This document shows, piece after piece, positions 1 through 64,000 of a DNA stretch of 64,000 bases. A program made the translations under genes and the position numbers. Source of the stretch: Streptomyces hygroscopicus (GTDB taxonomy: Bacteria; Actinomycetota; Actinomycetes; Streptomycetales; Streptomycetaceae); assembly GCA_002021875.1 (NCBI GenBank), contig CP018627.1:9424001-9488000 (forward strand), read 5' to 3'. Under the pieces are notes generated by a model. That model saw nothing but the letters and a program-made list of their open reading frames with translations. It was not told the DNA's origin and did no database searches. Within the stretch, counting starts at the first letter, position 1. Each line of letters begins with the position of its first letter.

Positions 1-236
1 CCTGAGCTGCGCGGAAGATTTATCGGCACCCGCAAAGTTGAACCAGCACGAGAACTGATGATGCCGGACTGCTGATCAAGCACATTGCACCAGGTCAGCA
101 CCTGTGAAGCAGTTTTGAAGCGCTACGGGTCGGGCGTGCGTGTCGCCGCCGCCCTCCGGGAGCGTGCCGTTACCGTGATTCGGCGCGGCCCCACGGCCTC
201 CCCCAGCACCTGCGGCTCACATCACGGAAGACGGGA
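1..236. other. Intergenic left edge of window
   Basis: No convincing coding frame is visible here; short open frames have no family resemblance or ribosome binding site. The last bases hold a GGAAG at 226-230 that can serve the downstream gene. Confidence 0.5.
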
Positions 237-1397
237 GTGGGGATGCGGGCTACTCCCGATGCGGACAACGAGCAGCCGCGCGTTGTGGTGGGCCTCCTCG
301 TCGATCCGGACACGCCGGCGGAACTGGCGGAGGAGCTGGCCGAGGATCTGCCGGAACTGCTCGCCGAAGCCGTGAACCGAGACATCGAGTGGAGCCTGCG
401 GGTCGTCCGTGACCCGCTGACCGCCACGTTGCACGACAGCGTCGCGATCCTCAGCGCGACACGGGAGCACAAGTTCCGGGAGAACTGGGACATCGCCGTC
501 TGCCTCACCGATCTGCCCTTGCGCACCGACGGGCGACCACTGGTGGTCGATGTGGACGCCGAAGATCGGGTGGCGCTGGTGTCGCTGCCCGCGCTCGGTG
601 GGATCCTCCTACGGCGGCGGCTCCGTCGCTCCGTCGTCCGGCTCCTGAAAGATCTGATGTTCACCACGACCGGCGACGGCTCCACGCGGCCGGGCCAGGG
701 CACCATCGGACCGATCGTTCCGGAGCGGACCGCCCCCGTGAAGCGCGTGGCGACGGACGAAGAGATTGTCGATCTGCGGATCGTGGGGTCTCCGGCGAGA
801 GGACGCCTGCGCCTGCTGCTCGGAATGGTGCGCGCCAACGGCCCTTGGCGGCTGGTCCCCGCCCTTGCCAAGGCGCTCGCCGCCGCGCTGGCCACCAGCG
901 CCATCGCCGTGATGAACGGGACTGTCTGGAACGTGGCCACCGGGATCCGGGCCGAGCGGCTCGCCGTGATCTCCCTCTTCTCGGTGGCGGCCATGGTGAC
1001 CTGGCTCATCGTCCACCGGCGTCTGTGGGAGCGGCCCGAAACTCCCTCCCCCCAGGACAGGGAGAAGGCGGCGCTGTACAACCTCTCCACGGTCCTGACC
1101 CTGTCCCTGGGCGTCTTGTGCGGTCTCGTCGGCCTCTATGTCGTGGACTTCGCGGTGTCCTTGTTCCTCATTGACGGCGGAGTGCTGGCCAAGCAGGTGG
1201 GCCGCTCGGTCGGGCTGGGCGACTACGCGCGCCTGGCGTCGCTGGCGAGCGCGGCGGCCATCGTGGGCGGAGCCCTCGGATCCGAATTCGAGAGCGACGA
1301 AGCGGTCCGCCGCGCCGCCTACGGCAAACGGGAACGACAGCGCCGCGAGCAAGCGGAGCGTGAACGCCAGGAGGCCGACACCGCGCAGTCCGGGTAG
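237..1397 (+). CDS. Hypothetical membrane protein
   Basis: A 386-residue protein with a soluble N-terminal half and a membrane C-terminal half. I do not recognise a named family. Residues 1-200 are charged and mixed, with no catalytic motif I can identify. Residues about 215-265 and 285-320 hold two or three hydrophobic segments, followed by a further weakly hydrophobic stretch and a highly charged Arg/Glu/Gln-rich tail that looks helical and cytoplasmic. The start is GTG 237, preceded by GGAAG at 226-230; ATG 243, two codons later, is equally possible. It stands alone on the + strand, upstream of two SpoIIE phosphatase genes with about 580 bp between, so co-transcription is uncertain. Coding potential is strong; function is unknown. 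Confidence 0.75.
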   Translation: MGMRATPDADNEQPRVVVGLLVDPDTPAELAEELAEDLPELLAEAVNRDIEWSLRVVRDPLTATLHDSVAILSATREHKFRENWDIAVCLTDLPLRTDGRPLVVDVDAEDRVALVSLPALGGILLRRRLRRSVVRLLKDLMFTTTGDGSTRPGQGTIGPIVPERTAPVKRVATDEEIVDLRIVGSPARGRLRLLLGMVRANGPWRLVPALAKALAAALATSAIAVMNGTVWNVATGIRAERLAVISLFSVAAMVTWLIVHRRLWERPETPSPQDREKAALYNLSTVLTLSLGVLCGLVGLYVVDFAVSLFLIDGGVLAKQVGRSVGLGDYARLASLASAAAIVGGALGSEFESDEAVRRAAYGKRERQRREQAERERQEADTAQSG

Positions 1398-1536
1398 GCG
1401 TCGGCAGCGTGGACCGATGGCCCCCGCGCATGGCGCCATGCACGGGGGCCGCATCACGAAGGTGATGCCTCAATGACTCCCCGGCATCCCCCTGGTCCAC
1501 TCGCGCGGGGCCGTCCTCGAGGGCGGGCGGCGGGCG

Positions 1537-1903
1537 TCGTGGTCGACGGAGTCGTCACCGATCTGCGGGAACCGCGGGAGATGCGGCCGCCGGTGTTCGC
1601 CCGGGGCACCAGCCTGCTCACCACCAAGAGGCACGGGCGCAGCGACGGGGCGGCGCCGGCTCAAGGAGGCGCTCGCCGCCTGGGAGGGGGCCGACAGCGG
1701 AAAGGATCCCGGGGTGCGGCCCGGGGCGGAGCTGCTGGTGCGGGCGCTGGAGGAGCTGACGAGCGCCACGATCCGGACAACACTGGAACGGGGACGTCGA
1801 GCCGGCCCGGCAGGAGCGGCGCGCTCAGCTGGACGAGGCGGAGAAACAGGTGGCCCGTGCGGAGCGCGAGGGCGCGCCCCGGCCGCCGACGGAGGAGGGC
1901 TGA
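1537..1903 (+). pseudogene. Decayed or frameshifted small ORF
   Basis: Three frames carry protein-like stretches that join only if one base is skipped twice, each time at a run of four G (about 1647-1650 and 1786-1789). The joined product would contain LKEALAAWEGAD, then ALEELTSATIRTTLERG, then a charged helix with RRAQLDEAEKQVARAE, ending at TGA 1901-1903. The tail reads like a coiled-coil helix. No family is recognised. Either this is a real small gene with homopolymer sequencing errors, or a genuine pseudogene. Its left limit is uncertain. Confidence 0.35.
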
Positions 1904-1976
1904 GCCGGCCCCGCGGGGCGGCCGGGACGGTGGCCGCGGACGACGCCGGAGGAGAGCCCGCCGTACAGTTGCTCGT

Positions 1977-3179
1977 ATGGTGGACGCGGATGTGCCGTCC
2001 TCGGCCGGGGCCGCCGAACAGCTGCTCGAGGAGCTGGTCAGCGCCACCCAGCAAGCCTCCCCTGCGGAGTTCCCGGAGGTCCTGAACCGTTATGCCGGGG
2101 CCATGGGCCTGGGCCGTGCCGTCGTCCATTTGATAGATCTCCAGCAGCGGCTGCTGCTGCCGCTGGCCGAGGACGAGACGGAACTCCCGGTGGATGCCTC
2201 CCTCGCCGGATGGGCGTACCGCACGGACGCCCTGCGGGTGGAGGAGGACGGCTCGGGTGGGCTGGTCGTATGGCTGCCGCTGGCCAACGGGGCCGAGCGG
2301 CTGGGAGTCCTGCGACTGCGAATGGAGTCCTTGGACGGGCCGCGGCTGTGGCGCTCGCGGGCGCTGGCCTCGCTCCTCGGCTTGGTGATCACCTCCAAGC
2401 GCACCTACATCGACACGTTCGCGCAGCGCACCCGGACCCGGCCCATGCAGCTGTCCACGGAGATGGTGCGGGCCTTTCTGCCACCACGTTCGATCGGCAC
2501 CGGCCGGGTGGTCTCCACCGCGGTCCTGGAGCCCGCGTACGAGCTGGGAGGCGATGCCTTCGACCATTCGTTCACCGCGGACGTGCTGCACGCCACGATC
2601 CTCGACGCCATGGGCCACGATCTGGCGTCCGGCCTCGCAACCTCCGTGGCCATGGCGGGGTCACGCAACGCCCGGCGCACGGGCGCCGACCTGGCCTCGC
2701 TCGTCGGCGCCGTGGACTCGGCGCTGTCGACCTGGCTCCCGGATCAGTTCTGCACCGGCGTCTTCACCCAGTTGCACATGCCCACGGGGGTGCTGCGCTG
2801 GTCCGACTGCGGCCATCCGTCCCCCTTGCTCATCCGCCGCCAGCGGCTGCTGGAGAAGGAACTGGAACGGCCTTCCGAGCCTCCGCTGGGGCTGCCCGCC
2901 AGCCTGGCCGCCAGTGCCCGGCAGATACACGAGGCGGCCCTGGAACCCGGTGACCGGATTCTGCTGTACACCGACGGTGTCGTGGAATCCCGCAATGAGG
3001 GAGGCGAACAATTCGGCCTGGACCGCTTCACCGACCACATCATCCGCTCGACGGCCGCCGGGCAGAACGCCACGGAGGTGCTCCGCCTGCTTATTCACGC
3101 CATCGTCGACCGCCGGTGCAACGAACTCAGCGACGACGCCACGATTCTGATGATCGAATGGTGGCCGCCGGGACCGTAA
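1977..3179 (+). CDS. PP2C-type SpoIIE phosphatase (RsbU-like)
   Basis: A 400-residue serine/threonine phosphatase of the SpoIIE/RsbU group, which in actinobacteria typically dephosphorylates anti-sigma-factor antagonists in partner-switching stress pathways. Residues about 10-150 form a GAF-like sensor region. The PP2C domain runs from about 165 to the end, with metal-binding Asp residues in ELGGDAFDH, ILDAMGHD, LYTDGVVES and SDDATILM. I place the start at ATG 1977 because the frame upstream (open back to 1473) is Arg/Gly-rich and overlaps a different decayed ORF. The next phosphatase gene starts 4 bases after this stop, so the two are very probably one operon. The target antagonist is not visible in the window. 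Confidence 0.85.
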   Translation: MVDADVPSSAGAAEQLLEELVSATQQASPAEFPEVLNRYAGAMGLGRAVVHLIDLQQRLLLPLAEDETELPVDASLAGWAYRTDALRVEEDGSGGLVVWLPLANGAERLGVLRLRMESLDGPRLWRSRALASLLGLVITSKRTYIDTFAQRTRTRPMQLSTEMVRAFLPPRSIGTGRVVSTAVLEPAYELGGDAFDHSFTADVLHATILDAMGHDLASGLATSVAMAGSRNARRTGADLASLVGAVDSALSTWLPDQFCTGVFTQLHMPTGVLRWSDCGHPSPLLIRRQRLLEKELERPSEPPLGLPASLAASARQIHEAALEPGDRILLYTDGVVESRNEGGEQFGLDRFTDHIIRSTAAGQNATEVLRLLIHAIVDRRCNELSDDATILMIEWWPPGP

Positions 3180-3183
3180 GACG

Positions 3184-5571
3184 ATGTCCTCCGTGGTGAA
3201 CGAGCCTCTCGACATGGTGTACCTGGCCACGGCCACGATGGATTCGCACTGCGTCGTGACCGGGTGGAGCGAGGGCGCCCAGCGGCTGCTCGGCTACCGG
3301 CCCGAGGAGATCGTGGGGCGAGCGGTGACCGAGCTGTGGGCCGGGGAGACCGCCGCCGAGGCGGTTGGGCGCTGCCTGGCCGGCCGGTCGAGGTGGAGCG
3401 GACGGGTGGGGCTGTGCCACCGTGACGGCCATCGGGTGGAGGCGGAGGCGCTGGCGCACCGCGTGGTGGCGGACGGCGGTGCCACCGGGTGGCTCCTGGT
3501 GTCCGCCGTCGCGCGGGAACCGCGTTCGCCCGAGGCCGACGCGGCTGTGGGGGCGTTCACCCAGGCCCCGTGCGTGCTCGCGGTCTTCGACACGGACCTG
3601 CGGCTGGTGCGGGCGAACGCCGAAATGGAGGCGGCGGCCGCCGTCACCGAAGATCGGATGCGCGGTATGCGCCTGGTCGAGTTCCTGCCGCACCCGGAGA
3701 GCGAGAAGACCGAGGAGGGCATGCGCCGCGTGCTGGAAAGGGGCGAACGGCAGGTCCTGGAGGCTTATCTGCGGGTGCCGGGGCAGAGCCGCGAGCACGC
3801 CTGGACGATCTCGCTCGCGCCGCTCAATGACCGGACGGGCCGCGTGTACGGCGTGTGCTTCGCCGCGTACGACACGACCCGCCTGCACCAGGCCCAGGAA
3901 CGGTTGCTGCTGCTGAACGAGGCGGGGAAGCGCATCGGCTCCACCCTGGACCTCGCGCATGTCGCCCATGAACTGGCCGACGTGGCCGTCCCCCGGGTCG
4001 CCGATTTCGTCGGCGTCGACCTGCTCACCTTTCTCGACCAGGGTGAGGAACCCCCCTCGGGCCCGCTGTCCGGTCCCATCACCATGTGCCGCGCAGCCCA
4101 TCGCTCCGTCCTCCCCGGAACCCCGGAGGCCGTGGTCGGCGTGGGCGAACTGGACACCCACCCGGAGTCCTCACCGTCGGCCGAATGCCTGACCGAGGGC
4201 CGGGCCATCCTCTACCGGGTGAGCGACGAGCTCATGGTCCGGTGGGACGCCCTCGACCCGGTACGGGCCGCCCGGATCCGGGAGTACGGGATCCACTCGG
4301 AGCTGGTGGTGCCGATGCGCACCCGCGGTGTCACCCTTGGCGTGGTGTTCTTCGCGCGCCACCGGACACCGGTGCCCTTCGACGAGGACGACCTGCTGCT
4401 GGCCGAGGAGATCACGGCCCGAGCGGCCGTATGCGTGGACAACGCACGCCGCTACAAGCGCGAGCGCATGACGGCCAGGGCTCTGCAGCGCAATCTGCTG
4501 CCGCGGCGCCTGCCCGACCTGGCCGCGGTGGAGGTCATCTCGCGCTATCTGCCCGCGGAAACCTGGGCCGGCGTGGGCGGCGACTGGTTCGACGTGATCC
4601 CGCTGTCCGGCGCTCGCGCCGCCCTGGTGGTCGGCGACACCGTGGGCCGTGGCGTCGAGGCGTCCGCCACCATGGGGCGGCTGCGCAGCGCCATACGCAC
4701 CCTGGCCGATATCGATCTGCCGCCCGGCGAGCTGCTCACCCACCTCGACGATCTCGTGACCCGGCTGGCGGCCGAGGACGATCCCGAACCCCCCGGGGCC
4801 ATCGGCGCCACCTGCCTGTACGCGGTCTACGACCCGGTCTCCCGCCACTGCACGATCGCCAGCGCCGGTCACCCCCCGCCCGTCGTGGTCACCCCGGACG
4901 GCAGCGCCGACATCCTCGACGTCCCCAACGGCCCGCCCCTCGGCCTCAGCACCCTGCCCTTCGAGGCGGTCGAGACCGAACTTTCCGAGGGCAGTGTCCT
5001 CGCCCTCTACACCGACGGTCTGGTCGAGGGCCACGACCGCGCGATCGACGAGGGACTGGAGGCGCTGCGCGAGGCCCTGGCCCAGCCGGGCCCGTCCCTG
5101 GACGCCCTCGGCGACACCGTCCTGCGGACTCTGCTCCCCGCCCGCCCCGAAGACGATGTCGCCCTGCTCCTCGCCCGCGCCCGGGCCCTCGGCCCCGACC
5201 GGGTCGCCACCTGGGAGATCCCTCCGGAACCCGCCGTCGTCTCCCGGATCCGGCAGGAGGTCACCGCCCGACTGATGGACTGGGGACTGGAGAAGCTGGT
5301 CTTCACCACCGAGCTGGTCGTCAGCGAACTGGTCACCAACGCGATCCGCTACGGCCGCCCGCCCGTCCGGCTGCGCCTGATCCGCGACCGCGCGCTCATC
5401 TGCGAGGTCTCCGACTTCAGCAGCACGGCACCGCATCTGCGCCGGGCCCGCGCGCTCGACGAGGGCGGCCGCGGCCTCTTCCTGGTGGCCCAACTCGCCC
5501 AGCGCTGGGGCACTCGCCTGGAGGTCCATGGCAAGACCATCTGGGCCGAGCAGGATCTCTCCGACGACTGA
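3184..5571 (+). CDS. PAS-PAS-GAF-PP2C-HATPase multidomain regulator
   Basis: A 795-residue signalling protein. Residues about 10-110 and 120-235 are two PAS domains (GYRPEEIVGRAVTELW; APCVLAVFDTDLRLVRANAE). A GAF domain covers about 240-425. A SpoIIE PP2C domain covers about 430-655 (GGDWFDV, VVGDTVGRGV, LYTDGLVEG, EDDVALLLAR). A C-terminal HATPase_c domain of the RsbW kind covers about 675-795 (N-box ELVTNAIRYG, glycine box GGRGLFLV). The family is common in Streptomyces: the phosphatase acts on STAS antagonists, and the HATPase part is an anti-sigma-type kinase or binding domain. PAS and GAF probably sense redox or small ligands. It sits 4 bases after the smaller phosphatase, suggesting joint action in stress control of the neighbouring chaperone island; that link is inference. 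Confidence 0.9.
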   Translation: MSSVVNEPLDMVYLATATMDSHCVVTGWSEGAQRLLGYRPEEIVGRAVTELWAGETAAEAVGRCLAGRSRWSGRVGLCHRDGHRVEAEALAHRVVADGGATGWLLVSAVAREPRSPEADAAVGAFTQAPCVLAVFDTDLRLVRANAEMEAAAAVTEDRMRGMRLVEFLPHPESEKTEEGMRRVLERGERQVLEAYLRVPGQSREHAWTISLAPLNDRTGRVYGVCFAAYDTTRLHQAQERLLLLNEAGKRIGSTLDLAHVAHELADVAVPRVADFVGVDLLTFLDQGEEPPSGPLSGPITMCRAAHRSVLPGTPEAVVGVGELDTHPESSPSAECLTEGRAILYRVSDELMVRWDALDPVRAARIREYGIHSELVVPMRTRGVTLGVVFFARHRTPVPFDEDDLLLAEEITARAAVCVDNARRYKRERMTARALQRNLLPRRLPDLAAVEVISRYLPAETWAGVGGDWFDVIPLSGARAALVVGDTVGRGVEASATMGRLRSAIRTLADIDLPPGELLTHLDDLVTRLAAEDDPEPPGAIGATCLYAVYDPVSRHCTIASAGHPPPVVVTPDGSADILDVPNGPPLGLSTLPFEAVETELSEGSVLALYTDGLVEGHDRAIDEGLEALREALAQPGPSLDALGDTVLRTLLPARPEDDVALLLARARALGPDRVATWEIPPEPAVVSRIRQEVTARLMDWGLEKLVFTTELVVSELVTNAIRYGRPPVRLRLIRDRALICEVSDFSSTAPHLRRARALDEGGRGLFLVAQLAQRWGTRLEVHGKTIWAEQDLSDD

Positions 5572-5805
5572 GCCGGCGCCGGGGCGCCACCCCCAACCCC
5601 CCGCCGACTGCGGTCGCGTTCGGAGTGCCCGGATGAGACCGTGGAGGACAGGGCGACTCGTCTCCCACAGCAGGCGGCACGTGCCGCCCTCGCAGCGGGG
5701 CCGCAGGACATGACGGCCGCGCCACCATCCATCCACCATCTCTCGCGGCCTGGGCCGGGTGACGGCAGTGGGCGCATGCATGTGGTGGTGAGACGAGGAG
5801 TGATC

Positions 5806-6975
5806 ATGAAAGCAGCTGTATACGAAGGACCGCGGAACGTCACGGTCGAGGAGAAGCCCGACCCGAGGATCGAGCACCCCTGCGACGCGATCGTCAAAAT
5901 CACCACCACCAATATCTGCGGCTCCGATCTGCACATGTACGAAGGGCGTACGTCGTTCGAGAAGGGCCGCATCTTCGGGCACGAGAACCTGGGGCAGGTC
6001 ATCGAGGTCGGCTCGGCGGTCAGAAAGCTCAAGGTCGGCATGTATGTGGTGCTGCCGTTCAACATCGCCTGCGGTTTCTGCAAACAGTGCGAGCGCGGCT
6101 TGACCAACTACTGCCTGACCATGCAGCCGGAGCCCTCGGCTGCCGGAGCCGCTTACGGCTTCGCGGACATGGGGCCGTACCAGGGCGGCCAGGCCGAGTT
6201 CCTGCGCGTGCCGTACGCGGACTTCAACGCGCTGCGGCTGGGCGAGGACGCCGAAGAGCGTCAGACGGACTACGTGATGCTGGCCGACATCTTCCCCACC
6301 GGCTACCACGCCACCGAGATGGCGGGCGTCAAGCCCGGGGACCAGACCGTCATCTACGGTGCGGGTCCCGTGGGGCTGATGGCGGCCTACTCGGCGGTGA
6401 TCAAGGGTGCTGGACGGGTGTGGGTGTGCGACTTCCACACCGATCGGCTGCGCAAGGCCGAGGAGATCGGCGCCATACCGATCGACATGCGCGAGCAGGA
6501 CCCGGGCGAGGTCATCAAGGAAGCCACCATGGGGCTCGGCGCCGACAACGGCTGCGAGTGCGTCGGCTACCAGGCCCATGACCCGTCGGGCCACGAGGAC
6601 GCCTCCCGCACGATGAACAGCCTGATCGAGAACGTCCGCTTCACCGGGTGCATCGGCGTGGTGGGCGTGTTCGTCCCCGAGGACCCGGGCGGCAGGGAAG
6701 CCCAGACCCAGATCGGCGACTTCGAGGCCAAGGGCAAGGTGCCCATCGACTGGGGCCAACTGTGGTTCAAGGGCCAGAAGATCGGCACCGGCCAGGCACC
6801 GGTGAAGAGGTACAACCGTCAGCTGCGCGACCTGATCGCCGGGGGCAAGGCCAAGCCCAGCTGGGTGGTCTCCCATGAGCTTCCGCTGGACCAGGCCCCC
6901 GACGGCTATGACCACTTCGACCGCCGGGACGAGGGCTGGACCAAGGTCATCCTGCACCCGGACGGTTCCGGCTGA
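5806..6975 (+). CDS. Zinc-dependent formaldehyde dehydrogenase-type alcohol dehydrogenase
   Basis: A 389-residue medium-chain dehydrogenase most like the glutathione-independent formaldehyde dehydrogenase group, which oxidises formaldehyde or other aldehydes/alcohols with NAD(P). The catalytic zinc region reads [12 protein letters not shown] and [12 protein letters not shown]. The structural zinc region holds the Cys set around [12 protein letters not shown] and TNYC. The cofactor-binding glycine motif is [13 protein letters not shown], about residues 185-197. The length is normal for the group. The start is ATG 5806, with GAGGAG six bases upstream; the longer frame from 5641 has no such site. 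It lies alone between the phosphatase operon and dnaK. A detoxification role fits the stress setting, but the substrate cannot be read from sequence. Confidence 0.85.
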
Positions 6976-7306
6976 CCCGGCGGCCGGGCGCCGCTGTCCT
7001 GGTGCCCCGAGGTCCACGAGGCCGGGGTGCATCCTGGCCGCGCCGGGCGGTTGTCTGCCCGGGCCCGGCCTGGGAAGCGCCGGTTTGCCTGGGTGTGGGT
7101 CGCCCGGTCCGAGGGCGCCTCGTACCTGTCCACGGCGCCTCGTACCTGTCCACGGTGGCGGTCTGGGGCGGGGAAATCAGACCCCACAGGCGCAGGCGGT
7201 CACGTGCCCGCTTTGCCACCCTTGCGGCTTAGGCCCTGTAATCCCGGCCCCGTCGCCCGACCGGGCACTGGGGCGAATATCCGTGGCCGCCTCGGAAGGA
7301 GTTGCC
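6976..7306 (+). promoter_or_regulatory. Upstream region of the dnaK operon
   Basis: No gene is present in this stretch, which must carry the promoter of the long chaperone operon. It contains a perfect 20-bp tandem repeat (7114-7153) and a short inverted repeat GGTCTG...CAGACC (7160-7165 with 7178-7183). GGAAGGAG at 7294-7301 is the ribosome binding site of dnaK. I looked for the HspR operator (CTTGAGT-N7-ACTCAAG) and the CIRCE element and saw neither, so regulation may differ from the classic dnaK operon. Confidence 0.5.
7114..7153 (+). repeat. Perfect 20-bp tandem repeat upstream of dnaK
   Basis: The 20-base unit GGCGCCTCGTACCTGTCCAC occurs twice without a gap or mismatch (7114-7133, 7134-7153), about 155 bases upstream of the dnaK start. 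The two copies lie two helical turns apart, as expected for side-by-side binding of a regulator. Function is unproven. Confidence 0.85.
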
Positions 7307-9235
7307 ATGGCCAAGGCAGTCGGAATCGACCTGGGTACCACCAACTCGGTGATCGCCGTGTGGGAGGGTGGTGAGTCCTCGGTTGTTCCGAATTCCGAGG
7401 GAAACCGCACCACGCCGTCGGTGGTGGCTTTCACCGATACCGGTGAGCGGCTGGTGGGGCAGTTGGCCCGGCGTCAGGCGATTCTCAACCCCAAGGGCAC
7501 CATCTATTCGGCCAAGCGGTTCATCGGCCGCCACTACGACGAGGTGTCCGCCGAGGCCAGGGCGGTGGCCTACGACGTCGTCGCGGATGAGCAGGGCCTG
7601 GCGCGTTTCAAGGTGCGTGAGAAGCTGTACTCGCCGGAGGAGATCAGTGCCCAGGTGCTGCGCAAGCTGGCCGACGATGCCGGGAAGCAGCTGGGCGAGC
7701 GGGTGACCGAGGCGGTCATCACGGTGCCGGCGTATTTCAACGACGCCCAGCGCAGCGCTACCAAGGACGCCGGTGAGATCGCCGGGCTGACCGTGTTGCG
7801 GATCATCAACGAGCCGACGGCGGCCGCTCTCGCCTATGGCCTGGACAAGAAGGGTCATGAGACGGTCCTGGTCTTCGACCTCGGTGGCGGCACTTTCGAC
7901 GTGTCGATTCTCGATGTCGGGGACGGGGTGGTGGAGGTCCGCTCGACCGCGGGCGACAGCCATCTGGGCGGCGACGACTTCGACCGTCGGCTGGTCGACC
8001 ACCTCGCGGACAAGTTCCAGCAGGAGAACGGTATTGACCTGCGCCGGGATCCGCAGGCGCTGCAGCGGCTCTTCGAGGCCGCGGAGAAGGCCAAGACCGA
8101 GTTGAGTTCGGTGACCCAGACCCAGGTCAGTCTGCCGTTCATCACGGCGGATGCCGCCGGTCCCAAGCATTTGACCGAGACTGTGATGCGGTCCACCTTC
8201 GAGCAGATCACGGGCGATCTGGTGGAGCGCTGTCTGGGCCCGGTGCAGCAGGCCATGGCCGATGCCAAGGCGGGGGAGAGTGATATCGATGAGGTGATCC
8301 TGGTCGGGGGCTCGACCCGGATCCCGGCCGTGCAGGGGCTGGTCCGCCGGCTGACCGGCGGCAAGGAGCCCAATATGAGTGTCAACCCGGACGAGGTCGT
8401 GGCGCTGGGTGCCGCGATCCAGGCCGGGGTGCTCAAGGGCGAGGTCAAGGACGTTCTGCTGCTCGATGTCACCCCGCTGTCGCTGGGTGTCGAGACCCGT
8501 GGCGGGGTCATGACGAAGATCATCGATCGGAACACCACGATCCCGGTGCGCCGGACCGAGACGTTCTCCACGGCCGAGGACAATCAGCAGGCCGTGGACA
8601 TCGTGATCCTTCAGGGTGAGCGGGAGCGGGCGGCCGACAACCGGGTGCTGGGGCGCTTCCAGCTGACCGGTATCCGTCCGGCGCCGCGCGGTGAGCCGCA
8701 GGTGGAGGTGACCTTCGATATCGACGCCAACGGGATCCTGAATGTCACGGCGCGGGATCAGGACACCGGCAAGGAGCAGTCCGTCCAGATCAGCGAGACC
8801 GGGAACCTGGATCGCGGGGAGGTGGACCGGATGGTTCAGGAGGCCGAGCGCAACCGTGGCGAGGACCAGGCGCTGCGCGAGGCCGTGGACGCGCGCAATG
8901 AACTGGACGCTGTCGCCTACCAGGTTGAAAAGCGCCTTTCCGAGCTGGGTGACGCGGTGCCCTCTCATGAGCGGTCGCGCGCCGAGATGCTGGTCAACGA
9001 TGCCCGTGAGGCGGTCAGGAACGAGGCCGGTGTGGACCGGACCAGGCCGCTGGTCTCCGAGCTCCAGCAGGTCTACGCGGGCCTGGCTTCCCATGAGACG
9101 GCCGGCGCCGGTCCGGGCGCGGGCGCGGCGGGCGGCGCGGCCGGTGGGCCCGGGGCGGGCGGCGCCCAGGACACCGGGGCCGGAGGTGGCGGAGGCGATG
9201 AGGACGTCATCGACGCCGAGTTCGACAAGGGCTGA
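7307..9235 (+). CDS. dnaK: Chaperone DnaK (Hsp70)
   Basis: A 642-residue Hsp70 chaperone, an ATP-driven cytoplasmic foldase. The ATPase domain (about 1-365) shows phosphate-1 motif [11 protein letters not shown], phosphate-2 [12 protein letters not shown] and the [11 protein letters not shown] signature. The substrate-binding domain (about 370-530) follows [14 protein letters not shown]. The lid ends in a Gly/Ala-rich linker and the acidic tail [10 protein letters not shown]. It is slightly longer than the usual roughly 620-residue actinobacterial DnaK because of that linker. The start is ATG 7307 with GGAAGGAG just upstream; the open frame extends back to 6875 but the extension is not protein-like. 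It is first in a + strand operon with grpE, dnaJ, a modulator and clpB. The zinc-finger-less DnaJ partner suggests a second, dedicated DnaK system rather than the housekeeping copy. Confidence 0.97.
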
Positions 9236-9317
9236 CCGATCCGACAAGGGCCGATCCGACGAAGACCGAACCCACGAAGCCGACCCTACGAAGACCACAC
9301 GGGCCGATCCGACAAAG
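9236..9317 (+). repeat. Five degenerate 14-bp repeats between dnaK and grpE
   Basis: Copies of a CCGAnCCnACnAAG-like 14-mer lie at 9236-9249, 9251-9264, 9266-9279, 9280-9293 and 9304-9317. They start directly after the dnaK stop codon and end about 20 bases before the grpE start. The first, second and fifth share CCGATCCGAC. They may be expanded from the end of dnaK (TTCGACAAGG) or be protein- or RNA-binding sites controlling the downstream genes. Confidence 0.7.
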
Positions 9318-9335
9318 GCTCACTGAGAGGCCGCC

Positions 9336-9935
9336 ATGTCCACTCAACCGCAGCAGCCCGAACCGGTGCCGGAAGGCGCCGTGACGGAGCAGGAGCGGGA
9401 GCAGGACCTGCCCGCCCCGGGCACCGCGGAGGCGCGCGGCGCGGGCGGGGAGGGCCCTGGTCCGGACGCGGGCGGCGGCCCCGCCGACGCCGAATCCGGC
9501 GAGCAGGCGGCCGCGCTGGCGGAGCTGGAGGACCGCTGGCGCCGGGCTCTGGCCGATCTGGAGAATCTGCGCAAGCGCCACTCCAGGGAGCTGGAGCGGG
9601 AGCGGGCCGCCGAGCGGGCCCGTACGGCGGCGGCCCTGCTGCCCGTCATCGACAACCTCGAACTCGCCCTGTCCCACGCCGAGGCCGACCCCGGCTCGAT
9701 CGTGGAGGGCGTCAAGGCCATCCGCGACCAGGCCGTGGACGCCCTCGCCCGGCTCGGCTACGAGCGGGAGGCCGAGACCGGTGTGCCGTTCGACCCGGCC
9801 CGGCACGAGGTGGTGGGTGTGGTCGAGGACGCCGACGCGGAACCGGGCACCGTGGTCCAAGTGCTGCGCCCCGGTTACGGGAAGGCCGACAAACAGCTGA
9901 GGCCGGTGGCGGTGGCCGTGGCGAAGCGGGAGTGA
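9336..9935 (+). CDS. grpE: Nucleotide exchange factor GrpE
   Basis: A 199-residue GrpE, which releases ADP from DnaK. Residues 1-60 are a low-complexity Pro/Glu/Gly-rich tail, usual in actinobacteria. A long charged helix follows ([18 protein letters not shown]). The compact C-terminal domain carries [15 protein letters not shown], a GVKAIRDQ segment, [17 protein letters not shown] and the terminal [19 protein letters not shown]. It starts at ATG 9336 after GAGAGGCCGCC. It is the second gene of the chaperone operon, 100 bases after dnaK and 7 bases before dnaJ, so co-expression is near certain. Confidence 0.95.
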
Positions 9936-9942
9936 GACGGCC

Positions 9943-10926
9943 ATGGCGCGGGACTTCTACGACGTACTCGGGGTTTCCCGGGGTGCGAGCCAGGACGAGA
10001 TCCAGCAGGCGTTCCGCAAGCTGGCCCGCAAGTACCACCCGGATGTGAACAAGGACCCCAACGCGGAGGAGCGGTTCAAGGAGCTCAACGAGGCGTACGC
10101 CGCGCTCTCCGACCCGAAGACCCGGGCCCGCTATGACCGGTTCGGCGAGGACTACCGCAAGGTTCCCGAGGACTGGGAGGAGCGGGTCGGCGCCGGTGTC
10201 GGCGCCGGTGTCGGCGGCGGAGGCGGAGGCGGCGGATTCCGCGGCTGGACGACCTCCGGTGACGGGGACCGGGTGCGGTTCGTCCGTGGCTTCGGCGAGG
10301 ACGCCGGGGGCGGCGGAGTGGACTTCGAGGACCTGTTCGGCGCGTTCTTCGGCGGCGGCGCGGCGCCGGGCGCCGGACGCGTGGACATCCCCGGAGCCGA
10401 CCAGGAGGCGGAGCTGCCGCTCACCGTCGAGGACGCGTACCGCGGCGGCCGCCGCGGCGTCACCCTGGCAGGGCCGACGGGGCAGCGCAGCTTCGAGGTC
10501 GACGTCCCGCCGGGCGTCGTGGATGGCCAGCGCATCCGGCTGGCCGGGCAGGGTGGCCGGGGCACTGGTGAGGCCCCGGCCGGGGATCTGTATCTGCGGG
10601 TGCGGATCCTGCCGCATCCGCGGTTCCGGCTGGACGGCCGGAACGTCCACGTCCACCTTCCGGTGGCTCCCTGGGAGGCCGCGCTCGGCGCGACCGTCCC
10701 GGTGCCTACGCCCGGCGGCACCGCCAAGGTGTCGGTCCCGCCCGGGTCCTCCAGCGGGCGTCGGCTGCGGCTGCGCGGTGAGGGCATGCCCAACCCCCGC
10801 GGTCCGAACGGCGACTTCTACGCCGAGATCCGCGTCATGGTGCCGCCCGAACTCACCGACCGGGAGCGGGAGCTGTTCGAGGAGCTGGGCCGCACCTCCT
10901 CCTTCGACCCCAGGAGGGAGCGATGA
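9943..10926 (+). CDS. dnaJ: Type II DnaJ / CbpA-like co-chaperone without zinc finger
   Basis: A 327-residue J-protein that delivers clients to DnaK and stimulates its ATPase. The J domain (about 1-70) has the HPD motif in [17 protein letters not shown] Gly-rich and Gly/Phe linker follows (about 78-140), then two beta-rich client-binding domains (about 150-310) with [16 protein letters not shown] and [14 protein letters not shown]. The four CxxCxGxG zinc repeats of classic DnaJ are absent, which makes it a CbpA-type (class II) protein. That fits the CbpM-like modulator encoded next. It starts 7 bases after grpE; its TGA stop overlaps the ATG of the modulator gene. Confidence 0.95.
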
Positions 10927-11281
10927 GCAGCCACGCGCGAGGGAGCGTCACGGTCACCCGGTACGCGCCCGTCCCGTCCGTCCACTACGAGCTGGTGCCC
11001 GCCCGCAGGCTGACCCTGGAGACCGTGGCCCGTCGCACCGGGCTCCATCCCGACCTGGTGGCGAGGTTCGTCGCCCTCGGCCTGGTCGACGCCGAGCGTG
11101 ACGCCGCGGGGCGGCTGGTGTTCGCCCCCGACGCCCCGGCGGTGCTGGGCCGAGTGGAGCGGCTGCACGCCGGAATGTGCCTGAACTACGCCTCCATCGG
11201 TCTGGTGCTCGATCTGCTCGACCGCATTGACCGGCTCGAAGCCGCACTGCGCCGCGGTGGCGCGAGGAGTGAAGAACCGCC

Positions 11282-11291
<10 letters not shown>
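10923..11291 (+). CDS. CbpM/HspR-like MerR-type chaperone modulator
   Basis: A 122-residue protein with a MerR-like helix-turn-helix ([19 protein letters not shown], about 29-47) followed by a helical region ([20 protein letters not shown]). HspR and CbpM belong to this superfamily. HspR represses the dnaK operon in Streptomyces, and CbpM binds the J domain of CbpA. The zinc-less CbpA-type DnaJ just upstream favours a CbpM-like role, but DNA binding cannot be excluded. Its ATG lies within the dnaJ stop (ATGA), and its 3' end overlaps the clpB start by 10 bases, so translation is coupled on both sides. The usual C-terminal Lys/Arg tail of HspR is not evident. Confidence 0.75.
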
Positions 11292-13945
<2,654 letters not shown>

Positions 13946-13951
13946 CCGGCC

Positions 13952-14416
13952 ATGCCAAGCCCAACGATCAAAGCCCGGACCATCAAGTGCCCCACCTGCG
14001 GACGTGCGAACAAGATCCCCGCGGCGGCCGAGGGCGCCCCTCGGTGCGGCAACTGCAAGTCGCCGCTGCCGTGGATCGTGGACGCGGACGAGAACGAGTT
14101 CGCCGATGTCGCCGAGAAGGCGACGCCCCTCGTCGTCGTGGATCTGTGGGCTACTTGGTGCGGCCCCTGCCGGATGGTCAGCCCCGCACTTGAGCAGGTC
14201 GCCACGGAGCTGGCGGGCAAGGTCAAACTCGTCAAAGTCGACATCGACCGCAATCCGCACCTCGCCCAGCGGTTCGAGGTGCAGGCCGTGCCGACCCTGC
14301 TCATCCTGGACAAGGGGGAGCCGGTCGCCCGCCGCGCGGGTGCCGCCCCGGCGGGCACCCTGCGCTCGTGGGTCGAGCAGGTGACGGCGGGCCGGCGGGA
14401 CAGCAAGAGAGGGTGA
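13952..14416 (+). CDS. Thioredoxin with N-terminal zinc ribbon (TrxC/Trx2-like)
   Basis: A 154-residue dithiol oxidoreductase. Residues about 12-36 form a zinc ribbon with two Cys pairs (CPTC and CGNC), as in thioredoxin 2 (TrxC), where the zinc site is redox sensitive. The thioredoxin domain (about 50-145) carries active site WATWCGPCRMV, then the cis-proline motif QAVPTLLIL. A short basic tail ends the protein. It starts 6 bases after clpB and ends 5 bases before the next start, so it belongs to the chaperone operon. The expected reductase is unclear: the reductase-like protein two genes on lacks its own redox cysteines. Confidence 0.93.
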   Translation: MPSPTIKARTIKCPTCGRANKIPAAAEGAPRCGNCKSPLPWIVDADENEFADVAEKATPLVVVDLWATWCGPCRMVSPALEQVATELAGKVKLVKVDIDRNPHLAQRFEVQAVPTLLILDKGEPVARRAGAAPAGTLRSWVEQVTAGRRDSKRG

Positions 14417-14421
14417 CATCC

Positions 14422-14685
14422 ATGGCCATTGAGCCCGATCCGCATCTGTCGATGGTGCGCCCGGTCTCCCCGCGCAGCCCCGAGGGGTGCGAGGAGTGCC
14501 TGCGCCTGGGGTCCCCCTGGGTCCATCTGCGGCTCTGCCTGACCTGCGGACACGTCGGGTGCTGCGACTCCTCACCGCTCAAGCACGCGCGCGCCCACGC
14601 CTACGCCGAGCAGCATCCCATCGTGGAGCCCATGGAGCCGGGCGAGAGCTGGCGCTGGTGCTACGCCCACGAGGCGCCGGTCTGA
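14422..14685 (+). CDS. UBP-type zinc finger protein
   Basis: An 87-residue protein that is almost entirely one UBP-type (ZnF-UBP) zinc finger. Cys and His ligands are visible in GCEECLRLG, RLCLTCGHVGCCDSS, KHARAHAYAEQHPIV and the final WCYAHE. In eukaryotes this fold binds the ubiquitin C-terminus. Bacterial stand-alone versions are common in actinobacteria, often beside redox proteins, and their partner is not known to me. The start is ATG 14422; the longer open frame from 14368 overlaps the thioredoxin gene. The stop TGA shares bases with the next ATG (TGATG), indicating strict translational coupling to the reductase-like gene. Confidence 0.85.
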   Translation: MAIEPDPHLSMVRPVSPRSPEGCEECLRLGSPWVHLRLCLTCGHVGCCDSSPLKHARAHAYAEQHPIVEPMEPGESWRWCYAHEAPV

Positions 14686-16487
14686 TGGCAGGCGACGACC
14701 GGCCCCCCGAGGCCGCTCCCGACGAGGCGGTGCCGTTCGAGACCCCGGATCTGTACGGCGCCTACCCCCGGCTGTCGCAAACCCAGATCGCGTTCCTCGC
14801 CGAACACGGGGAGCGCTTCCGGGTCGAGCCGGCCCAGGTGCTGGTCCGGGAGGGGGAACGGGGTGCGGAGTTCCTGGTCATCCTCAGCGGCTCCATCGAG
14901 ATCGTAGAGGCCCACGGCACCCCCGACGAGCGGGTCCTGAGGGTGCACGGGCCGGGGCGCTTCCTCGGCGAGCTGGGGCTCCTCCAGGGACAGGTGGCCT
15001 TCTACACCGCCCGGGCCCGAGATCCCGGAGAAGTGCTGTCCCTTCCGATCGACTGGCTGCGGGTGCTGGTCGCCCGCGATCCGATCCTCGGCGACCTCAT
15101 CCTCCGTGCCTATCTGAGCCGCCGCGCGCTGCTCGTCGGCGCCGGCGCCGGCTTCCGCATCCTCGGCTCACGCTATTCGCCCGATACCCGGCGGCTGCGC
15201 GAGTTCGCGGCCCGCAACCGGCTGCCGCACCGCTGGATCGACCTGGAGGCGGACCAGGAGGCCGAGGCACTGCTGCGCCGCTTCTCCATCCCCCCGGAGG
15301 AGACACCGATCGTCATCTGGCGTGATCAGCGGGTGCTGCGCAACCCCAGCAACGCCGAACTGGCGCGGCTCATCGGTCTCTCCCCTCCGTCCGCCGAGGA
15401 GACCCGCAGCGATCTGATCATTGTCGGCTCCGGACCCGCCGGGCTGGCGGCCGCCGTCTATGCCGCGTCCGAGGGACTGACCACAGCGCTCCTGGACGCG
15501 ATCGCCACGGGCGGCCAGGCGAGCACGTCGTCCCTCATCGAGAACTACTTCGGCTTTCCGACCGGGATCTCCGGTTCCGACCTCGCCGAACGAGGCGAAC
15601 TCCAGGCGCGCAAGTTCGGGGCCCAGGTGTGGGTTCCCGCGGAAGCGGCTTTGCTCAGGCCCGAGGACGACGGCTACTACCGCGTCACCTTCGCCGACGG
15701 CGGCGATGTGGTGAGCCACACCGTCGTGCTGGCAATGGGCGCCTGGTACCGCAGGCTCGAAGTGCCCGGCATCGAACGGGTGGAGGGGACGAGCGTCTAC
15801 TATGCGGCGACCGTGTACGAGGCGCAGCAGTGCAGCGCGGATCCGGTCGCGGTGGTCGGCGGCGGTAACTCCGCGGGCCAGGCGTCGCTCTTCCTCGCTC
15901 AGCGCGTCCCGCGCGTGCATCTGCTGATCCGGGGCCCGGACCTCGGCGCCAAGATGTCCCGTTACCTCGTCGACCAGATCGAACGTCATCCACGGGTGAC
16001 TGTGCTGCTGAACAGCGAGGTGCGCGGGGTGGTGGAGGGCGACGATGTCCTGCGGGCCGTCGTGGTGGAGGACAACCGTACGGGGGAGCGCCGCAACCTG
16101 GTCGTGCGCGCGATGTTCGTCTTCATCGGGACCCGGCCCCGTACGGCGTGGCTCGGCGACGTGGTCGCCTTGGACGACCGGGGCTTCGTGCTCACCGGCG
16201 CCTCGGCGCAGGCCCGCGCGAGTGGCACGGTCTGGGAGGGCCAGGGCCGTACCTGTCTGGGGCTGGAGACCAGCCTGCCCGGCGTCTTCGCCGCGGGCGA
16301 CGTGCGCAGCGGCTCCGTCAAGCGGGTGGCCTCCGCCGCCGGCGAAGGGGCGATGGCCATCCACCAGGTCCACGAGCACCTCGGCCACACCACCGTCGAC
16401 GTCGCGCGCCACCCCGATGACACGGAAGCTCCGTCCGGCCGGTTCACCGAGCCGGGCGGTGGTCACAACACATCCCCTGCCCACTAA
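14685..16487 (+). CDS. Cyclic-nucleotide-domain / thioredoxin-fold / TrxR-like FAD oxidoreductase
   Basis: A 600-residue fusion. Residues about 30-155 form a cyclic nucleotide-binding (Crp-like) domain (EFLVILSGSIEIVEA, GRFLGELGLLQGQ). About 165-245 resembles a thioredoxin/glutaredoxin fold without a visible CxxC. About 255-570 is a thioredoxin-reductase-like flavoprotein with FAD motif LIIVGSGPAGLAAAVYA, NAD(P)H motif VAVVGGGNSAGQAS and C-terminal FAD motif GVFAAGDVRSG. In true thioredoxin reductase the sequence before the NADPH motif carries CATC; here it reads YYAATVYEAQ, so both redox cysteines are replaced. The protein therefore cannot use the standard dithiol relay and may pass electrons to another acceptor. 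It starts within the stop of the UBP finger gene. The same domain order occurs in annotated reductases of other bacteria. Confidence 0.88.
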   Translation: MAGDDRPPEAAPDEAVPFETPDLYGAYPRLSQTQIAFLAEHGERFRVEPAQVLVREGERGAEFLVILSGSIEIVEAHGTPDERVLRVHGPGRFLGELGLLQGQVAFYTARARDPGEVLSLPIDWLRVLVARDPILGDLILRAYLSRRALLVGAGAGFRILGSRYSPDTRRLREFAARNRLPHRWIDLEADQEAEALLRRFSIPPEETPIVIWRDQRVLRNPSNAELARLIGLSPPSAEETRSDLIIVGSGPAGLAAAVYAASEGLTTALLDAIATGGQASTSSLIENYFGFPTGISGSDLAERGELQARKFGAQVWVPAEAALLRPEDDGYYRVTFADGGDVVSHTVVLAMGAWYRRLEVPGIERVEGTSVYYAATVYEAQQCSADPVAVVGGGNSAGQASLFLAQRVPRVHLLIRGPDLGAKMSRYLVDQIERHPRVTVLLNSEVRGVVEGDDVLRAVVVEDNRTGERRNLVVRAMFVFIGTRPRTAWLGDVVALDDRGFVLTGASAQARASGTVWEGQGRTCLGLETSLPGVFAAGDVRSGSVKRVASAAGEGAMAIHQVHEHLGHTTVDVARHPDDTEAPSGRFTEPGGGHNTSPAH

Positions 16488-16512
16488 CCGACACGACCGG
16501 AGGTGACGGACG

Positions 16513-17010
16513 ATGAACATGCCGGTTCGCCGACAGCAGCGAGGCCAAGGAACGGCGGAGCGTCCCAGGAGCTGGGCGCGCAATCCACTTCTGGAATTCG
16601 ACGACCTCATCAACCAGATGGGCGGTCTGCTCGAATCCACGGTCGGAAGCGCGGCTCCCGCCATAGCGGCGTGGACGCCGTCCGGCGATGTGACCGAAGC
16701 CGACGACGCCTATCACATAGAACTCGAGCTCCCCGGCGTGGACCGCAAGGACGTCGACATCGAGATCAATGGTCAGGAACTGGCCGTCACGGGGGAGATC
16801 AAGGAACGGGAGCGCAAAGGCATCATGCGGCACAGCAGTCGCCGTACCGGGCGCTTCGAGTACCGGTTGCTGCTTCCGAGCGAAGTGAACACCGAAGACG
16901 TCACGGCGAGCATGTCCGGCGGCGTGCTCACGATCACCGTCCCCAAGGCGGCGACCGCCAAGCCCCGTCACGTCGAGATAACCGAGAGCAGTGAACGCCA
17001 GGGCGGCTGA
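16513..17010 (+). CDS. Small heat shock protein Hsp20
   Basis: A 165-residue small heat shock protein, an ATP-independent holdase. The alpha-crystallin domain covers about 55-150, with ELELPGVDRKDVDIEINGQE near its start and MSGGVLTITVPKA near its end. The Arg-rich N-terminal stretch and NPLLEFDDLINQM match the actinobacterial Hsp18 type. The start is ATG 16513 after GGAGGTGA. It follows the reductase-like gene by 25 bases and is probably in the same transcript, supplying bound clients to the DnaK-ClpB machine. Confidence 0.93.
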   Translation: MNMPVRRQQRGQGTAERPRSWARNPLLEFDDLINQMGGLLESTVGSAAPAIAAWTPSGDVTEADDAYHIELELPGVDRKDVDIEINGQELAVTGEIKERERKGIMRHSSRRTGRFEYRLLLPSEVNTEDVTASMSGGVLTITVPKAATAKPRHVEITESSERQGG

Positions 17011-17084
17011 GACCGCCGGGATCCGGCTCTCTCCCGCGGCGGCCCCGCTCCGCCGGGTGCCGCCGCGGGCATCGGAAGGACTAC

Positions 17085-17519
17085 ATGATGGTTGCGGCAG
17101 GCTTTTCCTCGTTCGACACCATGGTCGACAAGGCCAACCATGTCCTGAAGGAGATCGAGCACGCCTATGGGTGGCCCAAGGAGCGCCGGAAGCAGTCGTA
17201 CGCCGCTCTGCGCGCGGTCCTGCACCACCTGCGGGACCGGCTGTCGGTCGATGAGGCCGTGCACTTCGGAGCGCAGCTTCCGACCTTGCTGCGCGGCGTC
17301 TACTACGACGGGTGGAAACCCGCGGAGACGCCCGTGAAATTGAACAGCGAGGAATTCTTCCGGCGGGTCCGGCACGACTTTCCGTACGCCATCGAGGGCG
17401 ACACCGAGCAACTGGTGCGCACGGTCCTGCATGTCCTCGAGCACCACATCAGCGAGGGCGAGTGGAAGGACCTCAAGGCGCGTATGCCCGCCTCGATGTC
17501 CGCGGTCATGCCCTCCTAG
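17085..17519 (+). CDS. DUF2267 family protein
   Basis: A 144-residue soluble protein of the DUF2267 family (Pfam). Features include FSSFDTMVDKANHVLKEIE, a KQSYAALRAVLHHLRDRL helix, the LPTLLRGVYYDGW motif and a C-terminal repeat of the same helical type. The molecular role is unknown; the family is frequent next to Hsp20, universal stress and heavy-metal or ion transport genes. It follows hsp20 by 74 bases and is the last + strand gene of the stress island before a convergent gene. Start ATG 17085 or the adjacent ATG 17088; GGAAGG lies about ten bases upstream. Confidence 0.85.
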   Translation: MMVAAGFSSFDTMVDKANHVLKEIEHAYGWPKERRKQSYAALRAVLHHLRDRLSVDEAVHFGAQLPTLLRGVYYDGWKPAETPVKLNSEEFFRRVRHDFPYAIEGDTEQLVRTVLHVLEHHISEGEWKDLKARMPASMSAVMPS

Positions 17520-17566
17520 CCGGTCCGGCGGCCACCGCATCGCTCCCGGCATTCACAACCCCGGCG

Positions 17567-18016
17567 TCACAGCAGGAGATTGAAGAGCGGCCAGACCGTC
17601 TCCCAGTGCTTGGTCTGCGGATTCTTCAGGTCGGGGTAGATGATCTTGAATGCCTTGGCGAGCGCCAGACTGAGCCCGCCGACGATTTCCGGCAACCTCG
17701 CCTCCGTCGCGTCGTCGGGTGCGCGGTCCAGCGGCGGATGCCTGACGAGCTGATCGAGGATGGGCTTCAACTCGATCTCGTGGTCGAGGTCCCGGAAACG
17801 GTGGATGCTCTCCTGTAGCCCCTTGGTGATCGGCAGATCCCACGGCACGATCACGTCCCGGTTGTTGGCCTTCGCGACCGCCTCGGCGATGAGCAGCAGA
17901 TCGTAGACTTTGGCGTCCACGAAGTCGCTGTAGCGCTTGAGGTCGTTCTTGTCGACATCAAGTCCCGCCGCCGCCCGGAAGAACCGCTCGAACCTGGGCA
18001 CGGACATCACCGTCAT
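17567..18016 (-). CDS. DUF1931 family protein (double histone-fold type)
   Basis: A 149-residue protein with clear features of DUF1931: MSVPRFERFFRAAAGLDVDK at the start, DFVDAKVYDLLLIAEAVAKA, NRDVIVPWDLPITKGLQ, and a second helical half with ALAKAFKIIYPDLKNP. The family's solved member from Aquifex (Aq_328) folds as two fused histone folds. The VPWDLPIT segment corresponds to the loop-strand joining histone helices. This is therefore a candidate bacterial double histone, whether DNA-binding or not. The start is ATG 18016 with GGAGG upstream (complement of 18026-18030); ATG 18007 is the alternative. It converges on DUF2267 with 47 bases between, and is divergent from the permease gene. Confidence 0.85.
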   Translation of the reverse strand: MTVMSVPRFERFFRAAAGLDVDKNDLKRYSDFVDAKVYDLLLIAEAVAKANNRDVIVPWDLPITKGLQESIHRFRDLDHEIELKPILDQLVRHPPLDRAPDDATEARLPEIVGGLSLALAKAFKIIYPDLKNPQTKHWETVWPLFNLLL

Positions 18017-18357
18017 GGTCACCAACCTCCAGTCGTCCGGCGCTGGGCGTAACCCGGCGCGCCTCGTCAGCGCCACCCTCGCTCGCCGGATGCGCGACCG
18101 CATGGGCCCCCAGGAACCAATCGCACGGCCCGGCCTGCTGCCGACAGGTCGGTGACCGCGCCAGGTCATGCTATGAGTGCGGCTCGCACCGCCGCGGCGA
18201 CACTCGGGGAGCGCCGTGAGGAGCACTCGGTCAGGTCAGGGAGTCACGGAGGCGGCGGACACGTGGCGGCTGTTCGGGCATGCCTCAGGTCGCCGGGCGC
18301 CACGGCGGGGCACACTGTCGCGGAACGGCCCCCGACAACCCCGCCCCGAGGTTCCCC
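18017..18357. promoter_or_regulatory. Divergent promoter region, DUF1931 and KimA-like permease
   Basis: This 341-bp stretch separates two divergent genes and has no convincing coding frame. It must hold both promoters. I looked for a c-di-AMP (ydaO/yuaA) riboswitch because kimA homologues in Firmicutes carry one; I could not recognise its conserved helices here, but cannot exclude it by eye. Confidence 0.4.
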
Positions 18358-20172
18358 ATGGCGTTCGGACTGGCACACCGCGCATTGCGGCCACGGGTAC
18401 CTTTGCGCCACGGGGAGGGCGACAAGCACCACCTCACCAGCCTTGAGGGGCTGGCCGCGCTGTCCCTGGACGCGCTGAGCTCGGTCGCGTACGGCCCCGA
18501 GGCCATCGTGGTCGTCCTGGTCGCCGCCGGCACCGGGGCCCTTACCGCCACGCTGCCCATCACTGTCGTCATCACCGTCCTGCTCACCGTGCTGGTGATC
18601 TCCTATCGCCAGGTGATCGCCGTCCATCCGGACGGCGGCGGCGCCTACGCGGTGGCGAAGAAGAGCCTCGGGCAACGGGTGAGCCTGCTCGCCGCGGCGA
18701 GCCTGACCATCGACTACGTCCTCACCGTCGCCGTCAGCCTGGCCGCCGGCGCCGCCAGCCTCGCATCCGCCTTCCCGATCCTCTCCTCGCATCTGCTCGC
18801 CGTCTGCCTGGTGCTGCTCGCCCTGCTCACAGCCGTGAACCTCTGGGGAGTGGCCGAGAGCGCCCGGGTGCTGATGCTGCCGACCGTGCTGTTCATCGTC
18901 AGCATGCTCGGCATCGTCGTCATGGGGATCCTGCGCTCGCACCCCGCGGCCGTCGTCGGCGCCGCCCACCCCGTCCGGACCACCGAGGCGCTGGGCGTCC
19001 TGCTGATCCTGAAAGCGTTCTCCTCGGGCTGCTCCGCCCTGACCGGGGTGGAGGCCATCGCCAACGGCGTGCCGATGTTCCGCGAGCCGCGCATCAAGCG
19101 GGCCCAGCACACCGAGCTGATGCTCGGCATGCTCCTCGGGATGATGCTGCTCGGGATGGCGTATCTGATCCGCCGCGACCATGTGGCGCCGCGCGGTGGT
19201 GTGACGGTCCTCGCCCAGCTCGCCGCCGGGTCGTACGGAACCGGATGGGAGTACTACGCGACCAACCTCATCATCACCCTTGTTCTCGCGCTCGCCGCGA
19301 ACACCAGCTTCGGCGGCCTCCCGGTCCTGATGAGCCTGCTGGCGCGCGACGACCGGCTGCCCCACCTGTTCGGGCTGCGCGCGGAGCGGCCGGTGTACCG
19401 GTACGGCGTGGTGGCGCTGGCGCTGCTGTCGGCCCTGCTGCTCATCGCGGTGGGGGGCGAGACCCATCGGCTGATCCCGCTGTTCGCCATCGGGGTGTTC
19501 ACCGGCTTCACCATCAGCCAGGTCGGGCTGGTACGGCACTGGACGACCGAGCAGCCGGAAGGGTGGCTGCGCCGGGCGATGATCAACGGTCTGGGGGCCG
19601 TGCTGACCACCGGGGCCGGTCTGGTCCTGCTGACCACCAAGTTCCTCGAAGGGGCCTGGGCGGTCGTCGTCGCGGTGCCGCTGCTGATGCTGCTGTTCAC
19701 CCGCGTCCAGCGCTATTACACAACGGCCGGCGAGGAACTCGGGCTCGGGCGGATCCCGCCGCCACCGGTGCGCACCATGAGCCTGGTCATCGTCCCGCTC
19801 GGCGAGGTCAGCAGGCTCGCGCAGCGCGCGCTGACGGCGGCGCTCGCCCTGGGCGACGAGGTCGTGGCGGTCAGCGTCCAGGCCGAGCCCGCGAAGGCGC
19901 GGGCCCTGCAGGACACCTGGGAGCGCTGGAATCCCGGGGTGCGCCTGGAAATCATCGACAGCCCGCACCGCTCCCTGGTGCAGCCGATGATCGCGTACGT
20001 GCGGCGCGCGGCCGGGGGCGGCCGGGAGATCGCCGTTCTCATCCCCGAGGTCGAGCCCCGGCACCGGCGCTACAAGATCCTCCAGAACCAGCGCGGCCTG
20101 CTGCTGGCCACGGTCCTCAGGGCGCGCACCGATGTCGTCGTCTGCATGATGCCGTACGGCCTGAGCATGTGA
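18358..20172 (+). CDS. APC-superfamily permease, KimA/YdaO-like (probable K+ importer)
   Basis: A 604-residue membrane transporter. The first segment reads LAALSLDALSSVAYGPEAI, a hallmark of the KimA (YdaO) branch of the APC superfamily, whose Bacillus member imports potassium with protons and is inhibited by c-di-AMP. About twelve hydrophobic segments lie between residues 30 and 450. The C-terminal 150 residues are soluble (TMSLVIVPLGEVSRLAQRA, VAVSVQAEP, VLIPEVEPRHRRYK), like the cytosolic domain of KimA. Total length matches KimA (about 607). I chose ATG 18358; the frame is open further upstream but the extension is not protein-like. An amino-acid or polyamine substrate remains possible. 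Ion homeostasis fits a stress island. Confidence 0.85.
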   Translation: MAFGLAHRALRPRVPLRHGEGDKHHLTSLEGLAALSLDALSSVAYGPEAIVVVLVAAGTGALTATLPITVVITVLLTVLVISYRQVIAVHPDGGGAYAVAKKSLGQRVSLLAAASLTIDYVLTVAVSLAAGAASLASAFPILSSHLLAVCLVLLALLTAVNLWGVAESARVLMLPTVLFIVSMLGIVVMGILRSHPAAVVGAAHPVRTTEALGVLLILKAFSSGCSALTGVEAIANGVPMFREPRIKRAQHTELMLGMLLGMMLLGMAYLIRRDHVAPRGGVTVLAQLAAGSYGTGWEYYATNLIITLVLALAANTSFGGLPVLMSLLARDDRLPHLFGLRAERPVYRYGVVALALLSALLLIAVGGETHRLIPLFAIGVFTGFTISQVGLVRHWTTEQPEGWLRRAMINGLGAVLTTGAGLVLLTTKFLEGAWAVVVAVPLLMLLFTRVQRYYTTAGEELGLGRIPPPPVRTMSLVIVPLGEVSRLAQRALTAALALGDEVVAVSVQAEPAKARALQDTWERWNPGVRLEIIDSPHRSLVQPMIAYVRRAAGGGREIAVLIPEVEPRHRRYKILQNQRGLLLATVLRARTDVVVCMMPYGLSM

Positions 20173-20269
20173 GCGCGCCGTTGCTGCTGGGGCTGCTCCA
20201 GGCAGTGGGGCTGGCGTTGGCTGCGTGCTTGGCGGGGTCGGTGTTCGTTGTAGCCCATGCACGAGTTCG

Positions 20270-21733
20270 TTAGGCGTCGGCGAGGAGGGGGTCGTACGGG
20301 GTGCCCGTGCGGCGGCCCGCCATGAAGGAGAGGAAGTCGCCCACGAAGGCGCTCCGGCCGTAGGCGCCGTCGGTGGTGGTGAGGTCGCGGTGGAAGGCGG
20401 TGCGGAAGAGGGTCCGGTACTCGTCCGCGTCGATGCTCCCGTTGCCGTCCTTGTCGGTGGCGTCGAAGAGGACCTCGGCAACGCGGATGAGCGCGGGTCC
20501 GGCGAGGGAGGGGACGGCGGTGGCGTACTCCTCGGCGCTGACGCGGCCGTCGCCGTCCGTGTCGAGGGCGGCCTGGAGCTCGCGCCACCAGGCGGCGAAG
20601 GCGTCGTAGAGCCGGGCCTCCTCGGGTTCGTCCAGGTCGAGGCGGGTGGAGAGTTCGCGTGCCATGGCGGCGAGGTCAGGCCAGTCGAGGTGGCCGTCGC
20701 CGGTCTGGTCCAGCACTCGGCGGAAGAACTCCTCCGCCGAGCGTCGGTTCTCTTCTGCGGCTGCCGAAGGTGCCGGGTCGGGGTTGGTGTCGCCGCTCAG
20801 TGGTGTGAGCAGTCGGAGCAGGGCCGATGCCCGCTTCATGCGGGCGCGCAGGGCGGTTACGGTGCGGGCGCGGGGGTCGTCGCTGTCGGGCGAGAGTGAG
20901 AGGGCTTCGATGATGCTTTCGGCGTTGATCCAGCCCTCGGGCAGGAATCGGGCGAGCCCGGCGGCGAGGTAGGCGCCCTGCATGAGGGTTGGGGCGCCGG
21001 GCATCTCGGGCAGGCCGGCCCGGCGCCGGTAGGGCTCGGGGAGCGAGGCGACGGTGATCGCGCCGAGGAGCGGACCGGCGACAGCGCGGCCGGCCGCCCA
21101 CAGTGTCGGCGCGCCGTCGAGCAGCGCAGGGGCGGGCAGGTGGTCGAAGAGCCGGTAGAGGATGACGCGGGCCGCCTCGGTGTTCTCCAGCTCGCTTTCG
21201 ACGACCCGGTCGAAGTATGGCCAGAAGTCGTTCAGGTCCTCGGGGAGTTCTGCGGCGTCGCCGTCGAGCGCGGCGAGGAACGCGCGGTACTCGGCGTACA
21301 TCCGCTCCATCGTGTCCTGGTCGAGCGGCTGGCCGCTCAGCCGGCACATGGTGACGGCGCTCTCGAAGAGGGTGGCGATCACCCAGGCGCGGGTCGCGCG
21401 GTCCATCGCGTCGTAGGCGCGGCCGCGGGAGTCGGAGCCGCTCATACGGGCGTGCAGCCGGTTGAGTCGGGCGGCCTCCCGTTCGCGTACCGCTGGGTCG
21501 GTGCCGAACATGCGCCGCATGCTGAGGAAGGTGTTGCGCAGTCGGCGCCAGGGGTGGGCGACGAAGGTGGAGTTGTCGACGAGGGCGGCGCCGATCTGCG
21601 GGTGAGCGGCCTCCAGTACGGTGGCGCGGATCATGGCCAGGGCCCAGCGCGGGTCGTCGAAGAAGGCGCTGAACTGCGATTTCGGGCCGAACAGGGATGC
21701 CTCGTCGGCCGTTCCCGTGGTTTCGGTGGTCAT
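20270..21733 (-). CDS. MpaB-family (DUF2236) oxygenase with C-terminal EF-hands
   Basis: A 487-residue fusion. Residues about 15-300 match the DUF2236/MpaB family: EAAHPQIGAALVDNSTFVAHP early, then the conserved helices around RATRAWVIATLFESAV. This family includes fungal MpaB, which cleaves prenyl chains oxidatively, and relatives of the haem-dependent latex-clearing protein. Residues about 350-460 hold three EF-hand calcium loops: DQTGDGHLDW, DTDGDGRVSAEEY and DKDGNGSIDADEY. The combination suggests a calcium-regulated oxygenase. Its ATG (21733) overlaps the stop of the prenyltransferase gene (ATGA), so the two are translationally coupled, pointing to an isoprenoid substrate made by the neighbour. 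No signal peptide is seen. Confidence 0.82.
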   Translation of the reverse strand: MTTETTGTADEASLFGPKSQFSAFFDDPRWALAMIRATVLEAAHPQIGAALVDNSTFVAHPWRRLRNTFLSMRRMFGTDPAVREREAARLNRLHARMSGSDSRGRAYDAMDRATRAWVIATLFESAVTMCRLSGQPLDQDTMERMYAEYRAFLAALDGDAAELPEDLNDFWPYFDRVVESELENTEAARVILYRLFDHLPAPALLDGAPTLWAAGRAVAGPLLGAITVASLPEPYRRRAGLPEMPGAPTLMQGAYLAAGLARFLPEGWINAESIIEALSLSPDSDDPRARTVTALRARMKRASALLRLLTPLSGDTNPDPAPSAAAEENRRSAEEFFRRVLDQTGDGHLDWPDLAAMARELSTRLDLDEPEEARLYDAFAAWWRELQAALDTDGDGRVSAEEYATAVPSLAGPALIRVAEVLFDATDKDGNGSIDADEYRTLFRTAFHRDLTTTDGAYGRSAFVGDFLSFMAGRRTGTPYDPLLADA

Positions 21734-22614
21734 GATGGGTCTCCGTTCGTCCGGGTGGGCACGCCGCCGAATCGGCGGTCGCGGCGCCGGTAGGTGTGCA
21801 GGCAGGCGAGGAAGTCGGGAGCCCGGAAGTCCGGCCAGAGCACCTCGGGGAAGACCCACTCGGCGTAGGCGACCTGCCAGAGCATGAAGTTGGAGATGCG
21901 CTGCTCACCGGAGGTGCGGATGACCAGGTCCGCATCGGGGGTGTCGGGGAAAGGCAGGTGGTCCGCGAAGAGCCGCTCGGTCACCTCGTCGGCGGGCGTC
22001 CCGCTGCGGATCAGCGACCTCGCAGCCTCGACGATGTCCCGGCGCCCGCCGTGGTCGAAGGCGACGGTCAGCGTCATCCCCCGGTTGTCGGCGGTCAGCG
22101 TCGCCAAGTCGTCGAAGTCCTGGGCCAGTTCACGGGGGATGCGCGGGTCGGCGACCCCGAGGAAACGGCAGCGGATGCCGCGCGCGAGCAGCAGCGGCGC
22201 ATGCTTGCGCACAACCCGGCGCACCAGACGCATCAGGAATTCGACCTCGGTGCCGGGGCGGTTCCAGTTCTCGGTGGAGAAGGCGTACAGGCTGAGCCAC
22301 TCCACGCCGGCGGACCGGGCCGTCTCGATGACGTCGATGACGGCGGTCACCGCGGCCCGGTGACCCGCCGTGCGGGGAAGCGAACGCCGCTGCGCCCAAC
22401 GGCCGTTGCCGTCCATCACGCAGGCCACGTGCCGAGGCCCCGCACGCGCCGCCCCCTCGTCCCGCCGCTGCCCGCCGGGTCCGCCACCGCACTGTCGCCC
22501 GCCCGGCCGGTCCTCCGTCACCGCGCGTGCGCGCGGGACGCCGTAGTCCGTCACGTCCGGCCCCGCCCCGTCCGGAGCGGCACGACCGGCCGTACCGTGC
22601 TCGGTCACGCCCAC
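21730..22614 (-). CDS. cis-Prenyltransferase (UppS/isoprenyl transferase family)
   Basis: A 294-residue enzyme that adds isopentenyl units in cis to an allylic diphosphate. Motifs include VACVMDGNGRWAQRR with the catalytic Asp of the MDGNGRWA signature, LSLYAFSTENWNRP, DLVIRTSGEQRISNFMLWQ and VFPEVLWPDF. Residues 1-60 are a Gly/Ala/Arg-rich extension, so a later start is possible. Housekeeping UppS lies in a different setting in Streptomyces; the coupling to an EF-hand MpaB-like oxygenase suggests a specialised role. Members of this fold also make unusual short or branched prenyl diphosphates. Which chain length it makes cannot be read from sequence. Confidence 0.85.
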   Translation of the reverse strand: MGVTEHGTAGRAAPDGAGPDVTDYGVPRARAVTEDRPGGRQCGGGPGGQRRDEGAARAGPRHVACVMDGNGRWAQRRSLPRTAGHRAAVTAVIDVIETARSAGVEWLSLYAFSTENWNRPGTEVEFLMRLVRRVVRKHAPLLLARGIRCRFLGVADPRIPRELAQDFDDLATLTADNRGMTLTVAFDHGGRRDIVEAARSLIRSGTPADEVTERLFADHLPFPDTPDADLVIRTSGEQRISNFMLWQVAYAEWVFPEVLWPDFRAPDFLACLHTYRRRDRRFGGVPTRTNGDPS

Positions 22615-22814
22615 CCTGCCTCGCCGCTCCCGCCTCGACCACGCCCCACCGGCGCGTTCCCTCCCGGGAGTCTGACAGCGCGAACGGGCCCTGCCCGGCC
22701 GAACGAGTGGCCGTCACCCTTGACTCGTACGTTCGAATCTGTCCGAGTGCTGGAGCGGCGAACCCGCGCGCAGGTCCTTTCAAAGCCCCAATCGATGCGC
22801 GGGTTGGAGCGTGA

Positions 22815-23013
22815 CCGCATCCAAGAATCCGCGAACTCGCGCGCTTCCAACAGGTCGAAGTCCGACAAGCGCCCCGCCAACTGGCAGCCCCCGCTCGCCG
22901 GCTACCGCTGCGTCTACGGCCGCGCCTGGATCTCGGTGAAGCACGTGTACGGACCGGCCGTGGATCCGGCGGAGCGCTCGGCGCTGGAGGGCATGCTCGC
23001 CACCTGCGCGTGA
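22815..23013 (+). pseudogene. C-terminal remnant of a DUF1524 HNH-type nuclease
   Basis: The frame ending at TGA 23011-23013 encodes NRSKSDKRPANWQPPLAGYR, then CVYGRAWISVKHVYG and SAEKSAL-like AERSALEGMLATCA. This is the typical end of secreted Streptomyces HNH nucleases of the DUF1524 (GmrSD C-terminal) family, after the catalytic site. The N-terminal three quarters, including the HNH motif and signal peptide, are missing. The left limit is approximate. Confidence 0.65.
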
Positions 23014-23122
23014 CGACGTCAGCCCCTGGCACGTCGAGTGGTGGCGTTCATCGCTCGCATGCCGAGCGCGAGCCGGAGGCCGGCCGGTAGATCCGCCGCC
23101 ACTTCGCCGTGGTGTCCGGGCG

Positions 23123-23203
23123 GTGAGCGGCATCGAGGTCACCGGCCTGACCAAGCACCACTCACGGCGCGTCGGCCGTCACCGACGTGCCGGGACAGCA
23201 CAC
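23123..23203 (+). pseudogene. Possible N-terminal stub of an ABC transporter ATPase
   Basis: GTG 23123 begins VSGIEVTGLTKHH. After a one-base shift the sequence continues GASAVTDVP, as at the start of ABC ATPases, then is lost before any Walker motif. Very short, so the identification is tentative. Confidence 0.35.
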
Positions 23204-23358
23204 CTAGCGGGCATCAGCGCCATCCGGGGCACAGGGCTGTGCGTTTCCGCCAGAGCGCAGTGACGGACTTGCGGGGCTGCCGCAGACACAACCCGGTGAA
23301 CGGGGTCGTTCAGGACGACTCCTGATGTCGTGTGCATACCGGCCGCAGCAGTGTGCCT

Positions 23359-24171
23359 TCAGCCGTTGTGGAGCGGCTCTTTCCCCAGCTCGAAGACCCG
23401 CTTCTTCACCGCGTCAGATGCCTTGGCCAGCGAGCCGGAGTCGAAGGGGGGCTGTGGGTCGTACTCGATCCACAGCTGAATCGCCTGGGCGGTCACTTCG
23501 TCGGTCAGCAAGGCCGCCAGAGTGAGGGCCATGTCGATGCCGGAGGATACGCCGGCCGAGGTGATGACCCTGCCCTGCCGGACCGTACGTTGCGGGGTGT
23601 AGACAGCGCCGTACGACGCCAGCGCTTCCGCCCCGCTCCAGTGGGTGGTGGCGGTCAGGCCCTTCAGCAGGCCTGCGGCGCCCAGCACCAGGGACCCGGT
23701 GCAGACCGAGGTGGTGAACCGGGTGCGGCCGTGCACGCGGCGCACCCAAGCGAGGAAATCGGCATCGGCCACCATGGCCTCGACGCTGCCCCCGCCCGGG
23801 ATCAGCAGGACGTCACAGTGCTCCACCTCGGAGTACGCGGCCGGGGCGTACGTCGGCAGGGACCCCAGCGCATCCTTCACCGGGCCCTTCTCGGCCCCGA
23901 CGAACCGTACGGAGGCGCCGGGCATGTAGGCGAGGACTTCGTAGGGGCCGACCACGTCGAGCGGCTCGTAGTCGTCGTAGAGCGGGATCACGATGTCCAT
24001 GGCGGCTTCCTCTTTCCCGGATGACCCCACGGTGCGAATGTCGGATTGCGGCGCGGACGCTGCCGCTGCACTGGCGGCGAGCGGCAGCGCAGCCGCAGCG
24101 GCCATGCCGGTCCCGAGGACAGTGCGCCTGGACACGGCGGCTGTTCGAGCGCGCTTGGGTTTGCTTGTCAT
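23359..24171 (-). CDS. Tat-exported DJ-1/PfpI family protein
   Basis: A 270-residue protein with a twin-arginine signal (SRRTVLGTGMAAAAALPLA, about residues 14-32), so it is probably exported folded. The mature part (about 58-255) is a DJ-1/PfpI glutamine-amidotransferase-like domain: DIVIPLYDDYEPLDVVGPYE, LLIPGGG and the nucleophile-elbow Cys in TSVCTGSLVLGAAGLL. The branch resembles isonitrile hydratase (InhA) and AraC-associated ThiJ proteins. An export signal on this family is uncommon but known in Streptomyces. The gene is flanked by remnants on both sides and has no clear operon partner. The substrate is unknown. Confidence 0.85.
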   Translation of the reverse strand: MTSKPKRARTAAVSRRTVLGTGMAAAAALPLAASAAAASAPQSDIRTVGSSGKEEAAMDIVIPLYDDYEPLDVVGPYEVLAYMPGASVRFVGAEKGPVKDALGSLPTYAPAAYSEVEHCDVLLIPGGGSVEAMVADADFLAWVRRVHGRTRFTTSVCTGSLVLGAAGLLKGLTATTHWSGAEALASYGAVYTPQRTVRQGRVITSAGVSSGIDMALTLAALLTDEVTAQAIQLWIEYDPQPPFDSGSLAKASDAVKKRVFELGKEPLHNG

Positions 24172-24374
24172 GGCTAGATAGTCGGCCGCGGCCCCACGTC
24201 AGTTCCCGTACGCACCTGGCTGAGCCCTCGGATCCCAAGCCAGAGGAGAGAACCACCCGCTTAATGGCGGAATGGGCGATTAGGGGGTGCTCAGCGGGGT
24301 GGGTAAGTCGGTGACCAACTGGATCATCCAGAAAATTGACCGAATAGGAACCAGTGGGGGGTGCCTCCACTCGG

Positions 24375-24721
24375 AGCCCGTGCCTGCCGTGGAAGATCTT
24401 CCGGGCCAGGGAGTGGCGGCCCTCCTGGAGGTTGGCCTGGCTCTTGATCTGCCGCCGGTAGCCGGGCTCGTCCGTGAGACGCAGGATGTGCGGGGTCTTG
24501 GAGATCCGCCTGTAGTGGGCGATCGCGTCGCCAAGCGGGGTGGGGCGGCCGTCCCGGGAGAGCATGCGGATGACGTCGTGGGCGCGGACGGTGCCGGTGT
24601 GGATAGAGCCGATGATCCGCGGGATGTCCTCCCAGTGGCGTTCGATCCACGCGAGGTCGACCCGGCCTCGGGCCGTGTCCTGGAAGGCGCCGTAGTCGTG
24701 AAGGGTGTCCGTATTGCAGTA
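24375..24721 (-). pseudogene. Tn3-family transposase fragment
   Basis: One frame gives a continuous match to the C-terminal half of Tn3-family transposases of actinobacteria: DYGAFQDTARGRVDLAWIE, DIPRIIGSIHTGTVRAHDVI, then SQANLQEGRHSLARKIFHG. It is cut on the right by a second transposase gene and degenerates on the left after GRHGLR. No terminal inverted repeat or resolvase is seen nearby. Confidence 0.8.
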
Positions 24722-24775
24722 CGGTGGTTGACCTGGTGTTTTGTGATCGCCTGAGTATGGGCATGAGCGCTGATT

Positions 24776-25765
24776 GTGGGTCTGCGACTGCTCTACCTGA
24801 TCTTCTGCCGCCTGCTGGGCTGCTTCCTTTTGCTGGGCCGCTCGACCGCCGTGAACAACGCCGAGATCCTTGCCCTTCGTCATGAGGTCGCTGTGCTGCG
24901 TCGGAAGGTAGGGCGGTCGCGGCTCTCGTGGGCTGATCGTGCCGTGCTCTCCGCTCTCGCACGGCACCTGCCGTCCGTCTTGCGCTGTCATCGGCTGGTC
25001 ACTCCGGGCACGCTGCTGACCTGGCACCGCCGTCTGGTGCGCTGGAAGTGGCGCCGGACAACGGTCGGCCCTGGCCGTCCACTGTTGCAGGAAGAGACAG
25101 TCGCGCTCATCCAGCGTCTAACGCGAGAGAACCCGGCCTGGGGGTACGTCAGGATCCAAGGTGAGCTGCGACGGCTTGGCCATCGGGTTGCCGCCGCTAC
25201 GATCCCGCGTGTCCTGCGCCGTTCCGGTCTACCGCCCGCGCCGCAGCGCGCAAGTCAGCAGACCTGGCGCTCCTTCGTCCGTTCACAGGCCCACACGCTG
25301 CTCGCCGGTGACTTCATGCATGTGGACACCGTCTTCCTCAAGCGTGTTCATGTCTTCTTCGTCATGGAGGTCGCCACCCGGCGCGTCCATGTCCTGGGTG
25401 TCACCGCCCACCCGAGCAGCGCATTGGTCACCCAACTCGCCCGCAACCTGGTCATGGACCTCGGGGAGAGGGCTGGGTGCTTCCGGTTCCTCATCCGGGA
25501 CCGGGACAGCAAGTTCACTGCCGCGTTCGACACTGGCGAACGACACCTGCGTACGGTCCTCACCGTATACGCCGAGCACTACAACGCCGGACGAGCCCAC
25601 CGCAGCCTGGGCCTACGTGCCCCAGTCGACGACCCGAACATCATCCCCCTACCTGCTGGCGCAGTCAGGCGCCGACAGGTACTTGGTGGACTGCTCAACG
25701 AGTACCACACCACGCCACTCCGACTGCCTCACCATCTACAGGGAAGGCCCAGCTCAGCAGCCTGA
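24776..25765 (+). pseudogene. IS transposase (integrase-core DDE) with internal deletion
   Basis: A 329-residue open frame of the IS3/IS481-like integrase-core family. N-terminal part: NNAEILALRHEVAVLRRKV. Catalytic core: LLAGDFMHVDTVFLKR (first Asp), then FLIRDRDSKFTAAFD (second Asp). It then jumps directly to TGERHLRTVLTVYAEHYNAG. Intact relatives have about 35-40 residues between these points, including the catalytic Glu and the NAFAERWVRT motif. The frame survives, but the catalytic triad is incomplete, so it is almost certainly inactive. It interrupts the Tn3 fragment. Confidence 0.85.
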
Positions 25766-25796
25766 TCGGAATATTGACACCCTTCAGGCATGAACG

Positions 25797-25940
25797 GTGG
25801 GTCTGGTGGCCCGCCGCGTCGTAGCCGTAGGTCGTGGTGCGGCCGTTCACGGTCTCCGCGACCAGGCGGCCCAAGCGGTCGCGTTCCAGTACCAGTTCGG
25901 CATCCGCGTTTGTGGCGTGGATGAGGGCGCCGTGGGCGTT
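25797..25940 (-). pseudogene. RHS/YD-repeat protein fragment
   Basis: About 48 codons encode one YD-repeat unit (ELVLERDRLGRLVAETVNG, TTTYGYDAAGH), typical of RHS polymorphic-toxin or wall-associated proteins. It is fused in frame to the truncated transposase on its right and ends at the neighbouring IS on its left. It marks a former RHS gene that was broken by insertions. Confidence 0.65.
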
Positions 25941-26652
25941 GACCAGGTTCTTCGCCGCCTGTGTTACCCAGGAGGTGGTCGGGTGTTCGATGGCGCCCAG
26001 GATCCGGATGCGGCGGCTGCTGTGCTCGATCACCACGAGTACGTACATCCGCGCGCCGGACAAGGTGACCGTCTCAAAGAAGTCACAGGCCAGGAGGGCG
26101 TCGGCTTGGGAGGGCAGGAAGCCGACCCACGTGCTGGAGCTCCGGCCGGGCGCCGGATCGACGCCGGATTCCTTGAGGATCTTCCAGACGGTCGAGGCGG
26201 CCACCTTCACTCCCAGCACGAGCAGTTCGCCGTGCAGACGCCTGTAGCCCCAGTTCGGATTCTCTCTCGCCAGGGGCAGTACCAGAATCCGGATGGAGCG
26301 CACGGTACGAGGCCGACCGGGTCGCTTGGGCCGTGATACGGCGGCATGCTGGCGTCTTGCGAGGCCCGCGATGCCAGCGCAGCACCGTGCCAGGACGTAC
26401 GAGCAGTCGCAGACGCCGCAGGGTAGGCAACGGCATCCGGTGCAGCAGCGCCGCCAGGAACGCCCGATCGCTCGAAGTGAACCGTAGTCGGGCACCACCG
26501 AGTTGGCGTTCGAGCACCGTGATCTGATGACGGAGAGCCAGGATCTCCGCATCATTGTCCCGGTCGCTCATCGGCAGCAGCCGCAGCGGACGCAGCGGAC
26601 GCAGCAGCGCGAACGCGTTGGTCGCGCCCAGGTGGGCCAGTCGCAGTAGCAC
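25941..26652 (-). pseudogene. Truncated, frameshifted IS transposase (integrase-core type)
   Basis: The gene starts MLLRLAHLGATNAFALL with NDAEILALRHQITVLERQL, changes frame near 26370, continues with NPNWGYRRLHGELLVLGVKV and LLACDFFETVTLSGARMYV, and stops matching after TQAAKNLV. The second and third catalytic residues are absent. Its right end abuts the 3' end of the histidine kinase gene. Confidence 0.8.
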
Positions 26653-26696
26653 GGTCGATCATCATGACGCGTGAGCCACCGACTACGCGAGAGCGC

Positions 26697-27950
26697 CTAT
26701 CCGAGCGGCGAGGCCGACGACCGCCGGTCCCGATACAGGCATCCGGCCAGTGCGGATGACATTCTCGGCAAGCACAGGGTCGGGAATTCGGCGCAGATGG
26801 TGAGGCCGCCACCCAAGGGATTGGGGTGGGCGGTGAGGATCCCGTGATGTGTGTGGGTGACGGCGCGGGCGACGGTGAGGCCGAGACCGGATCCGGTGCG
26901 GTGGGAGTCAACCCCTCGGTGGAAGGGTTCGAAGAGGGCCGGAATGTCGTGCGCGTTCACAAGGGGGCCTGTGTTGCGTACCTCGATCCAGGAGCGGCCG
27001 TTCGCAGTGCCGGTCGTGACGTGGACGGTGCCACCGGAGTGGTTGTGGCGGATGGCGTTGATCACGAGGTTGAGGACCAATTGGTCCAGGAGGGTGGCGT
27101 CGCCAGTGACCGGAGCGGGGCCCAGTTTGGTCTGGAGGGCCACCTTCAGGTATTCGACCTCGTCGCGAACGTCGGCGAGGGCGGTACGGACGTGATCGGC
27201 GAGGTCGCTTTCGCGCACGTGGGCGAGGCCGCTCTCGCCGCGGGCGAGAGCGAGGAGAGAGGCGATGAGACGTTCGCTGCGTTCGGTGGCGGCCAGAGCG
27301 CGACGGAGGGCAGGTTCGAGGTCGTCGGGAACGCGGTGCTGGGCGAGGGGGATTTCCAGGGCGGTGCGGGTGATCGTGAGGGGTGTGCGCAGTTCGTGGG
27401 AGGCGAGGGCGGTGAAGTCGCGTTGAGCGGTGAAGGAGCGTTCCAGGCGGTCCAGCATGGTGTCAAAGGTGTCGCCGAGTTTTTTGACCTCATCGTGGGG
27501 TCCGGTGAGGGCGAGGCGGTCGTAGAGATTGGTTTCGCCGATGTATTGGGCGGCCTCTGTGACTTGAGTGATGCGGGTGAGGGAGCGGCGGGCGATCCAC
27601 CAGCCGGCGAGGAGGGACAGTGCGGCGATGACCACAATAAGGAGTGCGGAGCGGGCGAGGAGCTCCCGCATCACGGTGTTCCGGAACGCCTCGAAGGCTT
27701 GAGAGGGCACGGATGGCCACGGGGCGGGCGGCAGTTGTGAAGGAGTGGGCGGAGAGCCGGTCGTAGGGGGCTGCGGCTCGGCGGGGAGGGTGGGGACGAC
27801 GGCGAGCAGGGAGCGATTGGCGTTGAGGAGATCGCGGACGCTGAGCCAGTTGAGTGTGAGCAGGACGAGGCTGCCGCTGGCGAGGACGGCCGTGTTCGAG
27901 AGTGTGAGGCGGGCGCCGATGGTGAGTCTGCCCCGTTGGTTGCGGGTCAC
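26697..27950 (-). CDS. Two-component sensor histidine kinase
   Basis: A 417-residue membrane kinase. Transmembrane segments lie at about 20-40 and 100-122, bounding a Pro-rich extracellular loop of about 55 residues. A HAMP linker follows, then the dimerisation helix with phospho-acceptor His in LASHELRTPLTITRTALEI, N-box LVLNLVINAIRHNHSGG and the ATP lid GSGLGLTVARAVTHTHHG. It starts at GTG 27950, overlapping the response-regulator stop (GTGA). The last 20 or so residues (after FPTLCLPRM) are atypical and run towards the IS remnant, so the original 3' end may have been replaced. The target genes are probably the adjacent lipoprotein/ABC operon, now deleted in part. Confidence 0.9.
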   Translation of the reverse strand: MTRNQRGRLTIGARLTLSNTAVLASGSLVLLTLNWLSVRDLLNANRSLLAVVPTLPAEPQPPTTGSPPTPSQLPPAPWPSVPSQAFEAFRNTVMRELLARSALLIVVIAALSLLAGWWIARRSLTRITQVTEAAQYIGETNLYDRLALTGPHDEVKKLGDTFDTMLDRLERSFTAQRDFTALASHELRTPLTITRTALEIPLAQHRVPDDLEPALRRALAATERSERLIASLLALARGESGLAHVRESDLADHVRTALADVRDEVEYLKVALQTKLGPAPVTGDATLLDQLVLNLVINAIRHNHSGGTVHVTTGTANGRSWIEVRNTGPLVNAHDIPALFEPFHRGVDSHRTGSGLGLTVARAVTHTHHGILTAHPNPLGGGLTICAEFPTLCLPRMSSALAGCLYRDRRSSASPLG

Positions 27951-28597
27951 AGGCGATACCCGAAGCCGGGGACCGTCTCGATCAGGGGTGGGGTGCCGAG
28001 TTTGCGGCGTAGCTGGTGGACGGTGACCTTCACGGCGCTGCGAGATTCGGGTGGGGTGTCCCAGACGGCGTTGAGGAGGTCGGTGGCGCTGAGGATGCCG
28101 CCGTCGGCTTCGAGGAGAGCCTCAAGGATTCCGAATTCCTTCGGGGTCACGGCCAGGAAGCGACCGTCGCGTTCGGCCAGGCGCCGGACAGTGTCGAGAC
28201 GGACACCGTGGCGTTCCAGGACGGTGGGGGCGCCGGAGGGGCCACGGCGGGCCAGCGCGTGCAGGCGGGCGATGAGTTCGAGGTAGGCGAAGGGTTTGGA
28301 CAGGTAGTCGTCGGCGCCCTGGCCGAGGCCGTCGACGATGTCGTCAAGGGTTCCAGCGGCAGTGAGCATGAGGATCCGGGCCGGGTAGCCGCTGGTGGCG
28401 AGGGTGCGGCAGACAGCGTCCCCGCTCATCACGGGCAGGTCCCGGTCGAGCATGATCACGTTGTAGTCGGTTGCCGCGGTCATCTGCAGCGCGGTGGATC
28501 CGTCGTGGGCGATGTGGGCTTCTATGCCCTCGCCGCGCAGCCCGTCCGCGATCATCTCGGCGAGTTCCTTCTCGTCCTCCACCACCAGCACCCGCAT
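27947..28597 (-). CDS. OmpR/PhoB-type response regulator
   Basis: A 216-residue regulator. The receiver domain (about 1-115) shows acidic pocket VVEDEKE, phospho-acceptor Asp in IMLDRDLPVMSG and the conserved Lys in DDYLSKPFAYLEL. The C-terminal winged helix (about 125-215) ends VTVHQLRRKLGTPPLIETV. I chose ATG 28597, which has AAGGAG eight bases upstream, over the open frame to 28678. It is cotranscribed with the kinase gene downstream by overlap. It is divergent from the lipoprotein gene; an inverted repeat at 28654-28682 between them is a plausible binding site. Confidence 0.92.
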   Translation of the reverse strand: MRVLVVEDEKELAEMIADGLRGEGIEAHIAHDGSTALQMTAATDYNVIMLDRDLPVMSGDAVCRTLATSGYPARILMLTAAGTLDDIVDGLGQGADDYLSKPFAYLELIARLHALARRGPSGAPTVLERHGVRLDTVRRLAERDGRFLAVTPKEFGILEALLEADGGILSATDLLNAVWDTPPESRSAVKVTVHQLRRKLGTPPLIETVPGFGYRL

Positions 28598-28653
28598 CCG
28601 CGCCGCTCCTTCTCGTCGGGGTTGCCACTCGTGTCCCATTGTGGCCGGGCCGT

Positions 28654-28682
28654 GGTTATGCGCGGGTTGGCGCACCATAACC
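28654..28682. promoter_or_regulatory. Inverted repeat between response regulator and lipoprotein genes
   Basis: GGTTATG at 28654-28660 and CATAACC at 28676-28682 form perfect 7-base arms around a GC-rich centre that is itself partly symmetrical. A third GTAACC-like half site follows at about 28688-28693. Its position between divergent genes makes it a candidate operator for the two-component regulator. Confidence 0.5.
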
Positions 28683-28763
28683 GGCGCGTAACCACGGGGG
28701 GCGTACCTCTAGTGACTGCCGGGATGCCAGTGGGGCGCCCTGCGGGGCCGAGGGAGGACCTTG

Positions 28764-29468
28764 ATGTCTCGTACGACTGTCCATCTGGCAGGGGTGCTGC
28801 CGGCAGCCTGCTCCGCCATGGTGCTGTCCGCGTGCTCGTCAGAGAGCGGGGAGGCACCGAAAGTAGCCGGTGGTGGCGGGCCGGTGAAGCCCAAGGACGA
28901 CGGGGCGATACGGCGGGCGTGGGTGCAGTGCACGCACGATGCAGGCCAGACCGAAGTACAGCTGGACAAGGACGGGCAGATCCAGATGCCCATGGGACAG
29001 ACCGAGGAGGGCGGCGGGTCCGGGGCGGGGACCGACGACCCGCGGAAGAGGGCCATGGACACCTGCGACGAGAAGGTCCCGGGCCGCAAGCAGCTCCAGG
29101 AACGTGGGGTCCCCCCAGACCTCGTCGAACAGGCCCGCAGCCTGGCCCAGTGCCTGGTCGTCGGCGTCATGGAACGCCAGGGGGAAGTCGGCCTGCGCCG
29201 CGCTCTCGGCACACGCCAAGGACAGATCGCCGCCCAGTTCCTCGTCGAAGCCGTACTCCTCGGCCTACTTGGCGGCCCGGCCCGCGCCGCCCTCGGCTCC
29301 CTCACTGTCTACGGCCACGCCACCGCGCAGGACTGGCCACCTGTCATTCCCGCTACCTGGGCAGCGGCAGGACCCGCCATGGCCGTCATCGTCGGCACAA
29401 CAGCCGGCCTCTACCTCGCCCTGCGCGCCGGGCGCATGCCTCCCACCACCGCCCTCCGCGCGGCGTGA
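28764..29468 (+). pseudogene. Lipoprotein fused by deletion to the tail of an ABC permease
   Basis: A 234-codon open frame made of two unrelated parts. Residues 1 to about 130 are a secreted lipoprotein with lipobox LSACSS (about residues 21-26), of the type that precedes RND-like adaptor/ABC efflux operons in Streptomyces. From about 29152 on, the sequence is the last third of an FtsX/MacB-type permease: VVGVMERQGEVGLRRALGT, QIAAQFLVEAVLLGLLGG and the final MPPTTALRA. A deletion joining the first and last genes of such an operon, removing the adaptor, ATPase and most of the permease, explains it. The frame is intact, so a chimera could still be made. ATG 28764 follows GAGGGAGG. Confidence 0.75.
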
Positions 29469-29544
29469 CGGACCGACACGTTCGACTCTGTCCCATAATC
29501 GGTGGTTGCGCTGCGTGTGGTCAGTACGCGAGGACCGGCTGTTC

Positions 29545-30015
29545 CACCCGCGCCGCGACACCTGCTGCGTTTTCGTCAAGATCAACGGAGATCTGAAGTG
29601 CCTGTGGCGGGCCGTTGACCAGGACGGCAACGTCCTCGGCATCCTTGTCCAGAACCGGCGGGACAAGGCCGCGGCCAGGCGCTTCCTGCGGCGCCTGGTG
29701 AAGAAGACCCGGGCGGTGCCGAGGGTGCTGGTCACCGACAAGCCCCACTCCTGCGGCGCCGCCCACCGCGAGGTCATGCCCTCAGTCGAGCACCGCTCGC
29801 ACAAGGGGCTGAACAACCGGGCCGAGAACTCCCACCAGCCCACCCGGCAGCACGAACGCGCGATGAAGGGCTTCCGCTCGATCGGCGCGGCCCAAAGGTT
29901 CCTGTCCGCGTTCAGTGGAATCCCATCCCGCCTTCGGCCCCGCCGTCACCTGATGACCGCCACTGAACACCGCCTCGAGACGACCGTCCGCCCCACCATC
30001 TGGGACCACACCACC
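29545..30015 (+). pseudogene. IS6-family transposase fragment
   Basis: The frame reads VFVKINGDLKCLWRAVDQDG, then LVQNRRDKAAARRFLRRLVK, VTDKPHSCGAAHREVMPSVE, NNRAENSHQPTRQHERAMKG and FLSAFSGIPSRLRPRRHLM, as in IS6 transposases from the first catalytic Asp region to the C-terminus. The N-terminal zinc-finger and helix-turn-helix part is missing, so the element is dead. Confidence 0.85.
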
Positions 30016-30146
30016 GAGACCATCGGCCTGCCCGCCACAAACCGCCCCCGGGGCCCACCCGCCACCCGCCGCACCCCGACACACCATCGGACGACCACAC
30101 ACCCAACAACGTGACAGTGCTCCAGAAAAGGAAACGAGGAGTTCGC

Positions 30147-31859
30147 GTGCGCAAGACCTCCAGCATGACCATGCCCCGTGCCGGTATGCGTCGTTCGGCG
30201 ATGGTGGCCGGTACCGCGGTCGCGGCGACGGCCCTGCTCGCCACCGGGCTGACCACCAGCGCCGCGGGTGCCGACCCGGCCTCCGAGACCGGGGCCCAGC
30301 CCGCGGCCCTCACCGCCTCGGCCCGCGCCGAAATGCTGCGCGAGGCCAACGCCACCAAGGCGAACGTCGCCACATCGCTCGGCCTCGGCGCCAAGGAGAA
30401 GCTGGTCGTCACGGACGTCATCAAGGACGTCGACGGCACTACCCACACCCGATACGACCGCACCTACGACGGACTGCCCGTCCTCGGCGGCGACCTGATC
30501 GTCCACCAGGCCAAGAGCGGTGACATCAAGAGCGTCACCAAGGCCACCAACGCCACCGTCAAGGTCGCCTCCACCACCGCCGGAGTCGCCCCGAGCACCG
30601 CCGCCAAGGCCGCCATCAAGCTGGCCAAAGCCGACCACACCACCGGAGCCTCGGCCGACCAGGCCCCCCGCAAGGTGATCTGGGCCGCCACCGGCAAGCC
30701 CGTCCTCGCTTACGAGACCGTCATCGGTGGAACGCGGAAGGACGGCACCCCCAGCAAGCTGCACGTCATCACCGACGCCGTCACCGGCAAGAAGCTCTAC
30801 CAGTACCAGGACGTCAAGACCTTCACCGGCACTGGCCAGCACAACGGCAAGGTCACCCCCGGCACCGGCACCACCCCCGGCACCGGCACCGGCCAGTACA
30901 ACGGCAAGGTCCCCCTCGGCAGCGTCAAGAGCGGCAGCCGGTGGCTGCTGAAGGACACCGCCCGCGGCGGACACCAGACGTACAACGCCAAGCACTCGAT
31001 AGACCAGACCAAGCAGGGGTCGCCCTTCTACGACGCCGACAACGTCTGGGGCAACGGCAAGCCCACCACCGCACAGACCGCCGCCGTGGACGCCCACTAC
31101 GGCGCCGCCATGACCTGGGACTACTACAAGAACGTCTTCGGCCGCAACGGCATCAGGGGCGACGGCAAGGCCGCCTACTCCAGGGTCCACTTCGGCGACC
31201 AGTTCGGGAACGCCGCCTGGAACGACGACTGCTTCTGCATGACCTACGGCGATGGCGCGGGCAACAAGAAGCCCCTCACCGCGCTCGACGTGGTGGGCCA
31301 CGAGATGACCCACGGCGTCACCTCGGCCACCGCTAAGCTGAAGTACGGCGAGGCCGTCGGGCTCGACGAGGCCACCTCCGACATCTTCAGCACCGCCGTG
31401 GAGTTCTACGCCAAGAACGCCCAGGACCCCGGTGACTACCTCCTCGGCGACAAAATAGACCTCAACGGAGACGGTACGCCGGCGCGTTACATGGACAAGC
31501 CCAGCAAGGACGGTCTTTCCTACGACTACTGGGAGAGCGGCATGGGCAACGTCGACCCGCACGCCACCTCCGGTGTCGGCAACCACTTCTTCTACCTGCT
31601 GTCCGAGGGCAGCGGCGCGAAGGAGATCGACGGTGTGAAGTACGACAGCCCCACCAAGGACGGCTCCACCGTCAAGGGCATCGGCCGCGCCAAGGCCGAG
31701 AAGATCTGGTACAAGGCCCTGACCACGTACATGACCTCCAACACCGACTACCACGCCGCCCGTAAGGCCACGCTGAAGGCCGCCACGGACCTCTACGGCG
31801 CCGACAGCGCCGAGTACAAGGGCGTGGACGCCGCCTGGGCCGGAGTCAACGTCAAGTAG
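30147..31859 (+). CDS. Secreted M4-family neutral metallopeptidase (thermolysin family)
   Basis: A 570-residue zinc protease precursor. Residues about 1-50 form a secretion signal with an Arg-rich start and an Ala/Thr-rich hydrophobic core (SAMVAGTAVAATALLATG). An FTP/PepSY propeptide covers about 60-225. A Gly/Thr/Pro-rich linker with short internal repeats (PGTGTTPGTGTGQYNG) follows. The M4 catalytic domain carries the zinc motif VVGHEMTHGVT (about residue 384) and the third ligand in AVGLDEATSDIF. The start is GTG 30147 with CGAGGAG just upstream; the frame is open to 30111 with weaker signals. A strong hairpin terminator follows the stop, and a partial duplicate of the propeptide/linker region lies downstream. 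Confidence 0.93.
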   Translation: MRKTSSMTMPRAGMRRSAMVAGTAVAATALLATGLTTSAAGADPASETGAQPAALTASARAEMLREANATKANVATSLGLGAKEKLVVTDVIKDVDGTTHTRYDRTYDGLPVLGGDLIVHQAKSGDIKSVTKATNATVKVASTTAGVAPSTAAKAAIKLAKADHTTGASADQAPRKVIWAATGKPVLAYETVIGGTRKDGTPSKLHVITDAVTGKKLYQYQDVKTFTGTGQHNGKVTPGTGTTPGTGTGQYNGKVPLGSVKSGSRWLLKDTARGGHQTYNAKHSIDQTKQGSPFYDADNVWGNGKPTTAQTAAVDAHYGAAMTWDYYKNVFGRNGIRGDGKAAYSRVHFGDQFGNAAWNDDCFCMTYGDGAGNKKPLTALDVVGHEMTHGVTSATAKLKYGEAVGLDEATSDIFSTAVEFYAKNAQDPGDYLLGDKIDLNGDGTPARYMDKPSKDGLSYDYWESGMGNVDPHATSGVGNHFFYLLSEGSGAKEIDGVKYDSPTKDGSTVKGIGRAKAEKIWYKALTTYMTSNTDYHAARKATLKAATDLYGADSAEYKGVDAAWAGVNVK

Positions 31860-31894
31860 CAGCAACCGGCTCGGTCGAACCACACGACACACCG

Positions 31895-31926
31895 CCGGTG
31901 CCCAGGCATCAGCCCCTGGGCACCGG
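31895..31926 (+). terminator. Hairpin terminator of the M4 peptidase gene
   Basis: Perfect 12-base arms CCGGTGCCCAGG (31895-31906) and CCTGGGCACCGG (31915-31926) enclose an 8-base loop, starting 35 bases after the stop codon. No U-run follows, as is usual for actinobacterial terminators. Confidence 0.8.
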
Positions 31927-31938
31927 TCTGTCCCGCCC

Positions 31939-32130
31939 CCGGCAAGCCCGTCCTCGCCTACGAGACCGTCGTCGACGGGACGCGGAAGGACGGCACCCCC
32001 AGCAAGCTGCACGTCATCACCGACGCCGCCACCGGCAAGAAGCTCTACCAGTACCAGGACGTCAAGACCTTCACCGGCACTGGCCAGCACAACGGCAAGG
32101 TCACCCCCGGCACCGGCACCGGCACCGGTC
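31939..32130 (+). repeat. Partial duplicate of the M4 peptidase propeptide/linker region
   Basis: About 190 bases are nearly identical to the peptidase gene from 30691 onwards, in the same orientation, and would encode the same KLHVITDAATGKKLYQYQDV segment. Only a handful of substitutions are seen. There is no start or catalytic domain. It is either the scar of recombination with a second, lost peptidase gene or a recent segmental duplication. It directly precedes the BPL_N lipoprotein gene. Confidence 0.85.
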
Positions 32131-32251
32131 CTGGCGCTGTCACGTTGGCTGAGCGGGTGGGATGCTTTTCGGGTTGATCATGCTGGGAGGGGCACGTACG
32201 CCATCGGCCCCCGGTCCGCGTTCGGGCCGGGAGACACAGGAGAGAGACACC

Positions 32252-33055
32252 ATGCACCCCAGTACACTCCCGAACGTCGGTCAGCCTCCGGCCACTGTGG
32301 GCCGGCGCCGGCTGCTCCTCGGAGTTCTCCCGGCCGCCGCTGCGCTGGCCGGCTGTGGCTGGTCGAGTGCCGACGAGCGAAGCGACCAGCCGCCCCTCGC
32401 GCTGGTTTACCGCGGTCCCCAGGGCTGCCCCGACTGCGCGCCGACGATCGCCGCCCTGCTGCGCCAGGCGCCGCAGCCCTTCCGGGTCACGTACGTGGGC
32501 CCCGGCACCAGGGTCCCCCTGACCGCCGACGCTCTGGCCGGCGCGCAGTTGTACGTCCAGCCCGGCGGCGGCTCCGACCTCGACGGAGCCTGGCAGGACC
32601 TGCGTGGCTCGGCGAAGATGATGCGCGACTGGGTCCGGGAGGGCGGCAGCTACCTGGGCCTGTGCTTCGGCGCCTATCTCGCCGGACGTAACCCCGGCTT
32701 CGACCTGCTGCCCGGCGACACCGACGGATATATCGACCTCCGGGACACCACGGTCCACGACCAGCGAGACACCGTGGTGCCGGTGAAGTGGCGCGGCAAG
32801 CAGCGGCACATGTACTTCCAGGATGGGCCCGCCTTCCTCCTCGACAACGGCGCCGACGCCGACGTCCTGGCGACCTACCCCAACGGCGCCGCGGCAGTCG
32901 TCGTTGCCCCGTACGGCAAGGGCCGGGTCGGGGTCAGCGGCCCGCACCCGGAAGCCGACCGCTCCTGGTACGAGGACGCAGGGCTGAAGAACCCCGACGG
33001 CGTCCGCCCCGACCTGGCCCACGAACTGATCGACAGGACCGTCGGACGACACTGA
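32252..33055 (+). CDS. Lipoprotein with biotin-protein-ligase N-terminal (BPL_N) domain
   Basis: A 267-residue protein with a Tat-like lipoprotein signal (GRRRLLLGVLPAAAALAGCG, lipid-anchored Cys near residue 38). The mature part is a BPL_N domain, a class-I glutamine-amidotransferase-like fold. Visible features are LYVQPGGGSDLDGAW and the nucleophile-elbow region SYLGLCFGAYLAGR, with Cys in the elbow. The domain occurs at the N-terminus of eukaryotic biotin ligases, but stand-alone secreted versions have no established reaction. It starts at ATG 32252 after CAGGAGAGAG. The gene lies between the peptidase duplicate and IS remnants, with no clear partner. Confidence 0.85.
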   Translation: MHPSTLPNVGQPPATVGRRRLLLGVLPAAAALAGCGWSSADERSDQPPLALVYRGPQGCPDCAPTIAALLRQAPQPFRVTYVGPGTRVPLTADALAGAQLYVQPGGGSDLDGAWQDLRGSAKMMRDWVREGGSYLGLCFGAYLAGRNPGFDLLPGDTDGYIDLRDTTVHDQRDTVVPVKWRGKQRHMYFQDGPAFLLDNGADADVLATYPNGAAAVVVAPYGKGRVGVSGPHPEADRSWYEDAGLKNPDGVRPDLAHELIDRTVGRH

Positions 33056-33093
33056 GAGGGCATCTCATCTGGCGTGTTCCGTAGTCTGCGGTC

Positions 33094-33170
33094 GTGGACC
33101 TTGTGGAGCGTCTGGTGCCGGATGAACTGTGGGAGCTGTTCGAGCGGATGGTGCCTGTAGGGTTCCAAAA
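33094..33170 (+). pseudogene. N-terminal stub of an IS5-family transposase
   Basis: From GTG 33094 the frame gives VDLVERLVPDELWELFERMV, the standard start of IS5-family transposases, and then loses similarity. The GAGAGGGCATCTCAT-like sequence just upstream (33054-33068) may be the IS end. Confidence 0.6.
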
Positions 33171-33537
33171 GCCTCGTATCTACACTGACCTGGCTGTTCA
33201 TCAACTCCCACCGCTCAATTCATGGCCGACGTTACGGGGCTGGGTGACTTGAAGGATGCTCTGGATTCCGGTGTAACGGAGAAGGTATTCGTGCATCGGG
33301 AAATGCGCTCACTGCTGAGTTCATCGGATTAGGGAGCTCTGTCCGGCCGGCGACGGGGAAAGTCGGATATCGGCGCTCCGTTAGAAATTCCAAGGCCGCT
33401 TCGTTGTCGCATTTGACACTGCGGGTGCCGATAAATCATCCACGCAGGTCGGGAGCCTGATCACGGATCTTCGGCTCTGCTTGTCATTCGCCCCGAGTGC
33501 TTCACCCGCACAGGGCCCGTCGGCATCATGATCTGTC
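33171..33537. other. Intergenic debris
   Basis: Mixed, lower-GC sequence between two transposase remnants. No gene, repeat or regulatory site can be supported. Confidence 0.4.
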
Positions 33538-34320
33538 GTGCTCCTGCGCCTGGCCTACCTCGCCACGACCAACGCCCTGGCGGCCCTACGCCTCCTGCCG
33601 ATGAGCGACAAAGAGCAGGACATCGAGATCCTCGTGCTCCGGCACCAGCTGCTGGTCCTGCAGCGCGCCCCGAGACGGTGTTGCGCCGGCATCGCGAGCT
33701 GCTCAGGCGGCGCCATGCCGCAACCTGCGTATCCAGGCGACGTGGACGCCCGCGCGCCATTCGATCGATCCGCGCCCTGGTCCTGCGCCTGGCCAGGGAG
33801 AAGGCCGCGTGGGGATATCGCCGGATCCACGGCGAGCTCGCCGTGCTGGGGATCACAGTTGCCGCCTCCACCGTCTGGGAGATCCTCCGCGAGCACGGCA
33901 TCCCACGCGCCCCCAAACGGCAGAACACCACCTGGGCCGACTTCCTCCGCAGCCAGGCCAAGGCTCTTCTCGCCTGCGATCTTTTCGAAGTCCGCACGCT
34001 GACGGGGGCACGCCTGTACGTCTTCGCCGTCATCGAGCACACCACCCGTCGCATCCGGGTCCTCGGCGCCACGGCACACCCCACCGCGGAGTGGCTCGTG
34101 CAGCCCGGACGTAACCTCCTCATGGACCTCGATGACGCGAGCAGCAAGGCAAAGTTCCTCATCCGTGACCGCGATTCCAAGTTCACAGCCGCTTTCGACG
34201 CCCTGATGACCGATGCCGGTCTCAAGGCCGTCACCACCGGCATTCGGGTCCACGGATGATCACTCATGGAGCGCTGGATACAGACCTGCCGAAGGGAACT
34301 CCTGGACCGTATTCTCAGAG
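33538..34320 (+). pseudogene. Frameshifted IS transposase (integrase-core type)
   Basis: The gene opens at GTG 33538 with LLRLAYLATTNALAALRLL and QDIEILVLRHQLLVLQ. It loses part of the helix-turn-helix region and shifts frame near 33690, then continues with AAWGYRRIHGELAVLGITV, LLACDLFEVRTLTGARLYV and [19 protein letters not shown]. It shifts again before MERWIQTCRRELLDR. The catalytic residues are present but in separate frames. It is closely related to the copy at 25941-26652. Confidence 0.8.
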
Positions 34321-34395
34321 GGCGTTATGAGTCTTGATGTCCGTTTCATTCTTGGGTTTGGGTGAGGTCCGCTGGTCGAGGGTTCGTTGCTGGTG

Positions 34396-34835
34396 CTATG
34401 GATGGGGCTGGGTGAACAGGCCGGGTTCGGGCTCGGTAAGGATTCCGCGGCTGACCATGCGCTTGAGTTTGGAGCGGATGCCCTCGGTGTTCTCCGGCAG
34501 GATGGGCAGGTCGAGGGCTTCGCACAGGTCGCGGGCCCGCATCGGGCGTCTGGTGTCGGCGAAGGCGGCCAGGATCTGCTGGTAGGCAGGATGGTCCGGC
34601 GTGGCGGGCGGCGGGGCCGCTTCGGCGACGGCGAGGTGGTGGGCGATGCCCAGGAGGGTCTTGCGGGTGATCCGCAGGTTGTCGGTCTCTTCGTCGAGTT
34701 CGCGCAGGTGCGCGGCCAGTTCCTCGATCCGGGTCCGGGTCTGCTCGGCCTGTTCGCTCAGCGCCTGCTCGCGCGTGTCGATCTGTTCCAGGATGGGGTT
34801 GAGCTGCGGGTTGTCGGTCTTGCGTCGCGCCAGGT
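34396..34835 (-). pseudogene. 5'-truncated conserved hypothetical (coiled coil plus winged helix)
   Basis: The frame encodes NPILEQIDTREQALSEQAEQ, a charged coiled-coil segment, and a C-terminal helix-turn-helix-like part (RARDLCEALDLPI, IRSKLKRMVSRGILTEPEPG). I recognise the pattern as a conserved Streptomyces hypothetical, but no function is known. No start codon or ribosome binding site is available, because its 5' end is replaced by the IS5 remnant at about 34835. Confidence 0.6.
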
Positions 34836-35420
34836 GGGGGTGGTGGTGTCGGTCAGCCGGCGCGCTATTACGTCGCTCATCGCCCAGTACCCGCGTGACT
34901 CCGAGGTGGCGGGCCGGTGTTCGTAGTCGCGGACCAGGCGCCGGTGCATGACGAGGGTGCCGAAGGTCTGCTCGACTACCCACCTCTTTGGCTGGGGCAC
35001 GAAGCCGACATCGGCCGGGTTGCGCTCGACGATCTCCACGTCCATGCCGAGCGCGGCACCGTGATCGACGACGGCCCTCTTGAAGCCCTGGTCGACCAGG
35101 GCTTTCTTCGCCGTGTCACTCTGGGCGACCACGCGGTCCAACAGGGCGGTCCCCGCGGCGTTCTCGTGGACCGAGGCCGCCCGCGCCGCTCGGCGGCAGG
35201 TCGTTGGGGAGATGGGCCCACTGACAGCCCGTCCGGCTCTGTGCGTCGATCATGCAGGCCGACGCCTCCGCGTCCCGCCCTTCCTCCTGTCGCCAGAACT
35301 CCCTGAGCAGGCCGTTGAGATGGGCGGCTGTGCTGCTGCGGCGGTACAGCCTGCTGACGACCCGGTGGCCGGAATGGGCCCGGCTCGATTCCGATCAAGG
35401 CGCGTATTCCCATTCGCACC
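34836..35420 (-). pseudogene. IS5-family transposase remnant
   Basis: The C-terminal half is clear: RVVAQSDTAKKALVDQGFKR, NPADVGFVPQPKRWVVEQTF and MHRRLVRDYEHRPATSESR. Upstream, the RYRSSTAAHLNG-type and MIDAQSRTGCQWAHLPN segments are spread over several frames, so it is frameshifted. The N-terminus is lost. Confidence 0.75.
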
Positions 35421-35482
35421 CTGGAGTCAGCGGGAGTTGCCATGATTGCATTCAACGAGCACTGGACGAAGGGGGGCGTCTC

Positions 35483-36529
35483 ATGGAAGCGGCAGACGGT
35501 GTGGCGTTAGCGGCAGTACAGATCCTGACGGCGATGGCGAGTGGTGCGGCCACGGCGGTGGGTGGTGGCACGGGTCAAGCGCTCAGTGACCTTATCCGTC
35601 GGCGACTGAGCTCGGAAGAGGGCCGAGCAGCCCTGGCGGGATTTGATGCCGATCCAACGGATTTAGCGGCGACACAAGAACTGCGGGGTGTAATCGGAGA
35701 GGTGCTCACGGCTGACCGCGAGTTCGAAAGAGCGCTGACTCAACTGCTTTCGAATCCCTCCGCCACTCCGTCGGCGTACACCAACAGTGTCGTGATCGGA
35801 AGCGGCAAGGTTCGCAACAGTCAGATCTCTCTAGGACCACTTTCGATCTCGAACACGCGTAACAACAGGAACTCGCTGACCGTAGTGGCCGTCGTGCTGC
35901 TAGCGGTGTTGGCGCTCGCTCTCTATGGCGGTGTCCACCTCGTCACGGGGCGTTCTCCGGGAAATACCGAGTCGGCACCGAAACCCACGAGGACCCAGAC
36001 GAAGCATGTTGTGACTCCTGAGGATCTTGTCTCGAAGATCCTCCCGGACCGTGATGTCTTGCCTCCGGGTTGGGAGGTTTCGGGTGGTCCGCACTTGAAC
36101 GGCTACCTAGCGTGCTTTGACTGTGTGTCTGAGGCCGATCGGCATAACGCCGGAAATGTTTTTTGGAATCTGCCCGGATCTCAGGATGCAAACTTCTTTG
36201 TGGACGCTTATACGAGTTCAGCTTCAGCAGAGGCCAACTATGCGAAGGCTTCGAAGTCGGGCGAAGTGATCCAGGTGAAGCCGGGAGCATACTTCTCCGA
36301 CTCGTATATTGCAAAGGAAGATCGGAAGGTTATTTCGATGGAAGAGGGTGGCTCGCCGGTCGTTGTAGCGTTTATTCGGATAGAGACGGTTCTGATAACG
36401 ATACAGATGAATTCTGATTGGAAGAATCAAGAAGGTAATCTGACAGCCTTCGCCTACATGATGAGCGAGCGTGCGAAACAGGCGTTGGACGGCCAACCCG
36501 TGAGATCCGTGGTTCCCCAGCTTTCGTGA
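35483..36529 (+). CDS. Hypothetical single-pass membrane protein, lower GC
   Basis: A 348-residue protein with no recognised family. Residues 1-125 are cytoplasmic and Ala/Leu-rich with an ATAVGGGTGQALSDLIRRRL segment; a similar opening occurs in other Streptomyces membrane proteins of unknown role. One strong transmembrane segment lies at about 131-155 (LTVVAVVLLAVLALALYGG). The C-terminal 190 residues are exported and polar, with a Cys pair (CFDC, about residue 212) and regular spacing like a small sensor or sensor-bound domain. It starts at ATG 35483 behind a G-rich site. From about 36000 on, base composition is clearly lower in GC than neighbouring genes, indicating recent acquisition. 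Confidence 0.75.
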   Translation: MEAADGVALAAVQILTAMASGAATAVGGGTGQALSDLIRRRLSSEEGRAALAGFDADPTDLAATQELRGVIGEVLTADREFERALTQLLSNPSATPSAYTNSVVIGSGKVRNSQISLGPLSISNTRNNRNSLTVVAVVLLAVLALALYGGVHLVTGRSPGNTESAPKPTRTQTKHVVTPEDLVSKILPDRDVLPPGWEVSGGPHLNGYLACFDCVSEADRHNAGNVFWNLPGSQDANFFVDAYTSSASAEANYAKASKSGEVIQVKPGAYFSDSYIAKEDRKVISMEEGGSPVVVAFIRIETVLITIQMNSDWKNQEGNLTAFAYMMSERAKQALDGQPVRSVVPQLS

Positions 36530-36745
36530 TCGCCATGGTTGCGGTCTCTCGGTATCGGGACAGTGGTTCCCGCATCTCGTACTTGCCCTCGTGGCCCGTG
36601 GGCCGCGGCCGAGGGCGGGGCTCCGGTCCACCGGTCCGGACACCAGAGCACGTGCGGAAAGCGGCGACGGTGGGGGTGATCCACCGGGCGGAACATGCTG
36701 TGTGCGGTGCGTGCACGGCGGGACTGGTTGGGGCAGAGTGAGGGC

Positions 36746-37228
36746 ATGATGACGGGGTCGGAGGAGGAGCCCCAGGTGGGACGTCTGGAGACTCCTGAGG
36801 AGCGGGCCGACCGCAATCTGGTCGAGCTGCTGCAGGAGTTGCGGGTCGTTCAAACTGGAGTGCAGATCGTCTTCGCGTTCCTGTTGGGCATCGCGTTCAC
36901 CAGCCGTTTCCCGGGTCTCAGTGATTTCCAGACCGACATGTACATCAGCACGTTGCTGCTCACGGTAGTGGCCTCTGTCGTCCTCGCGACCCCGGTTGCG
37001 CTGCACCGGGGCTTGTTTCACCGGGGCGCCAAACGCCGCATCGTCGATATCTCCGCCAAACTCGCCCTCGTCGGCCTCCTCTTCCTCGCTTTCGCGATCA
37101 ACGGCGCCGTCCTGCTGGTCACGGACGTTGTGCTTGGACACACTCCGGCAGCGGTCATCACCACCATCACCGCCCTGCTGTTCGCTGCCCTGTGGTTCCT
37201 GCTGCCCTGGTCCCTCCGACGTCGCTGA
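36746..37228 (+). CDS. DUF6328 family membrane protein
   Basis: A 160-residue integral membrane protein. The N-terminal charged segment (EERADRNLVELLQELRVVQT) is followed by four hydrophobic segments (FAFLLGIAFTSRF, ISTLLLTVVASVVL, LALVGLLFLAFAING, TTITALLFAALWFLLP). The spacing and ELRVVQTGVQIVFAFLL motif match DUF6328, a small actinobacterial family without assigned function. Start ATG 36746 or 36749, with GAGTGAGGG upstream. It stands alone on the + strand, convergent with the methyltransferase-NUDIX operon. Confidence 0.8.
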   Translation: MMTGSEEEPQVGRLETPEERADRNLVELLQELRVVQTGVQIVFAFLLGIAFTSRFPGLSDFQTDMYISTLLLTVVASVVLATPVALHRGLFHRGAKRRIVDISAKLALVGLLFLAFAINGAVLLVTDVVLGHTPAAVITTITALLFAALWFLLPWSLRRR

Positions 37229-37310
37229 ACGCGTGGTTCCCCGGCCGGGCCGCCCGTCCAGTAGAGGTGGAAGTCGCGGTGGCGTCACAGACTCGAATCT
37301 GCGTTGGCGA

Positions 37311-38513
37311 TCACGCCAGGCCGTCCACCGTCGTCGCGGTCGGTGTGTCGTGGGCGAAGGGCGTGAAGTGTGCGGGTGTGTGGTCGATGGCCAGGTCGGG
37401 ACACCAGGCGGTGAGGATCTGGGCGCTGCACACGAACAGGCCGTCGGGAAGCCGATCGAGAGGGTGCCAGGCCCACTCGCCGACGCTCTCGTCCGGCTGC
37501 GTGGCCGGCTGTCCCCGCCAGGCGTGGACGAGTGCGCCAACGGTGACCCGCAGCACGCCTTCGACGTGGTCGACGAGCGTTCCCAGGAGCCTGACGTCCC
37601 AGGGACGCGCGATCAGGCCGGTCTCCTCGCCGAGTTCGCGGACCACCGCGGCTTCAAAGGACTCCCCGGCCTCGACAGTCCCGCCGGGCAGTTCGAGGGT
37701 CCCGCGACGATGACGGCCCAATAGGAGTCCCTGCTCGCTCAGGAGGATCGCTCCGACACCGACGGCCGCGTGCGCCACCGGCGGTCTGGTGCTGCGGGGG
37801 CGGCTGGAGACCCGCACCGGCCGGTCGGGCAGGCGGCGGGCGCGGATGAGCTGCTGGATGACCGTTGCGCTCTCGTCAGGGTGATGCAGCAGGTCGATGG
37901 CCTCGACGCGGAAGCCGTACTCGGTGAGCAGGTCCTCCCACAGCGGCGGTGCCAGGACCCACATCCGGGTCGGCAGGGGAGGGTCGTCGCGCAGCAGGAG
38001 CATCTGCTCGCGCGGTGCCACCTCCGTGGACGGGCCACGGCCGTGCAGGTCGGTGTGGAGGAGCGAGAGGATCAGGGGAGCGCCGGGACGCAGTCCGTTG
38101 CGCAGTGCCGGCAGCGCACGGTGCGGGTCGATGAACCCCAGCGTGCCGATGGCGTACGCGGCGTCGAACGGCTCGGCCCCGGCGAGGTACTCGGCTACAT
38201 CTCCTTGGGTGAATTGCACACCCTCAACGTCCGCGTGGCTGGCGGCGGCGCGTTCATGCTGGGTCGGGGACAGCTCGATTCCGGTGACGCGAGCGCCGTG
38301 AGCCTGTACGAGATGCACGGCGTGGTGGCCGGCCCCGGAACCGATGTCCAAGACGCGGCGCCCGGTGATGTCACCAAGGACTTCAGCTCCCGGTCCGACC
38401 CCCTCCCAGGGCGCCCAGGACATCTGGTCGGGAACGGGCGGCGCGTAGGCGCGGGCCAGTTGACGCTGGCCGTAGACCTTCCAGGCTTGGGTGTTGATGT
38501 CCTCGACGGGCAC
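37311..38513 (-). CDS. Fusion of SAM methyltransferase and NUDIX hydrolase
   Basis: A 400-residue bifunctional protein. Residues about 30-235 form a class I methyltransferase with SAM motif VLDIGSGAGHHAVHLVQ and motif II around VTGIELSPTQHE. Residues about 255-385 are a NUDIX domain with a canonical box GGTVEAGESFEAAVVRELGE followed by ETGL, which binds metal and hydrolyses nucleoside-diphosphate-linked substrates. It is the last gene of the minus-strand operon, 28 bases after the ASCH-NUDIX gene. Having three NUDIX proteins in one operon is unusual and suggests handling of a phosphorylated or nucleotidylated intermediate. Confidence 0.85.
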   Translation of the reverse strand: MPVEDINTQAWKVYGQRQLARAYAPPVPDQMSWAPWEGVGPGAEVLGDITGRRVLDIGSGAGHHAVHLVQAHGARVTGIELSPTQHERAAASHADVEGVQFTQGDVAEYLAGAEPFDAAYAIGTLGFIDPHRALPALRNGLRPGAPLILSLLHTDLHGRGPSTEVAPREQMLLLRDDPPLPTRMWVLAPPLWEDLLTEYGFRVEAIDLLHHPDESATVIQQLIRARRLPDRPVRVSSRPRSTRPPVAHAAVGVGAILLSEQGLLLGRHRRGTLELPGGTVEAGESFEAAVVRELGEETGLIARPWDVRLLGTLVDHVEGVLRVTVGALVHAWRGQPATQPDESVGEWAWHPLDRLPDGLFVCSAQILTAWCPDLAIDHTPAHFTPFAHDTPTATTVDGLA

Positions 38514-38541
38514 GGTGCCTCCTCGGTGGGCGCGATGCGGT

Positions 38542-39474
38542 TCAGGTGTGCGTGATGAGGTAGGCGGGGCCCTCGCCGCGCCGGGCTCGTTCGATGGCGT
38601 CGAGACGGACGAAGGCCCGGGGGGCCATCAACTCCTGCCAGCCGGCCATGTCGTGCACGGCCCACATGTCGTGTTCGGCGGGATCGAGGCGGATCCGGTC
38701 GAGCTGGTCCGCGGTCAGCCGGCCTCCGTCGAAGATGAGGCCCACCTTGTTCAGCGGCATGCGGGGCCCGGCGTGCAGGAAGTGCGTCAGGAGCAGCCTC
38801 GGCGGCTCCAGGCCGAGTTCGAGGCCGGTCTCTTCGACCGTTTCGCGCCGGGCGGTCTGGAGTGGGTCCTCTCCTTGGGCGTCGAGGTTGCCGCCCGGGA
38901 GCTGCCAGAGCCGTGAGCCGTAGACCGAGCGCAGCTGGACCGGTCGGTCGTGTTCGTCACGGATGTACAGGCAGCCGTACACCGTGTGGTGGGGGACGGT
39001 CTGCGCGTACCGCGCGGGTGCCATCGGCATGGGGCGGCCGGGCCGGGCAGGGCGGTGGTCGAACTCGAAAGCGAGGGCGCCGAGCGCTTCCTTGGCCGGC
39101 GGATAGATGGCCCGGAGGTTGAGCAGGAGGTCCTCGCGCGATCCGTCCGGGTCGATACGGGTGGCATCCTCCGCACTGAGCAGGTCCTCGAACGAGGCGT
39201 ACGGGGTGATCCGCTTCACGATGATGTCGACTTCCCGGTCGCTTTCCCGGTCCTGCAAGACGATGGCGTCCCCAACCTTGACGGCCTTCTTCTCCGGGTC
39301 GGCGACACGGACCTCGACCGTCTTGCGTCCCGACTCCACCTGCCCGTAGTAGCGGCCCATGAGGTGGAAGTGATGCTGACGCCGCGGCGCGGCTTCCTCC
39401 TCGTCCTGCGTGCTCGACGGCGTGCAGCGCCCTTCCGCGCAGCCGCGGTCCTCTTCGTCCTGCGTGGTGACCAT
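38542..39474 (-). CDS. ASCH-NUDIX protein with unusual acidic/Cys N-terminus
   Basis: A 310-residue protein. Residues about 35-130 are an ASCH domain (LMGRYYGQVESGRKTVEVRV, VKVGDAIVLQDRES), a fold related to PUA that binds RNA or nucleotides. Residues about 145-290 are a NUDIX domain (WQLPGGNLDAQ, ARRETVEETGLEL), whose box carries an extra residue or two before the first Glu. The first 35 residues repeat the motif TQDEE and include a CAEGRC pair, which is not part of either domain. The start ATG 39474 has only a weak AAGGA upstream, and the frame is open to 39693, so the start is uncertain. It sits between two other NUDIX genes in the same operon. Confidence 0.78.
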   Translation of the reverse strand: MVTTQDEEDRGCAEGRCTPSSTQDEEEAAPRRQHHFHLMGRYYGQVESGRKTVEVRVADPEKKAVKVGDAIVLQDRESDREVDIIVKRITPYASFEDLLSAEDATRIDPDGSREDLLLNLRAIYPPAKEALGALAFEFDHRPARPGRPMPMAPARYAQTVPHHTVYGCLYIRDEHDRPVQLRSVYGSRLWQLPGGNLDAQGEDPLQTARRETVEETGLELGLEPPRLLLTHFLHAGPRMPLNKVGLIFDGGRLTADQLDRIRLDPAEHDMWAVHDMAGWQELMAPRAFVRLDAIERARRGEGPAYLITHT

Positions 39475-39569
39475 CTGCGAAGGCACGTCCTTCTGTGTAG
39501 CGGTTCTGACGACTGCGGGCAGCGGAGCCGCCGAGGGTGCGGCCAAGGGGCGTCCGGATAAAAGCCCCG

Positions 39570-40271
39570 TCAGGACCAGCCCATGGGGGCGTAGAGGGAG
39601 CCGCGGGAGATGGCGTCCAAGGCGACCCGTGTGTACTCGACGGTGGGCTCGGGCAAGTCGTCCAGCGGCCAGAAGCGCCATTCGGTGCAGCACTCGGGTT
39701 CGCGTACGACAGGTTCGCCCTCCCAGCGGGAAGGAGCGAAGAACAGCCCGATGCGTGGGATCGTGCTCCCGGGGTCGAGCAGGTCCAGGACGTGGACGAG
39801 CGACAAGTCGCCCTCCGGGATAAGGAGTCCGGTCTCCTCCTCCGCCTCCCGGACCATACAGGTGACGGCGGCTTCCATATCTTCGCGGTGGCCGGCGGGA
39901 AGGTGCCAGGTCGACGGGGCGAAGGCGCTGTTCGGGTGGCGCTTGCCCAAGGGGACGGCCCCGTCGCGGATAAGCACGAGGTGGGCGCCGACGATGCTGC
40001 GGCTGCGGTGGTCGCGAGGCTCGCGGACTTCCACCAGAGGAAGTGCCGCGTCATGGCGCCCACCGAGCTGGTCCGCATTGTGGTGGGCGTGCAGGGCCGC
40101 CGTGCCAGGAATGATCGGCCAGTCGATCGCGACGCGGGTGTGCTTCTTGACGAACACGTGCGCACCGTCGGCCGTGGACGCGGGATCACCGTCGGCCAGG
40201 GGGTGGACAGTGATGCGCGGGCAGAGGGCGGCGCGGTGGTTGCGCTGCCAGTGCAGGACCTGTTCGGCCAT
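39570..40271 (-). CDS. NUDIX hydrolase with N-terminal extension
   Basis: A NUDIX protein of at least 233 residues. The NUDIX domain occupies the last 150 residues: VLIRDGAVPLGKRHP, WHLPAGHREDMEAAV, then REAEEETGLLIPEG, a standard box. The N-terminal 90 residues (HWQRNHRAALCPRITVHPLA) form an extra domain of unknown type. I give ATG 40271 as a safe start, but protein-like sequence in the same frame (VVHGYGPHGHLAAQE) continues upstream to about 40425 without an ATG or GTG. Translation may begin at a rare start, or a frameshift may have removed the true one. It follows the methyltransferase gene directly in the operon. Confidence 0.75.
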   Translation of the reverse strand: MAEQVLHWQRNHRAALCPRITVHPLADGDPASTADGAHVFVKKHTRVAIDWPIIPGTAALHAHHNADQLGGRHDAALPLVEVREPRDHRSRSIVGAHLVLIRDGAVPLGKRHPNSAFAPSTWHLPAGHREDMEAAVTCMVREAEEETGLLIPEGDLSLVHVLDLLDPGSTIPRIGLFFAPSRWEGEPVVREPECCTEWRFWPLDDLPEPTVEYTRVALDAISRGSLYAPMGWS

Positions 40272-40429
40272 CTCCTGTGCAGCCAGGTGGCCGTGGGGCC
40301 CGTAGCCGTGAACGACGAACTCGTACCGGCCGTTGCCGTCGTCTCCATCGCCGATGCGCTTGGTGGCCTGCCGCGCGAGGGAGGTACCGCGGACGATCGC
40401 GGCGCCGGGCCAGTGCTTGGGCGGCGGGT

Positions 40430-41380
40430 TCAGGACCCGTTCTCGCCGTCGGGGTCGACCGACAGGCGGCAGAAGCCGGGCAGTGCGCCGGCCGGATAGA
40501 GGGTGAGGGCGTCGAAGGGTTCCTGGCCGCCGACGGTGACGTGGGTCTGCGTCACCGTCGGTTCGCGGGTGGGGGAGGGGGCGAGCTGGTCGACGGACAG
40601 TGGGGCGCCATCTTCCCAGGAAAGGTGGATGCCAGTGCCGGGGACGGTGCGTCGGATCGCGTTCCGGGCGCCCTCGCCCTGCATGGAGACGAAGCCGCAG
40701 ACGATGAGCGGCTCGTCGCTGTGCAGAGCCCCGTCGCGCTTGCTGAAGCCGATGGCCCAGGCGTATCCGTGCAGGCGGAGCGGGGCGACGAGACGACCGC
40801 CCTCGGCGAGGGCGTCGATCCAGGGAAGGTCCCAGGTGTCGACGGTGACGAGGATGGCGTCGAGGCTGTCCGCCGGCACGATGCCGGTGGGCAGGTGCTC
40901 GGCGTCTGCGGTGACCACGTGGACGTGGTCGTATCCGGTCTGGGCCAGGAAGCGGGTGGCGCGGTCGGTGACGGCCGGGTCGATGTCGAGGGTGGTGACA
41001 TGGCCGGTGGGGCCGACGAGTTCGGCGATGAGGGCGGCGTTGTAGCCGCCGGAGCCGATCTCCAGGACACGGTGGCCGGGCTGGACGCGGGCGGCTTCGA
41101 GCATGTCGGCCTGCAGCCAGGGCGCGGAGACGGAGCCGGTGATGCGGCCCTCGTCGCTGTGGCGGGTGGCGACGATGTCGTTGGCGTACGCCTTGTGGAC
41201 CGGTACTTCGGGTACGAAGGCGTGCCGGGGCACTGTGCGCAGGGCTCGGTCGACCGCGGGGGTGCGGATGTGTCCGGCAGCGGCGAGTTGGCCGGCCAGC
41301 TGGTGGCGCGGGGCGGTGGCCTCGTCGAGGTCCGTGGTGGGGGATGTCGTCACGGCGGGCCTTTCGGTCGAGCGGGTCAT
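40430..41380 (-). CDS. PCMT-type O-methyltransferase (FxLD/grasp peptide-maturation type)
   Basis: A 316-residue methyltransferase of the protein-L-isoaspartate methyltransferase (PCMT) family. It has the N-terminal AVDRALRTVPRHAFVPEVPV, SVSAPWLQADMLEAARV, SAM motif RVLEIGSGGYNAALIAELVG and LDIDPAVTD. Residues after about 220 form the extra C-terminal region seen in PCMT homologues that work on ribosomal peptides, such as the FxLD lanthipeptide and ATP-grasp systems, where they methylate Asp and give aspartimide. Housekeeping PCMT lacks this part. Its ATG overlaps the ABC transporter stop (ATGA), so it belongs to the exporter operon. The assignment to peptide maturation is inference from family and context. 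Confidence 0.82.
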   Translation of the reverse strand: MTRSTERPAVTTSPTTDLDEATAPRHQLAGQLAAAGHIRTPAVDRALRTVPRHAFVPEVPVHKAYANDIVATRHSDEGRITGSVSAPWLQADMLEAARVQPGHRVLEIGSGGYNAALIAELVGPTGHVTTLDIDPAVTDRATRFLAQTGYDHVHVVTADAEHLPTGIVPADSLDAILVTVDTWDLPWIDALAEGGRLVAPLRLHGYAWAIGFSKRDGALHSDEPLIVCGFVSMQGEGARNAIRRTVPGTGIHLSWEDGAPLSVDQLAPSPTREPTVTQTHVTVGGQEPFDALTLYPAGALPGFCRLSVDPDGENGS

Positions 41381-43368
41381 GCGGGGTCTGAGACGGTCGG
41401 TGTGGTGGGGTTCGGGATGGTCGCGGTGGGGGCGTACTGGGCTGCCTGGGCGTCGAACATGGCGGCGTACCGGCCGCGTGCGGCGATGAGTTCGTCGTGG
41501 GTGCCGTGCTCGGTGAGGTGCCCGTTGTTGAGGACGTAGATGTGGTCGGCGTGGCGGACACCGGACATGCGGTGGGTGACCAGGACGACGGCCCGGTTCG
41601 GCGCGGCGAGGCGGCGGATGCGGTCGAAGGCTTCGATCTCGGCTTCCGGATCGAGCGCGGACGTTGGCTCATCCACGATGAGGACGCCGTCCGCCTGTGA
41701 TGTTGAACTACGCCAGTGCGTGCGGGCCAGACCCACTTTCTGCCATTCGCCGCCGGACAGTTCGATGGCGCCGCGGAACATGCGGGCCAGCAGACTGCGC
41801 AGGCCGTCGGGGAGTTTGGCGATGACGGGGCCGGCGACGGCGTAGTCGACCGAGGGCTCCAGGTCCTGGTCTGTTGCGGGGTGAGCGGGGCGGCCGAGGC
41901 GAATGTTCATCGCGGCGGTCAGGGGCCAGCGCTGAAAGTCTTGGGTGAGCAGGGAGACTCGCTCGAAGACCTGAGCGCGGTCGAGGTCGGTGAGGTCCGC
42001 CTCGCCCCAGCGCAGAGTGCCGGTATGGGGCAGCAGCATGCCCGACACGATCTTCATCAGCGTGCTCTTGCCGGAGCCGTTCTCGCCCACCACCGCGGTG
42101 ACCGACCCCATTGGCAGCGTCAGCGACACTCCTTCCAGGGCCGCGGTGTCACGGTCGGGATAGCGGTAGGTGACTCGGTCCAGGACGATCTCCTTGACCC
42201 GTTCAGGAACGGGCGCGCCGCCTGCGGGCAGCGTCCGCCGGCCGGCCTGGGTGAGGAAGCGACCGTGATCGCGGACATAGAGGCTTTCCTCGTGCAGTTG
42301 GTTGATGTTCATGACGAGGGCGCCCAGGCTCGCGGAGCCGGTGCGTACCGCGACCACGGCGGTCCCGGCGACGGCGAGGCTCATGTGCCCGGCCATGATC
42401 AGCCAGAACATGGCTCCGTAGGTTGCGGCCATCGCCAGGCCGGACAGTGCGGAGGCCACCCATTCGGTCAGGGCTTTGCTGGAGGCGAGGCGTTCCTGTT
42501 CGGCTTCGGCGCTTTCGGCCATGCGCTCGTAGCGGCTGAGGAGGAAGGTGCCGACGGCGTGGAGGCGTACCTCCTGGGCGGCGGTGCGTTCGGTGAGCAG
42601 GTTGCCGATGAGGCGGCTGGCGCGCACGTGCTCGATCCAGCTCATCACGGACACGTACCGTTCCTGGGCCACGCGCATGGCGCCCCAGCCGCGCGGGGCG
42701 GCGATGAGGATCAGCATGGGCAACAGGACGGGGTGGAGTACGGCGAGGACGCCGGCGGTGGTGATCAGGGAGATGAGGCCGTTCAGCGCGGCGACGCAGG
42801 AGCTGATCATGCGGCGGGCTGAACTGGGGCCGTGCTGGGCGATGTCGACAAGCCGCCGGAAGTCGGGGTCGTCGATGGCCTCCAGTTCGACGCCGGCTGC
42901 GGCGGCCAGGTACTGGGTGGTGGCGATCCGCTCGACCTTGGGCTCCAGGCGACCTGCGCGGGAGGTGGACCAGGCCGAGAGGGCGGAGTTGATGACGCCG
43001 ATGGCGGCGGCGGCCAGCAGGCCGGGTAACAGGGCGTGCAGCCGCTCAGCAGCGCTGCCGCTCCCGGCGAGCAGCGCGTGCATGACGGCATTGACGGCGA
43101 GCAGGCCGGCTGCTGCGGCCATGCCCTGACCGATCTCGCTGACTCCCACGGCGAGCAGGGCACGCCGGTCTGCCTGCCACGCCATGCGCAGCGTGGCGCC
43201 GAGGAGCGCGGGCATGGAGCGCAGCGCGGACATCATGGTCAGGTCCAAGGTGGCGTGCTCGTGCTGGGACCATCCCATGTCGTAGCGCAGGGGCCCGCCG
43301 AACAGCTCTTGTTCGGCGTCGGAGACATGAGGGTCGGCCATCGTGACCGGGCCGAAGAATCTCTTCAC
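41377..43368 (-). CDS. ABC exporter (fused permease-ATPase)
   Basis: A 663-residue half-transporter. The transmembrane domain covers about 60-330 with six hydrophobic segments. The ATPase covers about 365-610: Walker A VVGENGSGKSTLMKI, Q-loop in LLTQDFQRW, signature IELSGGEWQKVGLA, Walker B VLIVDEPTSALD and switch His in VTHRMSG. Fused exporters of this kind move peptides, lipids or small molecules outwards and act as homodimers. The start is GTG 43368, overlapping the kinase stop (GTGA); the frame open to 43572 lies inside the kinase gene. No C39 peptidase domain is fused, so any leader would need another protease. It is the probable exporter of the operon's product. Confidence 0.9.
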   Translation of the reverse strand: MKRFFGPVTMADPHVSDAEQELFGGPLRYDMGWSQHEHATLDLTMMSALRSMPALLGATLRMAWQADRRALLAVGVSEIGQGMAAAAGLLAVNAVMHALLAGSGSAAERLHALLPGLLAAAAIGVINSALSAWSTSRAGRLEPKVERIATTQYLAAAAGVELEAIDDPDFRRLVDIAQHGPSSARRMISSCVAALNGLISLITTAGVLAVLHPVLLPMLILIAAPRGWGAMRVAQERYVSVMSWIEHVRASRLIGNLLTERTAAQEVRLHAVGTFLLSRYERMAESAEAEQERLASSKALTEWVASALSGLAMAATYGAMFWLIMAGHMSLAVAGTAVVAVRTGSASLGALVMNINQLHEESLYVRDHGRFLTQAGRRTLPAGGAPVPERVKEIVLDRVTYRYPDRDTAALEGVSLTLPMGSVTAVVGENGSGKSTLMKIVSGMLLPHTGTLRWGEADLTDLDRAQVFERVSLLTQDFQRWPLTAAMNIRLGRPAHPATDQDLEPSVDYAVAGPVIAKLPDGLRSLLARMFRGAIELSGGEWQKVGLARTHWRSSTSQADGVLIVDEPTSALDPEAEIEAFDRIRRLAAPNRAVVLVTHRMSGVRHADHIYVLNNGHLTEHGTHDELIAARGRYAAMFDAQAAQYAPTATIPNPTTPTVSDPA

Positions 43369-44117
43369 CGGGCGCCTCCCGTGGGCCAGTTCAGTGCCCG
43401 GTAGGACGGGCCGTGGGTGAGCATGCGGAAGATCGCGGCCGTGTAGGGGTGGCAATCCGGCGGGGGCTCCTCGGTGACGAGCGGGCCCGGTTCGTTGCGC
43501 TCGAAGTCGATCAATGCGCAGCGGCTGCCGTTCCACAGCAGATGGCGCTCCCAGAAGTCCCCGTGCCGCCACCCGGCCAGTAGCGGTCCGCAGCCGGAGA
43601 GCGTGCTCACCAGATGCCGCAGCGTGTCGGCTTCCGCGGCGGACAGGTGGTCACCGGCCTCCGCGGGGTGCTTGTCCAGGCCGGCCATAGTGTTCTCGAC
43701 GATTCTGGCGGCTTCAGACCGGACCAGGGGACCGGTCATGGCGTCGTGGAAGCGGCGCAGGAGCTGGTCGGCTTGCCGGTGGGCAACGCGGCGGCGCGCG
43801 GGTGACTCCTCTTCCTTTAACGGCTCGCCTTCCACCTCGGTATGGATCAGGGCCAGCAGCTCCGCGGAACTGTCGTGCAGGATCGGGGCGTTGCCGCGGC
43901 CGAGGTGTGGAACGGCCACCCGGTAGGCACAGGTCTCGCGCGTATGCAGGATCGGTTTGGGCGCCACTTTCACGTAGTGGACGCCGGTGCGTCCGGTCAC
44001 CCTCCACACCTGGGAGTTGTCGCGGGCGTGCCAAGCGCCCCGCATACAGTCCAAGGGGCCCGGCACGCTCGCCACCCAGGTGGCGAGGGAGGAGGGGAGA
44101 CGAGTGGATTCCGTCAT
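43365..44117 (-). CDS. APH-fold phosphotransferase
   Basis: A 250-residue protein of the aminoglycoside phosphotransferase/choline kinase fold. The nucleotide end reads HYVKVAPKPILHTRETCAYR; the Lys probably binds ATP. The catalytic region is GWRHGDFWERHLLW with Asp in HGD, followed by metal-binding Asp in ALIDFERNEPG. The usual Asn in HGDxxxxN is replaced, so activity needs testing. Such kinases occur in antibiotic self-resistance and as RiPP modification enzymes, for example in class V lanthipeptides. It overlaps the exporter gene downstream. Its own ATG overlaps the stop of a peptide-like ORF upstream (ATGA), making it at least the second cistron of the operon. Confidence 0.82.
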   Translation of the reverse strand: MTESTRLPSSLATWVASVPGPLDCMRGAWHARDNSQVWRVTGRTGVHYVKVAPKPILHTRETCAYRVAVPHLGRGNAPILHDSSAELLALIHTEVEGEPLKEEESPARRRVAHRQADQLLRRFHDAMTGPLVRSEAARIVENTMAGLDKHPAEAGDHLSAAEADTLRHLVSTLSGCGPLLAGWRHGDFWERHLLWNGSRCALIDFERNEPGPLVTEEPPPDCHPYTAAIFRMLTHGPSYRALNWPTGGAR

Positions 44118-44323
44118 GCCAGGTACCTCGTATCCGGGCGTGACTCCTCGGCGAGCAGGGCGGTGCGGCCGGAGGCGATGTGAGGGTTGGTGCCCGAGGA
44201 GACGGCGGTATTTTCGAACGCGGGATGAACGAGCGCGGGGGCGGCGTACGGGATGCAGGGGGACTCCTCAGGGCGAGATGCGGACAGGTGATCGGGTAAC
44301 GGAGGTTCTGCTGTCGCCGTAAC
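44114..44323 (-). CDS. Candidate small peptide ORF upstream of the kinase gene
   Basis: A frame of about 69 codons ends in a TGA that overlaps the ATG of the kinase gene by the ATGA rule, as in the rest of this operon. The translation is protein-like: EESPCIPYAAPALVHPAFEN, then TAVSSGTNPHIASGRTALLA, ending RPDTRYLA. It has one Cys, several Ser/Thr and one Asp. No ATG, GTG or TTG exists in frame back to the preceding stop near 44420. The best natural beginning (VTATAEPPLP) falls on GTT 44323, and an in-frame CTG lies at 44287. It may be a precursor peptide with a mutated or rare start, or the remnant of a longer gene. No family is recognised. Confidence 0.4.
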   Translation of the reverse strand, partial: VTATAEPPLPDHLSASRPEESPCIPYAAPALVHPAFENTAVSSGTNPHIASGRTALLAEESRPDTRYLA

Positions 44324-44420
44324 GGGTGGGGGCGGGCGAAATCTAGAACCCGAATTCGAATACCGGGGTCCTCTCCTTGTGTGGCCGAGTGTGGCGGTCC
44401 GTGATGCTGTGTTCGATCAC

Positions 44421-45175
44421 TCATGTGGGTTGCGGTAACTCCTCCGGGGGATTGCCCGGTACCGCCTTGTCGTCCCGCAGTAGTCGCCTCAGTTCGGTTT
44501 CGCCGAGGGGGACGGCCTTGGACAGAGACTGCCGGTAGTCCGCGGGCAAGGTGCCGGCCCCGAGACCCGCAGCGTGATCGCCGTGCTGAGCGCGTCTGCC
44601 CGCTCGGCACTCAGGGCTGCTCGGGCGGCGGGGGGCAGGACCTCGTGTGCGGCGTAGGCGCCGAGGCGGGCCACCTCGGAGACGGCTTCGAGCAGCGGGC
44701 CCGCGTACGGCCCGTCGGGGTTCAGCTCCAGGGCGGCCGGGCCCGCCCGGGTCTGGAACACGGCGGTCGACGAATCGGGACGGGTGAGGAGCGCGGCGGC
44801 TTCGCTCAGGGTGGGGTCGAGGCCGGCCCGGGGAACCGGTACGTCGATGGGACGGCAGTGGGCGCGCAGGATCTGGCCGATGGGGCCTCCCAGGGTTCCG
44901 TGGGCTGGGTGGCGTCGATCATGTCGCGGGCCCGCTGGTCGAGTCCCTGCTCCATCAGGGACATGATCTTGATCTGGCGGCCGTCGAGGAGCCGGTTGCC
45001 GATGCCACGGTGCTTGGCCGTGGCATCGGCTGTGTCGGTCCACCTGCCGACGCGTGCGAGGGCGCGGGCGCCGTCCACGAGCAGGGTGACCCACAGGGCA
45101 AGGAACGCGCCCGTATCCGAAGCGAGAGAGGCATCCGCTGGGGAGGCCGACCGCTTCCAGCAGCAGCTTGATCAG
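44421..45175 (-). pseudogene. Frameshifted conserved actinobacterial protein
   Basis: Protein-like stretches in different minus-strand frames join end to end: LLLEAVGLPS, TGAFLALWVTLLVDGARALA, RQIKIMSLMEQGLDQRARDM, then ILRAHCRPIDVPVPRAGLDP, ALLTRPDSSTAVFQTRAG, and finally LPADYRQSLSKAVPLGETEL. At least two frameshifts separate them. The whole would be about 240 residues, without a family that I can name. It lies just upstream of the modification operon and may have been its regulator, but that is speculation. Confidence 0.5.
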
Positions 45176-45804
45176 ACAGGAACTTCAAATATGAGTTCGA
45201 GGCCGTCTTCCTCGTCCCATTGCTCTCCGACCTCCACAAAGCCGAACCCCGAAATCGTGGCCAGGGATGCGGCGTTGTCAGGACTGATCGTCACCCGCAC
45301 GGTCCCGACTCGGGTTTCGGCAACGGCCCGATGCACCAACGCGGTCAGGATCGCCCTGGCGTAGCCCTGACGACGGTAGACGGGGACCACCGAGTAACCG
45401 AGCTCCACCATCCCCGCCTCATCCGGCGGCCCATGGAACCCGGCATACCCCACGACGGCACCTTCCGGCTCGGCCACCACAATCTGAGTGAGCCACCCCG
45501 TGCAACCCGGGTCCGAGGTCAGCTGATTGACCCGATACTGCCACACCCACTTTGCCGTGTCGGTGACGAAGTACTCGGTGAGAGCGACACCTGCTTCGGC
45601 ACTGGCGCGAGCCAGGTCGTCCTTCAGCAAGGCGCTCATGGTCGTGCTCGACAACTCAACAAATCGCACGGACTTCGGGCTCGTGGGTGCCGGAGTCCGG
45701 CGCTCGACTTTGTCTGTCACAGCTCGAATCGTCGTGGAGAGTCCAGGACGTGTCCAACTGTTTCCGCAGTGGATCATGCATGCCCCGACCAGATTGCGCC
45801 CCAT
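45172..45804 (-). CDS. GNAT-family N-acetyltransferase
   Basis: A 210-residue acetyltransferase using acetyl-CoA. The acetyl-CoA-binding core is VELGYSVVPVYRRQGYARAI, with the RRQGYA pyrophosphate loop, followed by VTISPDNAASLATISGFGFV. The protein ends WDEEDGLELIFEVPV. The substrate is not predictable. The N-terminal 28 residues are atypical, so translation may start at GTG 45720 instead of 45804; neither has a strong ribosome binding site. Its stop lies next to the pseudogene downstream. Confidence 0.85.
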   Translation of the reverse strand: MGRNLVGACMIHCGNSWTRPGLSTTIRAVTDKVERRTPAPTSPKSVRFVELSSTTMSALLKDDLARASAEAGVALTEYFVTDTAKWVWQYRVNQLTSDPGCTGWLTQIVVAEPEGAVVGYAGFHGPPDEAGMVELGYSVVPVYRRQGYARAILTALVHRAVAETRVGTVRVTISPDNAASLATISGFGFVEVGEQWDEEDGLELIFEVPV

Positions 45805-45850
45805 CCACTCGTCCCTACCTGCGCCCCGGTGAACCTTCCCGGTCAGAGCA

Positions 45851-47425
45851 CTAGCGGGCGATCCCGCCGCCTCCCATATAGAGGTCCAGCTTCCCGGTCC
45901 GCTCGAAACTGTCGCCGTACAGCCGGGTGACGCCGCCGGTCGACAGCCCCTGGTCCGTGCCGGGCAGCAGCCATGCGGAGCTGCGAATCTTGTCGTCGCC
46001 CGGCGCGGCCACCGTCAGGTCGGCCCGGTGGTCGCCGTCCATGTCGACGAGGCGCACCGACATACCGAACGTGGCCCGCGCGCTCCCCCTGCCGCCGATG
46101 TCGCCCGCATCGATGACCCGGGCTCCCTCACCGGTCAGGCCGTTTGGACCGCCCAGCAGGAGCAGCACCTGTTCCGGGCCCGGCTTCGCGTACTCCTCGC
46201 TCCGGGGTGAGCCGGCCACCACGTCCGCGTAGCCGTCACCGTTGACGTCACCGGTGTCCAGGGAGGTGAAGGCGGCGTCCTCGTCCTGAGGTTCCTCGCC
46301 GGGTACGCCCGGGGTGCCGCGGTCGATGGTCGTCGGTTGTTTTCCCTTCCCCGGCCCGGCCTTGGAGCCGTACACGACGGTCACCGAGCTATGGCTCGCC
46401 TCGCCGCGCCGGGTACTGAGCACGAGGTCCGCGACGCCGTCGCCGTCCACATCGCCGACCCCTCCTGCCGCCGCGTCGGGGAGGCCGATGTCATCTGGTT
46501 GGGCGAGGCCGCCGCGGCGGGCGTGGAAGTAACCGACCGGCCAGCGCTCCTCGAACCGGGCTGTGCCGAGGGGCTTGTCGTGGTGGAGGGCCACCAACTC
46601 GTCGGCACCGTCACCGTCCAGGTCCCCGGCGACGAGGCCGCGGTAGTTCGCGGTGTCGATGTCTTTTGCGGGCCGGCGCGGTGCGGACACCGGGCCGGTG
46701 CCCGACGGGGTTCCGTCGCGTTTGAAAGGCCCCTTGAGCAGGCCCTTGTCGGAACCGAGCCCGAAGACCAGATCGGCATGCCCGTCCCCGTCGAAGTCAC
46801 CAGCGACGAGTTGCTCCTCCAGGATCGGGTCCAGCGCCCAGGAGACGTGGCTGCCGTCCGTCCCCGGCACCCGGACGGCGCTCTTCAGCCCGTCCCGGGA
46901 ACCCCACATGATGATCACGCTCGGTTTCCAGTCGAAGACGGCGGTGGCGAGGTCGGTGTACCCGTCCCCGTCGAAGTCGCGGGCCACCACATCGGTCCCG
47001 AAGAACGCCTCGTCCCGGGCCTCCCCCGGTATCAGGGCGTCGTTCTGCGTGAGGTACTGGCAGTGGGCGAGGGCGGTCCCGTCGCCCGATCCGTACGCCA
47101 CCGCGATGCTGCCGCCGCCGCTGCCGTTCTCCACGTCGCCCAGTGCTCCCATGGCCAGGTCGGGGTGGCCGTCACCGTCGAAGTCCGCGGCGGGCGCGGT
47201 ACCGGCCGGTGCCTGGGCGCCCTTCGCCGGGGCACTGGAGGGCGCGGTTCCGTGAGCCGCGGTGTGGCAGGTGCGGGGTGCGGCGATGCCCTCGGGCCCG
47301 GACTGAGCCAGAACCACTCCGACCGCGACGACGACCGCGACGACAGCCGCACCGCCCGCGATCACCCACCGGCGTTTGCCGCCCCGTTTCCGCACAGTTC
47401 CCTGCTCATCATCTTCGACGTCCAT
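45851..47425 (-). CDS. Membrane-anchored FG-GAP/VCBS repeat protein
   Basis: A 524-residue protein with a short acidic cytoplasmic N-terminus, a basic patch (RKRGGKRR) and one transmembrane helix at about residues 21-43. The exported remainder is a beta-propeller of FG-GAP/VCBS repeats with Ca-binding loops of the form DxDGDGxxD: DFDGDGHPDLAMG, DFDGDGYTDLATA, DFDGDGHADLVFG, DLDGDGADELVAL, DVDGDGVADLVLS, DVNGDGYADVVAG and DMDGDHRADLTVA. Seven such repeats match an integrin-alpha-like seven-bladed propeller. Start ATG 47425 is chosen because GAGAGG precedes it; the frame extends to 47467. It lies 229 bases downstream of the FHA kinase gene, so an adhesive or sensing role tied to those kinases is possible but unproven. 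Confidence 0.88.
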   Translation of the reverse strand: MDVEDDEQGTVRKRGGKRRWVIAGGAAVVAVVVAVGVVLAQSGPEGIAAPRTCHTAAHGTAPSSAPAKGAQAPAGTAPAADFDGDGHPDLAMGALGDVENGSGGGSIAVAYGSGDGTALAHCQYLTQNDALIPGEARDEAFFGTDVVARDFDGDGYTDLATAVFDWKPSVIIMWGSRDGLKSAVRVPGTDGSHVSWALDPILEEQLVAGDFDGDGHADLVFGLGSDKGLLKGPFKRDGTPSGTGPVSAPRRPAKDIDTANYRGLVAGDLDGDGADELVALHHDKPLGTARFEERWPVGYFHARRGGLAQPDDIGLPDAAAGGVGDVDGDGVADLVLSTRRGEASHSSVTVVYGSKAGPGKGKQPTTIDRGTPGVPGEEPQDEDAAFTSLDTGDVNGDGYADVVAGSPRSEEYAKPGPEQVLLLLGGPNGLTGEGARVIDAGDIGGRGSARATFGMSVRLVDMDGDHRADLTVAAPGDDKIRSSAWLLPGTDQGLSTGGVTRLYGDSFERTGKLDLYMGGGGIAR

Positions 47426-47654
47426 GTGATCAAGCACCTCTCGACGGTACCCAACGGTTCCGGACACCCGGTTGCGAACGGATCACCGACTTCAGCACCG
47501 TGCCCGCGCACACACGTCGTCGCGGACCGCGTCGGCACCCCTGCGCTTGCCGGAATCCCATCCGGGCAGGTCATGCGGCATGTCGGTATTCGTGGAGGAT
47601 GCCGCCGAGGCGCTCGCGCCGTCGTATCGGGGAACTTCCCGTCCCGGTCCCGGA

Positions 47655-49049
47655 TCAGGAATCGCGCCCGGCGGCCCGCGCCCTCAAGGTCGCCCGCTCC
47701 AGCGCCCCGCGCAGCTCCGCCGCGCTCGTGCAGCCGATCTCGGGGTGCTCCCGCAGCGCCGTGTCGATGACCTCCGCGAGGCGTCGTGGGATGGCCGGGT
47801 CGCGGCGGCGGATCGGGATGGCCGGCTCCTGCAGGACGACCTGCCAGGGGTCCTTGGCGCGCGGGAACTCGCGCGGGGTCCTTCCGGTCAGCGTGTGGTA
47901 GATGCAGGCGGCAAATGCCCAGACGTCCGCGGCGGGGGTGGCCTTGCGGAAGTCGATGACCTGTTGGCGCGGCATGAACATCGGTTTGCCCGCTGTGGTG
48001 CCGGTGCGTGTCAGCCCGCTCAGGCCCGCCTGGTCAAATGCCTTTCCGATGCCGAAGTCCGCGATCTTCGCCGTCGTCGAGCCGTCGGTCTCCCTGTGCA
48101 GCAGGATGTTGGAGGGGCTCAGGTCGCGGTGGACGACGCCCTGCCCGTGCGCGTGTTCCAGGCCCTTGAGCGCCTGCACCGCGATGGGCACCGCTTCCTC
48201 GACCGGGAGTCGCCCGCCGCGTTCGGCGACGAGCCGGTCCAGGCTGCCGCCGGTGCAGAACTCGGTTGTCAGATAGAAGGTTCCGTTCGCGAAGCCCGCG
48301 TCGTGCAGCGCGACGACGTGCGGATGCTTCATTGCCCGGGTGAGCGCCACCTCGCGCAGGAACCGGGCGCGCGCCGTCTCGCTCGCCGCCACCTTCGGCA
48401 GCATCACCTTCAGCGCCACCTCGACGCCGGTGGCCTCGTGCCGGGCCAGGTACACCGCGCCCATGCCGCCACGGCCGAGCTCCCGGATCACCGAGTAGCC
48501 GCGGATGGCCATGAGGTCGGCGCGGCCGCCGCGCGCCAGCTCGAGCAGCAGCTTGAGCACGGCGTCGGGCCGGGCCTGACAGGCGGCGCACAACAACTCG
48601 CCGGGGCGGTCGCCCGCCTCGTCGCCCAGCTCGCGCTCGCACTTGGCGCAGCGCGCGAGCCTCAGCGTGGCGACCTGCGGCCGCGCGATGTCGACGCGTA
48701 ACACAGTGTCACCGAGGCGGATCCGGTCGCCGTCCTCGAGGTCGTGCTCGGGGTAGGAATCCGCGACTGCCTCCTCGGGGGTGAGGCCACGGCGCCGCTG
48801 GCCGATCTTCTCGCCGTTGACGTACGTGCCGTTGAGGCTGCCGAAGTCGCGGATGCGGATGTCCGGCGGGTTGATGTCGAGCAGGCAGTGGTGGCGGGAG
48901 ACGGTCTTGTGGTCGGGGTCGTCGGGCAGTTGCGGCGAACAGTCGGTGGAGCGGCCGAGGACGCAGGTGGTGCGCTCCTCGAAGACGTACGCGCCGGGCT
49001 TGCCCCGGCCCTCGACGAGGGTGAGCGTGATGGTGGCCGAGGGCGTCAC
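47655..49049 (-). CDS. FHA - zinc ribbon - Ser/Thr protein kinase
   Basis: A 464-residue cytoplasmic kinase. An FHA domain at about 8-120 binds phosphothreonine (CVLGRSTDCSPQLPDD, KTVSRHHCLLDI, DFGSLNGTYVNGEKIG). A small zinc ribbon follows with two Cys pairs (CAKC and CAAC, about 130-160). The kinase domain (about 183-450) has P-loop ELGRGGMGAVY, ATP-binding Lys in VALKVMLPK, catalytic loop GVVHRDLSPSNILLH and DFG in IADFGIGKAF. The SPSN in place of KPxN in the loop is a variation. FHA-first order is the reverse of many bacterial kinases. No transmembrane segment is present. It lies 120 bases downstream of the WD40 kinase; the FHA domain may read that kinase's autophosphorylation. Confidence 0.9.
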   Translation of the reverse strand: MTPSATITLTLVEGRGKPGAYVFEERTTCVLGRSTDCSPQLPDDPDHKTVSRHHCLLDINPPDIRIRDFGSLNGTYVNGEKIGQRRRGLTPEEAVADSYPEHDLEDGDRIRLGDTVLRVDIARPQVATLRLARCAKCERELGDEAGDRPGELLCAACQARPDAVLKLLLELARGGRADLMAIRGYSVIRELGRGGMGAVYLARHEATGVEVALKVMLPKVAASETARARFLREVALTRAMKHPHVVALHDAGFANGTFYLTTEFCTGGSLDRLVAERGGRLPVEEAVPIAVQALKGLEHAHGQGVVHRDLSPSNILLHRETDGSTTAKIADFGIGKAFDQAGLSGLTRTGTTAGKPMFMPRQQVIDFRKATPAADVWAFAACIYHTLTGRTPREFPRAKDPWQVVLQEPAIPIRRRDPAIPRRLAEVIDTALREHPEIGCTSAAELRGALERATLRARAAGRDS

Positions 49050-49169
49050 AGAGGATCGTCTCCTTGTGTGTGAGGGGAGGGCTTCGGGGGACGAGGAGGG
49101 CTTCGGGGGACGAGACGGTGAACGTGAGCCCGCCGTCTGCGGCGTCGGACAGTACGCATCCCGCTCCGC

Positions 49170-52100
49170 TCAGTCGGCCACCAGCTCCCAGTCGAGGTCC
49201 CAGAGCCGGAGGCCGTCGTCTCCCGCCGACACCAAGTTGCGCAGGTCGGGGGTGAGTTCGAGGTGCCGGATGCGTTGTTGGTGCCCTTCGAGCACGTGCA
49301 GGCATCGGCCGGTGGCGACCTCCCACATCCGTACGGATCTGTCGTGGCCGGCCGAGAAGGCGAACCGGGCGTCGGGTGTGAACCGCACGGCGGAGACCCA
49401 GCCCTCGTGCCCCGCGAACTCGCGTACGGACCGCCCGGCACCGGCGTCCCACAGCCGGATCGGTTCGTCCTTGGCGCCCGAGGACATGACCTGGTGTGTG
49501 GACATGGCCAGGCGGCCGTCGGCGCTCAGGCACGCCGACAGGATCGGCTCCCCGGGGCCGGTCCAGGTCCGCAGGCAGGCTCCGGTGTCGAGATCCCGCA
49601 GCCGGACCACGCCGCCTGAGTCGCCGACCGCCGCGAGCCGTCCGTCCGCGGACGTGGAGATCACGTTGACCGGGCCGTTCTGGGTGATCGTCGCGACGCA
49701 GCGGTCGTCGTCCAGGTCCCATCGGCGCAGGACACCGTCGCCGCCGCCGAGCCAGGCGTACCTTCCGTCGCCGGTGAACCTGATGGTCCGCCTCATGTCC
49801 CAGTCCGGAGTCAGCCGACGGCACTCGCCGTCTGCCAGTCGCCGCCGAATGATCGCGAGTGGTTTGGTGCCCTCGCACAGGACGTGCCGGCCGTCGTCGC
49901 TCAACGCCACCCCGCCCACCCTGCCCGGGTGATCGTCGAGGACGTGCGTGCACGCGCCGCTGTCCAGATCCCAGATCCGTACCGTGCCGTCGCTCTGCCC
50001 GCTGACGGCGAGCCGGACACCCGCGGCGACACCGATCGCCGTGATGGCGCCGTAGGAGAGGGGACCGGCGTCCAGTGGCCGCGACCAGGCGGAGCGCAGC
50101 CGTACGTGGCGGGCCGAGCGGCCCAGTTCGTGCCAGGCGGCCAGGACCTGGGGGGCGCGCTCGTATCCGGGTATCTCCCGTGCGCGGGTCAGCAGGGCGA
50201 AGGCTGACCGGTGTCGGCCGTTCGACATCGCCTGGCGCGCGTCGGCGAGCAGTTCCTCGGCCAGTCCGCCGAGCCGGCTGACCTCCGCGTACTCGCGCGG
50301 CTTGATCACGTGCGGCTCGGCGGCGTATTCGGTATCGGGCAACCGCCAGCTACGCATGGGCAGTTCGGGATGGCCGCCGACGGAGCAGCCGAACCGGTCG
50401 TCGCCGTCGGGGAATCCGACGTGGTGCATCCCGTACGCGTGGGCGGTGAAGGTCCGCAGACACCGGCCGCTGCTCAGCTCCCAGATCTGAACGGTGTGGT
50501 CGCCGGTCGTTCCGGAGAGCAGCAGCCGCCCACTGTCGCCGAAGGCCAGGTGACCGGCCGCGGCGGTCAGCCCCGTCAACGTACGCAACGTACGGACCTG
50601 CCGGCCGTCCCCCACATCCCACAACCGGATCACCCGGTCCTTGCCGGCCACCGCGACCATCCGCCCGTCGGGACTGAAGCACAGCGCATGCGTCGCCGAG
50701 CCGGCGGCCAGCACCCGGCACCGGCCATCGGCCACGCTCCACAGCCGCGCCCCGTCCTCCTCTGCGGTGAGCACATGGCGCCCGTCGGCGCTCACCTCGT
50801 ACTGCGAGCCGTCCAGGGCGCTGTCCTCGAGTGCTGTCCCGAGCAGCCACCGGCAGGTCCCGGTCCGCGGTTCCCAGACCTGGACGCGCCCGTCCACGCC
50901 CTGCCACACACCGATGCGCCCGTCGGCACTCAACCTGACCGGGCACCCCGTGGCGCGTGCTGCGGAGCGGATGACGCGGGTACACCTGCCCGCCCTGAGA
51001 TCCCAGAACTGCACCGTGCCGTCGCGGCTCGTGGACAGTGCGTACGAGCCGTCAGGGGTGAGGTCGACGCCGAGCACCTGCGTGCGGTGGCCCTTGACCG
51101 CCAACCGCTGTGCGCCGGTCGCCGTGGACCACAGCCGGAGCACGCCGTCCCAGTGGCCGCTCAGCGCGAGGCGTCCGTCGGGAGCGAACCGGATCGGCAG
51201 GTACCCCATCACCTCGTGCCGGGCGAGCAGTTTCACCGGCGCGAACGGCAGCGCGAACGGCTCGCGGAATTCGCGGGTGCCGGTGTGGCGGGCATCGGCC
51301 ACGGTTCCGGAGGCCGCCACCCGCAGCGCCGCCCGTACGTCGGTGTCGTCGGGCCGTTCGCGCGCGAGGGCGTCGAGCAGGTCGCGTGCCGCCGCGAGGT
51401 CGCCGCGTTCGAGGTGGACCCGGGCCAGAAACAGCCGCACCTGCCAGGAGGACGCGCCGGACCCACGCGGGATCGCTTCCAACCGGGCGACGAGTTCCCC
51501 ATCGGTGATCGCCCCCGTACGCCACCGGAACAGGCCACCGTTGTACACGGCCCCGACGTGGTGCGGGTCGACCGCGAGCGCCTCGTCGAAGGCCTGCTCG
51601 GCGTCGGCGGCCCGGTCCAGGTCGAGGAGCGAGAGGCCACGGTTGTTGAGCTCGTCGGCGCGCAGATCGGCGGCCTCCGGCGTGGCACGCGGATACGCCG
51701 AGCCGGTCACCTGCTCGTAGATCCCGGTCAGTACATCCGCGATGTCCGCCATCGAGGCAGGCCGGCGGGCCGGGTGCTGCCGCAGGCAGCGCCGGAGCAG
51801 GTGGGCGACTTCCGGCGGCGCCGCGACCGGATTCGAGGGGTCGGCCAGGTAATCCTCCAGCGCGAGACCCGCGACCGAACCAGCCGCCCAGTGCACACCG
51901 CCGGTGAACATCTCCAGGACCGAGACCGCGAAGCTGTAGACATCGCTGCGCCGCCCGACGGGCTCGCCCGCGAGCTGCTCCGGGGACGCGTAGCCGACCG
52001 TCATGCCGCCGGACGGCACCAACACGCTTACCCCCGGCGCCACTTGGAGGTCAGCCGGGGCCGTGGTGGCCTTGGACCGGGCGAGACCGAAGTCGGTGAT

Positions 52101-52595
52101 CTTCGCGGCGCCCGTGCCGTCGAGCAGAATGTTGGCCGGCTTCACGTCCTGATGCACCAGGTCCCTGCGATGGGCGTGCTCGAGCCCGCGGGCCGCTTGG
52201 ACCGCCGTGTCGAGAACACGGGCGAGGGCCTGCCGCGCATCCCCGGCGTGGAGCCGCCCGTCGCCGATCCACTCGGCCAGGCTGCCGCCGTCGACGTACT
52301 CGGCGAACACGCGAGGGACCCCGTCGATGACCCGCACGTAATGGCAGGCGCAGACGTTCGGATGGAGCCCGAGGGACACCCACGCCTCGGCCTCCCTGAC
52401 GAACAGCTCCTGATCACCGGGGCTCCGGAACAGCTCGGGCCGCGAACTCTTCACCGCCATGTCGATGCCCCAGGCGAGATGCCGCACCCGGTGCACGACG
52501 CCCATCCCGCCCCGGCCAAGCTCGCCGATCACCCGGTACCGGCCGTCGACGGTCTCGCCGGTCACCCAAACGGTCGGCGACGTAGGTGCGTTCAC
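49170..52595 (-). CDS. Ser/Thr protein kinase with TPR and WD40 propellers
   Basis: A 1141-residue protein. The kinase domain (about 15-290) has P-loop ELGRGGMGVVHRV, Lys in DMAVKSSRPEL, catalytic loop DLVHQDVKPANILLD and ITDFGLARSK. The usual HRD is HQD, so it belongs to the non-RD class. A TPR-like helical section (about 310-425) carries LLDLDRAADAEQAFDEALAV. From about 440 to the end are two blocks of WD40 repeats separated by a helical linker (about 750-835), together enough blades for two propellers. No membrane segment is seen. The start is 52595. The large scaffold suggests assembly of a signalling complex; the FHA kinase and FG-GAP protein follow on the same strand. Confidence 0.92.
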   Translation of the reverse strand: MNAPTSPTVWVTGETVDGRYRVIGELGRGGMGVVHRVRHLAWGIDMAVKSSRPELFRSPGDQELFVREAEAWVSLGLHPNVCACHYVRVIDGVPRVFAEYVDGGSLAEWIGDGRLHAGDARQALARVLDTAVQAARGLEHAHRRDLVHQDVKPANILLDGTGAAKITDFGLARSKATTAPADLQVAPGVSVLVPSGGMTVGYASPEQLAGEPVGRRSDVYSFAVSVLEMFTGGVHWAAGSVAGLALEDYLADPSNPVAAPPEVAHLLRRCLRQHPARRPASMADIADVLTGIYEQVTGSAYPRATPEAADLRADELNNRGLSLLDLDRAADAEQAFDEALAVDPHHVGAVYNGGLFRWRTGAITDGELVARLEAIPRGSGASSWQVRLFLARVHLERGDLAAARDLLDALARERPDDTDVRAALRVAASGTVADARHTGTREFREPFALPFAPVKLLARHEVMGYLPIRFAPDGRLALSGHWDGVLRLWSTATGAQRLAVKGHRTQVLGVDLTPDGSYALSTSRDGTVQFWDLRAGRCTRVIRSAARATGCPVRLSADGRIGVWQGVDGRVQVWEPRTGTCRWLLGTALEDSALDGSQYEVSADGRHVLTAEEDGARLWSVADGRCRVLAAGSATHALCFSPDGRMVAVAGKDRVIRLWDVGDGRQVRTLRTLTGLTAAAGHLAFGDSGRLLLSGTTGDHTVQIWELSSGRCLRTFTAHAYGMHHVGFPDGDDRFGCSVGGHPELPMRSWRLPDTEYAAEPHVIKPREYAEVSRLGGLAEELLADARQAMSNGRHRSAFALLTRAREIPGYERAPQVLAAWHELGRSARHVRLRSAWSRPLDAGPLSYGAITAIGVAAGVRLAVSGQSDGTVRIWDLDSGACTHVLDDHPGRVGGVALSDDGRHVLCEGTKPLAIIRRRLADGECRRLTPDWDMRRTIRFTGDGRYAWLGGGDGVLRRWDLDDDRCVATITQNGPVNVISTSADGRLAAVGDSGGVVRLRDLDTGACLRTWTGPGEPILSACLSADGRLAMSTHQVMSSGAKDEPIRLWDAGAGRSVREFAGHEGWVSAVRFTPDARFAFSAGHDRSVRMWEVATGRCLHVLEGHQQRIRHLELTPDLRNLVSAGDDGLRLWDLDWELVAD

Positions 52596-52793
52596 TGCGA
52601 TTCCTCATCGTGATTGCGGCAGAAGTCGCTGTCCTGGAAGGCCCGGACGCAGAAGGCCCCGTTGTCAGATTTCGACGAGGGCCAGTATGTGACGTCGTCG
52701 ATCCCGGTGTCGATGTTTCAGGCTCACCGCGGGGGTGCGGGAGCGCGCCGTTCAGTCCTTCGCCGAGATGCCCCGTAGCGCTTCATATTTGCT

Positions 52794-53699
52794 TCATCGG
52801 TTGTGAGCTGGGACTTTTCCCATGGTCAGCTGGCTCGGTGGTACTCGTTGATGAGGCCGGCGACGGCTTGTCGGCGTTTGATCCGGACTGCGGGCGGGGG
52901 GGATGACGTTCGGGTTGTCGCTGGGTGCGAGTTGGTCTCGGCCTTGGTGGGGTCGGTGGCTGTTGAAGCGGCGTGTGTAGTCGTGGAGGATCTTCTCGCC
53001 GTGGCCACGGTGGAAGAGCAGGACCCGGTCGGTGCACTCTTCCCGTGTTGAGCGGATGAAGCGTTCTGCGTGTGGGTTGCAGTTGGGGCTGCGTGGAGGG
53101 GTCTTGGTCACAGTGATGTCTTCGCTGGTGAACACGGCGTCGAAGGCGGCCGTGAATTTCGCGTCCCGGTCGCGGATGAGATGGGTGAATTCTGCCGCGC
53201 GGTCGCCGAGTTGTCACAGAACTGCCGGGCCTGCTGGGCGGCCCAGGTGGCGGTGGGGTGGGCGGTGACCCCGAGGATATGGACGGTGCGGGTACGCACC
53301 TCCATGACGAACAGTGCGTAGAGCCGCTGCAGTGCCACGGTGTCTGCGTGGAAGACATCGGTGGCGGGCAGGCCGCTGTACCCGCCGGACGGTGGCGGGG
53401 CTGACTTTGTGCCCGAGGCGGCGCAGTTCGCCGTGCACGCGTCGGAAGCCCCATCGGGAGTTCTCGGCGCCGAGCCGGATGATCAGGTCGCGGATTTCCC
53501 CCGGCAGCGGCGGCCGCCCAGTCAGGGTGGCGAGTAGCGCACGGTCCGGCCGGCCGGGCTTGGGTGAGGTGACCTGGCGGCGCAGAACCGCGAGCTCGTG
53601 TCGCAGGATCAGTATCTCCGCGTTCTTGGCCGCAGAGGATCGAGTCATCAGGAACAGCCACGCGAAGATCCGTGTGGCGATCAGGTAGGTAAGTCGCAC
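52794..53699 (-). pseudogene. Frameshifted IS transposase (integrase-core type)
   Basis: The start MRLTYLIATRIFAWLFLM and EILILRHELAVLRRQV are in one frame, with [19 protein letters not shown]. The core continues in another frame ([19 protein letters not shown]), and the end in a third (NPHAERFIRSTREECTDRV, FNSHRPHQGRDQLAP). Several frameshifts inactivate it. It is from the same broad family as the copies near 25, 26 and 34 kb, but a different subtype. Confidence 0.8.
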
Positions 53700-53858
53700 C
53701 AGTATGAGGACTGATCATGCTGGAACCTGGTGGTCAGGTTCGCTATCCCAGGTCAGGTCCGGTGAAGCCATTCTGGAACGCTACGGTCCTGAATCATTGT
53801 CACCTCCAGAAGGTTTCCGTGTTGTCTCCTGACAAGAGAACCTGGCTAGTTTCGTGAC

Positions 53859-54413
53859 ATGGAATCCTGGCTGAAGGACCTACTCACGCAAATCGACGAC
53901 GCGACAGCTAAACTGATTGCAACAGCCCGCGGCTTCACCGACGAACAGGTCAGCGAACCGTCGTTGCTGTCCGGCTGGACCCGCGGCCACGTCCTCACCC
54001 ACATTGCCCGCGCCGCTGAGGCGCACCGAAACCTGTTGGAGGCAGTCCGCACCGGGACCGACATCCCCGCCTACGCGAGTCAAGAAGCCCGCGACAGGTC
54101 CATCGAAATCGGTGCGAGCCGACCGGTCGCCGGGCAAGTAGCCGACATCGAACGGACGGCGGCGGCATTTCGGGCCGCCGTCGACACAACACCCGATGAC
54201 GCGTGGACGACCGGTGTAACCATCCTGCACCTTGAGCCGTTCCCGGCCAGCCAGGTTGTCCTACGCAAGCTCGTCGAGCTCGAACTGCATCACGTCGATC
54301 TGAACGCGGGCTACCGGCCGGCCGACTGGCCTGTCACCTTCAAGCCCCTGGAGTTGCCCGAACCCATGCGAAGCCAGGCCGTTGACCGTATATCCTGGTT
54401 CGCCACAAAGTAA
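53859..54413 (+). CDS. Short maleylpyruvate-isomerase (MDMPI) family protein
   Basis: A 184-residue member of the mycothiol-dependent maleylpyruvate isomerase/DinB-like group. The helical N-terminal domain shows TAKLIATARGFTDEQVSEPS, SGWTRGHVLTHIARAAEAH (metal-binding His residues) and the third His in LVELELHHVDLNAGY. Full MDMPI proteins have about 240 residues with a C-terminal SCP2-like domain, which is missing here; the stop comes shortly after the helical bundle. It may be a natural short form or truncated by the IS701 and intron debris that follows. Mycothiol use would fit an actinobacterium. The start is ATG 53859. Confidence 0.8.
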   Translation: MESWLKDLLTQIDDATAKLIATARGFTDEQVSEPSLLSGWTRGHVLTHIARAAEAHRNLLEAVRTGTDIPAYASQEARDRSIEIGASRPVAGQVADIERTAAAFRAAVDTTPDDAWTTGVTILHLEPFPASQVVLRKLVELELHHVDLNAGYRPADWPVTFKPLELPEPMRSQAVDRISWFATK

Positions 54414-54549
54414 TTCCGACCACTCCCGCCTGCCCACTACAACCGGGCTGGCGGTCCGTCACGGCAGCTGTAAGTCTTGATCTTGGTCGTCGGGTCACGT
54501 AGTCGCTGCTGCGGTGACGTTGTTCCAGTGCCGGGGACAGGCGGTGGCG

Positions 54550-54680
54550 CGGTGTAGGCGCGCAGGTCGTCGCGGACGGCATCGGTGTCCCAGCGGGCGT
54601 AGCGCAGCATGCGCCGCATCGGTCCGGGGCGGGTGTGACCGGCCTGTTCGGCAAGCTGGTGAGGTCGGACCGGGGCGCCT
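54550..54680 (-). pseudogene. IS701-family transposase fragment
   Basis: The frame reads LAEQAGHTRPGPMRRMLRYA, then RWDTDAVRDDLRAY, the well-conserved early part of IS701-family transposases. It is flanked directly by group II intron sequence and continues into unrelated sequence. Confidence 0.6.
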
Positions 54681-54689
54681 GGCCGACGT

Positions 54690-54840
54690 TGCCGTCGGTG
54701 GGTTTCCCGGCCCGCCTCCCGAACCGGACGTGCCCGTTGGGTAGGCCGCCGGCGAGGTGCCAGTGAGTAGGCCCTTTTCCGACGGCCCCCACCGAACCGG
54801 ACGTGCAACGTTAATTGCATCCGGCTCTCCAGTGCCTTTT
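54690..54840 (-). mobile_element. Group II intron 3'-end remnants
   Basis: Two intron-end sequences lie in tandem on the minus strand: a full domain V with its downstream domain-VI-like sequence (54740-54830), and the 3' half of a second domain V (GCACGTCCGGTTC, about 54721-54735) with its own downstream GGGCCGGGAAACC. No reverse transcriptase frame is nearby, so the element cannot move by itself. Confidence 0.6.
54794..54827 (-). ncRNA. Group II intron domain V (orphan)
   Basis: Read on the minus strand, this exact 34-nucleotide segment starts GAGCCGGATGC and ends GCACGTCCGGTTC. The arms GAGCCGGA and TCCGGTTC pair fully, with the AGC catalytic triad at positions 2-4 and the typical G-U pair inside it. 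Length and layout are those of group II intron domain V. Confidence 0.7.
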
Positions 54841-54925
54841 CTTTCTCATGAATTCCGTCGCGAGGGGCGTCCACTAAGACCGTGTCCTATGTGGTGAGGC
54901 GGACGAGTCGCTTGTAGCGCCCGCA

Positions 54926-55135
54926 TGTGCCGACCGCGTCGTTCGGGCCATCCGGCGCGACGGCCCACCGGCGCTTCACCGAGTGGACCGAGGCCCGAGT
55001 GTGGGCCAAACTCCACCGTCTGGTCCTCGACGAACTCGGATCCCGCGGCGAGCTGGACTGGTTACGGCCCGGATACCGACGCTGCCTGGGCGGACGAGCG
55101 GGCAACAACGGGGCCACACGTTCCCACAGGCCCAA
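54926..55135. pseudogene. Rearranged IS5-family transposase pieces
   Basis: On the + strand, 54926-55050 encodes VPTASFGPSGATAHRRFTEW and ARVWAKLHRLVLDELGSRG, the second block of an IS5-type transposase. On the minus strand, 55060-55135 encodes LWERVAPLLPARPPRQRRYP, the first block of the same family. The two pieces face opposite directions, so an inversion or double insertion broke the element. Confidence 0.55.
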
Positions 55136-55169
55136 CTGCCTATGCAGGCACGGCGGTTGAAAAACAAGT

Positions 55170-55748
55170 TCAGGAGTTGATCTCTTCGGATTCGATCACT
55201 TGCAGGCACCTCCCGAGGGCGGCCATCATGTATCGGCGCCAGAGGGGAGTGAATGGACCGGCGAGAATCCAGCGACGACCCGGAAGTGGCTTGAATTCGT
55301 AGGTCCACCGAATGAGGGTGCCATCGCCGTCGGGGTTGAAGTTCCATTCGCCTCGAACGCCAGCCGCGAGTCGGGAGAGGATGTTCGTGAACCCCGTCAG
55401 TTGATACGCAAAACTCGAGCCTTCCGTGTACTCGATCAACTGTTCGTCGGCCTGCGACCCGTCGTCGAACTGCGGGTTCCTGGTGGGGCCGACGTGATCC
55501 CATGTCTCGGTCTGGTTTGTCACACCTTTGACGCCGGGAAACGGTGCCACCCGGTGGAAAACGCTCGACAGGTCGATGGGAACGATCAGTCGGAACGCGT
55601 TGGCGGGCGCCACCGAGGTTCGCCGCTGGACTGTGATCGGAACAGTGTTGTCGGCTGAGCTGATGAGGAGCGGTATCGCCTGGGCCACCGCTGTGCCCCC
55701 CTGGGGCTCGGTCGCACCCTTTGCCGTGATCGGTTTCTTGTCGGACAC
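55170..55748 (-). CDS. SRPBCC (polyketide cyclase/dehydrase-like) protein
   Basis: A 192-residue protein with the START/SRPBCC pattern, a hydrophobic ligand-binding cup. The first strand and helix read FRLIVPIDLSSVFHR, then WDHVGPTRNPQFDDGS, YTEGSSFAYQLTGF, TLIRWTYEFKPLPG and a long C-terminal helix ending MAALGRCLQVIESEE. It is a little longer than typical single-domain members because of a 40-residue N-terminal lead. The start is GTG 55748 with GGGAG eight bases upstream. The ligand is unknown. It is isolated between IS debris and the hydrolase/MDR pair, and its GC content is slightly lower. Confidence 0.8.
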   Translation of the reverse strand: MSDKKPITAKGATEPQGGTAVAQAIPLLISSADNTVPITVQRRTSVAPANAFRLIVPIDLSSVFHRVAPFPGVKGVTNQTETWDHVGPTRNPQFDDGSQADEQLIEYTEGSSFAYQLTGFTNILSRLAAGVRGEWNFNPDGDGTLIRWTYEFKPLPGRRWILAGPFTPLWRRYMMAALGRCLQVIESEEINS

Positions 55749-56090
55749 CTATATTCTCCCGTCTTGGTGATGTGTATTCACTGTGAAGCATGAACGAACA
55801 TGAAATGTTTCGAATGGGAAGTAATGAGATTCATGGTGTGAGTGACCCGACCGTCGACCTGAACATCGAGTGCCTGCCGCACCTTCTGACGGCGGTCAGC
55901 AGCCTGCGGCAGTACGCGGTGAACGGGCACCTGCGTGCCGGCGCCGGGACACTTCAACCGTGGCTTCGAGGCAGGGACAGGCCTGCATTCCGTTGGCCCT
56001 TCCCTCGCTGAATCCGGGACCGTTCGACGAACGGTTTGGGTTCCGTGCCTTGTCGCCGCCGGTGAATGACAGCAGGTCGGTGGTTGCGGC
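55749..56090. other. Intergenic region, nothing recognised
   Basis: A 342-bp stretch upstream of the SRPBCC gene. A + strand frame from ATG 55790 (73 codons) exists but has no family resemblance or clear ribosome binding site, so I do not call it. Confidence 0.4.
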
Positions 56091-57041
56091 TCAGATCGAC
56101 TTGAGCACCCGGACCCGATCGGCGATGGCACGCCGCGCGACGTCGGAGTTGAAGGCGATGGAGTCGAACTCGTGCGGAACGCCGGGGTGAAGGTGGAACT
56201 CCACCGGGACGCCGGCGCGGCTGAGCTTGGTCGCGTAGGCGGTGTCCTCGTCGCGGAAGACGTCGAGTTGGCCGACCTCGATATAGGCCGGTGGCAGGCC
56301 GGTCGCGTCCTCGAGACGGGCGGGAGCTGCCGTGGGCGGGACGCCGGAGCCGCCGACGGCCTCGCCGAGCAGTGCCGGCCATGCGGTGAGGCTGTCGTCG
56401 TAGGACCACAGAACGTAGGGCTCGATGTGGGGGTCGGGCGTGGTGGTGCGGTCGTCGAGCATCGGCATGAGCAGGATCTGCTGGGCGATCCGCGGGCCGC
56501 CGCGCTCGCGGGCGAGAATCGTCAGGGCCGCTGCCATGCCGCCTCCGGCGCTGTCGCCCATCACACCGATGCGGTTGGCGTCGACGCCCAGCTCGGCGGC
56601 GTGTTCGTGCAGCCAGCGCAGTGCGGCGTAGGCGTCTTCGAGCGGTGTCGGGAAGGGATGCTCGGGGGCGCGGCGGTACTCGACCGACAGCATCGGCACG
56701 CCGCTGGAGGACACGTAGCGGGAGACCGGGCCGTCGAACAGGTCGATGTGGCCGAAGATGTATCCGCCGCCGTGGAAGAACAGCACGGCCGGGCCGGGCT
56801 TGGCGCCGTCCTTGACGTACCAGCGCATTCCAATGTGCCTGCCGTCGTCTGCGGTCGCGTAGTGCTCGCGGGTCGTCACGTCGGCCGGGATCGGCTGCGC
56901 GGCTCCCGCGGCGCCGATGATCGGTTCCCACATGGCGCGGCGGCCCGCGATGTCGCCTACGGCCGGCGGCTTGACCTCGGCCATCGCGCCAGCCATCGGG
57001 GCCAGCGCCTCGGCGATCTCGGGATCCAGGGACAGTGTCAT
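56091..57041 (-). CDS. Alpha/beta hydrolase, hormone-sensitive-lipase (HSL) family
   Basis: A 316-residue esterase/lipase. The oxyanion motif is VLFFHGGGYIFGH (about residues 87-99), the nucleophile elbow is GVMGDSAGGGMAA, the acid lies near VGQLDVFRDED and the catalytic His is in HPGVPHEFDS. This is the standard HSL (esterase family IV) layout and normal length. It probably hydrolyses short-chain esters. The start is ATG 57041; it follows the MDR oxidoreductase gene by 36 bases on the same strand, so the two likely form an operon under the inverted repeats at about 58.05-58.12 kb. Confidence 0.9.
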   Translation of the reverse strand: MTLSLDPEIAEALAPMAGAMAEVKPPAVGDIAGRRAMWEPIIGAAGAAQPIPADVTTREHYATADDGRHIGMRWYVKDGAKPGPAVLFFHGGGYIFGHIDLFDGPVSRYVSSSGVPMLSVEYRRAPEHPFPTPLEDAYAALRWLHEHAAELGVDANRIGVMGDSAGGGMAAALTILARERGGPRIAQQILLMPMLDDRTTTPDPHIEPYVLWSYDDSLTAWPALLGEAVGGSGVPPTAAPARLEDATGLPPAYIEVGQLDVFRDEDTAYATKLSRAGVPVEFHLHPGVPHEFDSIAFNSDVARRAIADRVRVLKSI

Positions 57042-57077
57042 GGTCGCTTCCTTTCGAGGCCGGCCGGTCGGTCGGTG

Positions 57078-58022
57078 TCAGGCGGCGGGCGCGACGATGA
57101 CGACCTTGCCGTGCAGCTCGCCCGTGGCGGCCTGGGCGTGGACTGCCGACAACTCCGCCAGCGGCACTCGCCGCGCGACGTCGACGCGCAGCTCGCCGGA
57201 GTCGACCAGCGCCACCAGCCGCGACAGCTGGTCGGCGTCGCTGAGGACGAACAGGTCGATGCCGCGCACGCCGCGCTGTTCGTCGCTGGGTGCCGGCATC
57301 CACACCGCGGTGTTCACCAGCACTCCACCGGGAGCGATCAGGCCGGGCAGCGCGGCCAGCTGCGCCGGGTCGATCGGCGCGAGGTTGAGCACCACGTCGA
57401 CCGGCTCGGTCACCGCCTGGGTCACCTCGGTGGTGGTGTGATCGACGACCTCGTCGGCACCCGCCGTCTCGACCTGCCGGCTGCTGCGCGGGCCGGCCGT
57501 GGCTATCACGTACGCGCCGGCGTTCTTGGCCAGCTGCACGGCGTAGCCGCCGACCGCTCCGCCCGCGCCGTTGACCAGCACGCGCTGTCCCGCCGTCAGC
57601 TTCGCGTGATCGAACAGCGCCTGCCACGCGGTGAGACCCACCAACGGCAGCGCGGCGGCATCGGGAAGCGGGACGCTCGTGGGCGCCGACGTCAGAATCC
57701 CGGCCGGAGCCACCACGTACTCCGCGGCCGCGCCATCGCCCGCCATCGGCAGGAAGCCGACGACCCGGTCGCCGATCTCGAGGTCGGCCACGCCCTCACC
57801 CAGCGCTTCGACCGTACCGGAGACGTCGATGCCGGGAGTGTGCGGCAGCGTCACTGGGAAGGGACCCTGCATGAAGCCCCCGCGGATGTTGCCGTCGACG
57901 CCGTTGAACGATGTCGCGGCGACCCGCACCAGAACCTGCCCCACGCCGGGAACGGGCTGCTCGATGTCCTCGTAACGCAGGACGCTCGGTTCGCCGTACT
58001 CGTGGAAACGCACTGCCTTCAT
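57078..58022 (-). CDS. NADPH-dependent MDR oxidoreductase (quinone-reductase-like)
   Basis: A 314-residue medium-chain dehydrogenase/reductase without the catalytic zinc set, similar to quinone oxidoreductase (zeta-crystallin type). Motifs include MKAVRFHEYGEPSVLRYEDI, HTPGIDVSGTVEALGEGV, the NADPH loop VLVNGAGGAVGGYAVQLAK and GADEVVDHTT. It probably reduces enones or quinones. Start ATG 58022 follows a GAGGG site. Two perfect inverted repeats lie 31-95 bases upstream. It is about the same size as the MDR gene at 63-64 kb, with which it shares the same family but not identical sequence. Confidence 0.9.
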   Translation of the reverse strand: MKAVRFHEYGEPSVLRYEDIEQPVPGVGQVLVRVAATSFNGVDGNIRGGFMQGPFPVTLPHTPGIDVSGTVEALGEGVADLEIGDRVVGFLPMAGDGAAAEYVVAPAGILTSAPTSVPLPDAAALPLVGLTAWQALFDHAKLTAGQRVLVNGAGGAVGGYAVQLAKNAGAYVIATAGPRSSRQVETAGADEVVDHTTTEVTQAVTEPVDVVLNLAPIDPAQLAALPGLIAPGGVLVNTAVWMPAPSDEQRGVRGIDLFVLSDADQLSRLVALVDSGELRVDVARRVPLAELSAVHAQAATGELHGKVVIVAPAA

Positions 58023-58052
58023 GGGAAACCCTCGTCTCTCGATATACGTGAG

Positions 58053-58072
58053 GTGCTTCGCTTTCGAAGCAC
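58053..58072. promoter_or_regulatory. Perfect inverted repeat upstream of MDR gene (operator 1)
   Basis: GTGCTTCG (58053-58060) and CGAAGCAC (58065-58072) form 8-base arms with a 4-base centre, 31 bases upstream of the MDR start codon. It overlaps the expected promoter/leader and shares the CTTCG/CGAAG core with the second repeat. Confidence 0.65.
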
Positions 58073-58093
58073 TCTCAGGCCATGCTTTGCTTC

Positions 58094-58117
58094 ACATCGA
58101 AGCGACAACTTCGATGT
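58094..58117. promoter_or_regulatory. Perfect inverted repeat upstream of MDR gene (operator 2)
   Basis: ACATCGAAG (58094-58102) and CTTCGATGT (58109-58117) form 9-base arms around a 6-base centre. Two related palindromes about 40 bases apart (centre to centre) are typical of autoregulated TetR/MarR-type promoters; the regulator gene itself is not found next to them. Confidence 0.65.
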
Positions 58118-58590
58118 ATGAGCCCACCGACAGCCGGCGAGGCCCAGGCGCCAACGGCTACCAGGAACCGGAGCCTTTCGTGGCTCGGTGAGCCGGACAC
58201 GGGGGAGAAGAGCAACAGCTCCTGGCTCTGCTCGGGATGCACCAGCCACTGGCAGTACGACTGCAACTCGAGATGCAGCTCGTCCTCCCGTGCTCGACTG
58301 ATCAAGCATCACGTGAACCAGAACCCCGGATGAAGGCCGTACTTATCCACGGACAAGTTGTCCGTGGCAAACCATGCGATGCGGGAGAGGTGATCCGCTT
58401 TTCGTCACAGAGCACCAGCCGGTGCAGTCGGCTATGGGCCGGTGCGGTACCCGCGAGGACGTGGAGGTTGTCGGACTCGGTGTCGGTGAGCTGCAGATGC
58501 GGTAGCCGCCTGGCGCAGTACCTCGTGGGCCCTGACGCCTGCGGGATCGGCCTGCAGTGCGTCGAGAGCGGCCGTGAATGCGCTGAGCTA
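58118..58590. other. Region without a convincing gene
   Basis: About 470 bp between the palindromes and the epoxide-hydrolase-like gene. Short frames on both strands show no recognisable family. A lost regulator gene once lying here would explain the operators, but no helix-turn-helix can be read. Confidence 0.35.
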
Positions 58591-59490
58591 TCAGATGCGC
58601 CCGGTGGGCCGGGGCGGGGCAGACAGGAAGGGGAGCAGCTCATGGGCAAAGGCATCGGGACGTTCCTCGGGCACGAAGTGGCCACTGCCCGGAATCACCG
58701 CACCGGTCAGGTGCGGCGCGGCCGTGTCCAGACTGTCGGCGAGTCGGGCGCCTGTGCTGTGCTCGCCGCCGATGGCGAGTACGGGCATGGGAAGGGTTCC
58801 TCCGGTTTCGTGCCACGCCCGGTTGACGCGGCCGTCCTCAAGGAGGGTGCGGTAGTGCGCGAAGCCGGCGCGCAGTGCCTCGTATCCGCGGTAGGAGGAG
58901 GCGACGGTGGCGACCTCTTCCGGCGGGAAGGCTCCGGGTACCGCGGACAACCAGCCGAACCACCAGGTGAGAAAGTCGCTCTCCCGACCTTCGAGGAGCA
59001 GCTCGGGCAGTTCTTCGGTCATGAAGAGGCCGAAGTGGAACAGACCGCCGGATGCCACGTCCATCGCCTGCTCCAAGCCGAGGCCGGGTACGGCGAGTTC
59101 GGCGAGGACGAGGAGTTCGACCTCCTCGGGGTGGCGACGGGCGTAGGCGAAGGCCACCATGCCACCGATGTCGTGCCCGACGACGCGCACGCCGCCATGG
59201 ATGCCGAGCTGTGCGAGGAGCTCACGCATGTCCTCTGCCTGTGTGTCCTTGTCGTATCCGCTCGGGGGACGGTCAGAGGCACCCATGCCGCGCAGGTCGG
59301 GCGCGACGACGCGGTAACCGTGCGCGGCGAGGGCCGGCATGAGGTGGCGCCACGCCCGCCACGTCTGGGGCCAGCCGTGCAGAAGAAGTACGGGTGCACC
59401 GGACCCGCCGACCACGGCATGCAGCCGGGTGCCGTTCGCCGTGACAGTGATGCTCTCGAATCCGTCGGGGAGGGGCGTTTCGTCGCTCAT
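58591..59490 (-). CDS. Alpha/beta hydrolase, epoxide hydrolase/dehalogenase type
   Basis: A 299-residue hydrolase. The oxyanion motif is LLLHGWPQTWRAWRHLMPAL, then VVAPDLRGMGASDRP. The nucleophile is Asp in VVGHDIGGMVAFAYA, and the catalytic His is in PGSGHFVPEERP. The Asp nucleophile points to an epoxide hydrolase or dehalogenase rather than an esterase. The start is ATG 59490; the frame is open to 59796, where the extra codons (RTGARITSTDQVLVELAAG) look like the tail of a lost upstream gene. Neighbours include cupin and isochorismatase genes on the same strand, a common small-molecule detoxification setting. Confidence 0.88.
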   Translation of the reverse strand: MSDETPLPDGFESITVTANGTRLHAVVGGSGAPVLLLHGWPQTWRAWRHLMPALAAHGYRVVAPDLRGMGASDRPPSGYDKDTQAEDMRELLAQLGIHGGVRVVGHDIGGMVAFAYARRHPEEVELLVLAELAVPGLGLEQAMDVASGGLFHFGLFMTEELPELLLEGRESDFLTWWFGWLSAVPGAFPPEEVATVASSYRGYEALRAGFAHYRTLLEDGRVNRAWHETGGTLPMPVLAIGGEHSTGARLADSLDTAAPHLTGAVIPGSGHFVPEERPDAFAHELLPFLSAPPRPTGRI

Positions 59491-59803
59491 GGGATCACCT
59501 GGGGCTGGGTCGAAGGGAAGGACCGGAAATTTCTGTCCGTGAGGGCCGGCAGAGCCGGCGGCGAGCTCGACCAGTACCTGGTCGGTGGAGGTGATGCGGG
59601 CTCCGGTGCGCTCGACGACGCGGCGGATGCGGGCATCGTTGGGTGGTCGGCGTTCTCGAGGGCGGGGCGGACAGGGGCGGTTCACCGTGCCGCCCTCGTG
59701 GCCGGTGAAGAGGAAGACGCTGCCCCGGGAAAGGAAGGACTCTGGCAGGTACGGCCGGTGCCGTTGTGTGAGGGGTGCTGCCGGGCCCGAGAGCACGGAG
59801 TGG

Positions 59804-59923
59804 TCAGGTCTTCCGTGCGAGGGCTTCGCGGACTGCGGGTACGACTTCGGCGGCGAACGCGCGAATCTGTCGGGTGTGGTCTCGTTCGGGCCAGATCGCG
59901 CCGAACAGGACAGGAATCGGCAT
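59804..59923 (-). pseudogene. Possible C-terminal remnant of a luciferase-like monooxygenase
   Basis: A 39-codon frame (MPIPVLFGAIWPERDHTRQI, then RAFAAEVVPAVREALA) resembles the last helix region of F420/FMN luciferase-like monooxygenases. AGGAG lies six bases before the ATG, so it could be translated, but nothing else of the gene remains. The rest of 59491-60084 holds no gene that I can support; a tail resembling an isochorismatase-like protein may lie at 59500-59650. Confidence 0.35.
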
Positions 59924-60084
59924 GAAAGTCTCCTGGGCGACCGGCGCTTGCCTGACGTCGACCGCGGCGGTCGGGAGCGGGAAGGGAAACGGGCCCGCCG
60001 TCGCCTCGGAGGCAGTGCCTTCGAGACCGGGCGGTAGCCAGAGTCACGGCTGTTCCGGCACGGGCGCTCGGGTCCGCGAGCTGT

Positions 60085-60552
60085 TCAGCGCGGCGGGCCG
60101 AGGATGACGCCGCCGTAGAGTTCGGATGCTTCCGCCAGGAGGGACGTGGGGATCTCGAAGCCGTCGGGGCGTGGGGTGGTGAGGTCGCGTCCGGCGTGGC
60201 GGAACATGCCCTCTATGCCGCCGGGTGTGGCGATCATCAGGAGGTCGGCGCGGTCGGAGGTGATGCGGTAGGCGTGCGGGACGTTGCGGGGCAGGTACAC
60301 GATCCCGCCCTCGCGCAGTTCGTGTTCCTCCTCTCCGGACCACACCAGGGCCGTGCCCTTGATCAGCATGAACACCTCGTCCTCGCGGGTGTGCAGGTGG
60401 AACGGGGGCGCTTCGCCCCGGGCGACGTCGAAGCGGCCCACGGTCAGTTTGCCCTCGGTGGCTTCCTTGTCGAGCAGCACGGAGAACGTTCCCCCGTCGA
60501 GCCATTCGAGCTTCTGCTGCTGCTCGGACTGCGCCAGATAGGCCATCGTCAT
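60085..60552 (-). CDS. Cupin-domain protein
   Basis: A 155-residue single-cupin protein. Metal-binding motif 1 is FHLHTREDEVFMLIKG (two His and Glu) and motif 2 is NVPHAYRI. The N-terminal QKLEWLDGGTFSVLLDKEAT and C-terminal IEGMFRHAGRDLT are like quercetin-dioxygenase-type cupins. A dioxygenase, isomerase or sensor role is possible. Start ATG 60552 (or ATG 60546). It follows a decayed gene on the same strand; no strong ribosome binding site is visible. Confidence 0.85.
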   Translation of the reverse strand: MTMAYLAQSEQQQKLEWLDGGTFSVLLDKEATEGKLTVGRFDVARGEAPPFHLHTREDEVFMLIKGTALVWSGEEEHELREGGIVYLPRNVPHAYRITSDRADLLMIATPGGIEGMFRHAGRDLTTPRPDGFEIPTSLLAEASELYGGVILGPPR

Positions 60553-61247
60553 GAGAGGTCCATTCTTCGAGTTCGGCGGGGAAACCAGTCCTGCCCGCCA
60601 TGCGTAGGGGGGCCATGGGCATCGGCGAGTGTCCGGTAGACCAGGCGCCCGGGGCGCGGCGCCCCCAGGCGGACCGGGCGAAGCGTTCACCGTCCCAGAG
60701 GAAGATCTGCGGAGGCCGGTTGTCGGCCTCCTGTTCCGGAAGGACGACCCCTTGGGCGAGGGCCAGGAAGTGCCGGTCCTCGATCGTGAAGTGCCTCCAC
60801 TGCTTGGCGGCGAAACTGTCGAATCGTGCCCGGCGGGCAGCGGCCGGTGGTAGGGAGTGACGGTTGCCTGGTCGCGCAGGACCGGCCCGGCCGACAACAG
60901 GGAAGCGAGAGCCGTGCGGGCCTGCGCCGCGTCGGTGCCGGCGTACACGGTCATCGCCTGGGCCGCAGCACTCCCGCCGGGACCTGCGATGAGCGTCAGG
61001 AAGCGGGGCCGCCTCCACGGACGCCGCTCACCGGGTGAGGAACGTGGCCGTGTCGGCGGCGTCGCACCGTCCAGCGCACCGTATGCAGACATTTGGGCGC
61101 GCACCGACTCGCTGTCGGCGTCGCCGACAGCGACCGCATGGATGGTCGAGGTGCCCGGACCGGCGTCCTTGGCGTAAGCCACGAGGCCGACCAGTCGTTC
61201 CTCGCCGCGGCCGGTGGCCACGACGGTGGCGCCCACCCACAAGGAGG
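60553..61247 (-). pseudogene. Decayed gene, perhaps an FAD-linked oxidase
   Basis: Protein-like pieces occur in shifting frames: LWVGATVVATGRGEERLVGL, TIHAVAVGDADSESVRAQM, then PRFLTLIAGPGGSAAAQAM, VYAGTDAAQARTALASLLSA, then FAAKQWRHFTIEDRHFLALA and PPQIFLWDGERFARSAWG. The middle pieces resemble the C-terminal part of FAD-linked oxidases; the last ones I do not recognise and may come from a second gene. At least two frameshifts or joins are needed. Confidence 0.4.
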
Positions 61248-61892
61248 TCAGACGGCCGTGGTGGCGCGCTTGCCCAGTTCGAGGGCGTGAAAGAAGGTCC
61301 GGGCACTCATGCCCATGGACGGCACGTTCTCCTGCATCAGCCGCATGCGGTGCGGGGTGTCGTGGAACTTGGGGTCGAGCTGGAACTCGGCGGCCAGGGA
61401 GAACCAGGTGACCGGTACCGCGCCGGTTTGGACCATGCGCTGCACCGCCGCGTTGTGGGCCTCGAGCGAGGGGCTGGCGGAGGCGTCGACGGCCACGTGC
61501 ACGCGGTAGCCCTCGCGCAGACCGCCCAGCACCGTCTGCAGTACGCATCCGTCCGTGGCGATGCCGCCGACCACCAGGTTCTTCCGGCCTTCCTCCCGGA
61601 CCGCCTGGGCGAACGACTCGTCCAGGAAGGAGTTGAAGTCGACGGCACGCTCGATGACCGGCTGGTCACCGATGGCCTCCACCAGCTCCGGGTACAGCGG
61701 GCCGGACGGCTTGCTCGACTGGCCGTTGGTTACGACCAGACCGCTCTCGTACCACTTCGCCGTCTTCGCCAGGCCCACGACGTTGTTGATGTGTTCAGTG
61801 AGGTTGTGGGATCGCAGAAGGTTCACGAAACCGACTGCGTAGTCGACGAGGACGACGGTGGTGTTGGCGGGGGTGAGGGGCTCAGGAGTCAT
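61248..61892 (-). CDS. Isochorismatase-family hydrolase
   Basis: A 214-residue cysteine hydrolase. The catalytic Asp lies in TTVVLVDYAVGFVNLLRSH, and the nucleophile Cys in VVGGIATDGCVLQTVLGGL (about residue 121), after a cis-peptide IATDG motif typical of the family. The conserved FNSFLDES and ASPSLEAHNAAVQRM segments fit the YcaC-like branch, whose members are of uncertain substrate. The length is normal. It starts at ATG 61892 and is divergent from a broken TetR gene, a common pairing in which the TetR protein controls the hydrolase. Confidence 0.9.
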   Translation of the reverse strand: MTPEPLTPANTTVVLVDYAVGFVNLLRSHNLTEHINNVVGLAKTAKWYESGLVVTNGQSSKPSGPLYPELVEAIGDQPVIERAVDFNSFLDESFAQAVREEGRKNLVVGGIATDGCVLQTVLGGLREGYRVHVAVDASASPSLEAHNAAVQRMVQTGAVPVTWFSLAAEFQLDPKFHDTPHRMRLMQENVPSMGMSARTFFHALELGKRATTAV

Positions 61893-61959
61893 GACAGGAC
61901 TTCTTTCTGAACAAAGAGAGAGGACAGTGACGCGTTGATCGCGCAGGTATGGAGGAGCC

Positions 61960-62290
61960 ATCGCCGAACCGAGCAACGCCGCGGGCGGCGAGATCGTCGA
62001 GCCGTCGGTGAAGCGCCGACGGGCCCCTGAAGAACGCAGGGCCGCTATCGTCGAAGCCGCCCGTGTCACCTTCGCTGAGCTGGGCTTCGGCAGGACGACC
62101 ATCCGAGAGGTCGCGCGCCGGGCGGGGGTGACGCATGGCCCGGTCATACGTCCGACGCATGGCCCTCAGTGGCGGCAGCGACCCCTTCGTGGCCCTGCTC
62201 CGTGCCATGGCCGCGGAGGAGGAGACTGCCAAGCGAGGTAAGGCGGCGCTCGCCCAGGACAGGTGTTCGCTGAAAGATCGTCGATCACGG
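61960..62290 (+). pseudogene. Broken TetR-family regulator
   Basis: An intact TetR helix-turn-helix (RRAAIVEAARVTFAELGFGR, TTIREVARRAGVTHGPV) is followed by a junction near 62140. Then, in another frame, comes a piece of ligand-domain type sequence (GGSDPFVALLRAMAAEEETA). Most of the ligand-binding domain is missing. It probably once repressed the divergent isochorismatase gene. Confidence 0.7.
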
Positions 62291-62361
62291 TTGGGTCTGG
62301 CTACGGTCCGCCTCATGCCAGTGGAGTTCTCAGCCAGCCCTCATGCCGGGGCTGGGCGGGC

Positions 62362-62841
62362 CTACTTGCTTGACGGGGTTTGGTGGCCGTGGTCCTTGAC
62401 CGATTGCTCGATTGCGTATGCGGTCTTGGTGAATGTCTCGATCTGCTCCGCCGTCAGGCCCTGTACGGAAAAGTTCTCCAGGGTCCGCCACATGTCCGCG
62501 ATGGGCTCGCGCAGGGCGCGTCCGGCGTCGGTGAGGTGGACGACCATGACGCGCCGGTCGTGTCCGGCCGGTTCTCGGGTGAGGAGGCCGGCGTCCTGCA
62601 TGCGGCGCAGTGACTTGGAGACGGTGGAGTGGTCGAGGCCGACGCTGTCCAGCAGTTCGGACTGACTCTGACCGTCGCGGTCGAAGAGCTGCATGAGCAG
62701 CAGCTCCTGTCCCGGGTGCAGGTTCATGGCGCGGAGCATGGCGGCGGCATGGCCGCGGTGGGCGCGGGCGAGTTGGAATATGGCGTAGCTGAGACGGCCG
62801 TCGCGCGCCGTGCTGGGGGGCCTGGAGGCGGGGTCGGTCAT
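62362..62841 (-). CDS. MarR-family transcriptional regulator
   Basis: A 159-residue winged-helix regulator. The DNA-binding part reads QSQSELLDSVGLDHSTVSKS with the wing AGHDRRVMVVHLTDAGRAL; flanking helices (YAIFQLARAHRGHAAAML; IETFTKTAYAIEQSVKD) form the dimer. MarR proteins bind short palindromes and release on phenolic or oxidising ligands. It starts at ATG 62841. The MDR gene upstream (63070-63984) is on the same strand 228 bases away, so it may be the target. Confidence 0.92.
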   Translation of the reverse strand: MTDPASRPPSTARDGRLSYAIFQLARAHRGHAAAMLRAMNLHPGQELLLMQLFDRDGQSQSELLDSVGLDHSTVSKSLRRMQDAGLLTREPAGHDRRVMVVHLTDAGRALREPIADMWRTLENFSVQGLTAEQIETFTKTAYAIEQSVKDHGHQTPSSK

Positions 62842-63069
62842 CGCTTCTCCTCAGGCGTCGTGGCGGGCGGGGTAGTCGGTCTACCCGGTTGCGCCGCCGC
62901 TGTAGAAGGTGGCCGGGTCGGGCGTGTTCAGCGGTCCTCCGGAGCGTACCCGCTCGACCAGGTGCGGTCGGAACGCACGACGGGTGCGGACACGGGCTGA
63001 CCGGCTGGTTGCAGGCGGCCGTACGGGGCCGGTGCCGCAGGGGCGAGGGCCGGCTTCTGCGGGAGGAGG
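62842..63069. other. Intergenic region between MarR and MDR genes
   Basis: No gene is seen. It should hold the MarR promoter; I could not find a clear palindrome by eye. Confidence 0.35.
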
Positions 63070-63984
63070 TCAGTCGACGGTGAGGACGAGCTTTCCGCGG
63101 GCGTGGCCGGCGTCGCTGGTCTGCTGGGCCTTGGCCGCGTCGGCGAGGGGGTAGGTCGCGCCGACCGTGACCACCAGCGCGCCGTCTGCGGCCCGCTGGG
63201 CGAGTTCGGCCACCCGGGCGGCCGAGCGCCGCGCCGGGCCCTCGGCGAAGACGACGCCAAGTTCGCGGGCCCGGAAGTCGGCGGTGGTGACGATCCGGTC
63301 GGTGCCGCCGCGCAAGGTGATGGAGTCCTCCAGCGCCCCCTTGCCCGCTGCGTCGAGCACGGCGTCTACGCCCTTCGGGGCGACCGCGCGGACCCGCTCG
63401 ACCAGGTCTTCTCCGTAGACCAGCGCGGTGGCGCCGAGCGAGGTGACGTACTCCTGGTTGGCCGGGCCGGCGGTGCCGATGACGCGGGCGCCGCGGGCGA
63501 CGGCGAGCTGGACGGCGACAGTGCCGAGCGCGCCGGACGCACCGTGGATCAACAGGGTTTCGCCGGCCTTGACGTCGAGCAGGTCCAGGACCCGGTCGGC
63601 ACCGTCACTCGCCACCGGCAGCGCGGCCGCGTGTGTCCAGTCCAGACCGGCCGGCTTGGGGGCGAGGACGGCCGCGTCGGCCAGTGCGTACTGGGCGTAG
63701 GCACCGGTGTCGGACCAGCCTAGCACCTCGTCGCCCACCTTCAGCCGGTCGACACCTTCGCCGAGGGCGTCGACGATCCCGGCGATCTCCCCGCCGGGGA
63801 CGGCGGGCAGCGTGGTGGGGAAGATCGCCTCCATGATCCCGGAGCGGATCTTTCCGTCCACCGGGTTGACGCCTATGGCACGGACACGGACACGGACCTG
63901 ACCGGGCCCGGGCTGGGGCACCTCGATCTCCGCCTCGTGCAGGACCTCGGTGCCGCCGAACGTGTCGAAAACGATGGCCTTCAT
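63070..63984 (-). CDS. NADPH-dependent MDR oxidoreductase (quinone-reductase-like)
   Basis: A 304-residue zinc-less MDR protein of the same class as the one at 57-58 kb: MKAIVFDTFGGTEVLHEAEI, GKIRSGIMEAIFPTTLPAVP, cofactor loop LLIHGASGALGTVAVQLAV, YVTSLGATALVYGED and a closing HARGKLVLTVD. It reduces alkenals or quinones by family knowledge; the substrate is not known. The start is ATG 63984 with GAAGGAG upstream. The window ends 16 bases beyond. A MarR regulator lies downstream on the same strand. Confidence 0.92.
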   Translation of the reverse strand: MKAIVFDTFGGTEVLHEAEIEVPQPGPGQVRVRVRAIGVNPVDGKIRSGIMEAIFPTTLPAVPGGEIAGIVDALGEGVDRLKVGDEVLGWSDTGAYAQYALADAAVLAPKPAGLDWTHAAALPVASDGADRVLDLLDVKAGETLLIHGASGALGTVAVQLAVARGARVIGTAGPANQEYVTSLGATALVYGEDLVERVRAVAPKGVDAVLDAAGKGALEDSITLRGGTDRIVTTADFRARELGVVFAEGPARRSAARVAELAQRAADGALVVTVGATYPLADAAKAQQTSDAGHARGKLVLTVD

Positions 63985-64000
63985 GTCTGTCGTCTCCTTC

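Follow-up and report, generated by a model that had tools for sequence, protein, structure and literature searches.

Layout of the operon

The window, by which we mean the whole stretch of 64,000 nucleotides analysed here, occupies 9.42-9.49 Mb of the 12.01-Mb, single-contig genome of Streptomyces hygroscopicus. ORF calling places six ORFs on one strand (minus) at ~37311-44117; the kinase stop and the ABC exporter start share GTGA at 43365-43368, and the exporter stop and the methyltransferase (PCMT) start share ATGA at 41377-41380, both on the minus strand. This is the coupled same-strand operon with ATGA/GTGA overlaps that an initial annotation of this DNA had described. A Pfam scan of the ORFs recovers APH, ABC_tran, PCMT, NUDIX, ASCH plus NUDIX, and methyltransferase plus NUDIX, with no ATP-grasp or radical enzyme among these matches. 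Together with two features upstream, the locus comprises:

44421..45100, minus strand: remnant of gene4, C-terminal part, with a broken frame (match and alignment to gene4 of locus L155)
44115..44453, minus strand: conserved leader, readable as the tiny ORFs P1 and P2, its first bases overlapping the gene4 tail (10-locus alignment)
43365..44117, minus strand: truncated APH-fold kinase and, in frame with it, the tail of a lost NUDIX protein (partial PF01636 match; comparison with L042 and L050)
41377..43368, minus strand: ABC exporter, 663 aa, full length (PF00005)
40430..41380, minus strand: predicted FxLD-type peptide aspartyl O-methyltransferase (PAMT), catalytic part (TIGR04364 positions 1-291)
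39570..40427, minus strand: C-terminal domain of the methyltransferase, in another frame, running into one NUDIX domain (TIGR04364 positions 323-394; PF00293)
38542..39474, minus strand: ASCH-NUDIX protein, full length, start set by similarity to L048 (PF04266, PF00293)
37311..38513, minus strand: class I methyltransferase-NUDIX protein (MT-NUDIX), full length (PF13649, PF00293)

The NUDIX domains of all three NUDIX ORFs score above the Pfam cut-off. The Nudix box has the motif GX5EX7REUXEEXGU; read from the translations, it is canonical in the PAMT-linked and MT-linked NUDIX domains of the window, and its first spacer is one residue longer in ASCH-NUDIX. Among the genes of the operon, the sequence suggests an intact state for the exporter, ASCH-NUDIX and MT-NUDIX alone. 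The exporter is 90-95% identical to those of L039-L043 and, on the window branch, has fewer amino-acid-changing than silent codon changes in all seven comparisons; ASCH-NUDIX is 77-85% identical to eight relatives, and MT-NUDIX 82-89% identical to its nine best matches. Damage to these families is also seen beyond the window, in the form of stops inside the ASCH-NUDIX matches of G202 and G245 and inside several MT-NUDIX matches of relatives. The initial observation is largely real, but it describes a damaged copy of the operon, which is therefore a poor choice for expression.

A methyltransferase split between two frames

The PCMT ORF matches positions 1-291 of TIGR04364, the model of the FxLD-system methyltransferase, with 310.8 bits, and the start of the next, NUDIX-containing ORF matches positions 323-394 in a different frame with 42.8 bits, neither piece reaching the whole-protein cut-off of 320 bits. 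A genome search with the same model returns the two pieces as 1-298 and 290-394. The best repair-PIMT model gives the window PCMT 104.8 bits, and the enzyme is, by these scores, a predicted RiPP-type PCMT, as had been proposed. The extended RiPP-type C-terminus that the initial annotation placed in the PCMT ORF has, however, been split off into the next ORF by the frame change, and what it took for an unknown extension of that NUDIX ORF is the C-terminal domain of the methyltransferase itself. Its count of three different NUDIX proteins is correct insofar as three NUDIX ORFs are present, but one of them combines this C-terminal domain with a single NUDIX domain, where Streptomyces olivochromogenes (L148) has two in one ORF.

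In L148, the nearest named relative, the PAMT and both NUDIX domains form one ORF of 722 aa, as they also do in L050, and the relatives keep the methyltransferase in one uninterrupted frame across the break of the window. Compared with L148, ~357 bases, as computed from the matches, are missing from the window around the first NUDIX domain. An alignment with five relatives shows a one-base difference in a short G-run just ahead of the methyltransferase stop in the window, a frame change that could be a sequencing error. A branch test for relaxed constraint on the window methyltransferase gives p = 0.003 in one of seven comparisons and p of 0.14 to 0.67 in the other six and, being significant just once, is not relied upon here. 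The predicted structure of PAMT-NUDIX-NUDIX has a mean pLDDT of 42 (7-row alignment) and that of ASCH-NUDIX one of 35 (9 rows). Sequence searches of the PDB with the operon proteins recovered generic NUDIX, methyltransferase and PIMT matches along with two small ASCH-type proteins, and no match to the window kinase.

The kinase, the leader and the gene4 remnant

The APH-fold kinase of the initial annotation does have the APH fold, but it is truncated and fused to a NUDIX tail rather than intact: its first ~216 residues come from a ~290-aa APH kinase and are followed by the C-terminal ~33 residues of a NUDIX protein, the two being separate genes in L042 and L050. Compared with these loci, ~75 C-terminal residues are absent, and the catalytic loop reads HGDFWERH instead of HGDFWERN (Asn to His). 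Active APH-fold kinases combine a catalytic loop of the form HxDxxxxN with a complete C-lobe; with His in place of the loop Asn and an incomplete C-lobe, the window kinase is probably inactive. In L148, just 29 codons of the kinase are left.

The leader ahead of the kinase is conserved in the alignment of 10 loci, and P2 shares an ATGA with the start of the kinase in most relatives as well as in the window. The initial annotation had pointed to a conserved small upstream ORF as something to look for; the region is indeed conserved, but the coding signature is absent from both frames in the six of the 10 loci that were counted, variable columns by codon position being 14/11/9 for P1 and 19/14/17 for P2. 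Moreover, L050 has lost the P1 start, L086 and the window have lost that of P2, and in the window both frames also shift. The leader matches nothing in Rfam at E 0.1 and gives shallow consensus folds only, computed without a shuffled control.

The gene4 remnant begins at about codon 155 of a ~380-aa gene, so that the C-terminal part alone is kept, in a broken frame. Aligned with the 3' part of gene4 of L155, 44421-45100 is identical in 543 of 705 columns, with gaps of 14, 1, 3, 1 and 6 columns in the window, and the match of the gene4 tail in the window has an E-value of 1.3e-20. Intact gene4, which has no Pfam or NCBIfam match, comes after LanB-LanC-methyltransferase in relatives and is present in 16 of 20 FxLD lanthipeptide loci reached via the precursor family; these 20 were hand-picked, not drawn at random, from the precursor-family list with already-seen loci excluded. 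A search with the gene4 tail recovers 15-75 codons of it immediately ahead of the leader in 12 of 21 sequences, counting the window (the window, L039, L040, L041, L042, L084, L086, L148, L149, L150, L152 and L153), several of them being the same or near-identical assemblies, and nine are unmatched (L048, L050, L051, L052, L079, L082, L085, L160 and L163). We read these tails as traces of a lanthipeptide half that more than one lineage has lost; the shortest, of 15-18 codons, could owe their retention to a regulatory role of the DNA.

Orthologous loci and the link to FxLD lanthipeptides

Our searches were anchored on the methyltransferase, and all co-occurrence counts are conditional on it. Orthologs with 66-82% identity are present in 14 genomes besides the own one among the 295 searched (15 of 295 with the own genome), leaving aside a fragment of a further ortholog in G225 (82% over residues 83-213). 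That the genes of the operon belong together, as the initial annotation supposed, agrees with their recurrence around these orthologs: the 14 fetched loci contain the ABC exporter in all 14 cases, ASCH-NUDIX in nine, a separate MT-NUDIX in eight, LanB/LanC in six and gene4 in five. A sample of 16 named loci (69-84% identity), taken from the best 80 of 417 relatives, contains the exporter in 15, ASCH-NUDIX in 10, MT-NUDIX in 10, gene4 in nine and LanB/LanC in eight. The two samples overlap and are not independent, because several of their loci look like the same assemblies; the neighbour counts, made at a 60-bit cut-off, admit paralogous NUDIX and ABC proteins, the clustered counts for 38 loci given below being stricter, and some fetched stretches stop at contig ends beyond which LanB/LanC could lie. 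The statement that no lanthionine synthetase is present thus holds for the window copy, the LanB (PF04738) matches of the genome search being at 0.24 and 2.99 Mb and none near the window, but not for its relatives, and the window itself keeps the remnant of gene4, the gene that links the two halves.

The most complete named relative among the best 80 of 417, L155 of Streptomyces sp. NRRL S-37, starts with precursor, LanB, LanC, a fusion of the LanB C-terminal domain with a first FxLD methyltransferase, gene4 and the leader. After the leader come NUDIX, ABC exporter, a second FxLD methyltransferase, NUDIX, triple NUDIX, an AAA/VanX-like gene, ASCH-NUDIX and MT-NUDIX; a kinase is lacking. The same order, with some genes missing, is shared by L154-L159. 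Family searches confirmed LanB, LanC, the LanB C-terminal domain and the FxLD precursor in the loci that bear LanB/LanC, the precursor of L046 matching TIGR04363. The precursor cores TGDGC (L050) and TGDTC (L043) come close to the TxDGC motif that the main text of Lee et al. (2023, PMC10787088) reports for PAMT-linked lanthipeptides.

A clade of NUDIX-linked methyltransferases

A quick tree of 94 PCMT-type sequences, built without bootstrap and with long-branch rows flagged, places the window copy among 42 rows that form a clade (SH-aLRT 99). This clade stands beside, and separate from, the lanthipeptide-linked rows, and it is distinct from four further PIMT-like sequences of the same genome that are in the tree; a grouping with these four, which may include the housekeeping repair enzyme that the initial annotation had considered, is not seen. 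A Nudix box occurs inside the same ORF in 28 of the 42 clade rows versus none of the 52 others, and Pfam finds NUDIX in 33 of the 42 clade ORFs, L148 standing in for the window copy. Of the 41 other clade loci, six have LanB/LanC within the fetched stretch and 35 do not. Gene clustering over 38 clade loci gives the exporter in 24, triple-NUDIX in 21, the kinase in 16, a separate MT-NUDIX in nine, a VanX-like gene in eight, and ASCH-NUDIX in eight plus a shorter related family in six.

APH-NUDIX, ASCH-NUDIX and methyltransferase-NUDIX proteins recur beside the clade methyltransferase, and the fact that domains fused to one another in some genomes are encoded by separate neighbouring genes elsewhere supports a functional link between them. 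The stand-alone loci L098, L117, L121 and L127 combine NUDIX genes with a second PCMT-like protein, a further methyltransferase and a long methyltransferase-NUDIX-PAMT fusion; most of them also have an exporter, a kinase-NUDIX gene, ASCH-NUDIX and a VanX-like peptidase, and none has LanB/LanC in its stretch. In L127, APH is fused to NUDIX. A search for a precursor among 28 stand-alone loci found no small-ORF family in more than two of them. The distribution is narrow: full-length ASCH-NUDIX (E 1e-60) was found in three of 296 genomes sampled across the class, the own one included, all in one of 114 genera, and a cassette NUDIX gene in 24 of the 80 named loci (the best 80 of 417), all 24 from Streptomyces.

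Some loci have neighbours related to nucleotides. Near-identical loci of the S. brasiliensis type carry genes for PTPS, a radical SAM protein, GTP cyclohydrolase I and a thymidylate-kinase-like protein upstream, and L048 and L052 have a cytidylyltransferase gene. Among the nameable families, no nucleotidyl- or glycosyltransferase family is common to at least four of the 38 clade loci.

Interpretation

Because of the split methyltransferase, the damaged kinase, the gene4 remnant and the position of the module beside a lanthipeptide cluster in relatives, we regard the operon as quite probably the downstream portion of an FxLD-type class I lanthipeptide cluster, severed from the precursor, LanB and LanC genes and in decay in this strain. 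LanB and LanC make lanthionine rings and, by analogy, would form them in the complete cluster; the first methyltransferase would convert an Asp of the core to aspartimide or isoAsp, the ABC exporter would secrete the product, and the second, NUDIX-linked methyltransferase, with its NUDIX, ASCH and kinase partners, would be a separable tailoring and export module. We infer all these activities, and the joined cluster as the older state, from observed gene content, gene order, damage and relationships. Against the severed-cluster reading stand the nine of 21 sequences that lack the gene4 tail, the frame change that is perhaps a sequencing error, and the single comparison in seven that indicates relaxed constraint. 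Furthermore, no LanB/LanC is present in the fetched stretch of eight of the 14 closest loci and of 35 of the 41 clade loci, which implies that the module does not need a lanthipeptide and that the joining could be derived.

The latter observation bears on the chief rival, under which the module, as opposed to its damaged copy, is an independent pathway to a nucleotide- or nucleoside-linked product that NUDIX-fused enzymes tailor and the ABC protein exports, FxLD clusters sometimes adjoining it. It would explain why most clade loci lack LanB/LanC in the fetched stretch and why no small-ORF family is shared by more than two of the 28 stand-alone loci, and it accords with the fusion of NUDIX to PAMT, APH, ASCH and methyltransferase domains as well as with the upstream genes of the S. 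brasiliensis type and the cytidylyltransferases of L048 and L052. The nucleotide-related neighbours are, however, confined to few lineages, no nameable transferase family of the expected kind is widespread in the clade, and NUDIX substrates are unreadable from sequence, the PDB matches being generic; on balance, this pathway appears possible, with the weight leaning somewhat against it. It is partly compatible with the severed-cluster reading, and the probabilities of the two do not sum to one. A peptide or nucleotide-conjugate product, as suggested in the initial annotation, is possible on these data. As to the chemistry of the module, we weakly favour nucleotide-linked tailoring and export as a first guess, based on the stand-alone loci, the repeated NUDIX fusions and the nucleotide-related neighbours in few lineages, and would expect this guess to fail more often than to hold. 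More specific, and unlikely as it stands, is a Streptomyces pathway in which PAMT, a second methyltransferase, an APH kinase and ASCH are each fused to NUDIX and the substrate rides on a nucleotide-diphosphate handle that each NUDIX domain recognises or removes, precursor-free in most genomes and joined to FxLD clusters in some, where a peptide-nucleotide hybrid would result.

The remaining explanations carry less weight. The operon might be a working, if unusual, tailoring system that acts in trans on the peptides of the LanB loci at 0.24 or 2.99 Mb. In its favour, no truncation affects the exporter, ASCH-NUDIX or MT-NUDIX, the exporter is constrained on the window branch, and besides the two LanB loci the genome has one FxLD methyltransferase above the TIGR04364 cut-off (at 243158, 441.2 bits). 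This is improbable given the split methyltransferase, the truncated kinase with its catalytic Asn replaced, the loss of several NUDIX genes and a genome with no FxLD precursor above the family cut-off, the best match, of 17.5 bits, adjoining the LanB at 2.99 Mb. We give very little credence to a new RiPP with P1 or P2 as its precursor: conservation of the region in 10 loci and the ATGA overlap of P2 with the kinase would fit, but the variable columns of the six counted loci show no preference for the third codon position, and starts and frames are lost as described above. Equally remote is a house-cleaning set in which PCMT repairs isoaspartate and NUDIX removes damaged nucleotides. Both families do include repair and house-cleaning enzymes, but the FxLD model scores three times as high as the repair model on the window PCMT, the clade does not include the genome's four PIMT-like homologs in the tree, of which one may be the repair enzyme, an exporter clusters with 24 of 38 clade loci, and close orthologs are patchily distributed (15 of 295 genomes, the own one included).

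Relation to known systems

Two further candidates were considered and rejected. For anti-phage defence, PADLOC gave generic matches only, of the exporter to ATPase models (best mad3, 2.3e-28), of the methyltransferase domains to mad2 and of NUDIX to PDC-S07. A pamtide, that is, a small Asp-containing precursor with its PAMT, was set aside since the upstream ORFs lack a coding pattern and no small-ORF family occurs in more than two of the 28 stand-alone loci. Class V lanthipeptide kinases (LanK) are APH-like and have the partners LanX/LanY; an APH-fold kinase beside a peptide pathway is the common element, whereas the window kinase is truncated and its counterpart in the stand-alone locus L127 is NUDIX-fused.

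With the PAMT and pamtide systems, as presented in the main text of Lee et al. (2023, PMC10787088), the operon has in common a PCMT-like enzyme with a RiPP-type C-terminal domain; according to that text, PAMTs convert Asp via a methyl ester and an aspartimide to isoAsp, and a set of 9408 PAMTs was sorted into lanthipeptide, lasso peptide, graspetide, LAP, pamtide, FHA and rSAM contexts, 3653 of them being left without a context clue. The main text of that paper does not use the word NUDIX, nor does that of a 2026 review (PMC13001092) use NUDIX or FxLD, and our literature search found no published description of a NUDIX-PAMT association among the matches listed. PAMTs that install aspartimide or isoaspartate serve as hooks for the discovery of new RiPPs, and one block of PAMTs now gains a clear genomic identity, being fused to or beside NUDIX domains in Streptomyces, with named loci in Streptomyces sp. 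NRRL S-37, S. olivochromogenes and S. brasiliensis. It is this module, the NUDIX-linked PAMT clade with its partners, that is new.

The closest known systems are the FxLD class I lanthipeptide clusters (TIGR04363, TIGR04364, LanB, LanC). In the window, no precursor, LanB or LanC lies beside the methyltransferase, and it is thus not a class I (FxLD) lanthipeptide cluster; the methyltransferase is broken and belongs to a separate, NUDIX-linked clade, and NUDIX/ASCH genes of the module's kind are found in just three of the 20 FxLD loci sampled via the precursor. The methyltransferase family and gene4 are nonetheless the same, and in part of the relatives the module adjoins precursor, LanB and LanC. 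The system of the window is a variant of the FxLD lanthipeptide clusters joined to a NUDIX-PAMT module.

Surroundings of the operon

Ahead of the kinase lies a leader of some 340 bases that is conserved in ten loci; its substitution pattern is not coding, and no known RNA family was matched.

window 44115-44453, conserved leader

Left of the operon, the weak, below-cut-off transposase-type domain matches at window 33528-35141 are probably insertion-sequence remnants. Elsewhere in the same genome lies a second ASCH-NUDIX gene, 70% identical; the stretch fetched around it (L068) contains no methyltransferase to match.

G000:C1:346648-347499, second ASCH-NUDIX gene

Gene4, which follows LanB, LanC and the methyltransferase in relatives, is almost always present in FxLD lanthipeptide clusters. 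Among 20 FxLD loci, hand-picked via the precursor family, 16 contain it. Its product of about 370-380 aa has no Pfam or NCBIfam match.

L043:5461-6582, gene4
L155:6034-7179 (Streptomyces sp. NRRL S-37), gene4

Variants of the module

Cassettes lacking LanB/LanC in the fetched stretch recurrently encode a second, distinct PCMT-like protein of about 390 aa, with a motif resembling LPREVLMPQAYVRR; the domain scan covered the L127 copy only, and the starts in L098, L117, L121 and L122 resemble that of the L127 protein.

L127:14948-16120, minus, second PCMT-like protein
L127:12640-14085, minus, 481-aa protein that combines an APH kinase with a NUDIX domain

In the S. brasiliensis group, the module is preceded by genes for PTPS, radical SAM and GTP cyclohydrolase I and by two further genes, one weakly nucleoside-phosphorylase-like, the other thymidylate-kinase-like.

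L058:11381-13217 and L041:1-2806, module version so preceded

There, the module looks as if it had been joined to a 7-deazaguanine-type pathway.
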